From assembly GCA_023382265.1 (NCBI GenBank), contig JAMCPX010000050.1, positions 1 to 50,790 of the forward strand: a stretch of 50,790 nucleotides of DNA, written 5' to 3'. Position 1 is the first letter of the stretch. Every line of letters begins with the position of its first letter. The stretch comes from Deltaproteobacteria bacterium. Its GTDB lineage: Bacteria; JAMCPX01. The notes under the pieces were generated by a model. It made no database searches and had not been told where the DNA came from. It saw only the letters and a program-made list of their open reading frames with translations. Below are positions 1-50,790 of the stretch, one piece after another. Made by a program: the position numbers and the translations under genes.

Positions 1-143
1 AACTTTCCAATCGCGAACAACCGCTTTTCAACAGGTAATGTACCCTTGGTAGTAAATCCCTTTTTTCTGTATATCTTTTCCTGAAGGGTGTTTGTTACAA
101 AAAACAAGATAAAGACTGTAATGAATACAATGTTAACTAGCAT
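1..143 (-). CDS. Partial membrane protein, N-terminus only
   Basis: An open frame runs from an ATG at 143 leftwards off the window edge, with 47 codons visible. It begins MLVNIVFITVFILFFVTNTL, one strongly hydrophobic segment, followed by a basic stretch (QEKIYRKKGF) and ending VEKRLFAIGK at the edge. An in-frame TAA lies four codons upstream of the ATG, so this is the first possible ATG start. No good ribosome binding site is visible. The hydrophobic helix followed by a basic region fits an integral membrane protein. The C-terminal part recalls small membrane methyltransferases of the isoprenylcysteine methyltransferase type, but too little is present to assign a family. The alternating hydrophobic and charged composition argues for real coding sequence rather than chance. 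Confidence 0.4.
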   Translation of the reverse strand, partial: MLVNIVFITVFILFFVTNTLQEKIYRKKGFTTKGTLPVEKRLFAIGK

Positions 144-416
144 GCGTGTATATTATCAATTTCTCTATTTTTATAATACCAATCATTTAATAATTTCTTG
201 TGCACCCTTCCGACCTCAAGGATCGCGTACTTCTCTTTCACCACTCCACATGTACAATACTGTACCACACCTATTAGAATGTGTAGCAGAGTACGGTTGC
301 AAATTCAAATAAGAAGGCTTCATAGGAGAGACGATTTAATGAATGGAAGCAACGGGGTCCGCCCTTGAAATGTGTAATGGATTGACAAGCGAGCGTAGTA
401 GAGCAGATGAACGATC
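144..416. other. Intergenic stretch with no supported gene
   Basis: I see no convincing gene here. A plus-strand open frame at 88-312 has no recognisable features and overlaps the better minus-strand frame at 1-143. A minus-strand frame without a clear start ends at 137 and overlaps that start; it contains a Cys-X-Cys and looks protein-like, but I cannot identify it. The stretch around 340-400 may belong to the flank of the transposase relic that follows. Confidence 0.4.
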
Positions 417-515
417 ATGTCCAGACTATACAGGCTGAAAGGCGAAGACCGTTTTTATCACATCACCAGCCGGGACAATGGCCGGCAGAAGATGTTTATC
501 AGTAACCCTGCTTGA
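417..515 (+). pseudogene. Decayed Y1 (REP-associated / IS200-like) transposase, N-terminus
   Basis: An ATG at 417 opens a frame reading MSRLYRLKGEDRFYHITSR, then DNGRQKMFISNPA and a TGA at 513-515. This is the characteristic N-terminal beta strand of Y1 HUH transposases (the YHITSRGN-RQ-IF pattern) found in REP-associated tyrosine transposases and IS200/IS605 TnpA. The catalytic HUH motif and the tyrosine helix, normally 60-130 residues further on, are absent. From 516 to about 630 no frame gives a clean continuation, so this is a truncated relic. It may be related to the REP-like repeats listed elsewhere in the window. Confidence 0.55.
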
Positions 516-632
516 GCGCTGGTTGTGTTTATCGGATTTTCGCAGCAAAAAAAGTCGTCATCGTTTCACTATATGTGGTTGAAAGTTTCCGGTTGGTCTT
601 TGACTTCTGATGAAACTCTGAAAACTCCGGAT

Positions 633-2474
633 TTATATTGATAGATGTTCGTGTATCTCGTTAGCAACGTTTATGGGTATGGCCGTTCTTTTTGATATCT
701 CCTCCGGCGTTGTATGCCTGATCTCATCGATACTATTAAAAATGGACAATAAAAGCCTTTTTCTCTTTTCGGATACGCCCGGTATCCCGTCGAGCTCCGA
801 TCGCAGAGCTGTCTTTGAACGAAGCTGTCTATGATAAGTAATTGCAAATCTGTGCGCCTCATCTCTTATCCTTTTTAAGAACAATAAAGGTTCTGAGCTG
901 TACTCTAAATTTACAGGCTCTTTTCTGTTTGGAATGTATACCCGATCCTCTTCTTTGTTTACTTTTTGATTGTTCAGTACTGCCCCATCTTCACTGCGTG
1001 CTTTTGCAATGCCAATAACATCGGGATATGTAATACCAAGTTTTTTTAATACAGCCATTGCAATACTCAATTGTCCTTTACCTCCATCTACGATAATCAA
1101 TGATGGGACATCAATGCTGTCTGCATATCTTCGAGACAGTACCTCGTGCATCATTGCATAATCGTCGGATTTTTTTACATCTAATAATCTATAATGCCTG
1201 TATTTTGCCTTTACTGGTATACCATTTTCAAATCTTACCATCGAGGATACACTGTTTGTGCCCATAATGTTTGAATTGTCAAAACACTCAATGGACTCGG
1301 GCAGGTTTTTTAAGTGTAGAAGTTGTTTTAATGATTCAATAGATGATTTGGACGACTCAAGGTTTTTTAACGTTGCGTGCAAAAACTCGGATGCATTTTT
1401 CGCGGATAGCCTTATAAGTTCAAGATTTTTCCCTTTTTCGGGTATGATCACCTTTACCCTTCTGCCCTTCAGGTCGGAAAGCCTTTTAACGATCATATCA
1501 AGTTCCGGTATGTCAAACGGAACATACAGCACGTCCGGAATAAAATGACCGTTTTCATAGTACTGGCTGATCGCAGAACTCAACAAGTCTTCCTGTTCAA
1601 GCATTGTATTATTAAATGTATAGTTTAATGAGTTTATCATTTGGCCGGAGCGGATAAACAAACCGTTCATAACAACCATAGGACCCTCTTTTGATAGGTT
1701 AAATATATCCGCATCGATATTTTTCCCGAGTTCAACTTTTTGAGTTTCGATTGTTTTCTCAATATTAAAAAGAAGATCCCTTATCTGGGTTGCCTTTTCG
1801 AATTGTTCTTTACCTGCCTCCTGCTTCATTTGAAGCCTCAGCTCTTTTAAAGCAGTATCCACTTTGCCCTCAAGAAACAATTTGGTCTTTCTTACATAGT
1901 CCGTATATTCATCTTTTGATATACGGTTGACGCATGGGGCGGAGCATCTGTTAATCTCATACTTTAAGCATGGTCTTATCCTGTTTTTAAATTCCGCATC
2001 GCTGCACGTCCTGAGTTTGAAAAGGCGGGTAATAAGTTTGATCGTTTCCCTTGCAGCATAAGCGGATGAGTATGGTCCAAAAATATAAGATCCATCTCTC
2101 ATCGGCCTTCTTACGACGTATATGCCCGGGAATTTGTGTTTTGCATTAATGCGGATATGTACATAAGTTTTATCATCCTTTAATCTTATGTTGTATTTTG
2201 GTTTATATTTTTTTATCAGGTTGTTTTCGAGAAGCAAAGCCTCTTTTTCTGTGTCCGTGATCATAAAATCTATGTGTTTAATTCTTGGTTTTAAGAAGTT
2301 TATAAACGCACGGGTATCCTGATATGATGAAAAATAAGCCCTGACACGATTATTCAGATCAGCGGCTTTCCCGATATAGAGGATCTCAGGATTATCATCT
2401 TTGAATATATAAACACCCGGTTGTTTAGGAACAAGATTTAATTTTTCATAAATAGTATTGTCAACATCAATCAT
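633..2474 (-). CDS. uvrC: Excinuclease ABC subunit C
   Basis: UvrC makes both incisions around DNA lesions bound by UvrAB in nucleotide excision repair. The order of domains is complete. A GIY-YIG nuclease lies near residues 15-95 (PGVYIFKD, then LYIGKA). A Cys-containing segment (CSAPCV) is followed by the UVR motif that binds UvrB. The RNase H-like second nuclease carries ECFDNSN, IIVDGGKGQL and DEAHRFAITYHR, and a helix-hairpin-helix pair follows at the C-terminus (DGIPGVSEKRKRLLL). I chose the ATG at 2474 because homologues begin shortly before PGVY. A TTG at 2531 would add 19 residues that look unlike the family. Neither start has a strong ribosome binding site. At about 613 residues the length is normal. 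The usual ECFDIS reads ECFDNS here, a small deviation beside the catalytic aspartate. Confidence 0.95.
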   Translation of the reverse strand: MIDVDNTIYEKLNLVPKQPGVYIFKDDNPEILYIGKAADLNNRVRAYFSSYQDTRAFINFLKPRIKHIDFMITDTEKEALLLENNLIKKYKPKYNIRLKDDKTYVHIRINAKHKFPGIYVVRRPMRDGSYIFGPYSSAYAARETIKLITRLFKLRTCSDAEFKNRIRPCLKYEINRCSAPCVNRISKDEYTDYVRKTKLFLEGKVDTALKELRLQMKQEAGKEQFEKATQIRDLLFNIEKTIETQKVELGKNIDADIFNLSKEGPMVVMNGLFIRSGQMINSLNYTFNNTMLEQEDLLSSAISQYYENGHFIPDVLYVPFDIPELDMIVKRLSDLKGRRVKVIIPEKGKNLELIRLSAKNASEFLHATLKNLESSKSSIESLKQLLHLKNLPESIECFDNSNIMGTNSVSSMVRFENGIPVKAKYRHYRLLDVKKSDDYAMMHEVLSRRYADSIDVPSLIIVDGGKGQLSIAMAVLKKLGITYPDVIGIAKARSEDGAVLNNQKVNKEEDRVYIPNRKEPVNLEYSSEPLLFLKRIRDEAHRFAITYHRQLRSKTALRSELDGIPGVSEKRKRLLLSIFNSIDEIRHTTPEEISKRTAIPINVANEIHEHLSI

Positions 2475-2531
2475 ACGGTTGTTATAATAAAAAGTTTTTC
2501 GAAGTGCAATATCACACAGTCGGACGGGCAA

Positions 2532-2987
2532 GATTTATTTTTACACAGCACCTTTTTTCTGAAATGATATTAACACAAAAATTGCAGCAGACAATCAGAG
2601 GCTTATATCTTAATAAGCTCATGATTCAAACCCGGGATCAACACTTCTAAGTGTTATGGCCCATTATCAGGATGGGTTTTCTTCTTCCTTAGATTTAGGT
2701 AAGACAACAGGCTTAAAAGGAATAGAAACAAGCAAACCTTTTCGCGTGTCAGAGCAGTAAGTGTCATTAACCTTTAAGAAGATGCTTTCATTACCACTCC
2801 TTCTTGTAATTATTTATATGATAAAAAAATCAGGTGCCGATTGTTTTCGGATATGTTGTGATAGCATATACTGATATGGAGCCGGAAAAAATCCCTGCGA
2901 TACGATTTTAAGGGGCAGCTGCGTATCTCCAGTAGAGAGCTTCTTATGTAATGCTGCAAACAGCGTTATGGAACAATCATGAACCCA
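2532..2987. other. Gene-free stretch with a possible coding relic
   Basis: No intact gene is visible in about 450 bases. On the minus strand, 2667-2812 is an open stretch whose translation looks protein-like (it contains KGLLVSIPFKPVVLPKSKEE and stops at 2667), but it has no plausible start and an in-frame stop just upstream. It may be the tail of a lost gene. A small hairpin (AACACT-TCTA-AGTGTT) lies near 2639-2654 without a T-tract, so I do not call it a terminator. Confidence 0.35.
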
Positions 2988-5426
2988 TTACCTTATCCAT
3001 GGCCCTTGTGTGTCCCATGTCTCGGGTAATGCCGTGAAGGGTGTCATATCGGGGGTTGCCTGGAACATGTCATACATGGGCAGTGAGGTAGCATCAAACT
3101 CCGTCATGGGCGATAGAGGTTTATTTGTCGACTGGCTCAGTATCAGTTCTATGGTTTTCAACGCACTCGGGAATCCGTAGTGTGCATTTGATATATATCC
3201 GTGCTTTGCATAAGGGCTTACAACGATAATAAACGACCTCTCCTGATCGATATGATCAAAGCCCGGCTGTGGATCATCCTCATCAATGAATATTGCTGTA
3301 GATCCCCAGTACTTGCTGTTTGCAATTGCCTGAACAATCATTGCTGTTGCAGCGTCATTTTCCGTGTAAGCGGCTATAGGGGTATCGGTTGGTTCATATC
3401 CGTCATCACCTAACGACATGAATACAAAGTTGGGGAAGCTGTTGTTTTGAACCATGGTGTTAAATGCCGAGACAAAGTAATCAGCCCTCACGACATCGCT
3501 TATGAGATTTCCATAGGTTTGATCAAACTCCGGTAACGAGTTTAAGGGATTGTTGCTGTTGAAGGCACCGTTGTATAGGCTCGGCATGCCCTGTCCAAAA
3601 TCAGAGAACGATATGCCCGCATTCTTCAGTGCATCAAAGATCGTCCCGCTCGGGACGGACGCTATCGGTTCATCGGAATCTCCCTGTCGGTTCAAACCTC
3701 CATAGCCTGTATTTATGGACCAGATTCTCTGAAGATAATCGCTTATCATCCCCTGAAATGACATCGGGTGTCCACATATTGAGGGTACAATGTCGAGATA
3801 AAAATTCGTATCAAGGGCGAATTGCCTTGCCATGGCATGGGTGTTGGGTGTTGTAAACCCAATGCCGGCATTGCTGGGATCGCTGCATCCATACGATGCA
3901 GGCAATATGTTAAAAGCAGCAATACTACCGGCAGAAAACATCGGGCATGGTACAGGTTCACCATTTGCCTGAGGCCCAAGATCTCCAAACTCCATATCAT
4001 AAGTTTTATTTTCTCTTAAGATATAAACAACATGTGTTATATGCGACCACGCACTCATGATATTTGCAGGAACAGCAGGGTGCGCCGGTTTAACAAAATC
4101 ATTTGCGAGCACTTGATTGGTGTATTCTGCGAGCTGTGCGGTTGACGGTTGAGGGATATCCGATACAGAACCGTAACAAAACCAGGCATACTTTGAAAGA
4201 TCCAGAACTTGTTTTGCGTTCGTGGGTAAGTATGGTCCGTGGCCTACACCGTACATATTCGCAACAAAGATATGATTATTCGCCTTATCAAAGGCTACTC
4301 CGGCTGGATATGAAGCTGTCGGTATTCTGCCTACAACCAGATCTGTAGTGGTATCAATAACAGCAACGGCATTGTCGGCACCCATTGAGACGTACAGGTA
4401 CTTTCCATCACCCGAGAGTGTAAGGTTATTAGGCAATCCTCCCATATTCGGTTCACTGCCGTACATTGCAAGGGATATTGTGGATACCGTTTTTTTTGAT
4501 GTGTCAATGACGCTTACCGTGTCGCTGAGCGTATTCGCAACGTACATCTTGCTGCCGTCAAGTGAAGAGATAATTGCCGCAGATCCCACCTGTTCAAGAG
4601 GGATAACCCTTGTTACCGCGGGTGTACTACCGAGTGATATTACAGAAACTGTACCAAGACCGGTGTTTGATTGGCGGTTGCATACATAGGCCTCTTTACC
4701 GTCCGGAGTTATTGCTATTGCCCACGGGTAAAACCCGCCTGTCGTTAATGTAAAGGTTTGAGTATCCGTTGTCAGATTTATAATGGAGACTGTTTCACCT
4801 GGATACTGTTTGCCGTTTACGTCATAGGCAACATTATTAGCTGTAATTAAGGTATTGCCGGTTACCGCTATACCTGCAGGCGTTGGCCAAACCTCCACCG
4901 AACCAAAAGTGGAGGTTGTGTAAGGTAGAAGAGGTATTGCCTTTTTAAAAGTAAGATTTCTGTTTGCATCTATCCTAATATCAAGGACAAACCCCCTTTG
5001 TGACTCTATCCCCGGAACATACACATCCGTACCCGAAGCCGAAGTAGTGACAGCCATACCGTCAAAACTCTCATATCCAAGAGGCGGTGTTGTAAGAGAT
5101 ATATAAGATGCAATCTTGTCTGTTGCTGTATCTATTGCTGTTATCATGTGGCTTTTACCAGCGAAGGCAACCCATCCTGTGCTCAGGACTAAAACAGTTT
5201 TGCCATCCGGGGTTACGGCGATTTCACTCGGTTGAGGTATACTCTTACGATCAACTGCGTCGTAGGCAATATTCCCGATTTGTACTCCTGCAGGGCTCAG
5301 TGTGTAGCCGTTTGCACCCCAGTATTGGGAAGTTAGCGTTGAGCTGCTACTTTTGCCGCAACCGGTTATGGCTGGTAAACCAATAAAAACCACCGAAACA
5401 AATGAAAACAAATATTTTTTAAGCAT
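2988..5426 (-). CDS. Lipoprotein with YncE-type beta-propeller and phosphoesterase domain
   Basis: This predicted envelope lipoprotein joins two domains. The signal peptide ends in a lipobox (PAITGC, Cys 23), so it should be lipid-anchored after export. Roughly residues 40-410 form a YncE/YVTN beta-propeller; repeats such as NTLSDTVSVIDTSKKTV and GADNAVAVIDTTTDLV are typical. Residues about 465-790 match the PF04185-type phosphoesterase/alkaline phosphatase-like fold, with HVVYILRENKTYD near its start and the metal-site-like IDEDDPQPGFDHID followed by VVSPYAKHGYI near its end. The domain order matches the family often annotated as bifunctional YncE/alkaline phosphatase family protein. The true substrate is unknown. 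The start has a perfect AGGAGGT site. It lies 43 bases downstream of the AMP-ligase gene on the same strand and could be co-transcribed. Confidence 0.85.
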   Translation of the reverse strand: MLKKYLFSFVSVVFIGLPAITGCGKSSSSTLTSQYWGANGYTLSPAGVQIGNIAYDAVDRKSIPQPSEIAVTPDGKTVLVLSTGWVAFAGKSHMITAIDTATDKIASYISLTTPPLGYESFDGMAVTTSASGTDVYVPGIESQRGFVLDIRIDANRNLTFKKAIPLLPYTTSTFGSVEVWPTPAGIAVTGNTLITANNVAYDVNGKQYPGETVSIINLTTDTQTFTLTTGGFYPWAIAITPDGKEAYVCNRQSNTGLGTVSVISLGSTPAVTRVIPLEQVGSAAIISSLDGSKMYVANTLSDTVSVIDTSKKTVSTISLAMYGSEPNMGGLPNNLTLSGDGKYLYVSMGADNAVAVIDTTTDLVVGRIPTASYPAGVAFDKANNHIFVANMYGVGHGPYLPTNAKQVLDLSKYAWFCYGSVSDIPQPSTAQLAEYTNQVLANDFVKPAHPAVPANIMSAWSHITHVVYILRENKTYDMEFGDLGPQANGEPVPCPMFSAGSIAAFNILPASYGCSDPSNAGIGFTTPNTHAMARQFALDTNFYLDIVPSICGHPMSFQGMISDYLQRIWSINTGYGGLNRQGDSDEPIASVPSGTIFDALKNAGISFSDFGQGMPSLYNGAFNSNNPLNSLPEFDQTYGNLISDVVRADYFVSAFNTMVQNNSFPNFVFMSLGDDGYEPTDTPIAAYTENDAATAMIVQAIANSKYWGSTAIFIDEDDPQPGFDHIDQERSFIIVVSPYAKHGYISNAHYGFPSALKTIELILSQSTNKPLSPMTEFDATSLPMYDMFQATPDMTPFTALPETWDTQGPWIR

Positions 5427-5469
5427 ATTACCTCCTACGTTTTTGGTATATTTGCTGTAGCCCGATTTG

Positions 5470-6876
5470 TCAAGACCGTGTAGTTATTTGCATGCCTGAC
5501 CCCGATTTTTGTTTTTCCTTAATTTGTAAAAGTACGGATAAAGCGGCATGATGATCCCTCTTACCGGCTAGAGTTACGGGGATGGAAGAGACATTGGCGA
5601 TCAATCTCGGCATGTGCGTAGGTTCAAGCACACCAGCAAAAGCCCTCCTGATATAAGGCAGTGTCCTCTTCGTCACGACGAGTACAGCGATATCATTCTC
5701 GCGTCCTGATACGGAAGGAAGGGACAGAACCCATGCATCCATGATCAAGGGAATGGATTTGATTTTTTGCTCGATCGCAGTTAGATCAACCCGTTTACCT
5801 CCGATCTTTACGATTCCATCTGTCCTGCCATGAAGAGTAAAAGTATCGTTCCCGGAATCCGATGCCCTGTCGCCTGTGGTAAAAAACCCCTTTTTATTTG
5901 TGTGCAGGTTAGGTGACAGGAATGGAGATGATACGGAAAGTCGTTCACCATCAATCATCCAGCGGACGCAGGAAAAAGGTTTCCATGAGGATTGTTTTGT
6001 TGACTGACAGCGTGTTGCGATACCGCCGGTTTCGGTGGATCCGTAAACTTCAGTAACACCGATGCCGGTTGCATGAGCAAAATGCAGGCTGTGAGATTTC
6101 TCCAGAAAACCACCTGAAGAAAAGGCAAGCCTGAGGTGCTTCATGCGGGGTGAAGATGTAGAAAGTGCCCGATAGTGCATCGGTGAACCGATGAATGCGG
6201 TACACTTTGTCCTGGCAGCTGTACGGATAATTTCCTGTGGAAAATACGGTATGTCATCGATGACGCGCGCCATGGATACGAAGGGCAGGAGTACCGAGAA
6301 TAACAGACCATAAATATGCAGCGGGAGAACAGCAGAGAGAAGAATGTCTGTTTCAGTTATTTTAAATATTTTCTTAAGATACAGGGCTTCCCCTATAATG
6401 TTGTCAGGGGTTTTAGACCAGAGTTTAGGGGCACCCGTAGATCCGCCGGTATACAACCACAGGAATGGTTTGTCTGCTCCTATGGTAAGCCGCCAGGCCG
6501 GGACATCCGTCATTTTCTCGTACAGCGGAACGTATCGGATCCCCTTCGGTAACGCAATGGGTTGATCGGATAGAACAGCGTTTGCACCGGTTATTTTGCA
6601 CGTATCAGCGATTACGTTATCCGACAGGGATGCAGGGATGACAAGCGAAGGACCGCCGCCGAGAGACGAAAGAATTGCAGCCATAATAAGTGTTTTGCTG
6701 GAAGTCGCAAGGCATAAATGTCCAGTCCTTTTATCCTCATTGCGGCTCCATGAAGAGATCGAAGAAGCCAAGCCAAAGATATCTCTGTACGATGCCCCTC
6801 CCAGGATGTATTCTTTCGCCATCGACTCCTGATCAAGGGCAAAGTCATGAGACATGTCCTGTAATATTGTGTTCAT
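5470..6876 (-). CDS. AMP-binding acyl/aryl ligase, ApeH-like
   Basis: This is an ANL-superfamily adenylating enzyme that should activate a carboxylic acid as an acyl-AMP and pass it to CoA or an acyl carrier protein. The P-loop is LYTGGSTGAPKLWSK near residue 145. Further core motifs are EVYGSTETGG, TTGDRAS and the hinge-region lysine segment GRTDGIVKIGGKRVD. At 468 residues it is shorter than typical acyl-CoA synthetases (500-600) but close to the compact ligases found in aryl-polyene clusters. The start codon overlaps the stop of the preceding dehydratase gene (ATGA), which implies translational coupling. Given the carrier protein and two dehydratases upstream, a role in loading an aryl or unusual acyl starter onto the carrier is the best inference. 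Confidence 0.75.
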   Translation of the reverse strand: MNTILQDMSHDFALDQESMAKEYILGGASYRDIFGLASSISSWSRNEDKRTGHLCLATSSKTLIMAAILSSLGGGPSLVIPASLSDNVIADTCKITGANAVLSDQPIALPKGIRYVPLYEKMTDVPAWRLTIGADKPFLWLYTGGSTGAPKLWSKTPDNIIGEALYLKKIFKITETDILLSAVLPLHIYGLLFSVLLPFVSMARVIDDIPYFPQEIIRTAARTKCTAFIGSPMHYRALSTSSPRMKHLRLAFSSGGFLEKSHSLHFAHATGIGVTEVYGSTETGGIATRCQSTKQSSWKPFSCVRWMIDGERLSVSSPFLSPNLHTNKKGFFTTGDRASDSGNDTFTLHGRTDGIVKIGGKRVDLTAIEQKIKSIPLIMDAWVLSLPSVSGRENDIAVLVVTKRTLPYIRRAFAGVLEPTHMPRLIANVSSIPVTLAGKRDHHAALSVLLQIKEKQKSGSGMQITTRS

Positions 6877-7319
6877 GGTAGAGTTCCGTTCCCGGCCGAT
6901 CTCATCGTATAGGTACTGAATGTCTGGAGATGGACATGTCCATAGCTTGTGTGATCATCCATTACCTCACCTTCGAATTCACCATATTGGTTGTCAAGGT
7001 TTACAAGCATTTTGCAGGAAGTCCTCAGGCGGCTTCCGACGGGTATGTCCGGAACGGTTAAAACAGCTTTTTTTATTCCGACAATAACGCCTTCTCCCAT
7101 GGTTTTTGTCTTATTACGATTTTGCCATCCTACGAAGGCAGAGGCAGTTTGCGCGACGAGTTCCACGATAATTATGGAGTTGATCTGTTCACCGTGGCAT
7201 AATGGCCAAAGGGATGTAGCAATGGATTGAGTGACGCAGTGAACATCATCCACCTCAATGATATCATTGATTATTTTCATCCTGTACCGGTGGGGTATAA
7301 AATCGTCGATATTATACAT
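6873..7319 (-). CDS. Hotdog-fold 3-hydroxyacyl-ACP dehydratase, ApeP/FabA-like
   Basis: A 148-residue single hotdog protein. It starts like the ApeP/FabZ group (IDDFIPHRYRM, compare LPHRYPM), and the central helix carries the acidic catalytic position in IIIVELVAQTASAFVGWQN, as in FabA/FabZ (E-x-x-A-Q). It should dehydrate beta-hydroxyacyl groups held on an acyl carrier protein. The ATG has a GAGGA site that overlaps the end of the upstream gene 11 bases away, and its stop overlaps the ligase start. Together with the neighbouring second hotdog gene this recalls the paired ApeI/ApeP dehydratases of aryl-polyene pathways. The specific substrate is inferred. Confidence 0.7.
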   Translation of the reverse strand: MYNIDDFIPHRYRMKIINDIIEVDDVHCVTQSIATSLWPLCHGEQINSIIIVELVAQTASAFVGWQNRNKTKTMGEGVIVGIKKAVLTVPDIPVGSRLRTSCKMLVNLDNQYGEFEGEVMDDHTSYGHVHLQTFSTYTMRSAGNGTLP

Positions 7320-7330
7320 TCACCGTATCC

Positions 7331-7702
7331 TCATACGTCTTCCCTGTTGACAACAAGTATTCCATCGCACACCCTTATGCTGCCTGACATACATTGAAAA
7401 AAAACCTGAGAAACATGGTCTTTGGTTTTCAAGGAAATGGATACATTAAAGTGTGCTTCTGATCCTATAATTTGCCTGAACCGGACCCGTTTGATTTCCC
7501 GGATTGTCAACCGCGTGCCGTGATGGGATGTATAGGATGAAAGTGTATCATAAACCATACCCAGCATACCTATTCCAGGGAGTATGGGTATGTTGGGGAA
7601 ATGCCCTGAAAACCATAGTGAATTGCCCGGAATAAAAAAGTAACCTTCTGTACCTGCTTCATTTTGAATGAACTTCTCAGGAATTATCCATGTCTCGCTC
7701 AT
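7331..7702 (-). CDS. Hotdog-fold dehydratase-like protein, ApeI-like
   Basis: A small single-domain hotdog protein of about 123 residues. The key motif is WFSGHFPNIPILPGIGMLGM near residues 27-46, the FabZ-type His-Phe-Pro loop. At the position of the FabZ acidic residue and glutamine (E-x-x-A-Q) it instead has GMLGMVYD, so the catalytic partner is not obvious; ApeI-type proteins are also divergent here. I chose the ATG at 7702 because family members begin 20-30 residues before SGHFP and because this leaves 13 bases after the carrier protein stop. Earlier starts up to 7789 would overlap the carrier gene. No strong ribosome binding site is seen at any of them. Confidence 0.65.
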   Translation of the reverse strand: MSETWIIPEKFIQNEAGTEGYFFIPGNSLWFSGHFPNIPILPGIGMLGMVYDTLSSYTSHHGTRLTIREIKRVRFRQIIGSEAHFNVSISLKTKDHVSQVFFQCMSGSIRVCDGILVVNREDV

Positions 7703-7715
7703 GGTAAAGGGGATA

Positions 7716-7967
7716 TTATGCTGTAAAATTGATTTTGGAAAAGACATAATCAACGACATTCTGGACAGTCCGGATATTGGCAAGTTCATCTACGTTTACA
7801 TCAATATCTATCTGGGACTCCAGCATACCAACCATATCCAGAGCATCTATACTGTCCATGCCAAGATCCTCAAAAAGATTGGCATCGGGTTTAATTTTTT
7901 CCTTAGGAATCTCAAATTGTTCCGTAAAGAATATGGCAATTAGATTATAAATTTCTGTCCGATCCAT
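7716..7967 (-). CDS. Acyl carrier protein
   Basis: An 83-residue acyl carrier protein. The phosphopantetheine attachment serine lies in DLGMDSIDALDMVGMLE at about residue 38, and the acidic four-helix layout is typical. The context is not the usual fatty-acid one: no fabD, fabG or fabF is adjacent. It is the first gene of a minus-strand run with two hotdog dehydratase-like genes and an AMP-ligase, so it is probably a dedicated carrier for that pathway. The start has a GGGAGA site. The promoter region upstream contains a consensus -35 TTGACA and a perfect 7+7 palindrome. Confidence 0.9.
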   Translation of the reverse strand: MDRTEIYNLIAIFFTEQFEIPKEKIKPDANLFEDLGMDSIDALDMVGMLESQIDIDVNVDELANIRTVQNVVDYVFSKINFTA

Positions 7968-8000
7968 ATCATTCTCCCTTAAAATCTATTAATACTTTAT

Positions 8001-8019
8001 CGGAGTTAATATAACTCCG
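8001..8019. promoter_or_regulatory. Perfect 7-bp inverted repeat, probable operator
   Basis: CGGAGTT-AATAT-AACTCCG is a perfect palindrome of two 7-base arms with a 5-base spacer. It lies downstream of the TTGACA element facing the carrier-protein gene and overlaps every position where a -10 box could be. That arrangement suits a repressor of the minus-strand cluster. On the plus strand it sits just upstream of the promoter for the lipoprotein gene, so one factor could affect both directions. No regulator gene is adjacent, so the factor is unknown. Confidence 0.5.
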
Positions 8020-8025
8020 GTCTAA

Positions 8026-8052
8026 TTGTCAAGAAACTGTAGAAACTATAAT
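8026..8052 (+). promoter_or_regulatory. Divergent promoter region (plus and minus overlapping -35 boxes)
   Basis: On the plus strand, TTGTCA (8026-8031) and TATAAT (8047-8052) are 15 bases apart, slightly short for a sigma-70 promoter. They would read into the beta-propeller lipoprotein gene at 8088. On the minus strand, TTGACA (8032-8027) overlaps the same bases and faces the acyl carrier protein gene; candidate -10 boxes TATATT or TATTAA are 13-15 bases downstream, within the palindrome. Spacing is not ideal on either strand. Confidence 0.4.
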
Positions 8053-8087
8053 ATTGCAATCTTTAAATGATGTGATATTATCATACC

Positions 8088-9632
8088 ATGAAGTGGCCGG
8101 GGCTTATTCAATATGGAATGATAATAAGCTTACTTGTGATAAATGGGTCATGTGGCTCATCAAGAAACTCATTTTCCGGTGCATCTCGACAAACCGTTGG
8201 TTCACCACCTGCAGCAAGCGCACAGCTTCAGGGTACTCAGCCGGTTAGTTATCAGCTCTCTACACCTGCGGCAACAAATCAGTACGTATTCATAGCAAAT
8301 ACAACGAATAACACCGTTGCCGAGATAAACAAGGTGACTTTTTCAATAAAATCCATATCGGTAGGGAGTATGCCTACCACTGTTGATGTAACCCCCGATA
8401 ATAAGACAGCAGTGGTGTTCAACTCAGGCGATTATTCGGTTTCTCTTATTGACATATCATCAGATACGGTTACGACACTTCCTGTGGATACCTACGACAA
8501 CACGATGGTTCTTTCTCCTACAGGCAGCATCGCAATTACATATTTTGATCCATCCAAATCGACAAACCTCACGGCAAATCCGACACGCACATTTAATCAG
8601 ATCACCATGCTTAATATAGCGGCTATGACCTCACAGGTGATCAATGTGAATTACCTTCCGCAGCGGATTATTTTTACTGGTGACGGGACAAAAGCAGTTG
8701 TAGTAACTACTTCTCAGATTGGGGTTGTATCTCTAACCGCAGGCTATCCCGTAACCCGTTATCAGCTTGTAGATCCTTCACAACAGCAGATCGATCCGGA
8801 ATCATTGAAGCTCACGGCTGACGGTAACTACGCACTTGCAGTCATACAAAATTCCAATGATGTGGCTGTCCAGAACATAACGACTGGTGCACAGAGTATA
8901 CTCGCGCTTGGTCCCACTGTTACAGACATTGAGCTCACTGCAGATAATGCCCGGGCAATTGCTGTAAACAGCGGTAACGGCAGCCTTTCTTTTATTACAC
9001 TGAGCACATTCAGCACATCTACGATTTTTACAGGGCTTGATATTAACCGGATAGCAATAGCACAGAATGGCACCAATGCACTGCTATACACAACAAACCC
9101 GACTACAACTGTCCATGCCGGTGAGTCGGTGCATGTACTAACATTAACGGATGATACCATTCAGGCATATCCCGTCATTAAAGGGGTGAGTTCGGTAATT
9201 ATGCTGCCATTTACAAGTACTGTTGGAGTATCTTCGGCAATTATTGTCCATGCCGGACCTGGTGGCTCTTCAAGTGATCCTGTAAAACAATTTTTCTATA
9301 ACCATTACGCTGTAACGCTTTTCAACATGACTACCGGGGTATCAACACCTATTGCCCTGTTATCTGCGCCGACGTTGTTTGCTTTTAGCGATGATGGTGT
9401 GTATGCGTATGCTATGATGCCGGATTCGGATGCGATCGCTGTATTTAATCTCCTCACGCAGATCTCTACGGGTGTGTATGTCCCGTCACCACCGTATTTT
9501 GTCGGTGTAATGCCTGCCCTTCATACAGCATATATCGGAGAATCATACCCTCTTGGAAGACTAAGTTTCATTGAACCCGATCAAGGTATGCTTTTGATGA
9601 CCATTACTGGATTTGAATTGGGGACATATTAA
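8088..9632 (+). CDS. Beta-propeller (YncE-like) lipoprotein
   Basis: A 514-residue exported protein made almost entirely of YncE/YVTN-like propeller repeats. Examples are QYVFIANTTNNTVAEINKVT, VTPDNKTAVVFNSGDYSVSL and LTADNARAIAVNSGNGSLSF. The N-terminus is a signal sequence ending VINGSCG, a plausible though imperfect lipobox (Cys 22), followed by a Ser/Pro/Ala-rich linker. No catalytic domain is visible. The function is unknown; proteins of this type are usually protein- or ligand-binding scaffolds on the cell surface or in the periplasm. No clear ribosome binding site precedes the ATG. The next gene encodes a similar lipoprotein and starts one base after this stop, so the two probably act together. 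Confidence 0.75.
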   Translation: MKWPGLIQYGMIISLLVINGSCGSSRNSFSGASRQTVGSPPAASAQLQGTQPVSYQLSTPAATNQYVFIANTTNNTVAEINKVTFSIKSISVGSMPTTVDVTPDNKTAVVFNSGDYSVSLIDISSDTVTTLPVDTYDNTMVLSPTGSIAITYFDPSKSTNLTANPTRTFNQITMLNIAAMTSQVINVNYLPQRIIFTGDGTKAVVVTTSQIGVVSLTAGYPVTRYQLVDPSQQQIDPESLKLTADGNYALAVIQNSNDVAVQNITTGAQSILALGPTVTDIELTADNARAIAVNSGNGSLSFITLSTFSTSTIFTGLDINRIAIAQNGTNALLYTTNPTTTVHAGESVHVLTLTDDTIQAYPVIKGVSSVIMLPFTSTVGVSSAIIVHAGPGGSSSDPVKQFFYNHYAVTLFNMTTGVSTPIALLSAPTLFAFSDDGVYAYAMMPDSDAIAVFNLLTQISTGVYVPSPPYFVGVMPALHTAYIGESYPLGRLSFIEPDQGMLLMTITGFELGTY

Positions 9633-9633
9633 A

Positions 9634-11169
9634 ATGAAGATTAATGATATACCTCCAAACATTATAAAACGCATACCATTTAACCATTTTATGTATGAGG
9701 CAAAGTACTGCATTGTACCGATTTTTGCTCTTTTGATGGTTTTGTTTGTTTCATCGTGCGGCGGCGGTACCGGGGGCCCTGCTACATCCGCTTATAAAAT
9801 GACAAACACGGGAAATAAAATCTATATACTCAGCCCGCAATGGGGCATTGTTACAGGCATTGATATGAATTCTCTAAGCCTTAATACCTACTCTGTTGGT
9901 CAGGGGGCAAATCTGATAATGCCTGCCCACAACAATGTTGTTGTGTTGAATCCTACAGAGAATGCGGTGTACATTATAGCAGGGAACACCGTTATAAAAA
10001 AGACGGTTGCTGCAAATTTAAACAGTATGGTGGTTTCTTCAGATGGAAGTCATGCAGTAGTTTATCACAATTATATACCAGGGGAGGAAGCTTATTTCAA
10101 CGGCATACTTGTTTTAAACACATTTTCTATAGTAAATCTTACAACGACTACGGATGATACCGTATCCCTGAGCATTGGCAGCGGTGCTCCACAGCAGGTT
10201 GTTTTTACGCCGGCAGGGGATAAAATTATTGTTATATCAAGGAACCAGTGCTTTGTAGTGCCTACCGAAACGCCGTTTGCCAATCACTATATAGAGTTGT
10301 GGCCCAATCCGTCACAGGTGGTGGTACCTGATCAGGTGGTTGTTACACCGCAGGGAGACATGGCATTAGTGCGATCCGAAGCTCAAAATTCTGTCTATGT
10401 GATCAATCTCCTCACCCCATCTATCAGCAATGTACTTACCGAAAATCAGCCAACACAAATAAGCATGTTTCCGGACGGGAATATGGCTATGATTATGAAT
10501 GCCGGCTCTGAGAGCATTGGTGTTCTCGGCATTGATCATAATGCACTCACTATCTATGAACAATCGGTTAATATAAGTACGCAGGCGGATACGATTGCCA
10601 CAGCGTTCTCATGTACCGGGGCATGCTCATCATCCACAGCAGTATACTCTGCACTTGCATACTCACCAACAAGCAGTGCTACAGCCATTACATACTTAAG
10701 GGTACAGAATGGTATAATCTCAGCCACGGTCTTCGGCGATCTCTCAGCACCTGTCAACAGCATTATTTTTGTGCCCGATAGCCCTTCAAAAGCGCTGATT
10801 ATACACAATAATCCCAATTCCCCAGCTTCAGCATACGCGATGTCTTTGATTGATGTGGATGCTCAAAGAGTCAACCCATTCTTTATTCAGGGGGCACCGT
10901 CTTCTATCCTTTTTGCAAAACAGCAGGATGGGGATGAACTGGTATTTATGACGCTTACTTTAAACAATGAACTTGTGTACTATGATCTGGTTTCAGGGGC
11001 TACCGGTCGTATAGAACTTCCTGCATCGCCGGATACACTCGGATTAACTGGTAACACGCTATTTGTTTTGCATGATCAGCCGTTGGGCTTCATCACTTTA
11101 ATTGATATTAACACATTTGTACAAAGGTATGTAAACGGTTTCAATGTGTATAAGTTATTTAATAGATAG
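9634..11169 (+). CDS. Second beta-propeller (YncE-like) lipoprotein
   Basis: A 511-residue protein. Its signal anchor (IVPIFALLMVLFVSSCGGG) ends in a good lipobox with Cys 42, preceded by an unusually long N-terminal extension. The mature part consists of propeller-type repeats such as VVTPQGDMALVRSEAQNSVY and SMFPDGNMAMIMNAGSESIG. I chose the ATG at 9634, which directly follows the upstream stop at 9632 and has a GGGGA site inside the previous gene; a TTG at 9613 would overlap that gene. It is a paralogue in architecture of the preceding lipoprotein and lies 6 bases from the outer-membrane barrel gene. The function is not known. Confidence 0.75.
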   Translation: MKINDIPPNIIKRIPFNHFMYEAKYCIVPIFALLMVLFVSSCGGGTGGPATSAYKMTNTGNKIYILSPQWGIVTGIDMNSLSLNTYSVGQGANLIMPAHNNVVVLNPTENAVYIIAGNTVIKKTVAANLNSMVVSSDGSHAVVYHNYIPGEEAYFNGILVLNTFSIVNLTTTTDDTVSLSIGSGAPQQVVFTPAGDKIIVISRNQCFVVPTETPFANHYIELWPNPSQVVVPDQVVVTPQGDMALVRSEAQNSVYVINLLTPSISNVLTENQPTQISMFPDGNMAMIMNAGSESIGVLGIDHNALTIYEQSVNISTQADTIATAFSCTGACSSSTAVYSALAYSPTSSATAITYLRVQNGIISATVFGDLSAPVNSIIFVPDSPSKALIIHNNPNSPASAYAMSLIDVDAQRVNPFFIQGAPSSILFAKQQDGDELVFMTLTLNNELVYYDLVSGATGRIELPASPDTLGLTGNTLFVLHDQPLGFITLIDINTFVQRYVNGFNVYKLFNR

Positions 11170-11175
11170 GTATAT

Positions 11176-11817
11176 ATGATTAAGACTATGGGTATTGTAT
11201 TTCTCATTCTTATTACGCCTGCAGCTGGCTTTGCCGGCTATAAGGTTCCTGTGAACACGTCTTCAACACCCTTCGGTATCGGAATAAGCACCGGCTATTT
11301 TGGTACAAAAGTCTCAACCCCGGGGTTCGGGTATATATCTCCGGATAACTGGATTGAGTCATGGTACATCGAAGGTTCCTACACTGTTCATAAGCATGTT
11401 GATGTGTTTGCAAACTACGGATATTCGAATATGATAGGAAATGGAACAAACTCCGATATTACCACAACACTTACAACGCATATAATTACTGCCGGCGTAC
11501 GATATCAGTATGAGTTATCAAAGAGGTTTATCCCTTATGGAGAATTGGGTGTTAGCGGATATATCGGAAACGTGGATGTTAGTGCTCAGTTACAGGATAT
11601 TAATAAAACAGCCTATGCTGTTGCCCCCGAAATATCCGCAGGCTTTTATCTCCCGGTGATCATCCCTTCAAATTCACATACCACTGTTGGTATTCAGTTC
11701 TCTTTCGGCTTGTTCAGAGATTATCTGGTAAAAGCAGCTTATTTTGATTTCGGTTATCTCGGGAAAATTACAATTGACGGCCAGCGGATAACCATTGGGC
11801 TGAGGGTTGCATTCTAA
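11176..11817 (+). CDS. Outer-membrane beta-barrel protein
   Basis: A 213-residue protein with a cleavable signal peptide (MIKTMGIVFLILITPAAGFA). It has alternating beta strands of amphipathic character (WYIEGSYTVHKHVDVFANYGY, ITAGVRYQYELSKRFIPYGE) and a C-terminal strand ending in Phe (RITIGLRVAF). This is the pattern of a small outer-membrane barrel in the OmpA/OmpW-like group, assembled by the BAM complex. It follows two propeller lipoproteins with 6 bases between, so the three may form one surface complex. No substrate can be assigned. Confidence 0.75.
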   Translation: MIKTMGIVFLILITPAAGFAGYKVPVNTSSTPFGIGISTGYFGTKVSTPGFGYISPDNWIESWYIEGSYTVHKHVDVFANYGYSNMIGNGTNSDITTTLTTHIITAGVRYQYELSKRFIPYGELGVSGYIGNVDVSAQLQDINKTAYAVAPEISAGFYLPVIIPSNSHTTVGIQFSFGLFRDYLVKAAYFDFGYLGKITIDGQRITIGLRVAF

Positions 11818-11847
11818 TAGGGGCTGCAGCAAATTTGATTAAGCATG

Positions 11848-12702
11848 TTATTCGCAGATATTGAATACCAGGAGAAAACTATTATTGCTTTTTAAAGCCG
11901 GTATTGTGTTATATGATTCTGTAAAAAATGTTTGTGCTTTGCTGCGCTCTCCAAGCTTTTTGTATATAAATCCCGTATCAAACTGCGCCAATGCTTTGAT
12001 CTGCGGTAATGTGATAGTCCTTTTATCTCTCCTTTCCGGATTGTTAAGCGAAATACCGGTTTGAGCAATGGCAATTATTTTACCAAGCGTATTCAGTGTA
12101 TTATTGTATTTATCGGTTTTGTAAAATATGCATGCTTTTAAAAAATACGCATTGACGATATCGATACTGTCAGGGTGCGATGCGTACACATAATCTTTAT
12201 AAAGTTTAGACTGATCATCCAGGATTGCGATAGCTTTATCATTTTTACCTGTCAAATGATACAGCAATGCCAATTGATTTTGAAAGTACAGATAATGGGG
12301 ATAAAGTGTTATGGCAATTTCATACATGCGGACAGCGTTGTTGTAGTCATTATTTGACAGGTATAGCAAACCGGCAAAATCATAGTAAAATGCTTCATAT
12401 GGATCATCTTTTATGGCGTTTCTTATTGCAACAAAAGCTGTATGGAAGGCATCCTTATTATGGGTTTGTTCAAACAACATCAGGTATAGTTTTGCCATGA
12501 CGGCGTACGCCTGTTCATTGTGGATGTTGAATATGATTGCATGTTTTGCGGATTCAAAAGCAGCATTGGAATTTCTTTTTAATAGATCTGCTTCTGCAAT
12601 GTGTGCATAGTCTTTACTCAACGTGTATCTGCTTTCAAAGACGATTAACAGCAGGAAGAATGCCGACAGCAGGAAATATTTTAAGAGTTTATCTGTTCGC
12701 AT
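11848..12702 (-). CDS. Membrane-anchored TPR protein
   Basis: A 284-residue protein with one N-terminal hydrophobic segment (residues 8-24) and then tetratricopeptide repeats, including SAKHAIIFNIHNEQAYAVMA, AFYYDFAGLLYLSNNDYNNA and RMYEIAITLYPHYLYFQNQL. It probably faces the periplasm. Its start overlaps the end of the O-antigen ligase-like gene by 14 bases, which indicates coupling. Wzy/O-antigen-ligase family proteins are often encoded with or fused to TPR regions, so this is likely an accessory subunit. It is the last gene of the pilin/ABC/Wzy block; the barrel gene converges on it from the other strand. Confidence 0.75.
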   Translation of the reverse strand: MRTDKLLKYFLLSAFFLLLIVFESRYTLSKDYAHIAEADLLKRNSNAAFESAKHAIIFNIHNEQAYAVMAKLYLMLFEQTHNKDAFHTAFVAIRNAIKDDPYEAFYYDFAGLLYLSNNDYNNAVRMYEIAITLYPHYLYFQNQLALLYHLTGKNDKAIAILDDQSKLYKDYVYASHPDSIDIVNAYFLKACIFYKTDKYNNTLNTLGKIIAIAQTGISLNNPERRDKRTITLPQIKALAQFDTGFIYKKLGERSKAQTFFTESYNTIPALKSNNSFLLVFNICE

Positions 12703-13996
12703 AACCTTTGTCCGATAGTATTAAGGATATCCCTGCATAAATGAATACAAGCCAGACAACAGCAGGCGATGCATAATCAAAATCTATGGAAGTGTGCAGC
12801 ATAAATGAAACCAGAGAGATCAATAATACCCCTGCTAAAACAGAGCCTCGCTTCCATGCTGAACCAAATGACAGGAGCATCCCTGCTATCAATACAAGAT
12901 ATGCCGTCAAGCCCGGTATGCCTATCTCACTTGCCATTTCCAAATAATTATTGTGCGCATATCTCGAATAGATAGCCCCTTTTTGGTACATCCTGTATGC
13001 AATGTTAAATGTCCCGGGTCCCGTCCCTGTCCATGGATGATGCCTAATTATGTCTATGGCTCCCATTGCAAAATCTTTTCTTGCAATAAAAGACATGTCA
13101 TTCACAGCGGTCAATTTTGAAGGCGCATACTTAAAAGATAGTGTGTGCTTATTTAAACTATTGTAAGATGATATAATAAAGACGAGAATCAGAACGGCTA
13201 ACAATATAACAGTACTTATATATGCAAGAACTTTCTTTGCACCGTTTTCTTTTTTTAACACCATAAAGAGGAATGGTAAAGATAGGATATAAAGAGCAAT
13301 TGCGGCCCTTGAATAGGTAACAAATAAACCCAATGTAATAATCAATGCCTCGATGTATAGTAATAGCTTGTATTTGCTTTTTATTAAAAGCATATACACA
13401 GGAGGAATGACCATAAGTAAAAAACCCGCCATTACATTGGGATGGATAAATGTTCCGAGTGCCCTGAATGTGTTTTTTGCGGTTTCTGAAACATTATGGT
13501 TTAAAATAGTATTGGTTTCAAGAATATGCCTATACCAGAAGTCTGTTTGATATATGCCGTACAGGGCAACTGCAGTGCTTGATACCGCCAGTATAAACAA
13601 TAAGGTGTCTAACTTTTGTTTGTTAAAAATAAGATAAGAGCTGGTTAATAACAGGAAGCCGTTTATATATATATATACGAATCCCTCGCTCTCAAACATA
13701 TTTATAGAGCCAAACATTGCAATAACGTTTATGCTTGCATATAAGAAAGCACCGGCTATAACTATCCATTGTTTCGGAGTCAATGCTTGGATTGTTCTCA
13801 TTGGGTCATCAACAAAGCCAAAAGCCATTAAGCCTGCAATAGTAATGATAAATTCGGAGATAAACACGCCGTTTATATTGCTAATTCCAAACAAGGGATT
13901 ACCCGCAGAGATAACGGGGAATATAAATGCTACAGCATATAGTAATATACCCGCTGCCTGTTTAATGCCTTTGATTTGTTTTTTCAATATGTCCAT
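12689..13996 (-). CDS. O-antigen ligase / Wzy-type polymerase family protein
   Basis: A 435-residue polytopic membrane protein with about 10-12 hydrophobic segments. It has the large periplasmic loop of the O-antigen ligase family (PF04932), with HHPWTGTGPGTFNIAYRMY followed by YSRYAHNNYLEMASEIGIPG; the H-N-x-x-L motif in this loop is a hallmark. Members either attach O-polysaccharide to lipid A core, polymerise polysaccharide repeats or glycosylate pilins and other proteins. The position between two TPR genes, downstream of an ABC exporter and two type IV pilins, makes pilin glycosylation (PilO/PglL-like) or an extracellular polysaccharide role both possible. The sequence alone does not decide. 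Confidence 0.8.
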   Translation of the reverse strand: MDILKKQIKGIKQAAGILLYAVAFIFPVISAGNPLFGISNINGVFISEFIITIAGLMAFGFVDDPMRTIQALTPKQWIVIAGAFLYASINVIAMFGSINMFESEGFVYIYINGFLLLTSSYLIFNKQKLDTLLFILAVSSTAVALYGIYQTDFWYRHILETNTILNHNVSETAKNTFRALGTFIHPNVMAGFLLMVIPPVYMLLIKSKYKLLLYIEALIITLGLFVTYSRAAIALYILSLPFLFMVLKKENGAKKVLAYISTVILLAVLILVFIISSYNSLNKHTLSFKYAPSKLTAVNDMSFIARKDFAMGAIDIIRHHPWTGTGPGTFNIAYRMYQKGAIYSRYAHNNYLEMASEIGIPGLTAYLVLIAGMLLSFGSAWKRGSVLAGVLLISLVSFMLHTSIDFDYASPAVVWLVFIYAGISLILSDKGYANR

Positions 13997-14002
13997 TGAT
14001 CT

Positions 14003-14875
14003 TTATTGATGTAAAGCGTTTTGATATAAAGCCACGTCCTTCCATGTTATATCAGGGGCTATTAGCTTTCCTGTTTTCGTGTTATATTGAAACGGCTTCC
14101 ATGATACAACAGAAGGTATTTTATTTATATAGCCTTTTGAAACAAGCGATTCAAGGCTTTTCGGCACACGATGCTCTGAATGTTTATAATTATCAATTGC
14201 CTGAGTTAATAATTTTTCGTATTTTTTCACATTCAGTCTTAAGATATTATAGAGACATATATTTTTTGTAATTGTGTCATTGCTTGAATTATACATATCC
14301 GTCCACATCTTAAGAGCAATGTCTACGCTGCCCTGCTTCTCACTAAGAAAAGCTATATATTGTTCTATTGTCTTGTGGTGTTCGGTTTTTTTATTTGCGA
14401 TCTTAAAATAATGAAGTGCGATGGCATTGTTTTTATAGATGGTAAAGGCAATAAAACCTGCCTGAAACGGTATCTCCCAGCTATCCGGATCCCTTTTCAT
14501 ACCTAATTTTAGGAGATTCATAGCTGATGGTGCATCTTTATTGTACTGGGCAAGCATAATAGCTCCAAAGTTATACGCATCTATAAATCTTGGATCCAGC
14601 TTTGTTACAACATCATAGATATGATACAGGAGATTGAATTCCCTATCTGTTGCGAGGTGTTTGCCTATGTATTGTACAGACTGCATCCAAGATATATCAG
14701 AAAAAAAGTTATCATAGTGGAATACCGCCGCCTTTATGAAAGGTTCTGAAGGGAAAAATGCGAGTTCTTGAAACTCGTCAGTTTTTAATGGTTTTTTGTT
14801 ATAATGATTTATGAGAAAAATGGAGAAAAAGAAGCATAACAGCCCAGCTATACCTATTAAAGGCCTTTTTATCAT
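14003..14875 (-). CDS. TPR-like membrane-anchored protein
   Basis: A 290-residue protein with an N-terminal transmembrane segment (residues 5-21) and helical-repeat sequence through about residue 230. Repeat-like stretches include DAYNFGAIMLAQYNKDAPSA and WEIPFQAGFIAFTIYKNNAI, and a short C-terminal region follows (PKSLESLVSKGYINKIPSVV). The start overlaps the stop of the ABC permease gene (ATGA) and the O-antigen-ligase-like gene begins 6 bases after its end, so it belongs to one transcription unit. The function is unknown; a scaffold for the exporter or the polysaccharide enzyme is the likeliest reading. Confidence 0.7.
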   Translation of the reverse strand: MIKRPLIGIAGLLCFFFSIFLINHYNKKPLKTDEFQELAFFPSEPFIKAAVFHYDNFFSDISWMQSVQYIGKHLATDREFNLLYHIYDVVTKLDPRFIDAYNFGAIMLAQYNKDAPSAMNLLKLGMKRDPDSWEIPFQAGFIAFTIYKNNAIALHYFKIANKKTEHHKTIEQYIAFLSEKQGSVDIALKMWTDMYNSSNDTITKNICLYNILRLNVKKYEKLLTQAIDNYKHSEHRVPKSLESLVSKGYINKIPSVVSWKPFQYNTKTGKLIAPDITWKDVALYQNALHQ

Positions 14876-15675
14876 GTTAGTTCTTTACCTTCAAACAGAA
14901 TAACAGTAAACAACAGTAAAAATACGGAGTAAAAAACAGCATAACCAATAAGGAATAAAGCCTGGTTTAAAGAAGGGAGTATGCCGTAAATAGCCTGGTT
15001 TTTTAAATCTAAAATAGCAAAATTAGGAAGTATATAATAAAAGAATTTTATAATGTATAACAGAACTGGCGATTTTGCAGACTCTGAAAGCTGCTTTAGT
15101 GTGCCTGTGGAGATACCGGCAAGATAGATAAAAAATGTAAAGATAGCACTTATTATGGATGAAGAAGTGATCACGGAAAAGAATATGGAAACAACGTTCA
15201 ATATGATCAACTGCATCAGGACAAAGAGCATGGCAACTGCTATTGAGAAATAATGGAACTCATGGAAATACCAGATTGAATAATAGATACCTTTATTAAT
15301 AAGCAGGATATTTGTGAACGCGCCTGCCGACATAATAACAATTACCACCATATCAAACAATACCATGCCGGCGAACTTACCTATTATGAACTCGTATCTT
15401 TTTATGGGCCTTGAAAGTACAAGATAAATGGTTTTTCCTTCCATCTCTTTTCTAAGCAAGGATGTGCCTACGAGTATGATAAGTAAAACGCTGAAAAAGG
15501 AAAGGAATGCGAGGCTGAGATCCTGAACGATCTTTATCTGTTCTCCCATTGTAAGAGGTGTAATAAGCTGGGATGCAAGTAAACCAAGTATCATAAAAAA
15601 TATAGCAACGTATACGATCCTGTCTCTTATAGTTTCTTTCAATGTATTAAGAGCAATGGCATATATCCTACTCAT
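14872..15675 (-). CDS. ABC-2 type transporter permease
   Basis: A 267-residue integral membrane protein with six hydrophobic segments. It begins MSRIYAIALNTLKETIRDRI, typical of ABC-2 permeases (PF12679 or PF01061-like). The EMEGKTIYLVLSRPIKRYEF segment is the common coupling region after the second helix. I chose the ATG at 15675, which has a GAGAGG site and overlaps the ATPase gene by 8 bases; a longer frame from 15735 would lie well inside that gene. It pairs with the upstream ATPase to form an exporter. The substrate is unknown, but pilin and polysaccharide genes flank it. Confidence 0.85.
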   Translation of the reverse strand: MSRIYAIALNTLKETIRDRIVYVAIFFMILGLLASQLITPLTMGEQIKIVQDLSLAFLSFFSVLLIILVGTSLLRKEMEGKTIYLVLSRPIKRYEFIIGKFAGMVLFDMVVIVIMSAGAFTNILLINKGIYYSIWYFHEFHYFSIAVAMLFVLMQLIILNVVSIFFSVITSSSIISAIFTFFIYLAGISTGTLKQLSESAKSPVLLYIIKFFYYILPNFAILDLKNQAIYGILPSLNQALFLIGYAVFYSVFLLLFTVILFEGKELT

Positions 15676-16591
15676 TTCTAACCTCTCTAACAAATATGTC
15701 TTCCAGGGACTCTGTATGCTGCTCCAGTGATACAAGTTTTAGATTTAATGCTATAATGTCTTTTAATATCGCATCTACATCAGCATGCCTATCAATCTTT
15801 AAAACGCCCGTGTTATTATTAACCGATATATTGGTAATAAGTGATCTATATTTATCAACAATGCCATTTATATTATTCCCCTTTACAATCATCTCTGCAT
15901 ACTCAATATGCCCTGATAACAGCTCGTTTAAGCTGCCTTCTTTTACAATCCTGCCGTTTATTAGTATGCCGACTTTATCACATATCATTTCGACATCAGG
16001 TATGATATGTGTACTGAAGAACAGGGTTTTACCCTGCTTTCTCAACTTTAAAAAAATATCCCTGAAAAGCCTTCTTCCAATGGGATCAAGATTTGCCATT
16101 GGTTCATCAAGTATTAGTAAATCCGGGTCACCAACAAGTGCCTGCGCCATACCAAGCCTCTGTGCCATGCCTTTTGAATAATTGCCGATAGGCATGTCTG
16201 AATAGCTGCCAAGCCCGGCAAGTTCGATAAGTCCGTGAACAGTATTATCTATGCCTTTTTTGTCAATGCCCTTTAGCCGTGATACGAAGCTTAAAAACTC
16301 ATAAGCATTAAGATAGGTATAGAACATTGGGTTTTCAGGCATATACCCTATCAAAGCCCTTGCCGATATATCGCGTGCATCGATATTAAAGACCTTAATA
16401 ATGCCGGAGCTTTTTTTTATAAAATCATTGATCAGTTTTATTGTTGTAGTTTTCCCGGCCCCATTGGGACCCAAAAATCCGTATATCTGTCCTTTTTCAA
16501 CAGTAAAACTCAATCCTTTTAAAACATGACTCTTCCTAAAAAAGCCTTTTTTATAATAAAGCTCTATATCCCTGCATTCAATGGCATTCAT
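15668..16591 (-). CDS. ABC transporter ATP-binding protein
   Basis: A 307-residue ABC ATPase of the CcmA/NodI-like class. It has Walker A GPNGAGKTT near residue 42, the signature YSKGMAQRLGMAQAL (a variant of LSGGQ), Walker B DLLILDEPMANLD and the switch histidine in FFSTHI. A roughly 80-residue C-terminal extension follows, as in exporters of lipids, polysaccharides or antibiotics. It overlaps the permease gene. Upstream is a short stretch with a palindromic repeat and the terminator of the pilin gene, so it probably has its own promoter or depends on readthrough. Confidence 0.88.
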   Translation of the reverse strand: MNAIECRDIELYYKKGFFRKSHVLKGLSFTVEKGQIYGFLGPNGAGKTTTIKLINDFIKKSSGIIKVFNIDARDISARALIGYMPENPMFYTYLNAYEFLSFVSRLKGIDKKGIDNTVHGLIELAGLGSYSDMPIGNYSKGMAQRLGMAQALVGDPDLLILDEPMANLDPIGRRLFRDIFLKLRKQGKTLFFSTHIIPDVEMICDKVGILINGRIVKEGSLNELLSGHIEYAEMIVKGNNINGIVDKYRSLITNISVNNNTGVLKIDRHADVDAILKDIIALNLKLVSLEQHTESLEDIFVREVRNE

Positions 16592-16632
16592 ATTAGATAA
16601 TCCTGTCTCATAAACACAAAAAATGCAATAAG

Positions 16633-16661
16633 TGTAGGGTTGAGGTACCCTCGCCCCTACA
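16633..16661. repeat. REP-like imperfect palindrome (GGGGCGA type)
   Basis: A 29-base imperfect palindrome. The minus strand begins TGTAGGGGCGAGGGTA and the plus strand TGTAGGGTTGAGGTA, so the two arms pair with a few mismatches. It lies between the ABC ATPase gene and the pilin terminator. The AGGGGCGA core is shared with the repeats at 45005-45030 and 50468-50516, which suggests a dispersed family of small palindromic elements. Confidence 0.55.
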
Positions 16662-16693
16662 AGGTCTCTATTTTTTAAATGCGTTTTTGGGTT

Positions 16694-16722
16694 AAAAAAA
16701 ATGGTAACCGAAAGGTTACCAT
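16694..16722 (-). terminator. Rho-independent terminator after the first pilin gene
   Basis: On the minus strand a perfect 9-bp stem (ATGGTAACC paired with GGTTACCAT) with the four-base loop TTTC is followed directly by a run of T. It lies 26 bases after the pilin stop and should end most pilin transcripts before the ABC exporter genes. Confidence 0.85.
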
Positions 16723-16748
16723 TTAATGTAAACCAAAAACAGCCTGTT

Positions 16749-17246
16749 TTAGTTATGCACTACAAAATATGGGCCAGTACCCTGAACACCACCGGGTGCA
16801 AGAATACCGCCTGCATCATTACAGCCATCCAGTGCCCATGCAGTAGGACTTGTAGCTGGACTAAAGTAAAAGGTTATATCACCTTCGGTTGTGGATCCGC
16901 TACATCCTGAGTTGGTTAATCCATAAGAGCTTGGATCGGATTGATTGCCTGAACCTGAGGTAGGTGTCATTGTGGAACCTGCTACGTAAGGATTTGCAGG
17001 TAGTTGAGAATTCGGCAGGTGAGATGCGAAGTTCTGATCGGTTAACGATATAGGATATACACCGCCTGTTCCAACAGCATAATCTTCCAGTGCCAGATCA
17101 ACAGTATGCATACCTTCTTTTACTGATGCCTCTTTTGCCCTTTGCTCCATAGCAATAAAGTTTGGGATTGCTATAGCTGCGAGTATGCCGATGATCACAA
17201 CGACCACCATCAACTCAATTAATGTAAAACCTTTTTGTCCTTTCAT
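16749..17246 (-). CDS. pilA: Type IV major pilin-like protein (PilA)
   Basis: A 165-residue class A prepilin. The leader is only six residues (MKGQKG), and cleavage before Phe exposes [20 protein letters not shown] with the conserved Glu5. The C-terminal domain has two cysteines (NSGCSG and LDGCND) that probably form the D-region disulfide, and the protein ends FVVHN. It is longer than the short conductive pilins of Geobacter and has a globular head. The ATG has an AAAGGAGG site. A strong sigma-54 promoter match lies 39 bases upstream and a strong terminator follows, so it is probably a highly expressed single-gene transcript. The second pilin gene upstream is a paralogue. No pilin assembly genes are in the window. 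Confidence 0.92.
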
Positions 17247-17284
17247 AATCTTTCCTCCTTTAAAAATTTTCTATCTTTGAGTGT

Positions 17285-17300
17285 TGCAATTGTTATGCCA
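17285..17300 (-). promoter_or_regulatory. Sigma-54 (RpoN) promoter for the first pilin gene
   Basis: The minus strand reads TGGCATAACAATTGCA, preceded by T. The consensus is TGGCACG-N4-TTGCA, so the -24 GG and -12 GC are present with exact spacing. The predicted start is near 17274, leaving a 28-base leader that holds the AAAGGAGG site. Pilin genes in many proteobacteria are driven by RpoN with PilR, which agrees with this site. Confidence 0.75.
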
Positions 17301-17337
17301 ATGTATATATCGTATAACTTACTGATAAATAAACACT

Positions 17338-17349
17338 TACAATATTGTA
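17338..17349. promoter_or_regulatory. 12-base palindrome upstream of the first pilin promoter
   Basis: TACAATATTGTA is a perfect palindrome about 64-75 bases upstream of the predicted transcription start of the first pilin gene, a usual place for an enhancer-binding activator of sigma-54. A palindrome also occurs upstream of the second pilin promoter (18030-18041), though the sequence differs. In AT-rich DNA a chance palindrome is possible. Confidence 0.25.
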
Positions 17350-17404
17350 GTTTTAATTTTAACATTTTATATCCTTAATCATAACAAAAATTGGCATAAT
17401 GATT

Positions 17405-17923
17405 TTAGTTATGTAACACAAGATTTTGCCATAAAGGGCTCGCTGTTATAGTACCGACACTATTGCAGCCATTCATTGCCCATCGAGTAGGGTTTGTACT
17501 TGGACTAACATAATAAGTAATATCTCCGGCAGTGGATACTCCAGAGCAGCCGCTGTTAGCCAATGCCCATGCAGATGGATTTGTCTGGTAACCGCTTGAT
17601 GCGGTTGTTTGAATATAGCCGTTTGTATATGGGTTAAGAGGCATTTTCTTGTCTGGTAAATCATTTATAAAGTTGGGGTCAGAAAGATCAGTAGTGGCCG
17701 GATATATACCGGAAAAATCAACTGCATACGTTTCTAATGTTATCTGTATTGTATTCATAGCTGATTCTATGGATGCCTGTTTAGCATGATTTTCCAATGT
17801 GATAAAATTGGGAATTGCAATTGCAGCGAGTATGCCGATAATTACCACTACTACCATTAACTCAATAAGAGTAAATCCTTTATGTTTTGATATATCTATT
17901 GAGTGCATGTTTTTGAATAACAT
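17405..17923 (-). CDS. Second type IV pilin-like protein
   Basis: A 172-residue prepilin paralogous to the neighbour. After a 16-residue leader (MLFKNMHSIDISKHKG) the mature N-terminus [20 protein letters not shown] is identical to the first pilin over the helix core, with Glu5. The head keeps the same cysteine pair (NSGCSG, MNGCNS), and the end is LVLHN. I chose the ATG at 17923 because a GGAGG site lies 9 bases upstream; the frame could extend to 17956, but without support. It has its own sigma-54-type promoter. The longer leader and altered surface suggest a minor or alternative pilin rather than a simple duplicate. Confidence 0.88.
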   Translation of the reverse strand: MLFKNMHSIDISKHKGFTLIELMVVVVIIGILAAIAIPNFITLENHAKQASIESAMNTIQITLETYAVDFSGIYPATTDLSDPNFINDLPDKKMPLNPYTNGYIQTTASSGYQTNPSAWALANSGCSGVSTAGDITYYVSPSTNPTRWAMNGCNSVGTITASPLWQNLVLHN

Positions 17924-17951
17924 ATAAAAAAACCTCCATGAGAGGAGAATA

Positions 17952-17967
17952 AGCACAAAACATGCCT
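17952..17967 (-). promoter_or_regulatory. Sigma-54 (RpoN) promoter for the second pilin gene
   Basis: The minus strand reads AGGCATGTTTTGTGCT. The -24 element GGCATG and the -12 element GTGCT are separated by exactly four bases, as in TGGCACG-N4-TTGCA. The predicted start is near 17941, giving a leader of about 17 bases that contains GGAGG. Confidence 0.6.
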
Positions 17968-18029
17968 TTTTACAGATAAGCCAACTATTTGATTTAAAAA
18001 GATATTTTCTGTTTATACAGATTTGTAAG

Positions 18030-18041
18030 CAGCAATTGCTG
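18030..18041. promoter_or_regulatory. 12-base palindrome upstream of the second pilin promoter
   Basis: CAGCAATTGCTG is a perfect 12-base palindrome about 90-100 bases upstream of the predicted sigma-54 start of the second pilin gene. It could bind an enhancer-type activator such as PilR, or be part of a weak hairpin after the MacB permease gene. No evidence separates these. Confidence 0.25.
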
Positions 18042-18070
18042 AAAAATGAACAAAAATTGAAAAGATGTGT

Positions 18071-19288
18071 TTACTCGTACCTCAATGCCTCTATTGGATT
18101 AAGCATTGAGGCTTTTCTTGCAGGGTATAAGCCGAAGAACACGCCTACAGCAAAGGAAAAAAGAAAAGCAACTAGTATCGGGAGTATATTTATAGTTATA
18201 GGTATATGTATGTAATGTCCTGCGACAGTGCTGACTATGATCCCGAGTATTATGCCGACAATGCCGCCCAGGGTGGACAGAGTGACAGCTTCAAGCAGGA
18301 ACTGCGTAAGTATATCCCTTCTTTTAGCACCAATCGCCATTCTTATACCAATTTCTCTTGTCCGTTCTGTTACCGATACGAGCATAATATTCATTATCCC
18401 TATGCCGCCGACAAGCAAGGATATTGAGGCAATACTGCCAAGAAAGATAGTTAATAATCCTGTGATGTTTGAAATGGCCGATAGTATATCTGCAACATTG
18501 CGGATTGTAAAATCATCGGGTTGGCCTTTTTTTAAATTATGCCTTTGTCTTAAAAGTGCTTCAATCTCATTTTGTGCCTCATTGATTGACGAGCTTGAGA
18601 TTGCCTTTACGAAAATAAGACTAATGTATGTAATACCAAGCAGCTTCTTTTGAATGGTTGTATAAGGTGCAAGGATCATATCGTCCATATCCTGCCCAAA
18701 ACCGGCAGTTCCTTTTGTTGCCATAACGGCTACAACACGGAAAGGAATATTCTGGATCTTTATAATTTTGCCGATCGGATCAATATTACCGAAAAGCTGC
18801 TGTCTAACGACCTGTCCGATAGCACATACATTTGCAGAGGCATCAACATCTTCTCTGTCAAAGAAGTTTCCTTCTGCTACGGACCAGTCCCTAATCATGG
18901 GAAAGCTTGAACCAACACCCAATATGGTTGTTCCCCAGTTCTGATTCTGAAAGATCACCTGTCCGGTAGTTCTAACACTTGGGGATACATAAAGAACATC
19001 AGGGCATTCCTGACTTATAGCATTGGCGTCTGATGGCATAAGATTTGTTCCTGTGCCGAAACCGCCGTGTACTCCGCCCATAGATGTACTTCCGGGGAAG
19101 ATCATAAGAATATTTGATCCGAGTGCAGAGATTTGGGTTTCTATCTTTTTACTTACACCCTGTCCAATCGATACAAGTGCAACTACTGCGGTTATTCCTA
19201 TAATTACACCAAGCCCTGTTAGCACGGACCTCATTCTGTTTTTGGATAAAGCCCTAAAAGAAACCTTCATTACTTCAGGGATATTCAT
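18071..19288 (-). CDS. MacB-like ABC transporter permease
   Basis: A 405-residue FtsX/MacB-type permease. It begins with a MacB_PCD module (SFRALSKNRMRSVLTGLGVIIGITAVVALVSIG), continues with a periplasmic domain from about residue 45 to 270, and ends with three membrane helices of the FtsX domain. The conserved ERTREIGIRMAIGAKRRDIL segment is present. MacB proteins couple ATP hydrolysis in the cytoplasm to movement of substrate from the periplasm through TolC. Canonical MacB is one chain of about 650 residues; here ATPase and permease are separate genes overlapping by 4 bases. It is the last gene of the efflux operon. Confidence 0.92.
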   Translation of the reverse strand: MNIPEVMKVSFRALSKNRMRSVLTGLGVIIGITAVVALVSIGQGVSKKIETQISALGSNILMIFPGSTSMGGVHGGFGTGTNLMPSDANAISQECPDVLYVSPSVRTTGQVIFQNQNWGTTILGVGSSFPMIRDWSVAEGNFFDREDVDASANVCAIGQVVRQQLFGNIDPIGKIIKIQNIPFRVVAVMATKGTAGFGQDMDDMILAPYTTIQKKLLGITYISLIFVKAISSSSINEAQNEIEALLRQRHNLKKGQPDDFTIRNVADILSAISNITGLLTIFLGSIASISLLVGGIGIMNIMLVSVTERTREIGIRMAIGAKRRDILTQFLLEAVTLSTLGGIVGIILGIIVSTVAGHYIHIPITINILPILVAFLFSFAVGVFFGLYPARKASMLNPIEALRYE

Positions 19289-19998
19289 CTATCACCATTA
19301 ATCCATTTATCCGAAACAATAAGTCCGTCTTTAAAATTTATAATTCTTTTTGCATAAGCAGCGATATCGGGTTCATGCGTAACAAGTATAATTGTAACAC
19401 CTGTTTCTTCATTCAATCTTGTAAGGATTGACATAATTTCTATACTCGTTTTGCTGTCAAGATTACCTGTAGGTTCATCGGCAAGTATAATATCCGGAGT
19501 ATTTACAAGAGCCCTTGCTATTGCAACACGTTGCTGCTGACCTCCTGAGAGCTGTTGGGGATGATGGGTTTCAAATCCTTTTAATCCCATCATATCAAGC
19601 AATTGCATTGCCTTTTCTTTTCCTATACCGTTATTTGTGGTTGAATATATCATCGGTAGTTCTACATTTTCTAAGGCTGTTGTTCTTGAAAGAAGGTTAA
19701 AGCTCTGAAAGATAAATCCGATTTTATTGTTTCTTATTTCTGCAAGTCTATCCGGGGCAAGCAATGTTACATCATTACCCTCAAGCAGGTATTTGCCTTC
19801 TGTTGGTATATCAAGACAGCCGAGTATGTTCATAAATGTTGTTTTACCGGAGCCGGAAGCGCCTGTTACAGATACAAAAGAGCCTTTTTTTATTTCAATA
19901 TCAACGCCTTTTAATGCCTCAACCTTAACCTCTTCAAGAAAATAGGTTTTTTTAAGACCAATTGTTTTTACAACAATCCGATCACTCCGCTGTTCCAT
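19285..19998 (-). CDS. MacB/LolD-type ABC ATPase
   Basis: A 237-residue ATPase of the MacB/LolD/FtsE group. It has Walker A GASGSGKTT near residue 41, signature LSGGQQQRVAIARALVNTPD and Walker B IILADEPTGNLDSKT with the switch histidine in VTHEPD. It provides the energy for the permease downstream; the ATGA overlap implies tight coupling. It overlaps the adaptor gene by 17 bases. The nearest relatives are the split MacB systems, including those for macrolides, peptides and lipoproteins. Confidence 0.92.
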   Translation of the reverse strand: MEQRSDRIVVKTIGLKKTYFLEEVKVEALKGVDIEIKKGSFVSVTGASGSGKTTFMNILGCLDIPTEGKYLLEGNDVTLLAPDRLAEIRNNKIGFIFQSFNLLSRTTALENVELPMIYSTTNNGIGKEKAMQLLDMMGLKGFETHHPQQLSGGQQQRVAIARALVNTPDIILADEPTGNLDSKTSIEIMSILTRLNEETGVTIILVTHEPDIAAYAKRIINFKDGLIVSDKWINGDR

Positions 19999-21208
19999 AA
20001 CCTGTAACCACCTTATCTCCCTGTTTTATGTCCCCGTTAACAAGCTCCGTAAAGTTATTATTTTTTATACCCGTTTTAACGGGAATAGGAATAAAACGTT
20101 CATCTTTATAGCCCCATACCTTAGTTACCCTGTACCACGCCTTTAATTGAGATTCTTCCGGCGGGACACTCACCCATGAGGGTAATCTGTGATTTTTTGC
20201 ATACTCCGTGATGATTTTATTTGGATCCTTTGGTGTAAATCTGAAAGCAGCATTTGGTATAAGTAATATGTTGTTCTTTTTTGCAACATCGATATTCACA
20301 TAGCTTGTCATACCCGGCTTTAATAATAGGTCTTTATTATCAACATATATAATCACATCGTAGTTTACCACATTCTGTATTACCATTGGTGCATTTCTTA
20401 CAATGGCAACCGTACCTGTAAAAGTAATATTGGGATATGCGTCTACGGTAAAATCCGCCCTCTGTCCAACCTTTACCTTACCTATATCTGTCTCAACAAC
20501 ATTCGTATCGCTCTCCATTTTTTTCAGGTTTTCTGCCAGATCAAATAGATCGGGAGTTTGAAATGATGAGGCAACAGTCTGTCCGCTGTTTACCTCTCTT
20601 GTTATTACAACACCGCTTAATGGAGAAACAATCCGGGTATGTTCAAGATTAAAACTCGCTATTTTATAATTTGCCTGTGCCTGAAGAAGGGCTGCCTGCG
20701 CGGCTGTAAAACTCGCAACTGCCGTTTCATAGTTGGTTTTTGCTGTCTGAAGATTCTCTTGTGAAATGAGATCATGCGGCAGTTGTAATCGCCTTTCGTA
20801 AATAGATTTATTTAATGCCATTGTTGCTCTGGTATTTAAAATGCTTGCATGAGCAGATAAAAGGGCGGCCTTTGCCAGTGTAAGTTGAGCCTCAAAAGGC
20901 GTTGGATCAATGAGTGCAAGCAATTGACCTTTTTTCACAACACTATTGAAGTCAGCATATAACCTTATGATTTGTCCTGATACCTGAGCACCAACCTGAG
21001 CCCAAACTACGGGATTAATCTGGCCTGTTGCAACTACAGTAGCAGTAATACTACCGCGGCCTATTGACCCGAATGTAAGGGTTTGCTTATGATCTTCTTT
21101 TTTAAAGTAAAGTACGATAATCACTATTATGATAATAGTTATACCCGTAATGGTCAGGTATTTATTTTTTTTAAGCCAGCTTTTAAATGTTTTTTTATTG
21201 TCATTCAT
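19982..21208 (-). CDS. MacA/HlyD-type periplasmic adaptor
   Basis: A 408-residue membrane-fusion protein. One N-terminal transmembrane helix (residues 17-34) is followed by a lipoyl half-motif (GQINPVVWAQVGAQVSGQII), a long alpha-helical hairpin (about residues 105-190, rich in Ala and Gln), the second lipoyl half (RIVSPLSGVVITREVNSGQT) and beta-barrel and membrane-proximal domains. It links the inner-membrane MacB pair to the outer-membrane channel. The start overlaps the TolC-like gene by 8 bases. MacA-type adaptors usually partner an ABC transporter rather than an RND pump, which agrees with the neighbours. Confidence 0.9.
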   Translation of the reverse strand: MNDNKKTFKSWLKKNKYLTITGITIIIIVIIVLYFKKEDHKQTLTFGSIGRGSITATVVATGQINPVVWAQVGAQVSGQIIRLYADFNSVVKKGQLLALIDPTPFEAQLTLAKAALLSAHASILNTRATMALNKSIYERRLQLPHDLISQENLQTAKTNYETAVASFTAAQAALLQAQANYKIASFNLEHTRIVSPLSGVVITREVNSGQTVASSFQTPDLFDLAENLKKMESDTNVVETDIGKVKVGQRADFTVDAYPNITFTGTVAIVRNAPMVIQNVVNYDVIIYVDNKDLLLKPGMTSYVNIDVAKKNNILLIPNAAFRFTPKDPNKIITEYAKNHRLPSWVSVPPEESQLKAWYRVTKVWGYKDERFIPIPVKTGIKNNNFTELVNGDIKQGDKVVTGYGTAE

Positions 21209-22517
21209 TGGGTAATCCTTTCCCTATAACATAATCTAAGTTTGCTATTGCAATATTGTAATTTGCAAGCGCAGATGCATAAGATGATTTTGCATTCTGA
21301 TAGGTACTTACCGCTGTTAAATAATCAAGATAGTTGTTTACACCAGCCTTATAACCCTTTGATACAAGAGCAAGGTTTGCTTCTGACTGCTTTACCGTAT
21401 CCCCTGCAACGGATATGCTTTTTTCTGCTTGTTGGATGGTATCTATTGCTGAAGCAACCTGGAGTCCCACACTCAATTTTTCCTGATCGAGATTATACTT
21501 TAGCTGCAGCATTCCTGCTCTTGCAACCTCTAATGCAGATGAGTTTTGTAAACCGGAAAATATGTTGAACGTAAGTTCAAGTCCTACCTGCCAGTTCCAC
21601 ACAATAGGGAATGCCTGTCCTGCCCAGTTGTAAGAAGCATTTCCGGTAAGAGACGGGAAAAAAGCGCTGTAGGATTGCTTGTATGAGTATGTTGCAGCAT
21701 CAAGCTGTTTTTTTAGTGCAAGGTAATCGGGTCTGATGTTTAATGCCTGTTCTGTTGCAGCGTTTATATCCGAGGAAAATGGCGCAGCTGCAAGAGCGCC
21801 TTTAAATTCTACATCGTCTGTCAAGGGCATGTTCATAAGGGACAAAAGGTTTAAAATGTATATCTGTCTTGCATTCTCTGCAGTGATGAGATTAAGCCTT
21901 ATATTCCCAAGGCTTGCTTTTGCACTCAGCACATCTATCTTTGAGTCTATACCGGCTTTGTAATAAACTTCTGCTTGTTTTAATTGTGTCTCTACCTGTT
22001 TTATAAGATACTCATCAGTATCTATGATCATGTTGTACTGTAGAAGGTTAAAAAAGTTCTGTTTAACATCATATATCAGTGTATTTCTGGTATTAATAAA
22101 ATTATATTCGGATGACTTTACAAGTTCCGACGCACTCCTCATTCCGAAATAATTCTTACCGAATGTAAAAATCTGCTGATTTAAGCCAATCGATGCGCTG
22201 TAATAAGGATAATTTGTATTACCCGGTGGTACAATAAAGTTTGAAATGTATGGACTCTTTGATGTGGCAGCCAGATTTGCTGTAGCCCTTTGCCAGTCTG
22301 CAACAGCATTTACCTGAGGAAGCATGTTAGACCTTGCTATTCCATAATTGCCCTCGCTTGACATGATATTCATTTCAGACGATTTTAATTGAGGATTGCT
22401 CTGGAGCGTAAGCTTTATACAATCATCAAGAGTAAGTATCTTGCTATCATCCGCTTTTACCGTTTGAACGCCTATTATTAAAATAAGTGTAATAAGATAT
22501 ATAACAGTTTTTTTCAT
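21201..22517 (-). CDS. TolC-family outer-membrane channel
   Basis: A 438-residue protein with a signal peptide (MKKTVIYLITLILIIGVQTVKA) and the internal duplication of TolC. Both halves have long coiled helices, marked by LTLDDCIKLTLQSNPQLKSS near the start and by GYKAGVNNYLDYLTAVSTYQNAKSSY near the end. The channel crosses the outer membrane and periplasm and serves the MacA/MacB proteins encoded next. The ATG has a GAGG site. A gap of about 40 bases separates it from the Spy-like gene. Confidence 0.92.
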   Translation of the reverse strand: MKKTVIYLITLILIIGVQTVKADDSKILTLDDCIKLTLQSNPQLKSSEMNIMSSEGNYGIARSNMLPQVNAVADWQRATANLAATSKSPYISNFIVPPGNTNYPYYSASIGLNQQIFTFGKNYFGMRSASELVKSSEYNFINTRNTLIYDVKQNFFNLLQYNMIIDTDEYLIKQVETQLKQAEVYYKAGIDSKIDVLSAKASLGNIRLNLITAENARQIYILNLLSLMNMPLTDDVEFKGALAAAPFSSDINAATEQALNIRPDYLALKKQLDAATYSYKQSYSAFFPSLTGNASYNWAGQAFPIVWNWQVGLELTFNIFSGLQNSSALEVARAGMLQLKYNLDQEKLSVGLQVASAIDTIQQAEKSISVAGDTVKQSEANLALVSKGYKAGVNNYLDYLTAVSTYQNAKSSYASALANYNIAIANLDYVIGKGLPNE

Positions 22518-22559
22518 TTTTCTGCCTCATAATGATTGAAAACAACTAAATTCTATCGT

Positions 22560-23045
22560 TTACTTCCTGAATCTTCTATCCGCTTTATTTGATATTACTC
22601 TTTGTATTAAATCAAATAATTTTTTTTGCTGGGCTTTGTTCAATATCGTTTTTTCATCAAGTATATGGGCAACTATCATATTTTGTATGTCTTCCTGCAT
22701 ATTTCTGATCTCAGATATGTCTTGATGGATAACCTTCATATCGGGCTTGTCTGCACGAAGGGCATTGATAAGTTCCATCCTCTTTTGAAAGATTTGCTGT
22801 TTATCTTTAGTTATTTTATTACTTAGTATGTTTCTTTTTTCAACTATTGCCTTTGCCTGATCGGGAGTAAGGGAGAGTTCTTTAACAAGAAATCTGTTGA
22901 ATCTTTCCATATTGGGTTTCCAGCCGGACGTACGATATTCAATATGTTTACTATATACATATCCCATCGTTATAAGAATGGATATGTTAAAAAGTACTGA
23001 GATTAAAAGTATAAATTTTAATGTGCTATTTTTCATTTTGTCCAT
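22560..23045 (-). CDS. Spy/CpxP-like periplasmic stress protein
   Basis: A 161-residue protein with one N-terminal hydrophobic anchor (residues 8-28) and a helical periplasmic part. The sequence LVKELSLTPDQAKAIVEKRN and the later LNKAQQKKLFDLIQ form the two LTxxQ-like motifs of the Spy/CpxP/heavy-metal-sensor superfamily. Such proteins act as periplasmic chaperones or as sensors that control envelope-stress regulators. It overlaps the anti-sigma gene by up to 20 bases; an ATG at 23034 is an alternative start. The order sigma, anti-sigma, Spy-like, TolC suggests a sensor or modulator within its own regulon. Confidence 0.75.
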   Translation of the reverse strand: MDKMKNSTLKFILLISVLFNISILITMGYVYSKHIEYRTSGWKPNMERFNRFLVKELSLTPDQAKAIVEKRNILSNKITKDKQQIFQKRMELINALRADKPDMKVIHQDISEIRNMQEDIQNMIVAHILDEKTILNKAQQKKLFDLIQRVISNKADRRFRK

Positions 23046-23478
23046 CCATCATTGCGATATACGCCCCTCCTATAGAATTGGGTTGAACCGCTTCAAATGT
23101 ATCGAGAGAGAGAGAGGCTACAAGTGCTGTTTTCTGGTTCATAAAGGTTTTACCAATAAAACTACCCGACTTGATCCCTATAACTATTATTCCGATGACA
23201 ATTAATGTTTCTGCAAGCGTGGCAAATATGGGAAATATTGAGAAAGATCTTCTTGAGTTTTCATTTTCTGCACGAGACATAACCCTTGTCACGAACCCAT
23301 AAGGGGCATTCAGACTTTTCATATAACTGAAAGTATCGTGTAATGCATGCATCTCCTTAAGTCTTATTTGACATTTTGTGCAATCTCTAATATGGGCGTC
23401 GAATAGCTCTTTTTCAGCTTTTGTTAATTCTTTATCTATGTATGGTGAGAAAAGCTTTCTTGCCCTTGAACACCTCAT
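23026..23478 (-). CDS. Zinc-finger anti-sigma factor (zf-HC2)
   Basis: A 150-residue protein starting MRCSRARKLFSPYIDKELT and containing AHIRDCTKCQIRL, the His-x3-Cys-x2-Cys zinc-finger of the ZAS anti-sigma family. A single transmembrane helix lies near residues 90-112 with a short periplasmic tail. It should hold the sigma factor encoded just upstream at the membrane until stress releases it. I chose the ATG at 23478 because GGGAGGT lies 5 bases upstream; a longer frame to 23526 has no such site. The gap to the sigma gene is 75 bases. Confidence 0.85.
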   Translation of the reverse strand: MRCSRARKLFSPYIDKELTKAEKELFDAHIRDCTKCQIRLKEMHALHDTFSYMKSLNAPYGFVTRVMSRAENENSRRSFSIFPIFATLAETLIVIGIIVIGIKSGSFIGKTFMNQKTALVASLSLDTFEAVQPNSIGGAYIAMMDGQNEK

Positions 23479-23553
23479 ATCTACCTCCCAGTATGATAAA
23501 CGATGCATGCTTGTTTTTTGTTCCATAAACCGTCTAACTCTGTAAATAGCTTT

Positions 23554-24117
23554 TTACTGAGTAAACCCTTTTATTAACTTCTTTAACTCTTCCCTTGCCC
23601 TTGAAATCCTGGATTTAACAGTACCTATGGATATGTCCAGTATATCGGCAATCTCTCCATATGAAAGCCCTTCTACCTCTTTCATAACTATGATTGTTTT
23701 TAGTTTCAGAGATAGCTTATTTAAAGCATTATTTAAGGCATCGGCTATCTGCTTGGATTCATAAGACTTTTCAGGAGAAGGGTCAACCGACGGCTGTTCT
23801 TCAATAAGCGATGTATCGTTCGTGGTATGTGGAAAGTGGGTTTCAAAAGTAGATTTTCGCTTATAATCAATACAGGTATTAACTGCAATACGGTATAGCC
23901 AGGTATAAATGGATGCATTTGGTCTAAAATTTTTCAGGCTCTGGTACGCTTTAAGAAATGTTTCCTGAGCTGCATCATTGGCAGTGTCCGTATCTCCAAG
24001 CATATAGCTGCATAAACTGTATATATTATCCTGATAGGTAAGGACTATTTCTTCAAATGCTGATTTATCCCCATTCTTAAACCGATCAAGAATTACAGGG
24101 TCATTGAGTTTTTTCAT
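23554..24117 (-). CDS. ECF RNA polymerase sigma factor, RpoE-like
   Basis: A 187-residue sigma-70 family ECF factor. Region 2 reads AFEEIVLTYQDNIYSLCSYM to TWLYRIAVNTCIDYKRK, and region 4 reads IVMKEVEGLSYGEIADILDI followed by GTVKSRISRAREELKKL. It should direct transcription of an envelope-stress regulon, probably including this operon. I used the ATG at 24117; a TTG at 24132 is possible, and neither has a good ribosome binding site. It follows hemW by about 20 bases, so some transcription may come from there. I could not define an autoregulatory promoter by eye. Confidence 0.92.
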   Translation of the reverse strand: MKKLNDPVILDRFKNGDKSAFEEIVLTYQDNIYSLCSYMLGDTDTANDAAQETFLKAYQSLKNFRPNASIYTWLYRIAVNTCIDYKRKSTFETHFPHTTNDTSLIEEQPSVDPSPEKSYESKQIADALNNALNKLSLKLKTIIVMKEVEGLSYGEIADILDISIGTVKSRISRAREELKKLIKGFTQ

Positions 24118-24138
24118 TCGTATATAATTCAATCCCGA

Positions 24139-25257
24139 TTAGAACAGCTCTGTTACAATACCGTCCATAACGCATATACCTTTAACAGTGAGCGACAGTT
24201 TGCCCTCATTTATAATCACCAGACCACCTTCAGAAAGATGTTTTAAAAGCCCTTTGTTCTTTACGAGGCTGAGATCAACACCCTTCCATGTTCTTAAAGA
24301 CAAAAATATATGTTCGTAAGTTGAAGCGTCCTGATCGAGCGTTTCTACCCTGCTAATCGGGAAAGAGCTGTTTGATAGCTTACTCATATAAGCTGATACA
24401 GGATATGAGTTCTCATATCTTGCCTGCGCAGTCATACCTATCCACGGCAAGCCTGTCTTAAAAAAGCCATGCGCACCAGAACCAATGCCGAGATAATCGC
24501 CCCTTTCCCAGTAATTGTTGTTGTGCAATGATTGGAAGCCTTCTTTTGCAAAGTTTGATACCTCGTAATGCACATAACCGATGTCTGTAAGCCTATTATG
24601 AATATTTGTATAGAGCTGTTCAAATATATCATCATTCATTTTTTGTTTAAATGTTTTGTCAACGGCAAGCGGTGTGCCCTGTTCAATTGTCAAATAGTAT
24701 AAAGATACATGCTCCGGATTTATCTCCCGGATACCTTTAAATTCTTTTTCTATGTCCTGAGACGGTATGCCATAGATGATATCTATATTTATATTTTTAA
24801 AACCGGCTGATCTGGAAAGTTCAATGGCGTTAGTTGCCTCATCAACAGTATGTATTCTGCCGAGAGTATTGAGTATTTTGTTGTCGAATGATTGGACACC
24901 TATACTTATCCTGTTTATACCAAGACCATGCAGAGCCTTAAGCTTTTCTCTTGTTACACTCTCAGGATTAAGCTCTACGGTTGCTTCTACATTATCCGTT
25001 ATCAACAAATTAGACCTTAATGATTCTATGATCTCCCCGAGCTGTTCCTGATTAAGCAGAGACGGTGTCCCTCCCCCGATGTACATGCTTTTTACATGCC
25101 TGTCAGAAAGGAAAAGCCTGTACATTGATATCTCAGATTTTACAGCTTTAACATAACGATTTATTTCATCATTTTCAGGCAGGTTCGACAAAAAACCGCA
25201 GTATCTGCATTTTTGTTTACAGTATGGTATATGAATATAAACCGTATATGTACTCAT
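24139..25257 (-). CDS. hemW: Radical SAM haem chaperone HemW
   Basis: A 372-residue radical SAM protein. The cluster motif CKQKCRYC (CxxxCxxC) stands in VYIHIPYCKQKCRYCGFLS near residue 20, followed by MYIGGGTPSLL, ISIGVQSFD and the HemN C-terminal region. HemW proteins lack coproporphyrinogen oxidase activity and act as haem chaperones; the family was once called HemN-like. I chose the ATG at 25257 because family members start a few residues before the strand leading to the first cysteine. An ATG at 25290 is also possible. Neither has a ribosome binding site. The gene diverges from the TIGR02757 gene with an overlap or very small gap. A haem role would suit the nearby multihaem cytochromes. 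Confidence 0.92.
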   Translation of the reverse strand: MSTYTVYIHIPYCKQKCRYCGFLSNLPENDEINRYVKAVKSEISMYRLFLSDRHVKSMYIGGGTPSLLNQEQLGEIIESLRSNLLITDNVEATVELNPESVTREKLKALHGLGINRISIGVQSFDNKILNTLGRIHTVDEATNAIELSRSAGFKNINIDIIYGIPSQDIEKEFKGIREINPEHVSLYYLTIEQGTPLAVDKTFKQKMNDDIFEQLYTNIHNRLTDIGYVHYEVSNFAKEGFQSLHNNNYWERGDYLGIGSGAHGFFKTGLPWIGMTAQARYENSYPVSAYMSKLSNSSFPISRVETLDQDASTYEHIFLSLRTWKGVDLSLVKNKGLLKHLSEGGLVIINEGKLSLTVKGICVMDGIVTELF

Positions 25258-25288
25258 AAAAATACAATATAATGCACATATTTTAAAC

Positions 25289-26164
25289 ATGCAAACACAT
25301 AAAGCAATAGATGCATATATTTTAAAGCCTGTTCTTGACAGGTTTTATAAAGAATATGAGCTAAAAGAGCGCATAACTTATGACCCTGTTGAGTTCCCCC
25401 ATCGGTACAAAAAGCCTGAGGATATAGAAGTTGCCGGGTTTATCGCATCCTGTTTTGCCTATGGACGGATTGACCTGTTTAAGCCTGTCGTTGAAAGGAT
25501 GCTTTCTTTAACAGAGGGTTCACCCTATGCATTTTTTAGCTCTTTCGATATCCGGAAACAATCCCATCTTTTTAACGATATAAAGTACAGGATGAATAAG
25601 ACGTCAGATATTTTTGGATTTTTTCATCTTTTATCTCTTATGCTTATGAAATACCATACTATTGGTGAATTTTTTAAATATCATTATAAAAATAGTGATG
25701 AAAGCATAGTGCCCGTTTTAAGCAAGTTTGTAAATGCCTTTTACAGTGGTGATACAACAAATGTATACGGCAAACAAATCTACCCATTTGGTTTAAAACA
25801 ACTCCTGCCGTCGCCTGATAAGGGCAGTACCTGTAAACGCGCCAATATGTTTTTAAGATGGATGGTAAGGTACGGAGATGCTGTTGACTTTGGTTTATGG
25901 AGGTTTATCCCGAGGAATAAGCTTATTATTCCTCTTGATACGCATATATCGAGGATTGCAAGACATCTTCTGCTTACGGAAAGGAAAACAACGGATCTTA
26001 AAACAGCCATAGAAATAACAAACAATCTGAAACTGTTTGATTCAGATGACCCTGTTAAATATGATTTTGCATTGTGTCATCTTGGCATCTCAGGCAAATG
26101 CCCTTCAAACAGGTCTGATTCATCTTGCATGGTTTGTATGCTAAAAGATGTGTGCATTGTTTAA
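25289..26164 (+). CDS. TIGR02757 family protein (DUF2400)
   Basis: A 291-residue protein of the TIGR02757 family, which has no established biochemical function. Diagnostic segments are EDIEVAGFIASCFAYGRIDL near residue 50 and IIPLDTHISRIARHLLL near residue 215, which resembles the helix-hairpin-helix/GPD region of DNA glycosylases. The C-terminus holds five cysteines in CHLGISGKCPSNRSDSSC and MVCMLKDVC, a layout compatible with an iron-sulfur cluster as in endonuclease III-type enzymes. A link to DNA or RNA repair is therefore possible but only inferred. It starts within 35 bases of the hemW start on the opposite strand and converges on the next gene. Confidence 0.85.
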   Translation: MQTHKAIDAYILKPVLDRFYKEYELKERITYDPVEFPHRYKKPEDIEVAGFIASCFAYGRIDLFKPVVERMLSLTEGSPYAFFSSFDIRKQSHLFNDIKYRMNKTSDIFGFFHLLSLMLMKYHTIGEFFKYHYKNSDESIVPVLSKFVNAFYSGDTTNVYGKQIYPFGLKQLLPSPDKGSTCKRANMFLRWMVRYGDAVDFGLWRFIPRNKLIIPLDTHISRIARHLLLTERKTTDLKTAIEITNNLKLFDSDDPVKYDFALCHLGISGKCPSNRSDSSCMVCMLKDVCIV

Positions 26165-26182
26165 TTGATGAACTGCTTAACA

Positions 26183-27034
26183 TTATGCTGTCAATGCATC
26201 CTTTGCCCTCACAACCTTTCTGTAAGAATAAATAAACGCAGGAACAACTACAAGAAATGTGAAAGCCGCTATGGTTGCATAGCTTTCATCAAAAGGCAGA
26301 ATCTTTTCAAGCCCCATAAAATTCCCTATACCTATCAATGCAAACAAGCCTCCGCCAAAGAATAAAGACCTGCCTCCTGTTTCGCTGCCTATTGCCTTGA
26401 TTTGATCTTCTGTAAGAGCATGTGCTAACTTCAGGGAAACCCCGAATAAGAACCCTATAAGTATGAGCATGAGCATTGTTCCTACTCCAAACATAAGTCC
26501 CGGTAAAAATGCCGTCCATGCATCATGCATAGCAGGCGCTGCTATTGTATTAACAAATAATGCAAAGCTGCCGAAACCAAAACCCGCTATGAATCCATGT
26601 ATCAATGTCCATTTAACCGGCAGGTCTGATTCTTTAGGGTCGCAAGTTTCGCAGTTTGTACTTAAAAGACGGCTACTTTTTTCCATGTTCCGTACATCAT
26701 TATGGTGGTGCCCTATTAAATGTATATGAGAATAACGTCTTCTTTTAATCACAATAAATCCGGTGAACACCATAACTATACCCACTGCAATATACACATA
26801 ATCGTTAACCTCGGGCTTTAATAATATTGGAGCAAGCGCAAGATAAGATAGTTCCGATATGAGCATTCTTTGAATGGTAAAAGCCATTGAAAAATATAAG
26901 CCTGCCTTCATCCCATGCTTACTTCCGCTACCTATTGCGTAGCTAAACGTTATGGGCCAAGTATGCTCATCGGGTAAGATGCCGTGCAGTATGCCGAGTA
27001 AAAAAGAATATACAACTGCTGTAAGTGGGTTCAT
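26183..27034 (-). CDS. Polytopic membrane protein, nickel/cobalt-transporter-like
   Basis: A 283-residue protein with about six to seven hydrophobic segments. Helix 1 contains GILHGILPDEHTW, close to the metal-binding H-x-x-D motif of NiCoT/NicO/UreH-like transporters. A His-rich loop (HIHLIGHHHND) lies near residue 105, and a second half has WTLIHGFIAGFGFGSFALF. These features suggest a divalent-metal transporter or a member of the wider LysE/cytochrome-c-biogenesis-like superfamily. The metal is not determined; nickel is the usual guess. The start has a GGAGGAG site. It stands alone, with TTGACA-type promoter sequence upstream. Confidence 0.6.
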   Translation of the reverse strand: MNPLTAVVYSFLLGILHGILPDEHTWPITFSYAIGSGSKHGMKAGLYFSMAFTIQRMLISELSYLALAPILLKPEVNDYVYIAVGIVMVFTGFIVIKRRRYSHIHLIGHHHNDVRNMEKSSRLLSTNCETCDPKESDLPVKWTLIHGFIAGFGFGSFALFVNTIAAPAMHDAWTAFLPGLMFGVGTMLMLILIGFLFGVSLKLAHALTEDQIKAIGSETGGRSLFFGGGLFALIGIGNFMGLEKILPFDESYATIAAFTFLVVVPAFIYSYRKVVRAKDALTA

Positions 27035-27072
27035 AATATTTATTCTCCTCCAAATAATATTGATCTTTTATT

Positions 27073-27100
27073 AAATTAAGGGGAAGTTAAAAAATGTCAA
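27073..27100 (-). promoter_or_regulatory. Putative sigma-70 promoter for the metal-transporter-like gene
   Basis: On the minus strand TTGACA (27100-27095) is followed 16 bases later by TAATTT (27078-27073), about 40 bases before the start codon. The -35 is perfect and the -10 is weak. Confidence 0.4.
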
Positions 27101-27186
27101 CAACATGTTTTATGATATTAAACCAGAGAATATGGCAATAAGGCTTGTCTCCCAAAGTGAGTACATAGTCTGTCTAATTATTTTGC

Positions 27187-27216
27187 TTGACACAATTACT
27201 CATATTATAATATTTT
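27187..27216 (+). promoter_or_regulatory. Putative promoter of the respiratory operon
   Basis: TTGACA at 27187-27192 precedes an AT-rich stretch with TATAAT at 27206-27211 (spacing 13, too short) and TATTTT at 27211-27216 (spacing 18). A second TATAAT at 27228-27233 has only a weak -35. One of these probably drives the operon that starts at 27261; which one is uncertain. Confidence 0.4.
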
Positions 27217-27260
27217 TAAAAAATTAGTATAATTCTAAGCAAAAAACAAGAGGGCGTTTT

Positions 27261-29207
27261 ATGGGCAAATATAAAGTAAGATTGAGACCTCTTCCTTCTT
27301 TTAGAGAAGAGGTTTTATGCATGATGGGATGTCCAATACGTACGGATAGCGGTAAGTATGTTCAGAATGTTCATGAGGGTAAGTACGAGGAGGGATACAT
27401 AATTGCACGATCTCCCAATCCCTTTGCCTCTGTGTGCGGCAGGGTATGCGCTGCTCCTTGTGAAGATAACTGCCGCAAAGGGAAGGTTAACATAAATGAG
27501 CCCATATCTATTCGTTCATTAAAAAAATTCCTCTGTGAAAAATATGGGGTTGAATCCAATCAACCCGAGACACAGAAAAAATTATTTGAAGGTGAAATGC
27601 CCTATGCTCATAGATGGAGCTGGGATGCACCCGTACTTGTAAAGCAGGGGAAAATAAATAAAAAAGTAGCAGTCCTTGGTGCCGGAGTTGCCGGTTTGTC
27701 ATGTGCACATGACCTTGCTTTAATGGGATATAAAGTAACGGTCTTTGAAGAATCGGAAAGAGCAGGCGGTATGTTAAGGTATGGAATCCCAAGATATCGT
27801 TTACCTTCCGATGTGCTTGATCAGGAGATAGAGGCGGTTGTTAATCTTGGAGTAGAGATAAAGTATAACACAAAAATAACGAAAGAGTTTGGGATCAGTG
27901 AACTTAAAAAACAAGGTTATGAAGCCATTTTTATAGCGGTCGGGACGCAGCGGGGACGCGATCTAAACATAGACGGCGTAAACATGCAGGGCGTTATAAA
28001 AGCCATTGATTATCTTGTCGGAGCAAACAAGGGAAAACAATTCTATCTTGGTAAAAAGGTTGTTGTAATAGGGGGCGGACTTGTAGCTTTGGATGCAGCG
28101 AGGGATGCTTTCCGTTTAATAAAAGAAACCATTCAAAAAGAAGTTTCAATAAATTATCCGGGTGAAAAAGATGAACAGACATCTGTGCAGGGGATGTTTG
28201 AAACACTCGATATCGCAAGGACAGCTATTCGTAGGGGTGCTATAGAAGTTGATGTTGTCAGCCTTGAATCGTTGGATGATATGCCAGCTGCCAGGACCAT
28301 ACAGGGAAAGGCTGAGCTTTTAGAAACAATAGATGAAGGCATTAAGTTCCTTCCTTCATGGGGACCGAAAAGCATTATCGGTGAAAACGGAAAGGCAAAA
28401 GCTGTTGAGTTTAAAAAGGTATTGTCTGTGTTTGATGAGAACGGCAGGTTTAATCCAAAATTTGATGATGCGGTAACAAAGGTAATAGAAGCAGATTCTA
28501 TAATCTTAGCTATCGGCCAGGCTACGGATCTATCCTTTTTAAGAGAAGAAGACAATATAAAGATAGCTGGTTCGGGTGTTATAACAATTGATAAAAACAC
28601 ATTGTCATCAACGGCACCCGGGGTGTTTGCAGGCGGAGACTGCGCATTTGGTCCGAGAAACTTAATTGATGCGATCGCAAACGGTAAATTAGCAGCAAGG
28701 TCCATGCATGAATACCTATCAAATAAAAAACAGGAAGTAACGTATAAAGTAGAAGTAGAAGTATTGCGGACAGAGCAATATAAAATGCCGGACGATTACG
28801 ATATAAACAGAAGAAAAACCCCGCCGGTACTTGATGTAGACGAGAGAATTGGTTTAAGGGAATTAGAGCAATCATTTACAGAAAAAGAGGCCAGGATTCA
28901 GGGGGGAAGATGTCTAAAATGTCATATAAGTCCGATCTATGACTCTGATCTTTGCATAATTTGCGGCAGATGCACCGATATATGTCCGGAAAATTGCCTT
29001 GAATTTGTAACGCTTGAAGAACTGGAACTCAGTAATGAAGATAAAGCAAATATATATAAAAACTTACAATACAAAGAAAATGAAAATGTAACCGTGTTTT
29101 TAAAAAATGATGAAAAGTGCATTAGATGCGGATTGTGCGCGATTAGATGCCCTACTAATGCAATAACAATGGAAAAAATTATGGTCTGGGAGGAAGTAAA
29201 TGTCTGA
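27261..29207 (+). CDS. GltD-like FAD/NAD(P) and iron-sulfur oxidoreductase
   Basis: A 648-residue flavoprotein. The N-terminal Fer4_20 domain has six cysteines (20, 24, 59, 63, 67, 71), four of which would bind a cluster or clusters as in the glutamate synthase small subunit. A first dinucleotide fold ([20 protein letters not shown], from about 138) binds FAD and a second ([17 protein letters not shown]) binds NAD(P)H. The C-terminus adds two 4Fe-4S ferredoxin motifs ([15 protein letters not shown] and [15 protein letters not shown]). No glutamate synthase large subunit is nearby. The gene overlaps the Rieske gene by 8 bases, so the product probably feeds or accepts electrons at the Rieske/cytochrome b complex. 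The start has a GAGGG site. Confidence 0.85.
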
Positions 29208-29745
29208 AGATAAACTCAATAAAAATGATTATAGCCCAAAATTAGAGATTACACGCAGAGGTTTTTTGTCTTTAATCGGACTTGGTTTTTTGGGCGTTAT
29301 TGGTAGTCTTGTGCTGCAGGGTTTTTCTGCCGTGAGATCTATAATCCCGAATGTTCTATACGAACCGCCAAAAAAGTTTAAAGTAGGCCCGCCGTCCAGG
29401 TTTTCAGAAGGTGCAACATTTTTGCCGGAAAGATTGTTTATAATTAACAACAATAACGAATTCCATGCTATTTCGGCAATATGCACGCACCTTGGATGCA
29501 CTGTTAACCTTGCCCAATATTCACCGCCAAAAACTTATATATCACGAAGAACTGGTAAAACAGTAGACGAGACCTTTGAGTTCCATTGCCCCTGTCATGG
29601 TTCAAAATATAGAGAGAACGGCAATGTTTATGCAGGACCAGCCCCATTGCCATTGCCGTGGTATGAGCTTTCTTTGGCACCGGACGGCCAGATAGTAGTT
29701 AATACGGACAAAATCGTGGATCATAATTTCAGATTAAAGTTATAA
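29200..29745 (+). CDS. Rieske iron-sulfur protein
   Basis: A 181-residue Rieske protein of a quinol:cytochrome c oxidoreductase. A Tat-type signal anchor ([16 protein letters not shown]) places its head in the periplasm. The 2Fe-2S ligands are in CTHLGC (Cys95, His97) and CPCHGS (Cys130, His133); Cys100 and Cys132 can form the stabilising disulfide. The segment between the two boxes is long and includes [10 protein letters not shown], which departs from textbook bc1 proteins. It is co-translated with the upstream flavoprotein (8-base overlap) and followed by cytochrome b 27 bases later. Confidence 0.95.
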
Positions 29746-29772
29746 AACTAAGTATTTAAAAGAGGAGTAACA

Positions 29773-31089
29773 ATGATAGAAAAGCTTAGGAAATTAAAAA
29801 AACAACTAACATGGACTTATGTTCCGGAAACAGAAAGAGAGGCATCGGATGCGGTTGTAAGAAATTTTGTTCTTCACTGGTTCCCGTCAAAAGTTACATC
29901 TAAGAGTCTGTCTTTCTTATACACATTAGAACTTGGAACTATATCCATATTATTATTTGCAATATTACTCATTACCGGAGTTCTTTTAATGTTCATGTAT
30001 GTGCCTTCTGTAGGGCAGGCTTATTGGGGAGTAAAGGATATTGAATATGTGGTTTCTTTTGGTCCTTTTATAAGAGGTATACATAGAATAGCAGCAAGCC
30101 TTATGGTAGCAGTGGTGTTCCTGCACATGATGAGAGTTTTCTTAACAGGGGCTTACAAAAAAGGCGGGAAAGCTATTGGCAGTTTTAGACCGTTAAACTG
30201 GTGGATAGGTTTAACACTTTTGCTCGTTACAATGCTCCTTTCTTATACAGGCTATCTGTTACCATGGGACCAGTTAGCAGTATGGGCAGTAACGATAGGG
30301 ATGAATATAGCTAAATCAGCCCCTTTTATAGGAGAAAAAATCGCCTTTTTGTTAAGGGGCGGTACTATTATAGATCAGAATACTTTACTTAGATGGTATG
30401 TTGCCCATGTTGTTTTATTGCCCTTATTTGGCGTTATTTTAATCGTATGGCATATGTGGAGAATCAGAAAAGACGGCGGTTTGGGCAGTGTGGAATCTTT
30501 AGCTGAGGAAAGGATTGTTAAAGATAAAATAGTTCAAAAGGGCAAGACGTACAGTTTAATGGGTATTGTAACGGGTGCAACACCAGCCATCATTTCCCAT
30601 AATGTGCAGGGTGATACATATTTTTCTTCCCCACAGCTCACACGCAGGATTTTAATTGTCTTTACAATTAGTGCTGTTATCCTTTTAGGTATTGCCTTCA
30701 TATACAAAGCACCTCTTGAAGCACCAGCAAGCATGATTATACCCCCTAACCCGGCAAAGGCTCCCTGGTATTTTTTATGGCTACAGGAACTTGTCGCCGA
30801 TACAACAATAAGGATTGGAAGCTTCACAATAAGCGGCGGTTTTGTGGGGGGTATATTGGTTCCAGGTGTTTTGATCCTTGCTGCAGTGCTCTGGCCGTTC
30901 TTGGATAAAAGCGGTCCGGAAGCAATAGGCGTATGGTTTCATAAAAATAGGAGGCTGCAAAACACAGTTTTTATCCTGACGGTATTGGTAATTATAGCTC
31001 TGATTTTTGTCGGCAGTGATATGCGTGGTCCTTATTGGAAGCTTTATATGCCATGGCAAACATGGCCTAAAACGCCTACAAAGTTTTAA
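29773..31089 (+). CDS. Cytochrome b of a b6f-like quinol oxidoreductase (fused)
   Basis: A 438-residue membrane protein combining the cytochrome b6 and subunit IV regions in one chain. The haem ligands are His104 and His118 in one helix (13 residues between) and His212 and His227 in another (14 residues between); the 14-residue spacing is typical of b6f-type rather than bc1-type proteins. LLPWDQLAVWAVTIG forms the quinol-site region. The subunit IV part has PPNPAKAPWYFLWLQEL, with PAKAPWYF replacing the PEWY loop of mitochondrial-type proteins. It receives quinol electrons and passes them to the Rieske protein. The ATG has a GAGGAG site. Confidence 0.95.
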   Translation: MIEKLRKLKKQLTWTYVPETEREASDAVVRNFVLHWFPSKVTSKSLSFLYTLELGTISILLFAILLITGVLLMFMYVPSVGQAYWGVKDIEYVVSFGPFIRGIHRIAASLMVAVVFLHMMRVFLTGAYKKGGKAIGSFRPLNWWIGLTLLLVTMLLSYTGYLLPWDQLAVWAVTIGMNIAKSAPFIGEKIAFLLRGGTIIDQNTLLRWYVAHVVLLPLFGVILIVWHMWRIRKDGGLGSVESLAEERIVKDKIVQKGKTYSLMGIVTGATPAIISHNVQGDTYFSSPQLTRRILIVFTISAVILLGIAFIYKAPLEAPASMIIPPNPAKAPWYFLWLQELVADTTIRIGSFTISGGFVGGILVPGVLILAAVLWPFLDKSGPEAIGVWFHKNRRLQNTVFILTVLVIIALIFVGSDMRGPYWKLYMPWQTWPKTPTKF

Positions 31090-31113
31090 ACAAATAGAAA
31101 AGGAGACTCAAGA

Positions 31114-32334
31114 ATGGAGCGAAAGGATTCTTTACTTTTATTTATAGGTGGCACCTTATTATTAATACTTACACTTGCAATGATCTATAAAGAAACTCAC
31201 CCGCAATGGGAAAGTTATCAAAAGCAATTTGTAAAAGTAGCAAGCACATATATAGGCGAAGAAAAAGCCAGAAAGGTAGATCTTGGGTTCAGACAAATAT
31301 ATATACCAAAACTAAGACGTGTGGATAGATGTACAATCTGTCATTTAGGTTATAATATCCCAGGATTAGAAAAAGCTGTGGAGCCTTTTACAACGCACCC
31401 TGACCTGCCTTTTATGAAATATCATCCGTTTAAAAAATTTGGATGCACCCTTTGTCACGGCGGCCAGGGTTATGCAACAAAGCTGCCCGATGCTCACGGT
31501 AATGTATCAAACTGGAATGTTCCTTTGTTAAGCAAAAGACTTGGAATAAAATACGGGTTAGCAGAGCCGGGACATATTATGGAAATCAATTGCAACCGAT
31601 GTCATAATGATGATCAAAGCACCCAATGGATGGATTACATCAACTCGGCAAAAAATCTTGTTAAGCAATATAATTGTACTTCCTGTCATACTATCAACGG
31701 CAAAGGCGGAACAATAGGACCTGATCTAACGGATGAAGGAGATAACAATCCGGAGAACTATAACTACAGTAATGTGAAGGGTGAAAAAACATTCTTTAAC
31801 TGGTTATATCAACATTTTAAAAACCCCGCCAAAGTGAGCAAGGGAACTGTCATGCCTAATTTTAATCTAAGCGATAAAGATGCACAGGCACTAACAATGT
31901 TGGTCCTGAGTTTTAGGCATAAAAACCTGCCCTATTCCTACATACACATTCCCGCTTCACAGCCTGTAACCGTAAGTGCAGTGGTAAAGAAGACAACCAA
32001 GATGGCGTATAAGGCTAAGTCGCCAAGAAATGAAGAGATGATAAGTGGGGCTCATCTAATGAAAAAGTACGGATGCACTGCATGCCATACCACCAATGGC
32101 TCTCCGCTTGTAGGACCTTCTTACAAAGATTTATATGGAAGAAAAGAAGTTGTGATAATTAACGGTAAAGAGAAACACATAGTTGTTGATGCCGCATTTA
32201 TCAGAAACAAGATTCTTAATCCAGGTGCTACTGATGTAAAAGGCTTTCCGCCGCATGTAATGCCTTCGTTTAAGGGTAAACTTAACTCCAAAGAGATCAA
32301 TGAGATCATCGAGTATATAGAGAGTCTTAAATAA
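31114..32334 (+). CDS. Five-haem c-type cytochrome, membrane-anchored
   Basis: A 406-residue cytochrome with an N-terminal membrane anchor (LLLFIGGTLLLILTLAMIY). Five CxxCH haem sites are CTICH 73, CTLCH 111, CNRCH 160, CTSCH 188 and CTACH 321. The last two start mono-haem class I-type modules followed by PN or MPSF-type Met regions (GTVMPNF, HVMPSFKGKL). The first three form a multihaem head. It takes the place of cytochrome c1 or f as the immediate electron acceptor of the Rieske protein. The start has an AAGGAG site 24 bases after the cytochrome b gene, and 8-13 bases separate it from the next cytochrome. Confidence 0.92.
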   Translation: MERKDSLLLFIGGTLLLILTLAMIYKETHPQWESYQKQFVKVASTYIGEEKARKVDLGFRQIYIPKLRRVDRCTICHLGYNIPGLEKAVEPFTTHPDLPFMKYHPFKKFGCTLCHGGQGYATKLPDAHGNVSNWNVPLLSKRLGIKYGLAEPGHIMEINCNRCHNDDQSTQWMDYINSAKNLVKQYNCTSCHTINGKGGTIGPDLTDEGDNNPENYNYSNVKGEKTFFNWLYQHFKNPAKVSKGTVMPNFNLSDKDAQALTMLVLSFRHKNLPYSYIHIPASQPVTVSAVVKKTTKMAYKAKSPRNEEMISGAHLMKKYGCTACHTTNGSPLVGPSYKDLYGRKEVVIINGKEKHIVVDAAFIRNKILNPGATDVKGFPPHVMPSFKGKLNSKEINEIIEYIESLK

Positions 32335-32347
32335 AGAAGGGGTGTAT

Positions 32348-33487
32348 ATGAAAATAAAAACAATACTCTTTAGTATTTTTTCCATTGCTTTCTTATTTTC
32401 TATTAGCTATGCGCAGACTCTTCCCGAAAACCCGCTTGCAGGCAGAATCGTTTTTGAAGAGAAAGGGTGTATCAATTGTCATTCCATAAATGGTGTAGGT
32501 AACCATGTTGGTCCTGATTTTGGAGAGCATCTCTTTTTTGGAACGGGCTATAAATTGGCAGCGTACATGTGGGATCATTCCTATAAAATGGTTCCAAAGA
32601 TGAAAGAGTTGGGCGTCAAGAGGCCCGTGTTTACAGGGAACGAATTTAAAAAATTGCAAACGTATTTATATTTCGTCCGCTATCTTGGCGAGAACGGGGA
32701 TATAGCAAAAGGGAAAGAACTGTTTGCGCAAAAGGGATGCAATATCTGTCACTCAATCGGCAATAAAAACAGTGTTGGAATCAGACTTGATCGGATGAAG
32801 GTTTATCCCTCTCCGCTTTATCTTGCACAAAACCTGTGGAATCACTCTCCACTCATACATGAGAAAATCAGATCAATGGGCATAACAATACCAACATTAA
32901 CATCAAGTGATATCGTAAACCTTGCAGCCTATCTGCAAGCGGTAAACTATTTCTCAAAACGGGAAAAACAATATTTTTACCCCGGTAATCCTGAAAAAGG
33001 AGAAGAGTTATTCAAGAAAAAACATTGCTATTATTGTCATATACTAACAGGAACCGGTCCCAACCTTAAAAAGTTAACAATGAATAAGAGTGTTACAGAG
33101 ATAGCAGGCATGATGTGGAATCATTCTGATTTTATGCAGAGAAAAGCAATGGAGCTTGACATTAAATGGCCCACATTCCACGGTAATGAAATGGCTGATA
33201 TAATCTCTTACCTCTATTACATAAACCCGCCTCATGTAAGTGGCTCAGAAGGAGACGGCAGGCTTCTTTTTAAAACGAAGGGCTGTATAAATTGTCATTT
33301 TGCAGGCAACAAAATGCATGCGCCTGTTTTTACGGAAAAGAAGTATTATGGCAGCAAGAATGAGTTTTTTGCATCCATATGGAATCACATACCTAGGACA
33401 GAAGCAGCATTTTTATTGAATGGTAAAAGGCTTCCGGATCTGACAGCTTCTGATGTGAAATCGCTTTACCTGTTTTTGAAAAGGTAG
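32348..33487 (+). CDS. Four-haem c-type cytochrome with internal module repeat
   Basis: A 379-residue exported cytochrome with a cleavable signal peptide (KTILFSIFSIAFLFSISYAQ). Four CxxCH sites are spaced about 90 residues apart: CINCH 41, CNICH 131, CYYCH 227 and CINCH 313. Each is followed by a similar W-x-H motif (MWDHS, LWNHS, MWNHS, IWNHI) and, in most modules, a Met-x-x-x-G/D segment, so the protein is four tandem copies of a mono-haem domain. It is probably a soluble or loosely attached electron wire downstream of the complex. I chose the ATG at 32348 with an AGAAGG site rather than a GTG at 32342. Confidence 0.9.
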   Translation: MKIKTILFSIFSIAFLFSISYAQTLPENPLAGRIVFEEKGCINCHSINGVGNHVGPDFGEHLFFGTGYKLAAYMWDHSYKMVPKMKELGVKRPVFTGNEFKKLQTYLYFVRYLGENGDIAKGKELFAQKGCNICHSIGNKNSVGIRLDRMKVYPSPLYLAQNLWNHSPLIHEKIRSMGITIPTLTSSDIVNLAAYLQAVNYFSKREKQYFYPGNPEKGEELFKKKHCYYCHILTGTGPNLKKLTMNKSVTEIAGMMWNHSDFMQRKAMELDIKWPTFHGNEMADIISYLYYINPPHVSGSEGDGRLLFKTKGCINCHFAGNKMHAPVFTEKKYYGSKNEFFASIWNHIPRTEAAFLLNGKRLPDLTASDVKSLYLFLKR

Positions 33488-33570
33488 GGCAGTAAGATGA
33501 ATATTATTTTTCAGAGACGGGTAAAACATATTATTGCATAATCGTATTTAATACAGTACAAATAACATAT

Positions 33571-33678
33571 ATGAGATTTAAAAATTTACCGAAGACACTT
33601 ATCATGAAGAACAGAAAATCAAAGCTTCAGGATAAATTAAAAATAGAGAAGACAAAGAAAGATACAAAGAAAAAATAG
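33571..33678 (+). CDS. Very small lysine-rich ORF, doubtful
   Basis: An ATG at 33571 opens a 35-codon frame ending in TAG at 33676-33678. The product is strongly basic (11 or more Lys) and contains IMKNRKSKLQDKLKIEKTK. I do not recognise it, and no clear ribosome binding site precedes it. It lies in a gene-poor stretch with relics, so it may be non-functional. Confidence 0.2.
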   Translation: MRFKNLPKTLIMKNRKSKLQDKLKIEKTKKDTKKK

Positions 33679-33685
33679 CACTCAA

Positions 33686-33854
33686 TTTCAGGTTAATCGT
33701 TATCACAGATATTGACGGCACCATGCCGGATTATTATGCGTACGCTTAAAAGTCTATGGTAGAAGGTATTTGACTACCTAACAAGTACAATATCCCAATT
33801 TTATTCTCTGGTAAGCTCAAATCTTCTTTTGAAGCCGGATGGCAAATATGTTGA
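33686..33854 (+). pseudogene. Relic of a HAD-superfamily phosphatase
   Basis: From about 33686 one frame reads LIVITDIDGTMPDYYAYA and then stops. D-x-D-G-T is motif I of HAD phosphatases, and the pattern after it recalls mannosyl-3-phosphoglycerate phosphatase-like enzymes. A second frame, 33755-33854, reads KYNIPILFSGKLKSSFEAGW and then stops; in intact enzymes the corresponding segment (IP-x-x-x-SSKT) is motif II. The two pieces are in order, too close and out of frame, so the gene has decayed by frameshift and deletion. The rest of the enzyme is missing. Confidence 0.4.
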
Positions 33855-33947
33855 CATAAACATGAATAATGTTGTTAAAATTGGTATCAAATAAATATAT
33901 GGTTTTACCACGGCAATCAAAAATTATTAAAAAAGAAGGGTTGTATA

Positions 33948-35813
33948 ATGAAGTATAAAACGGTATTAGAAATGTTCTGGGATAAAGTAGCTGAAAAACA
34001 GAACAAGGTGGCAATCAAATACAAAAAAAATGGTATATGGCAGGATATATTATGGAAAGATTTTGGCGAACAGGTAAACTGGCTTGCAAAAGGGTTTATT
34101 GAACTCGGCATAAATAAAGGGGATAAGATATGCATACTATCGGGAAACAGGCTTGAATGGTATTTTGTAGACCTTGCCTTATTGAGTATAGGTGCCATAG
34201 ACGTTCCTGTATACCCAACAAGCACCCCATGGCAGATAGAGTATCTGATCAATGATGCTCAGGCAAAGGCTGTTGTTGTATCTACGGCAATCCAGTACAG
34301 TAAGATTATCCAGATAAAGAATAAACTCAAAACCCTGGAAGGTATTATTGTTATGGATCCGGATCAAACCTTTAAAGAGAATAATGCCATATTTGACAGG
34401 GGCGGATTACAGTCTAAGTACAAGAGGGCAGAGGATGGTATATTATCACTTGCCACGCTTATCAACAAGGGCAGGACGTCCGTTCTTGATAACGAGCTAA
34501 AGAAAAGAACAGCATCCGTTATGCCGGATGATCTCATGACGATTATTTATACCTCCGGCACAACAGGTGAGCCTAAAGGCGTTATGCTTACGCATAACAA
34601 TTTAATATCCGATATAGAGGGGCTTGAAGACAGGGTTACAAAATACATGAGAGAGGGAGAGCTGTCGCTGTGCTTCCTGCCGCTTAGCCATTCTTTTGCA
34701 AGGACAGCAGATTATTATGCAATGATGTATTTTGATGTAACAATGACTATAGTAGAGAGCATGGAGCAGCTTATCCAGAATATGCAGGAGATCAAGCCCA
34801 GCGTTATGGTCTCAGTTCCTGTGGTATATGAAAAGACTTATGCGAATATTGTGGGTGAGGTAGAACGTGGGAGTACAATACATAAGAAGATTTTTCATTG
34901 GGCAGTTGACATAGCAAACAGATTTATAGATTATAAATTTAAAGGAGATAGCATACCATTACCACTCAGGCTCAAGTATGCAGTGTGTGACAGTCTTGTC
35001 TACAGTAAGATGCGCGAAAAACTGGGCGGAAGGATAAAATACTTTGTATCCGGGGGTGCACCACTTTCACCTGAGATTGGCAGGTTCTTCTATGGTATAG
35101 GTATAAATATAGTGGAGGGATATGGACTTACAGAGGCATCACCGATCCTGGCATTGAATGAGCCTGATTCTATAAAGTATGGAACAGTCGGCAAGCCGTT
35201 GAAGAACAGCACTATAAAAACAGCACCTGACGGAGAGATTCTCGTAAAGGGACCAATGATAATGAAGGGTTACTATAACAAGCCGGATATGACCGCAGAG
35301 GTCATAGACAAAGAAGGATGGTTACATACGGGAGACATGGGCTTTGTGGACGATGAAGGATACCTGCACATAACCGACAGGAAAAAAGACCTTATTGTAA
35401 CAGACGGAGGCAAGAATATCGCACCGCAACCTATAGAAAATATGCTTAAAATAAGCAGGTATATAAAGGAAGCCGTCATGATAGGTGATAAGAGACCCTA
35501 CTGCACCGGATTGGTATTGCCGGATTTTGAGGCATTATATGAGTATGCAAAGGACAATCATATAGCGTACAAGAGTAAAGACGATCTCATTGAGAAGCGG
35601 GAGATCCAGCAGCTTTACAAACAGATAATTGATGGGGTTAACAATCACCTCGCGCGGTATGAAACGATAAAAAAGTTTAAGCTTCTGGCGGAAGAGTTCT
35701 CGGAGGCTACAGGTGAAATGACTCCTACGTTGAAGATCAAAAGAAGGATAGCAATGGAAAAGTATAAATCCGTAATTGAGGAAATGTACCGGGATACATC
35801 AATAAATTTGTAA
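33948..35813 (+). CDS. Long-chain fatty acid--CoA ligase
   Basis: A 621-residue ANL enzyme that should convert a fatty acid, ATP and CoA to acyl-CoA. Motifs are the P-loop IIYTSGTTGEPKGVMLTHNN near residue 199, VEGYGLTEASPILALNEPDS, WLHTGDMGFVDDEGYLHITD and the hinge DRKKDLIVTDGGKNIAPQPI. The length and motif details fit the FadD15/ACSL-like branch (AMP-dependent synthetases with a long insertion). The ATG has an AAGAAGGG site. It stands alone, with a good terminator directly after the stop, and a relic-rich stretch upstream. Confidence 0.92.
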   Translation: MKYKTVLEMFWDKVAEKQNKVAIKYKKNGIWQDILWKDFGEQVNWLAKGFIELGINKGDKICILSGNRLEWYFVDLALLSIGAIDVPVYPTSTPWQIEYLINDAQAKAVVVSTAIQYSKIIQIKNKLKTLEGIIVMDPDQTFKENNAIFDRGGLQSKYKRAEDGILSLATLINKGRTSVLDNELKKRTASVMPDDLMTIIYTSGTTGEPKGVMLTHNNLISDIEGLEDRVTKYMREGELSLCFLPLSHSFARTADYYAMMYFDVTMTIVESMEQLIQNMQEIKPSVMVSVPVVYEKTYANIVGEVERGSTIHKKIFHWAVDIANRFIDYKFKGDSIPLPLRLKYAVCDSLVYSKMREKLGGRIKYFVSGGAPLSPEIGRFFYGIGINIVEGYGLTEASPILALNEPDSIKYGTVGKPLKNSTIKTAPDGEILVKGPMIMKGYYNKPDMTAEVIDKEGWLHTGDMGFVDDEGYLHITDRKKDLIVTDGGKNIAPQPIENMLKISRYIKEAVMIGDKRPYCTGLVLPDFEALYEYAKDNHIAYKSKDDLIEKREIQQLYKQIIDGVNNHLARYETIKKFKLLAEEFSEATGEMTPTLKIKRRIAMEKYKSVIEEMYRDTSINL

Positions 35814-35840
35814 AAACCTGGAATCAGGTTTTTCTATTTT
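35812..35840 (+). terminator. Rho-independent terminator after the acyl-CoA ligase gene
   Basis: AAAAACCTG-GAAT-CAGGTTTTT forms a perfect 9-bp stem with a 4-base loop and is followed by TCTATTTT. It begins within the stop codon of the ligase gene. Confidence 0.8.
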
Positions 35841-35922
35841 ATCTTTGCGGTTAATAAGGGTTATGGAATCTGTAAGGCTGCGGGCGAGCAAGATATAAAA
35901 GCTGATCTATCCGATGCAATAT

Positions 35923-36498
35923 ATGAATAAGATTATTTTCCTTGATAGAGACGGAACTATCAATATAGAAAAAGGATACATAACAAAAGTACATCAACTC
36001 AAGCTATATGATCATGCAATAAGAGCTATACAACTTCTAAGGAAAATGGGCTACAGGATCGTTATTGTGACAAACCAGGCAGGCGTTGCGAAGGGCCTGT
36101 TAACAGAAGATACCTTGGAGCAGATTAATAAAACCTTACTTCGGATGCTTGACTCGGGGAATACGTCTGTCGACAAATTGTATTACTGTCCTCATCATAT
36201 AGAAGCCACCATACCCGAATACAAAAAGGACTGTAACTGCAGAAAACCAAAAACCGGGATGATCGAACGTGCGCAAAAAGAACTCGGGATTGATCCGGCA
36301 GGTGCCTACATGATTGGAGACAAGGCATCAGACATAGAGCTCGCGAAAAACTTTGGAGGTAAAGGCATACTTGTTTTAACAGGTTTCGGGAAGGAGGAGT
36401 TAAAAAAGGTTGAGGATAAAGCCCTTCAGCCCGTTTATGTTGCAACAGATATTCTTGATGCCGTTGAATGGATAAAAGCGGAAACGCAGCATTCATAA
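35923..36498 (+). CDS. gmhB: D-glycero-D-manno-heptose 1,7-bisphosphate 7-phosphatase
   Basis: A 191-residue HAD-IIIA phosphatase. It begins MNKIIFLDRDGTINIEKGYI with the nucleophile and acid-base aspartates Asp8 and Asp10. Motif II is IVTNQAGVAKG. The zinc-binding loop characteristic of GmhB is CPHHIE followed by CNCRKPKTGM, and motif III is MIGDKASDIELA. It acts in the pathway to ADP-heptose for the lipopolysaccharide core, which supports a Gram-negative host. I chose the second ATG (35923); one at 35914 is possible, and neither has a strong ribosome binding site. The end of the gene overlaps a degraded AEC transporter gene. Confidence 0.9.
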   Translation: MNKIIFLDRDGTINIEKGYITKVHQLKLYDHAIRAIQLLRKMGYRIVIVTNQAGVAKGLLTEDTLEQINKTLLRMLDSGNTSVDKLYYCPHHIEATIPEYKKDCNCRKPKTGMIERAQKELGIDPAGAYMIGDKASDIELAKNFGGKGILVLTGFGKEELKKVEDKALQPVYVATDILDAVEWIKAETQHS

Positions 36499-37050
36499 AT
36501 GAAACAATTTTAGAAGCTTTTTTTCTTATTATTATAGGTATGATCTCAAGGCTGGTTGGTTTTGTTGGGGATGGAGACAGCCGCATATTTTCAAAACTTG
36601 TATTCAACATAACCCTTCATTAAAAGGTATGGTAAAAATGTTCTTACGCCCCCTTTAACTGCGCTATTTATAGGACTTGTTTTCCCATCATCTATCCGTT
36701 TGCCGGGATTCATCATGGACGCATTTAATATGATTGCTAATATAACAACACCTTTTATGATGCTTGTTGTAGGGATGAATCTGACAAAGCCCGTAAGATT
36801 GCATACCCTTCCATTTCTAAGCTGTGCAAGCATTATAAAACTTGCAGTTATGCCCGGTGTGATGTACCTGCTCGCAATTATTATGAGCATACCGAATTTC
36901 CCTATGAAGATAATGGTCTTGCAATCTGCAATGCCGGCAATGATGACCAGTGTTTTTTTTGCACACGTATACGATCTTGATGAATCCCTTGAGGCGCAGA
37001 TTGTTTTCGGCAGCACATTTATAAGTTTTTTCAGCCTTCAGTTTGTATGA
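36468..37050 (+). pseudogene. Broken AEC-family (auxin efflux carrier-like) transporter
   Basis: The first piece starts at the ATG at 36468 inside gmhB and reads MDKSGNAAFINETILEAFFL, then IIIGMISRLVGF, and stops at 36621-36623. The second piece, in another frame from about 36624, reads NVLTPPLTALFIGLVFPSSI and then MLVVGMNLTKPV, ending in SFISFFSLQFV-like sequence at 37050. These are the N-terminal helix and the C-terminal half of AEC permeases (about 310 residues). Roughly 120 central residues are missing and the frame is shifted, so the gene has an internal deletion. The sequence is still well preserved, so the loss appears recent. A 116-residue C-terminal frame from 36700 is the longest intact part. 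Confidence 0.65.
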
Positions 37051-37109
37051 AAAATGCTTGCATGATATTTTGTTTGATGTTTTGCTTGAAGCCTATTAAA
37101 TCATAAGCA

Positions 37110-38213
37110 ATGTCAATGAGTCCTAAAATTAAAGATGATATAATTTACTGGCTTGCCTTAAAACAGGTGCAGGGCATAGGAAATGTAATATATAAAAAGC
37201 TTATCAATGCGTTTAATACACCTGACAGGATATTCAAGGCACCCATAGAGGAATTAAGAAAGGCAGAGGGCATACCGGAATCCCTGCTTGAACGTATCAA
37301 GGCTTTTAACAGCTTCGAGGAACATGAGAAGGAACTGCAGGCAATTAAACATCTGGATGTGTCAATAATAACTTTTAACGACGAAAGCTATCCTCCATTA
37401 TTAAAACAGATAAATGACCCTCCGCCGTACCTTTATGTAAAAGGGGATCTTTCAATAAAAAATAATAAGGTTGTCGCTGTTGTAGGTACAAGATACCCTT
37501 CACCTTATGGACAGACAGCTACAAAAGAGCTTGCACAGAGGCTTGTGGAGGAGGGATATACAATTGTAAGCGGTATGGCAAGGGGTATAGATTCAATGGC
37601 ACATAAATCGGCAATCGACAATAAGGGCAGGACCGTTGCCGTGTTTGGATGCGGTATAAATGTTGTATATCCGGAGAGTAACAAGGAGCTTTCAAAAAAG
37701 ATTATCGATCATGGTGCTTTGATAACAGAGTATTCTATCAATACACCTCCTTTGCAGATGAATTTCCCTGAGAGAAACAGAATCATCAGCGGCATGGCTA
37801 CTGCTCTGATCGTTGTCGAGGCATCTCTTAACAGCGGGACCATGATTACGGTTTCACACGCACTCGATCAGGGCAGGGAGGTTTTTGCAGCGCCTGGTCA
37901 GATATATTCTATGATGAGTCAGGGGACAAATAGACTAATAAAACACGGCGCAACAATGATTGATTCTATCGATACACTCATTGAAGAACTCAACAATTTA
38001 ACATCTTTTGAGGACGAAGATAAAAGACCTCAACAAGTACCGGATGCTTATGTAGATATTTTAAAATACATTTCGAATGAACCCGTTGCCCTTGATACGG
38101 TAATCTCACAATCAAACATTGAAACTTCAAAAGTAATGAGTATCCTTACAGAGATGGAACTCAATGGTTTTGTGAAACAGCTGCCGGGTAAAAGATACAT
38201 AAAAATGGAGTGA
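37110..38213 (+). CDS. dprA: DNA-processing protein DprA
   Basis: A 367-residue DprA/Smf protein that loads RecA onto incoming single-stranded DNA. It has an N-terminal SAM/HhH-like part (residues 1-70), the Rossmann-type core with VVGTRYPSPYGQ, VSGMARGIDSMAHKSA, FGCGINVVYPESN and NFPERNRIISGM, and a C-terminal winged-helix domain (VLDTV-like). It starts a tight operon with topA; only 2 bases separate the stop from the topA start. Competence genes such as comEC are not in the window, and DprA is also found in species without known competence. Confidence 0.95.
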   Translation: MSMSPKIKDDIIYWLALKQVQGIGNVIYKKLINAFNTPDRIFKAPIEELRKAEGIPESLLERIKAFNSFEEHEKELQAIKHLDVSIITFNDESYPPLLKQINDPPPYLYVKGDLSIKNNKVVAVVGTRYPSPYGQTATKELAQRLVEEGYTIVSGMARGIDSMAHKSAIDNKGRTVAVFGCGINVVYPESNKELSKKIIDHGALITEYSINTPPLQMNFPERNRIISGMATALIVVEASLNSGTMITVSHALDQGREVFAAPGQIYSMMSQGTNRLIKHGATMIDSIDTLIEELNNLTSFEDEDKRPQQVPDAYVDILKYISNEPVALDTVISQSNIETSKVMSILTEMELNGFVKQLPGKRYIKME

Positions 38214-38215
38214 AC

Positions 38216-40438
38216 ATGGCAAAAGAAAAATACCTGATTATTGTGGAATCACCTGCAAAGACAAAGACGCTCAAGAAATTTCTTGGAAATGAGTATGAGG
38301 TTGTTGCGTCAATGGGGCATATAAAAGATCTGCCTAAAACAAAACTTGGCGTTAATACAAAAACATTTAAAGCAGAGCATGTTATACTTAAAAACAAAGT
38401 AAAGGTCCTATCAGCCATAAAAAAGGCAGCACAATCAGCTTCCATTATCTATCTTGCACCGGATCCGGATAGAGAAGGGGAGGCCATTGCATGGCATATA
38501 GCCGATGAACTGCATGGTTTTAAAGGACAGATTCACCGGGTTATGTTCAATGAGATCACACGTCAGGCAGTTATCGGTGCAATCAAGAATTACGGTATAC
38601 TGAACAAAAACATGTATGAATCATATCTTGCAAGGCGCATCCTGGATCGCCTTGTAGGGTATCAGATAAGTCCTATACTCTGGGAAAAGATCAGAAGAGG
38701 TTTAAGCGCCGGCAGGGTTCAGTCCGTAACAGTGAAGCTTATATGTGACAGGGAAAAAGAGCGGCAGGCATTTGTATCTCAGGAATACTGGACAATTGCT
38801 GCGGTTTTTATAACTAAGACCGGGGATAGCTTTGAGGCCAGGCTTTTTAAAGTAAACAATGAAAATATAAATATACCCGGTAAGGAGCAGGCCGACAGCC
38901 TCGTGAAAGAACTTACATCACAAAGATTTGCTGTTATCGATGTAGATGTTAAAGAAAGAAAATCGTATCCATTGCCGCCTTTTATAACAAGCACGATGCA
39001 GCAGGAGGCAATAAAAAGGCTGAGGTTTACAGCGGATAGGACAATGAGGATTGCTCAAAAACTTTACGAAGGTATAGACCTTGGTCAGGATGGTGCTACA
39101 GCATTGATAACATACATGAGGACCGATTCCGTAAGGATTGCAGATGAGGCGCTGGCAGCTGTGAGGGGACACATAGCGGCAGCTTATGGCAGTGAGTATC
39201 TGCCGCCAGGGGCATTGATTTACAAAAACAAAAAAACCGCTCAGGACGCGCACGAAGCAATAAGACCGGCGCACTTTGATTTGCCTCCCGAGAAGATAAA
39301 AAAATATCTATCATCTCAAGAATATGATCTGTATAGACTTATATGGAACAGGTTTGTTGCGAGCCAGATGCAGCCGGCGGTATTTAAACAACTCTCCGTT
39401 TTGATAAATGCAGGTAGATTTTTATTAAAAGCGACGGGAGCAACACTCATATTTGACGGGCATCTTAAGGTTTACAATGAAGAGAGGGAAGACAGCCTTT
39501 TGCCTGAGATAAAAAAGAATGATGAACTAAAACTCAAACATATAAAACCGGAACAGCATTTTACAGAACCGCCCCCAAGATACACTGAGGCATCTCTTGT
39601 GAAAGAACTTGAAGAAAAAGGCATTGGCAGGCCATCAACCTATGCAACCATTTTAAGTACAATACAAAAGCGGGAATACGTTGTAAAAGAAGACGCAAAA
39701 TTTCTGCCGACGGAGCTTGGTACGCTTGTTACAGACATGCTTGAGAAAAACTTTCCGCAGATCATGGATATCGGATTTACAGCCAATATGGAAGAAGAAT
39801 TAGATAAAATAGAAGAGGGTACCGAAACATATATAAATCTTTTAAAAACATTTTATGACACATTTCAGAAAACGCTCTCCAATGCGGATAAAAAGATGAA
39901 AAACATGAAAAAGATTGAAGAAAAAACAGACATTTTGTGTGAAAAATGCGGTGCACAGATGGTTATAAAATGGGGAAGGAACGGTATGTTTCTTGCGTGT
40001 TCAAATTATCCGGAATGCAAAAACACAAAAAATTTCAAAAAGGATCAGAACGGGAAAATAATCATTGTCGAGGAAGAGAAGTCCTCGGAAAAATGTGAGC
40101 TGTGCGGTTCTCCAATGTTTATAAAGCGTACAAAAACGGGTGTAAGGTTCATTGCATGCTCAAACTACCCGCAGTGTAAAAACACAAAGCCATTCACTAT
40201 AGGCGTTAAGTGCCCTGCATGCGGGGCTGAGGTTGTGGAACGTTCTACAAAAAGCGGCAGGATATTCTATGGGTGCAGCGGCTATCCCAAATGCAATTTT
40301 ATTTCATGGAACAGACCTGTGAATGAGGCGTGTCCAAAGTGCGGTTCAAACTATCTTATCGAAAAGTATAATAAAAAAGAAGGCAGAATCATAGCGTGTC
40401 CCAATAAGAATTGCGATTATACAAAGAAAATTGAATAG
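38216..40438 (+). CDS. topA: DNA topoisomerase I (type IA)
   Basis: A 740-residue enzyme that relaxes negative supercoils by a single-strand break. The Toprim domain has LIIVESPAKTKTLKKFLG with Glu11 and APDPDREGEAIAWH with Asp83, Asp85 and Glu87-89. The nucleophile is Tyr300 in LITYMRTDSVRIA. The C-terminus carries four zinc-ribbon repeats (CEKCGAQM, CELCGSPM, CPACGAEV, CPKCGSNY), all with paired cysteines. I used the ATG at 38216 with GGAG in the end of dprA; an overlapping GTG at 38210 is less likely. It is directly followed by mutS. Confidence 0.97.
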   Translation: MAKEKYLIIVESPAKTKTLKKFLGNEYEVVASMGHIKDLPKTKLGVNTKTFKAEHVILKNKVKVLSAIKKAAQSASIIYLAPDPDREGEAIAWHIADELHGFKGQIHRVMFNEITRQAVIGAIKNYGILNKNMYESYLARRILDRLVGYQISPILWEKIRRGLSAGRVQSVTVKLICDREKERQAFVSQEYWTIAAVFITKTGDSFEARLFKVNNENINIPGKEQADSLVKELTSQRFAVIDVDVKERKSYPLPPFITSTMQQEAIKRLRFTADRTMRIAQKLYEGIDLGQDGATALITYMRTDSVRIADEALAAVRGHIAAAYGSEYLPPGALIYKNKKTAQDAHEAIRPAHFDLPPEKIKKYLSSQEYDLYRLIWNRFVASQMQPAVFKQLSVLINAGRFLLKATGATLIFDGHLKVYNEEREDSLLPEIKKNDELKLKHIKPEQHFTEPPPRYTEASLVKELEEKGIGRPSTYATILSTIQKREYVVKEDAKFLPTELGTLVTDMLEKNFPQIMDIGFTANMEEELDKIEEGTETYINLLKTFYDTFQKTLSNADKKMKNMKKIEEKTDILCEKCGAQMVIKWGRNGMFLACSNYPECKNTKNFKKDQNGKIIIVEEEKSSEKCELCGSPMFIKRTKTGVRFIACSNYPQCKNTKPFTIGVKCPACGAEVVERSTKSGRIFYGCSGYPKCNFISWNRPVNEACPKCGSNYLIEKYNKKEGRIIACPNKNCDYTKKIE

Positions 40439-43045
40439 ATGAAAAAAAGTATCACACCTTTAATTCAACAGTACCTTGAAATAAAGGAAAAATACAGAGA
40501 TGCGATCCTGTTTTACAGGCTAGGGGATTTTTATGAAATGTTTTTTGAGGATGCAATTAAGGCGGCTCCTTTACTCGATCTCACACTTACAGCAAGAGAC
40601 AAAGATGCGGCGGAGCAGGTCCCTATGTGCGGTCTGCCTTATCATGCAGCAGCGCCTTATATAAAAAGGCTTATTGATAACGGATTGAAGGTTGCGATAT
40701 GCGAGCAGATGGAAGATCCGTCCTTCGCAAAGGGCATTGTAAAAAGAGAGGTAATAAGGGTTGTAACGCCGGGTCTGATCTACGATCCAGACATGCTTGC
40801 AGCGAATCAAACAAACTACATCTCTGCTATCCTGAAGAGACAGGAACTTTATGCAGTAGCGTTTTTTGAGTTTACAACCGCCGAGCTTCTTCTGTTGGAA
40901 ACAAAGGATGTGGAGCAGGTTTTATCCGAGATAAGAAAGCTTATGCCAAAAGAGATGTTGTATGAAGACGGCTTTTTGCCGCTTCACATATTAGAGCAGT
41001 TTGGAAATGAGATCCCTTTTATTATTACCCCATTATCAAGAGAGAATTTTGTATGGGATACTGTAAAAGACAGATTGTTAAATATTTGGGGTACGCAGAT
41101 CTCTATTGCGGGTGCGGGAGAACATGATCTTGTATTATCTTTACTGGCAGCTTTGTTCCGATATCTTGAGGATACAAAAACGCCCATAAGTAATGTTTCA
41201 ATGAGGGTACTGGTGTCCTCGCAGTACCTCTATCTGGACAGCACCACGATAAGAAACTTAGAGCTTTTCAACTCAATCATAGAAGGTTCCGAGAAGGTAA
41301 GCCTTATAGGCGTGCTTGATAAGACCATTACCCCGATGGGCGCAAGGATGTTAAGAAACTATTTAAGGTTTCCCTCTATTTCAATTCTCGAGATCAGAGA
41401 GAGACAGTCGGTCGTGCAGCACTTTTTTGAAGAGCCTGTTTTAAGGAATGATGTAAGGCAAAACCTGAAAGAGGTTGGAGACATAGAGAGGGTTGTCATA
41501 AAGGCTCTTAACATGACTATTACACCTCAGGCACTCGAAAGATTTGTGAATTCTATAGACGCTGTTAAAAACATCAAATCGCTTATCAAGAAAGATATAT
41601 CTCTGCTGATAAGATTATATGAAAGTATAGACACAATTGAGGATATAAAGGCTGCCATAAAAGACACTGTTCAAATTTCAGAAGACCAATCAATTCATGG
41701 CTGGTTTGTAAAGCCCGGCATTAACCGCGAACTTGATGAGCTAAAGGCTCTTGTAAAAGACGCAAAAGGCTGGATAAGGCATTTTGAGAAACAGGAAAGA
41801 GAACGTACCGGGATAGGTTCATTAAAAATCGGTTATAGCAGTGTGTTTGGTTATTACATTGAAGTTACAAAGGCAAATTTAAAACTTGTTCCCGATGATT
41901 ATATAAGAAAACAAACCATAGCAAGCGGGGAAAGATTTATTACTCCACAATTAAAAGATATGGAGGTTAAGCTTTTAAGTGCAGAAGCCGATATAAAAAA
42001 CATGGAGAATGAGTATTTAAAGTCCATGGTTTCAGGTATCGCAGCAGCTTCATCCCGTATACTGAAAACGGCATCAGCAATAGCAAGTGTCGACGTACTT
42101 TCAACTTTTGCGGAGATCGCAGTCAGAAATAATTATGTAAAACCCATAACAGAGGAAGAGGACTCAATAGATATAAAATCTGGCAGACACCCTGTTATAG
42201 AACAGTATATCAAAGACAATGCATTTATACCAAACGACATAATGCTCAATTCAACAAACAGGCAAATCATCATACTTACAGGTCCAAACATGTCGGGGAA
42301 ATCCACGGTCATACGGATGACGGCACTGATCGTATTGATGGCCCAGGTTGGTTCTTTTGTTCCCGCATCATACGCGAGAATAGGAATCGTAGATAGGATC
42401 TTTGCAAGGGTTGGGGCATCCGATCATCTTGCAAAGGGCCAGAGTACGTATATGGTAGAAATGGCGGAAACGGCAAACATACTCAGTAACGCAACGAAAA
42501 AAAGTCTGATCATTCTTGATGAAATCGGCAGAGGGACAAGCACCTATGACGGTATAAGTATTGCGTGGGCAGTGCTTGATTATATAGCAAACGATCTCGG
42601 GGCAAAGACCCTGTTTGCAACACACTATCATGAACTTATAGAGTTTGGTCAAACCCATCCGGCGGCTGTGAACCAATCGATCCCGGTGAAACAATGGCAG
42701 GGTAAACTGATCTTTTTAAGAAAGGTTGTGGATGGAGGCTCGAATGAGAGCTTTGGCATTGAAGTTGCAAGGATGGCGGGGCTGCCCCTAAAGGTAATTA
42801 CGCTCGGACGGATGATCTTAAAAAAGCTTCAGGATGGAGAGATAGATAGCCTTGGCAGACCGAGACTGGCACAAACCGATGAAACGATCCCTTTACAGCT
42901 TGGATTATTTAAATCAGGAAACTCAGAGCTCTATGATATGCTTGGAAGCATAGATGTGGATAAGATAACGCCGTTAGAGGCATTGCAATACATTGTTAAG
43001 ATGAAAGAAATTATTGAAAAACAAAAATCCGGAGATAAGGTTTGA
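40439..43045 (+). CDS. mutS: DNA mismatch repair protein MutS
   Basis: An 868-residue MutS. The mismatch-binding domain has the Phe-x-Glu motif in LGDFYEMFFEDA near residue 35. The ATPase has Walker A TGPNMSGKSTVIRMT near residue 617 and Walker B IILDEIGRGTSTYDGISIAW, then FATHYHEL. A short C-terminal region ends PLEALQYIVKMKEI, as in MutS1 proteins. MutL is not in the window. The ATG directly follows the topA stop (TAGATG), so translation is probably coupled; no separate ribosome binding site is obvious. Confidence 0.97.
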   Translation: MKKSITPLIQQYLEIKEKYRDAILFYRLGDFYEMFFEDAIKAAPLLDLTLTARDKDAAEQVPMCGLPYHAAAPYIKRLIDNGLKVAICEQMEDPSFAKGIVKREVIRVVTPGLIYDPDMLAANQTNYISAILKRQELYAVAFFEFTTAELLLLETKDVEQVLSEIRKLMPKEMLYEDGFLPLHILEQFGNEIPFIITPLSRENFVWDTVKDRLLNIWGTQISIAGAGEHDLVLSLLAALFRYLEDTKTPISNVSMRVLVSSQYLYLDSTTIRNLELFNSIIEGSEKVSLIGVLDKTITPMGARMLRNYLRFPSISILEIRERQSVVQHFFEEPVLRNDVRQNLKEVGDIERVVIKALNMTITPQALERFVNSIDAVKNIKSLIKKDISLLIRLYESIDTIEDIKAAIKDTVQISEDQSIHGWFVKPGINRELDELKALVKDAKGWIRHFEKQERERTGIGSLKIGYSSVFGYYIEVTKANLKLVPDDYIRKQTIASGERFITPQLKDMEVKLLSAEADIKNMENEYLKSMVSGIAAASSRILKTASAIASVDVLSTFAEIAVRNNYVKPITEEEDSIDIKSGRHPVIEQYIKDNAFIPNDIMLNSTNRQIIILTGPNMSGKSTVIRMTALIVLMAQVGSFVPASYARIGIVDRIFARVGASDHLAKGQSTYMVEMAETANILSNATKKSLIILDEIGRGTSTYDGISIAWAVLDYIANDLGAKTLFATHYHELIEFGQTHPAAVNQSIPVKQWQGKLIFLRKVVDGGSNESFGIEVARMAGLPLKVITLGRMILKKLQDGEIDSLGRPRLAQTDETIPLQLGLFKSGNSELYDMLGSIDVDKITPLEALQYIVKMKEIIEKQKSGDKV

Positions 43046-43692
43046 AACGGTGTAAAACACCCTATATCGTTTATGTGGTATCAATGGCAGTCATTGCTGT
43101 TGCTCGTTATACGCATGCATTAGACCAGTACCTGGGGACAATAGCTGCCGTATTGTTCCTCTACATACCAGTAATGATACTCTTCATAAAAAAGAAGTCA
43201 CCGGAGTTATACGGGCTTGGCAAAAAAGGTATGCTCAGCGGCATGATTAAGGCAATAGCAATGGTTATAATCATATTTCCTCTGTACAGTACAGGTTTTT
43301 ATTTTTATATGAAATGGTTTTATCATTTAGCCATGACATTATCTTTTATACATACATTATCCATACTCAGGTTTGCATTCTATGACCTATTAATGGTTGC
43401 AATACCGGAAGAGGTTTTTTACAGAGGCTATTTACAATCAGAATTAAAGCGGTGCGACAGGAAAAAATTCCATTTTGCCGGTATAGAAATTGGCGTGTCC
43501 TTTGTTATTGTAAATATACTTTTTGCATTAGGACATCTTATTGTGATTCAAGATATAGCAAGACTTGCTGTATTTTTTCCAGGACTGGTATTTAGCTGGT
43601 TGAAAGAAAAGGATTATAATATATCCGGCTCAGTAACATTCCATTGGCTCAGCAATGTCCTGTCATTCCTGCTGTTTAGTATGCTTAGATAG
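43042..43692 (+). CDS. CPBP-family intramembrane metalloprotease
   Basis: A 216-residue protein with about six hydrophobic segments. The CPBP (CAAX protease/Abi) motifs are present: AIPEEVFYRGYLQSEL near residue 123 (E-E-x-x-x-R), the F-x-x-x-H motif in ILFALGHLI, and HWLSNVL near the end. These residues bind zinc and catalyse cleavage within the membrane. The start is a TTG that overlaps the mutS stop and has GGAG 8-9 bases upstream, so the start is well supported. It ends the dprA-topA-mutS run. The substrate is unknown; MrtX-like proteases process exported proteins in some Gram-negative bacteria. Confidence 0.85.
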   Translation: MKRCKTPYIVYVVSMAVIAVARYTHALDQYLGTIAAVLFLYIPVMILFIKKKSPELYGLGKKGMLSGMIKAIAMVIIIFPLYSTGFYFYMKWFYHLAMTLSFIHTLSILRFAFYDLLMVAIPEEVFYRGYLQSELKRCDRKKFHFAGIEIGVSFVIVNILFALGHLIVIQDIARLAVFFPGLVFSWLKEKDYNISGSVTFHWLSNVLSFLLFSMLR

Positions 43693-43727
43693 CCGATGTG
43701 GTATGTGCATCGCATGTGTAATCATTG

Positions 43728-43740
43728 GTATTAAAGACGG
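43728..43740 (+). repeat. 13-base direct repeat, left copy
   Basis: GTATTAAAGACGG occurs here and again at 44976-44988. The two copies flank the glycosyltransferase gene, about 84 bases after its end and 25 bases before its start. This could be the trace of an inserted cassette or a chance match. Confidence 0.35.
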
Positions 43741-43823
43741 ACATCCCTATGCCGGATTTGCCAATGATTTGTGTAAACGCTTGATAGAGAATAATTCCTG
43801 ACAGTCTCAAGCGCTTCCTGTCT

Positions 43824-44951
43824 CTAACCGGGTGAATGTCGCGGGTTTACAAGGGACTCAAACAGCATTACGTAATCGTCCGTGACCTTGTCCCAAAGGT
43901 AAGCAGCCCTGATCCTGTCCTGCGCCTTTCTTCTCAGTGATGCATGCAGTTCTTTATCGTTAAGCAGCATGGAAAGCTTCTCCGGTAGTGAAGTGCCGCC
44001 TGTTTTGCCGTCATACACAATGCCTGCATCCGCTGTGACCTCAACACTCGAAGGTATATTGTTCACGATCACCGCATTGCCTGCCGCAAGTGCCTCGATA
44101 AGCACAGGATGGGTGCCGCCAACCTCTGAGGCAAGTACGTAGATGTATGCATTCCTCATAAGGCATTTATAGTCCTCACCAAACACATAACCCAAGAACA
44201 TAATTCTTTCATTGTTAACAGACAGCGCCTTCAATTCAGCCTTGTACCCATCCGCATAAGGTGCATCGCCTACTATCACAAGTTTTTTGTTTGTTTTGAT
44301 CACCCTATAAGCCTTTATCAGCTGATGGGCATTGTTCTCTGGCACAAGCCTTCCAACATAGAGTATGTACTCATCAGGTTCAAGTCCGTATTTTTTTAGT
44401 GTTTTTGTATCATCCGAGATACGATGATCAAGCTCTGTACCGTAAGGTATGAAGAAGCTTTCAGTATTGTAATGATCTCTATAATACCTTTTTACCGCCA
44501 TTGAATCCGCAATAACAATATTCGGGAAAACGGTTGCCAATCTTTCGCTCGCTTTTAAAAACCATCTTGCGAAAATACCCCATTTCTTCCTTTCCCAGTC
44601 CGCTCCGTCAACATTTAAGATAACCTTGGCACCCGCGGCTCTCAGGATATAAGATACTATGCTATTCCCGACACCACATATATAAACTATATCGTATCTT
44701 TTGAATATGCCGTGCATCACGGAGAGAAATGTGTGCGTTATTGTGTCGAGATGCTTTGTGGGTATTGTAGGCAGGCTTACTATCTTTACGCCTTTGTATG
44801 AATTACCCCTATACTTTACATGCGTTGAGCGATTATAAACCGTGACATCATGACCTCTCCCTGCGAGTCTTGTTGAAATGCCCTCAACGAATGTTTCAAA
44901 ACCGCTGTAGCTTGCGGGAATACCCCTTATGCCCATAAAAGCTATCTTCAT
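43824..44951 (-). CDS. DUF1972 / GT4-type glycosyltransferase
   Basis: A 375-residue glycosyltransferase. The N-terminal half matches DUF1972 (MKIAFMGIRGIPASYSGFET, then GHDVTVYNRS), typical of rhamnosyltransferase-like proteins. The C-terminal half is a GT-B family 4 domain with YVGRLVPENNAHQLIKAYRV and YVLASEVGGTHPVLIEALAA, which contains the E-x7-E donor-site pattern. It probably adds a sugar to a lipid-linked or surface polysaccharide in the cytoplasm. It stands alone on the minus strand, between the CPBP gene and ndk, with 13-base direct repeats on either side. The acceptor is not known. Confidence 0.85.
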   Translation of the reverse strand: MKIAFMGIRGIPASYSGFETFVEGISTRLAGRGHDVTVYNRSTHVKYRGNSYKGVKIVSLPTIPTKHLDTITHTFLSVMHGIFKRYDIVYICGVGNSIVSYILRAAGAKVILNVDGADWERKKWGIFARWFLKASERLATVFPNIVIADSMAVKRYYRDHYNTESFFIPYGTELDHRISDDTKTLKKYGLEPDEYILYVGRLVPENNAHQLIKAYRVIKTNKKLVIVGDAPYADGYKAELKALSVNNERIMFLGYVFGEDYKCLMRNAYIYVLASEVGGTHPVLIEALAAGNAVIVNNIPSSVEVTADAGIVYDGKTGGTSLPEKLSMLLNDKELHASLRRKAQDRIRAAYLWDKVTDDYVMLFESLVNPRHSPG

Positions 44952-44975
44952 AATACGGTAACGATCGTGGTACCT

Positions 44976-44988
44976 GTATTAAAGACGG
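44976..44988 (+). repeat. 13-base direct repeat, right copy
   Basis: The second copy of GTATTAAAGACGG (the other is at 43728-43740), 25 bases upstream of the glycosyltransferase start. Confidence 0.35.
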
Positions 44989-45004
44989 GTCTGTTAAAAC
45001 AAAA

Positions 45005-45030
45005 CAGGGCTGTTCCATGAATCGCCCCTG
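45005..45030. repeat. REP-like imperfect palindrome (GGGGCGATTCA type)
   Basis: A 26-base imperfect palindrome whose minus strand begins CAGGGGCGATTCATGG and whose plus strand begins CAGGGCTGTTCCATG. The first 13 bases of the minus strand (CAGGGGCGATTCA) are identical to the start of the repeat at 50468. It lies between the glycosyltransferase gene and ndk. Confidence 0.55.
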
Positions 45031-45128
45031 CAATAGAATGCATATGTGTGTCCTCTATACGTTTATATTCAGACAGCTTCCATTATTTTTCTTGTTATGA
45101 AGCTCTATGCGTATATTTTTTTCCATGC

Positions 45129-45548
45129 TCAGTATTGATTGATCTCTATGTCAGAGAAAAAATAATGGATCTCGCTTTTAGCGTTTTCCATACTATCGGA
45201 GCCGTGAACAATATTTTGCTCGATATTCTCTGCGTACGCATTTCTTATAGTTCCTTTTTCTGCTTTTTTCGGATCTGTTGCACCCATTATCTCTCTTACC
45301 CTGTTAATAACATTTTCTCCTTCAAGCACCATAACGACCGCAGGTCCTGAAGACATAAATGCGGTAAGACTATTAAAAAACGGCTTGTCTTTATGTACAC
45401 TATAAAATCCGTTTGCCTGTTCTTTTGTCATATTAACCATTTTTATAGCTACTGCCTTTATACCTTTTTCTTCAAACGCCGATACAACCCTGCCGATGAT
45501 CTGTTTTTTCACTCCGTCCGGTTTCACAATTGATAATGTTCTTTCCAC
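45129..45548 (-). CDS. ndk: Nucleoside diphosphate kinase
   Basis: A 139-residue kinase that transfers phosphate between nucleoside di- and triphosphates. It begins MERTLSIVKPDGVKKQIIGR, the family start, and has the active-site histidine in NIVHGSDSMENAKSEI near residue 117, after RNAYAENIEQ. The length is normal. The ATG has a GGAGG site 6-10 bases upstream. The stretch upstream to 45876 has no gene, so ndk probably has its own promoter; a TGTGGTATCAT-like extended -10 lies about 20-30 bases before the start. Confidence 0.96.
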   Translation of the reverse strand: MERTLSIVKPDGVKKQIIGRVVSAFEEKGIKAVAIKMVNMTKEQANGFYSVHKDKPFFNSLTAFMSSGPAVVMVLEGENVINRVREIMGATDPKKAEKGTIRNAYAENIEQNIVHGSDSMENAKSEIHYFFSDIEINQY

Positions 45549-45876
45549 ACTGCCTCCTTATGTTTAATTTAACAAACATGATACCACATTTTTATAAGCT
45601 TCCGCGCATAAATTATTGTAATCACAAGAGATACGACGTTTGTTAAGGTATATAATTCCCATGCCTTTCGTACCAAGGTATCTTATTTAAGATGAATTTT
45701 TATGTCAACAAACAGAAGAAATTTTATAATATGGTATTACACGATGCCCGGTTGCCGACGAAATCGTTTACCCATTTACGGAATAAGCCCAAAGGCATGC
45801 AATAAAAGATTCTTCCATGCAGCCCGGTTGCCAAAACTATTCGAATAAACTGAAAACTTTAGAAAATCAAGTATTC
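45549..45876. other. Gene-free stretch with small unassigned frames
   Basis: I see no convincing gene. A 37-residue plus-strand frame from about 45691 (starting MNFYVNKQKKFYNMVLHD) is unrecognised and lacks a clear ribosome binding site. The string CCCGGTTGCC occurs twice about 80 bases apart (near 45749 and 45822), a possible degenerate repeat. The region lies between ndk, which starts leftwards, and the end of tadC. Confidence 0.35.
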
Positions 45877-46749
45877 TCAAAACAGCTTGCCCCTATAAGC
45901 CTGAATGATAAACGAGCCGAAGAGTATTAAGAAGACCGAAACGAAGATAAAGAGCAGAGGGAATGTCATCTTCACTGGTGCCTCCATTGCAAGCTTTTCT
46001 GCCCTCTGAAACCTCTTTGTCCTGTACTCCTGCGACTGGATTCTCAGTGTCCTTGCAAGCCCGGACCCGAGCTCCTCACTTTGAACAATCGCATTTGTAA
46101 GTGATGTTATCTCAGGGATGTTCATTCTCTTTGCCATATCATTTAATGCCTCTTTTCTTGGCTTACCCATTTTTAATTCCTGAAGAAAATGGAACAGCTC
46201 AAGGCTCAGTATACTTTTTTTTGATTTTTCAACAACCCTGCTAACGCTGCCTGTAAGATCAAGTCCGGCTTCTATTGACAGCGTTAGCAGGTCGAGTATG
46301 TACGGGAGCTCCTTCAATACGGCAATTCTTCGCCTTTTGTATCTTTCTCTAAGCCACAAATCGGGATAGAAGAATCCGGCAATACATAGCATCAGTGCCG
46401 CAAATAATGAAAAACCCATGATAAGACTTATGATAAGCATTGCTGCTGCAAATAATTCCTTGATCGTTAGAAATTCCTCCGGTAGTAAAGACAATGGCTC
46501 GCCCGCAAGTATCAGCCGTTTCTTTGCACGAGAAAAATAGCTTTCAAGTCTGTTTTTTGGATGCAAACTTATAATAAGCCTTGAGAGCTTTACAAATAAT
46601 CTGTATGAAGGGCTTTTCATAAGCAGCGTGCGATCCGACCTTTTCTTTATGCCTTCGGGTTTATCAGGCCTTTCAAGAAAGGCTATTATAATGAGATACG
46701 CACATATACCAAAAAATATGTTTGTTAAAAACAGATATAATATTATCAT
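45877..46749 (-). CDS. tadC: Tad/Flp pilus inner-membrane protein TadC
   Basis: A 290-residue GspF/T2SF-domain protein. Hydrophobic segments lie at the N-terminus, near residues 95-130 and at the C-terminus (KMTFPLLFIFVSVFLILFGS). The T2SF core reads LPYILDLLTLSIEAGLDLTG and ALNDMAKRMNIPEITSLTNAIV. It forms the membrane platform for Flp pilus assembly with TadB. Its start overlaps the tadB stop by 4 bases (ATGA), so the two are coupled. It is the last visible gene of the operon on this side. Confidence 0.9.
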   Translation of the reverse strand: MIILYLFLTNIFFGICAYLIIIAFLERPDKPEGIKKRSDRTLLMKSPSYRLFVKLSRLIISLHPKNRLESYFSRAKKRLILAGEPLSLLPEEFLTIKELFAAAMLIISLIMGFSLFAALMLCIAGFFYPDLWLRERYKRRRIAVLKELPYILDLLTLSIEAGLDLTGSVSRVVEKSKKSILSLELFHFLQELKMGKPRKEALNDMAKRMNIPEITSLTNAIVQSEELGSGLARTLRIQSQEYRTKRFQRAEKLAMEAPVKMTFPLLFIFVSVFLILFGSFIIQAYRGKLF

Positions 46750-47597
46750 ACATCTATCCTTATAATCTTTACTATAAAGAACGCCCCTATCCCCTCAAAC
46801 ACCATAACAATAAGAAGGATGAGCCATCCGATTGGATCTGTAAAAAGCGGTTTTATAAAATTCGGATCAAGCTTATAAAGCACAAGCCCAAGAGCAACCG
46901 GCATAAGCCCTATTACTATGCCCTGCATCCTGCCCTGAGAAGTCAAAGCCTTTATCTTGCCCTGAATGGTGTTTCTTTCTCTTATTGTATCCGTTATCCT
47001 ATCAAACATTTCTGATAGATTTGCCCCAACGTCCTTCACAACGTTTGTTGCTGTTACAAATAACTCCACATCCTCACTCTTAACCCTCTTGGAAAGATTT
47101 ATAAGAGCCTGTTCAAGCGGTGTGCCGAGTGCGATCTCCTTAATTACCATGGACAGCTCCTGTGATATCGGTGCAGGATACTGCTCTGCAACCCTTGCTA
47201 TTGCCTGCTGTAATGATAAACCCGATTTTAGTGCATTGCTTATAATACCGATTGCATCAATAAACTGTTCATTGAATATTCTGATCCTTTTTTTACGAAT
47301 AAATATGATCCACACCTTTGATATAAACAGTCCTAAAGGTGATACAGCAATACCTGCTATTATGCTTGATGTGAAAATGCTTACCAGTGCAAATGTAATA
47401 AAAGATATAAAGAGATTAAGATATAGAAGCCTCTGTGGTGTAACACTCATATAAAGGCTATCGAGCTCTTTTACCTGGCTTATTACCTTTAATTTATAAA
47501 TATCAATACCATGCTCAAAACGGTCAATTCCCTCAGTAACAAGTATGAACATACCCAATCCTGCAAATATAGAACTCAGTATAATAAATATGATCAC
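46746..47597 (-). CDS. tadB: Tad/Flp pilus inner-membrane protein TadB
   Basis: A 283-residue T2SF-domain protein with an N-terminal membrane helix, a central pair and a C-terminal pair. The core reads FIDAIGIISNALKSGLSLQQAIARVAEQYP and VTATNVVKDVGANLSEMFDRITDTIRERN. It works with TadC and the CpaF ATPase. The start overlaps the cpaF stop by 4 bases. Confidence 0.9.
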   Translation of the reverse strand: MIIFIILSSIFAGLGMFILVTEGIDRFEHGIDIYKLKVISQVKELDSLYMSVTPQRLLYLNLFISFITFALVSIFTSSIIAGIAVSPLGLFISKVWIIFIRKKRIRIFNEQFIDAIGIISNALKSGLSLQQAIARVAEQYPAPISQELSMVIKEIALGTPLEQALINLSKRVKSEDVELFVTATNVVKDVGANLSEMFDRITDTIRERNTIQGKIKALTSQGRMQGIVIGLMPVALGLVLYKLDPNFIKPLFTDPIGWLILLIVMVFEGIGAFFIVKIIRIDV

Positions 47598-49207
47598 AGG
47601 AAAATCTCCTGAGGTACACTGATATTAGATGCCCTGAGTTCTTCTATAAACATTGGAACAAAGCCTGTTGATCTGGCTGTATAATTGATCTTATTATCCG
47701 CCATAGCCTTTGTCTCAAGAATAAATATATCCTGCAGTACTATAATGTCTCCCTCTATTCCCTGAACCTCTGATATAGCGGAGAGCCTCCTTGAACCGTC
47801 TTTAAATCTTGTTTGCTGAACAATAAGATCAATAGCTGATCTGATTTGTTCCTTTATTGCCCTTATCGGTAATTCCATACCGGACATAAGCACCATTGTC
47901 TCAAGTCTTGACAGTGCATCTCTTGGGGTGTTCGCATGCAGGGTTGTTAATGAGCCGTCATGTCCGGTATTCATTGCCTGAAGCATATCAATCGCCTCAC
48001 CACCTCTGCATTCTCCTACTACAATTCTATCAGGCCTCATCCTTAATGCATTTCTCACAAGGTCTCTTATAGTCACAGCGCCTTTACCTTCTAAGTTTGA
48101 AGGCCTTGCCTCAAGAGATACTACGTGAGATTGATTTAATTTAAGTTCTGCCGAATCCTCTATTGTTATTATACGTTCATCTTCAGGAATAAAGCTTGAA
48201 AGTACATTGAGCAATGTTGTTTTACCGGAACCAGTGCCGCCAGATACAATGATGTTCTTTCTTGCTGTTATTGCTATCTTTAAAAAATCAGCCATCCTTG
48301 AAGTGAGCGAGCCAAATCTTACAAGATCATCCATCGTGTAAGGCTTTTTTGAGAATTTCCTTATGGTGATCGTTGGTCCTTTTATTGCAAGCGGCGGAAT
48401 AATTACGTGCACTCTTGAGCCATCCTTCAACCTTGCATCAACAGTTGGGGAGCCTTCATCAACCCTTCTACCAAGCGGAGATACGATCCTTTCTATTATG
48501 TTTAAAACTGCCCTGTCTGAAGAAAATCTTAATAATGTTTTTTCAAGTCTGCCTTCCTGTTCTATATAGATTTCATCCCTTGCATTAACCATTATTTCAT
48601 TTATCGTTTTATCTTCAAGCAGGGATTCAAGAGGACCAAGCCCCAGAGCCTCATCAATTACATCCTGGATCAACTTTGTCTCATCCGTATGATCAGGTAA
48701 TAACCCGCCTGTTTCCAATTTTGTAACGATATTTTTTACGATGACTACTGCCTTTTTTCTAACTTCTCCTGTTTCAAGTTTTGCAAGATCAATATTTTTC
48801 AGATCCAGTTCTTCAAGCAGTTGTTTATGGATCTCGATCTTATGTGTATCAAGTTCTATTGCAGGTTTAGCTGTATACTCGGGAGAACTTTCTTTTTCAT
48901 GAAACGGAGGTTTAGGAATTAAAATGTTTTTGATTAGAACTTCATGATCTCCTATTTTGAGTTTATCATTTTGATTTAATTTTACCGGGGCTTTTAGCTT
49001 TTCATTGTTATAAAACGTGCCGTTTGAGCTCTCCAAGTCGGCAGCAAACCAGATTGATTCTTCCATGTATATCTTTGCATGCCTTCTTGAACAAAGATGA
49101 TCATCAAGCCTTATATCGGCATCATTTGCCCTGCCGATGATAATTGTCTTATCTACAATTTCTGTTTTTATAAGCCTTTCTTTATGAAAGATTTCTATCT
49201 CCAGCAT
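47594..49207 (-). CDS. cpaF: Tad pilus ATPase CpaF/TadA with N-terminal FHA domain
   Basis: A 537-residue secretion ATPase with an extra N-terminal forkhead-associated domain. The FHA part (residues 1-95) has IIIGRANDADIRLDDHLCSR followed by RHAKIY and ESSNGTFYNNEKL, the phosphothreonine-binding core. A linker leads to the CpaF N-domain and the ATPase, with Walker A SGGTGSGKTTLLNVLSS, the Asp box (IITIEDSAELKL) and Walker B-region CRGGEAIDMLQAMNTGHDGS. FHA fusion to this ATPase suggests pilus assembly responds to Ser/Thr phosphorylation, but no kinase or phosphatase is in the window. It starts 2 bases after the secretin gene. Confidence 0.93.
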   Translation of the reverse strand: MLEIEIFHKERLIKTEIVDKTIIIGRANDADIRLDDHLCSRRHAKIYMEESIWFAADLESSNGTFYNNEKLKAPVKLNQNDKLKIGDHEVLIKNILIPKPPFHEKESSPEYTAKPAIELDTHKIEIHKQLLEELDLKNIDLAKLETGEVRKKAVVIVKNIVTKLETGGLLPDHTDETKLIQDVIDEALGLGPLESLLEDKTINEIMVNARDEIYIEQEGRLEKTLLRFSSDRAVLNIIERIVSPLGRRVDEGSPTVDARLKDGSRVHVIIPPLAIKGPTITIRKFSKKPYTMDDLVRFGSLTSRMADFLKIAITARKNIIVSGGTGSGKTTLLNVLSSFIPEDERIITIEDSAELKLNQSHVVSLEARPSNLEGKGAVTIRDLVRNALRMRPDRIVVGECRGGEAIDMLQAMNTGHDGSLTTLHANTPRDALSRLETMVLMSGMELPIRAIKEQIRSAIDLIVQQTRFKDGSRRLSAISEVQGIEGDIIVLQDIFILETKAMADNKINYTARSTGFVPMFIEELRASNISVPQEIFL

Positions 49208-49209
49208 TT

Positions 49210-50559
49210 TTAGTCCAATGGATCATATCCAATAGATTTATCTGTCTCATTGTATCTTTTTTTCATCTCTTTAATCTTTCTATCATCAATACTTCCAGGG
49301 CTAATGATCTGAGGGGTTAAAAAAACAAGGAACTGGGACTGAGACTGCTGATACTTTCTTGATTTAAACAACTCACCGATAATAGGTATGCTTCCAAGAA
49401 CAGGGAACTTGGCAACTGTTTTAAAGCCCTTATCGTTGAGCAATTCGGAAAGCACGAGCGTCTCTCCTTGAACAAGGTTTACAACCGTTTCTGTTTTTCT
49501 TGTCACAAAGGCGGGCAGATTAATACCATTCGCCTGAACAGCATTGCCCATGTCTATATCGCTTGTTTCCGCATGTATTTTTAAACTGATGTTGTTAAAC
49601 TCATCTGTTGATGGCTCTATGTTAAGTATCACGCCAAATTCTTTCCAGTTAACATTTGTCTGGCCAAGCGCTGATGATGTCGGAATAGGTATCTCACCCC
49701 CTCCTATAAAGCTTGCTTTATCACCCGATCTGCAAACAAGTACAGGATTACTCAAAACCCTGCCGAGATTATTCGTAACAATAAGATTGAATAAGAAGAC
49801 GAAGTTGGTGAGTATTGAACCGCCTATTGAAAAAGAACCCATCGTGGGCTGGCCCTGAACAGGAGGCATTGTGCTGTTAAAATTGAACTTGTGTGTAATC
49901 AGCTGAGGCCAGCCAATGCCGATATCCTTTAAAAAACCCTTATCAACCTCCATCATCTTGACATCAATCTGAACCATCTTATCCATGCGCACATCATTTT
50001 TTTTAACAAAATTAATTGCCTGCGGATAAAGTATGATTATCTGTTTAATACGCTCGTAATCATCTGCTCTGATAGCCTGTCCCTCAAGTACAACCCTTTG
50101 ACCAATCACATTTACCTGTACGCCTTCTACGTCATGCAGCAAAGATTTAATGTCTCCTGCGATAATTCCTGGGTTTTCAGCACTTACGCGAATAGAATAA
50201 TCCTTTTTCTTCCCTGTCAACTGCCACATTGATAGGTTTGTTGTTCCGCTTGATAATGCAGTTATCAGGATCTGGTGTCCGCTGATCACCTTGACGCTTG
50301 CTATTGTTGCATCACCAATTGCAACTTTTGATATCTGCGGCTCATCTATGACCCTGCTTTCGCCCTGAACGAGTGTGAGTATTTTATCTGCATAGGTAGT
50401 TCTGGCAGTGAAGAACAGAAGAAACAAAATACTGATAGTGCATAAACCCAATAATACAATTTGGCCACAGGGGCGATTCAACGAATCGCCATTTTTTTGG
50501 GCGACCCGCCGGGTCGACACTGCATATTCGTTCAACGCAGTGATCAGGTTATTAACCAT
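49210..50559 (-). CDS. cpaC: Tad/Flp pilus secretin CpaC/RcpA
   Basis: A 449-residue secretin. The signal segment is ISILFLLFFTARTTYA near residues 42-57, followed by the pilus-assembly N-domain (LVQGESRVIDEPQISKVAIG), a BON-like domain (VEGVQVNVIGQRVVLEG) and the secretin domain with VLSNPVLVCRSGDKASFIGGGEIP and GFKTVAKFPVLGSIPIIGELF. It forms the outer-membrane pore for Flp pili. The signal is preceded by about 40 extra residues, of which VSTRRVAQKNGDSLNRPCGQ is encoded by the palindromic repeat at 50468-50516. The ATG at 50559 directly follows the cpaB stop. No better internal ATG exists before the signal peptide, so translation may cross the repeat or start at a TTG or ATT further in. Confidence 0.9.
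   Translation of the reverse strand: MVNNLITALNEYAVSTRRVAQKNGDSLNRPCGQIVLLGLCTISILFLLFFTARTTYADKILTLVQGESRVIDEPQISKVAIGDATIASVKVISGHQILITALSSGTTNLSMWQLTGKKKDYSIRVSAENPGIIAGDIKSLLHDVEGVQVNVIGQRVVLEGQAIRADDYERIKQIIILYPQAINFVKKNDVRMDKMVQIDVKMMEVDKGFLKDIGIGWPQLITHKFNFNSTMPPVQGQPTMGSFSIGGSILTNFVFLFNLIVTNNLGRVLSNPVLVCRSGDKASFIGGGEIPIPTSSALGQTNVNWKEFGVILNIEPSTDEFNNISLKIHAETSDIDMGNAVQANGINLPAFVTRKTETVVNLVQGETLVLSELLNDKGFKTVAKFPVLGSIPIIGELFKSRKYQQSQSQFLVFLTPQIISPGSIDDRKIKEMKKRYNETDKSIGYDPLD
50468..50516. repeat. Tandem hairpin REP/REPIN-like element within cpaC
   Basis: Two adjacent hairpins. The first has GGCGATTC-AAC-GAATCGCC (50472-50490), and the second CGACCC-GCC-GGGTCG (50502-50516 region). It begins CAGGGGCGATTCA, identical over 13 bases to the minus strand of the repeat at 45005-45030. 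It lies inside the 5' end of the secretin gene and encodes part of its unusual N-terminal extension. Confidence 0.6.
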
Positions 50560-50790
50560 CTAATCACCGCCCTTTCCTTTGATAATTCTTATATTTCTCT
50601 CATGCTGTATTTTCTGAAGCTTACCTATCTTCATAATATCCTGCCATTCAATAAGAGGCATATTTTCTTCTGTTCTTATGTTATCTACATTCCTTAAAAC
50701 AAAGTTCAATCTCGCTCTCTCCGATGCAAATGTGAGAATCTCTCCCTCAACAGGTGAAACAGCAAGTGTTAAGGATGAATAGTTGTATGC
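50560..50790 (-). CDS. cpaB: Partial CpaB/RcpC Flp pilus assembly protein, C-terminus
   Basis: A frame open at the right window edge reads AYNYSSLTLAVSPVEGEILT, FASERARLNFVLRNVDN, and ends KGKGGD with TAG at 50562-50560. This is the RcpC C-terminal domain of CpaB (LAVTPEEAE-x-LALA-x-x-G-x-LxLxLRNPxD). The stop is followed at once by the cpaC ATG, and the GGAAAGGGCGG before it serves as the ribosome binding site. The N-terminal SAF domain lies outside the window. The position matches the usual cpaB-cpaC-cpaF-tadB-tadC order. Confidence 0.85.
   Translation of the reverse strand, partial: AYNYSSLTLAVSPVEGEILTFASERARLNFVLRNVDNIRTEENMPLIEWQDIMKIGKLQKIQHERNIRIIKGKGGD

Follow-up and report, generated by a model that had tools for sequence, protein, structure and literature searches.

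Positions 27261 to 33487 of the window, the whole 50,790-nt stretch of DNA analysed here, hold a cluster of five genes that, judged from the encoded sequences, specifies a b6f/bc1-type complex for electron transfer in the membrane, with an extra flavoprotein. The best explanation of its function, to which sequence and analogy lend about an even chance, is quinol-driven reduction of NAD(P)+ by a b6f-like complex with a docked NAD(P)-reductase subunit.

Inspection of the open reading frames placed all five genes on the + strand. The first (27261..29207; 648 aa) encodes an NfnA/StnA-like NAD(P) oxidoreductase, as identified by Pfam, AlphaFold2, and Foldseek, and overlaps by 8 bases the gene for a Rieske [2Fe-2S] protein (29200..29745; 181 aa), which was recognized by the Pfam Rieske domain, motifs, and PDB matches. 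These are followed by a fused cytochrome b6 and subunit IV (29773..31089; 438 aa; Pfam Cytochrome_B and haem ligands), a pentahaem cytochrome c (31114..32334; 406 aa; Pfam Cytochrom_C), and a tetrahaem cytochrome c with a GTG start (32342..33487; 381 aa). The sequence-only reading had described the same set, and its gene positions, 8-base overlap, and cofactor classes were all confirmed. Pfam returned the domains of an FAD/NAD(P)/multi-[4Fe-4S] flavoprotein, a Rieske protein, and a fused b6-type cytochrome b, and the cytochromes said to bear five and four haems contain five and four CXXCH motifs, respectively.

Relatives were searched for in 41 and then in 386 genomes, as well as in the small phyla of two of them (G031 and G024), and the flanks were annotated. 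The flavoprotein, Rieske, and cytochrome b genes were adjacent in 38 loci, the window included, spanning 24 bacterial family codes plus one Holophagaceae genome (L006). Because the same set was found again in 38 loci, the association of these genes is above chance. A multihaem c gene was also present wherever the contig was long enough, the usual order being flavoprotein–Rieske–cytochrome b–multihaem c, and in most of the loci the genes overlap or nearly touch. The genome search that had been proposed for conserved adjacency thus showed that it is not confined to this lineage. The earlier view of a translationally coupled GltD-like subunit as uncommon has to be given up, since the gene set is widespread and an NAD(P) oxidoreductase has already been published as a subunit of complexes in Kuenenia (PMC12954380). 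No report of such clusters outside anammox bacteria was found in the open-access literature searched; the arrangement is known from anammox, and the present variant and its breadth appear to be undescribed in the searchable papers.

Trees of the flavoprotein and cytochrome b, another check that had been suggested, were concordant. Their distances agree (Mantel r of 0.75, with 0 of 2000 permutations as high), although the loci were picked for having a cytochrome b and the comparison is therefore no test of adjacency itself. Paralogues from the same genome (G038 and G362) pair alike, falling into matching clades in the two trees. The cluster flavoproteins form a clade (SH-aLRT of 100) separate from their nearest relatives outside such clusters. 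For instance, the flavoprotein-like genes at L096, L097, L099, L100, and L109 lie outside a cluster and are more distant, across a branch with support of 100; L108 and L043 are cut off by a contig edge, so that they count neither as in nor as out of a cluster. The flavoprotein is very probably a subunit dedicated to the Rieske/cytochrome b complex.

The flavoprotein has an N-terminal Fe-S domain with six cysteines (Fer4_20), FAD and NAD(P) Rossmann folds (Pyr_redox_2), and a C-terminal two-[4Fe-4S] ferredoxin domain (two Fer4) plus a CXXC. No signal peptide was seen in its sequence, and the protein is presumably cytoplasmic. An alignment with 37 relatives shows seventeen invariant or almost invariant cysteines, at positions 20, 24, 59, 63, 67, and 71 in the N-terminal group and 551, 554, 565, 568, 571, 575, 579, 620, 623, 626, and 630 in the C-terminal group; the C-terminal two-cluster domain is invariant among the relatives. 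The label "GltD-like" was right as to domains, and the protein comes near GltD-like NCBIfam families while falling under the curated cut-off of every family listed. Sequence and predicted fold place it nearer the A subunit of NfnABC/StnABC than GltD. A PDB sequence search put the A subunit of NfnABC first (9bov, E value of 9e-76), with NfnL and GltD ranking behind, and Foldseek with the AlphaFold2 model (mean pLDDT of 87.8) again gave 9bov as the top match, followed by StnABC. The conserved K88 aligns with a lysine in the NfnABC/StnABC A subunits and with a glutamate in NfnL and GltD. Among solved structures, the A subunit of these bifurcating transhydrogenases is thus closest to the flavoprotein, but the transhydrogenases are soluble enzymes that lack a Rieske or cytochrome b partner.

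The Rieske protein has a twin-arginine N-terminus (TRRGFL), a membrane anchor, and the motifs CTHLGC and CPCHGSKY. The Ser/Tyr pair in the second motif is the same as in Kuste4569 of Kuenenia, whose potential exceeds +300 mV (PMC12954380), and a PDB search ranked 9rk4 (Kuste4569) first and 9rk3 (Kustd1480) third. Cytochrome b comprises the b6 and subunit IV parts in one chain (NCBIfam ExtP/b6 at residues 29 to 237 and ExtQ at 285 to 427), and among solved structures it is closest to cytochromes b6. The spacing of 13 and 14 residues read from the sequence was borne out by the haem ligand pairs H104/H118 and H212/H227, which were invariant in 79 of 79 aligned rows. The complex resembles cytochrome b6f in its His spacing and b6-type sequence but differs in having an extra flavoprotein and no cytochrome f. 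It also lacks the Cys35 of b6 (haem cN), the position being occupied by Glu53. A further histidine, H35, is conserved ahead of the first transmembrane helix, presumably on the negative side, at a spacing of 197 to an arginine.

The pentahaem cytochrome has an N-terminal membrane anchor and holds the place of cytochrome f/c1. Its four core CXXCH motifs are conserved throughout, and the fifth lies in a C-terminal class-I domain that is absent from shorter relatives; the AlphaFold2 model was too poor for use (mean pLDDT of 66.5). The secreted tetrahaem cytochrome consists of four class-I-like repeats and is an accessory, likely serving as an electron carrier. It had been counted as a member of the set, and the gene is indeed present in the window but falls outside the conserved core. 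In sister genomes, a 2-TM protein and a protein of ∼490 aa take its slot after the pentahaem gene, and homologues were found close to the cluster in G203 and on its contig in G038. Five sister loci (L031, L032, L033, L040, and L041) carry a monohaem cytochrome c gene directly upstream of the flavoprotein gene; the window has none there and has the tetrahaem gene downstream instead.

The closest published parallel for an NAD(P) oxidoreductase in such a cluster comes from Kuenenia stuttgartiensis, for which Hauser et al. (2025) described two complexes, Kuste4569-4574 (R/b-3) and Kustd1480-1485 (R/b-2), and supported the proposal of Kartal et al. that quinol bifurcation enables them to form NAD(P)H (PMC12954380). 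The window shares with these a b6f-like Rieske/cytochrome b core, an NAD(P) oxidoreductase in the cluster, a multihaem c in place of cytochrome f, and a closely similar Rieske protein. The nearest fold of the Kuenenia oxidoreductase is likewise NfnABC, and it has an Fe-S cluster near FAD without a fourth cysteine and with a lysine close by (PMC12954380); compared by this published description, the window flavoprotein has the same nearest fold and likewise a cluster near FAD that lacks its fourth cysteine, with K88 as the presumably neighbouring lysine. In the AlphaFold3 models of Kuenenia, a haem b with His43 (Kuste4571) or His62 (Kustd1481) as ligand sits between the two cytochromes b, and haem cN is retained (PMC12954380). 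By motif and spacing, H35 of the window is the counterpart of this proposed bridging-haem histidine. However, the window differs in having cytochrome b and subunit IV in one chain, a 5-haem instead of a hexa- or octahaem c subunit, no HAO-like octahaem gene, a gene order that begins with the flavoprotein, no haem cN cysteine, and a His-to-Arg distance of 197 compared to 204 in both Kuenenia cytochromes b. Retention of haem cN in the models of Kuenenia makes the window type a distinct variant. The 386 genomes contained no near-identical relative of the Kuste4569 Rieske protein, and as the highest identity was 54%, no anammox genome with this protein was in the sample.

We infer the following physical assembly, electron path, and direction. 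The NAD(P)-reductase subunit would be docked on the cytoplasmic side of a b6f-like quinol oxidoreductase, which is presumably dimeric, like all Rieske/cytochrome b complexes. Quinol would be oxidized at the positive-side site, with one electron passing from the Rieske centre through the pentahaem and tetrahaem cytochromes to a high-potential acceptor and the other through haems bL and bH and the flavoprotein Fe-S clusters to FAD. Two such turnovers would reduce one NAD(P)+. Flow from quinol to NAD(P)+ is the best-supported direction, at close to an even chance, by the Kuenenia precedent and the presence of complex I. The sequence-only reading had coupled NAD(P)H to the quinone pool, and its NAD(P)–quinone link is probable, but the direction preferred in the literature is the reverse.

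Several other readings have to be weighed against quinol-driven NAD(P)+ reduction. Electrons could run from NAD(P)H or ferredoxin to haem bH or to a negative-side quinone, making the complex an NAD(P)H:quinone reductase and a quinol:cytochrome c reductase in one. Every cofactor that this needs is present, and NfnA/GltD-like enzymes work in both directions. Complex I is encoded in the same genome, so NADH oxidation does not depend on the Rieske/cytochrome b complex, and the argument that complex I would save more energy, also made for Kuenenia (PMC12954380), renders such reverse flow rather unlikely. A different partner is conceivable too. The C-terminal ferredoxin domain might pass the low-potential electrons on to ferredoxin or to some other carrier in the cytoplasm, with NAD(P) as one partner of several, as in NfnABC; this would suit both the invariance of that domain and the best fold and sequence match. 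We regard it as distinctly improbable, because the domain is more simply a wire from cytochrome b to FAD, as it was modelled in Kuenenia (PMC12954380).

A soluble flavoprotein that is merely co-expressed with an ordinary Q-cycle complex is a still more doubtful proposition, since the adjacency is kept over great distance, the trees match, and the paralogues pair. That the GltD-like domains instead mark the small subunit of a glutamate synthase, misplaced by chance, has almost no likelihood. As noted from the sequence alone, there is no glutamate synthase partner nearby. The sole GXGXG glutamate synthase domain of the genome is on another contig (C1), beside a gene for a glutaminase-like domain, and an NfnB/NfnA-like pair is on contig C37; the flavoprotein therefore has neither a glutamate synthase nor an NfnB partner here. 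The C1 location of these split glutamate synthase genes, together with the conserved Rieske/cytochrome b context and a fold nearer NfnA, led us to reject the identification as GltD.

Forty further cytochrome b loci with flanks served as a comparison set. Most of them group in a sister clade in which cytochrome b is split, the c subunit is multihaem (often 8-haem), and the stretch contains no flavoprotein, although for L174 and a few others, which stop close to a contig edge, its absence may be miscounted; L174 was omitted from the association counts. Both kinds of complex, with and without the flavoprotein, occur in eleven surveyed genomes (G031, G038, G041, G042, G066, G105, G168, G203, G291, G304, and G368), which suggests separate roles. 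Octahaem b6f-like complexes are known from Nitrospina, Kuenenia, and Methylomirabilis (PMC3578206). They share with the window a related cytochrome b and Rieske protein and a multihaem c, whereas in the 8-haem loci retrieved from the sister clade a flavoprotein is mostly missing from the neighbourhood, cytochrome b is split, and the haem cN cysteine is usually kept.

Two cytochrome b features were considered as marks of flavoprotein coupling, and neither was retained. H35 was conserved in all 42 cytochromes b with a flavoprotein and in 36 of 37 without; being equally kept without a flavoprotein, it marks the wider clade and is no evidence for NAD(P) coupling. The haem cN cysteine was found in 2 of 42 rows with a flavoprotein compared to 23 of 35 without (Fisher p of 9e-9), a trait that follows ancestry, with few independent pairs and no support from them. 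The His-to-Arg distance of 204 recurred in 22 flavoprotein-less rows and in L157. Taken by itself, this spacing hints at a place for the Kuenenia cytochromes b in the sister clade. At L157 (G081) and L161 (G223), Rieske/cytochrome b clusters with the haem cN cysteine also contain a more distant NfnA-like flavoprotein, and by the shared spacing of 204, L157 may be of the anammox type.

Tentatively, the clusters with a flavoprotein could represent a widespread respiratory class that forms NAD(P)H directly by quinol bifurcation, without haem cN or working negative-side quinone reduction. There would hence be two functional Rieske/cytochrome b classes, one proton-pumping and one NAD(P)H-forming, with the two frequently present together in a cell. 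This picture is somewhat unlikely. Should the complex of the window form NAD(P)H from quinol, it would provide a route to low-potential reductant without reversing complex I and a second function for the Q-cycle machinery. The proposal of NAD(P)H formation by bifurcation is currently based on anammox bacteria, which are hard to handle; the conserved relatives in many lineages, whose one-chain cytochrome b is simpler, would open it to tests in a heterologous host or in one that is easier to work with.

The rest of the genome gave further observations on respiration. A single full-length haem-copper oxidase homologue was found, adjoined by a gene for a dihaem c protein; with its WVEGAWELI motif, the homologue resembles a NorB-type nitric oxide reductase. 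An 846-residue frame on contig C14 (6785-8812; L183 and L184) has two weak matches to cytochrome bd subunit I and may be a bd-like oxidase such as has been described in Nitrospina. Contig C8 (L044:7891-11527) holds a further, distant Rieske/cytochrome b cluster, in the order pentahaem c, small 2-TM protein, Rieske, cytochrome b, and pentahaem c; in sister genomes (L031 and L041), a cluster of this type adjoins the flavoprotein cluster in divergent orientation. Finally, contig C33 (L047:3744-8495) carries another GltD-like flavoprotein, of the PRK12771 type, which adjoins a 2-oxoacid:acceptor oxidoreductase alpha subunit and a ferredoxin reductase, with a gene containing nine CXXCH motifs nearby.
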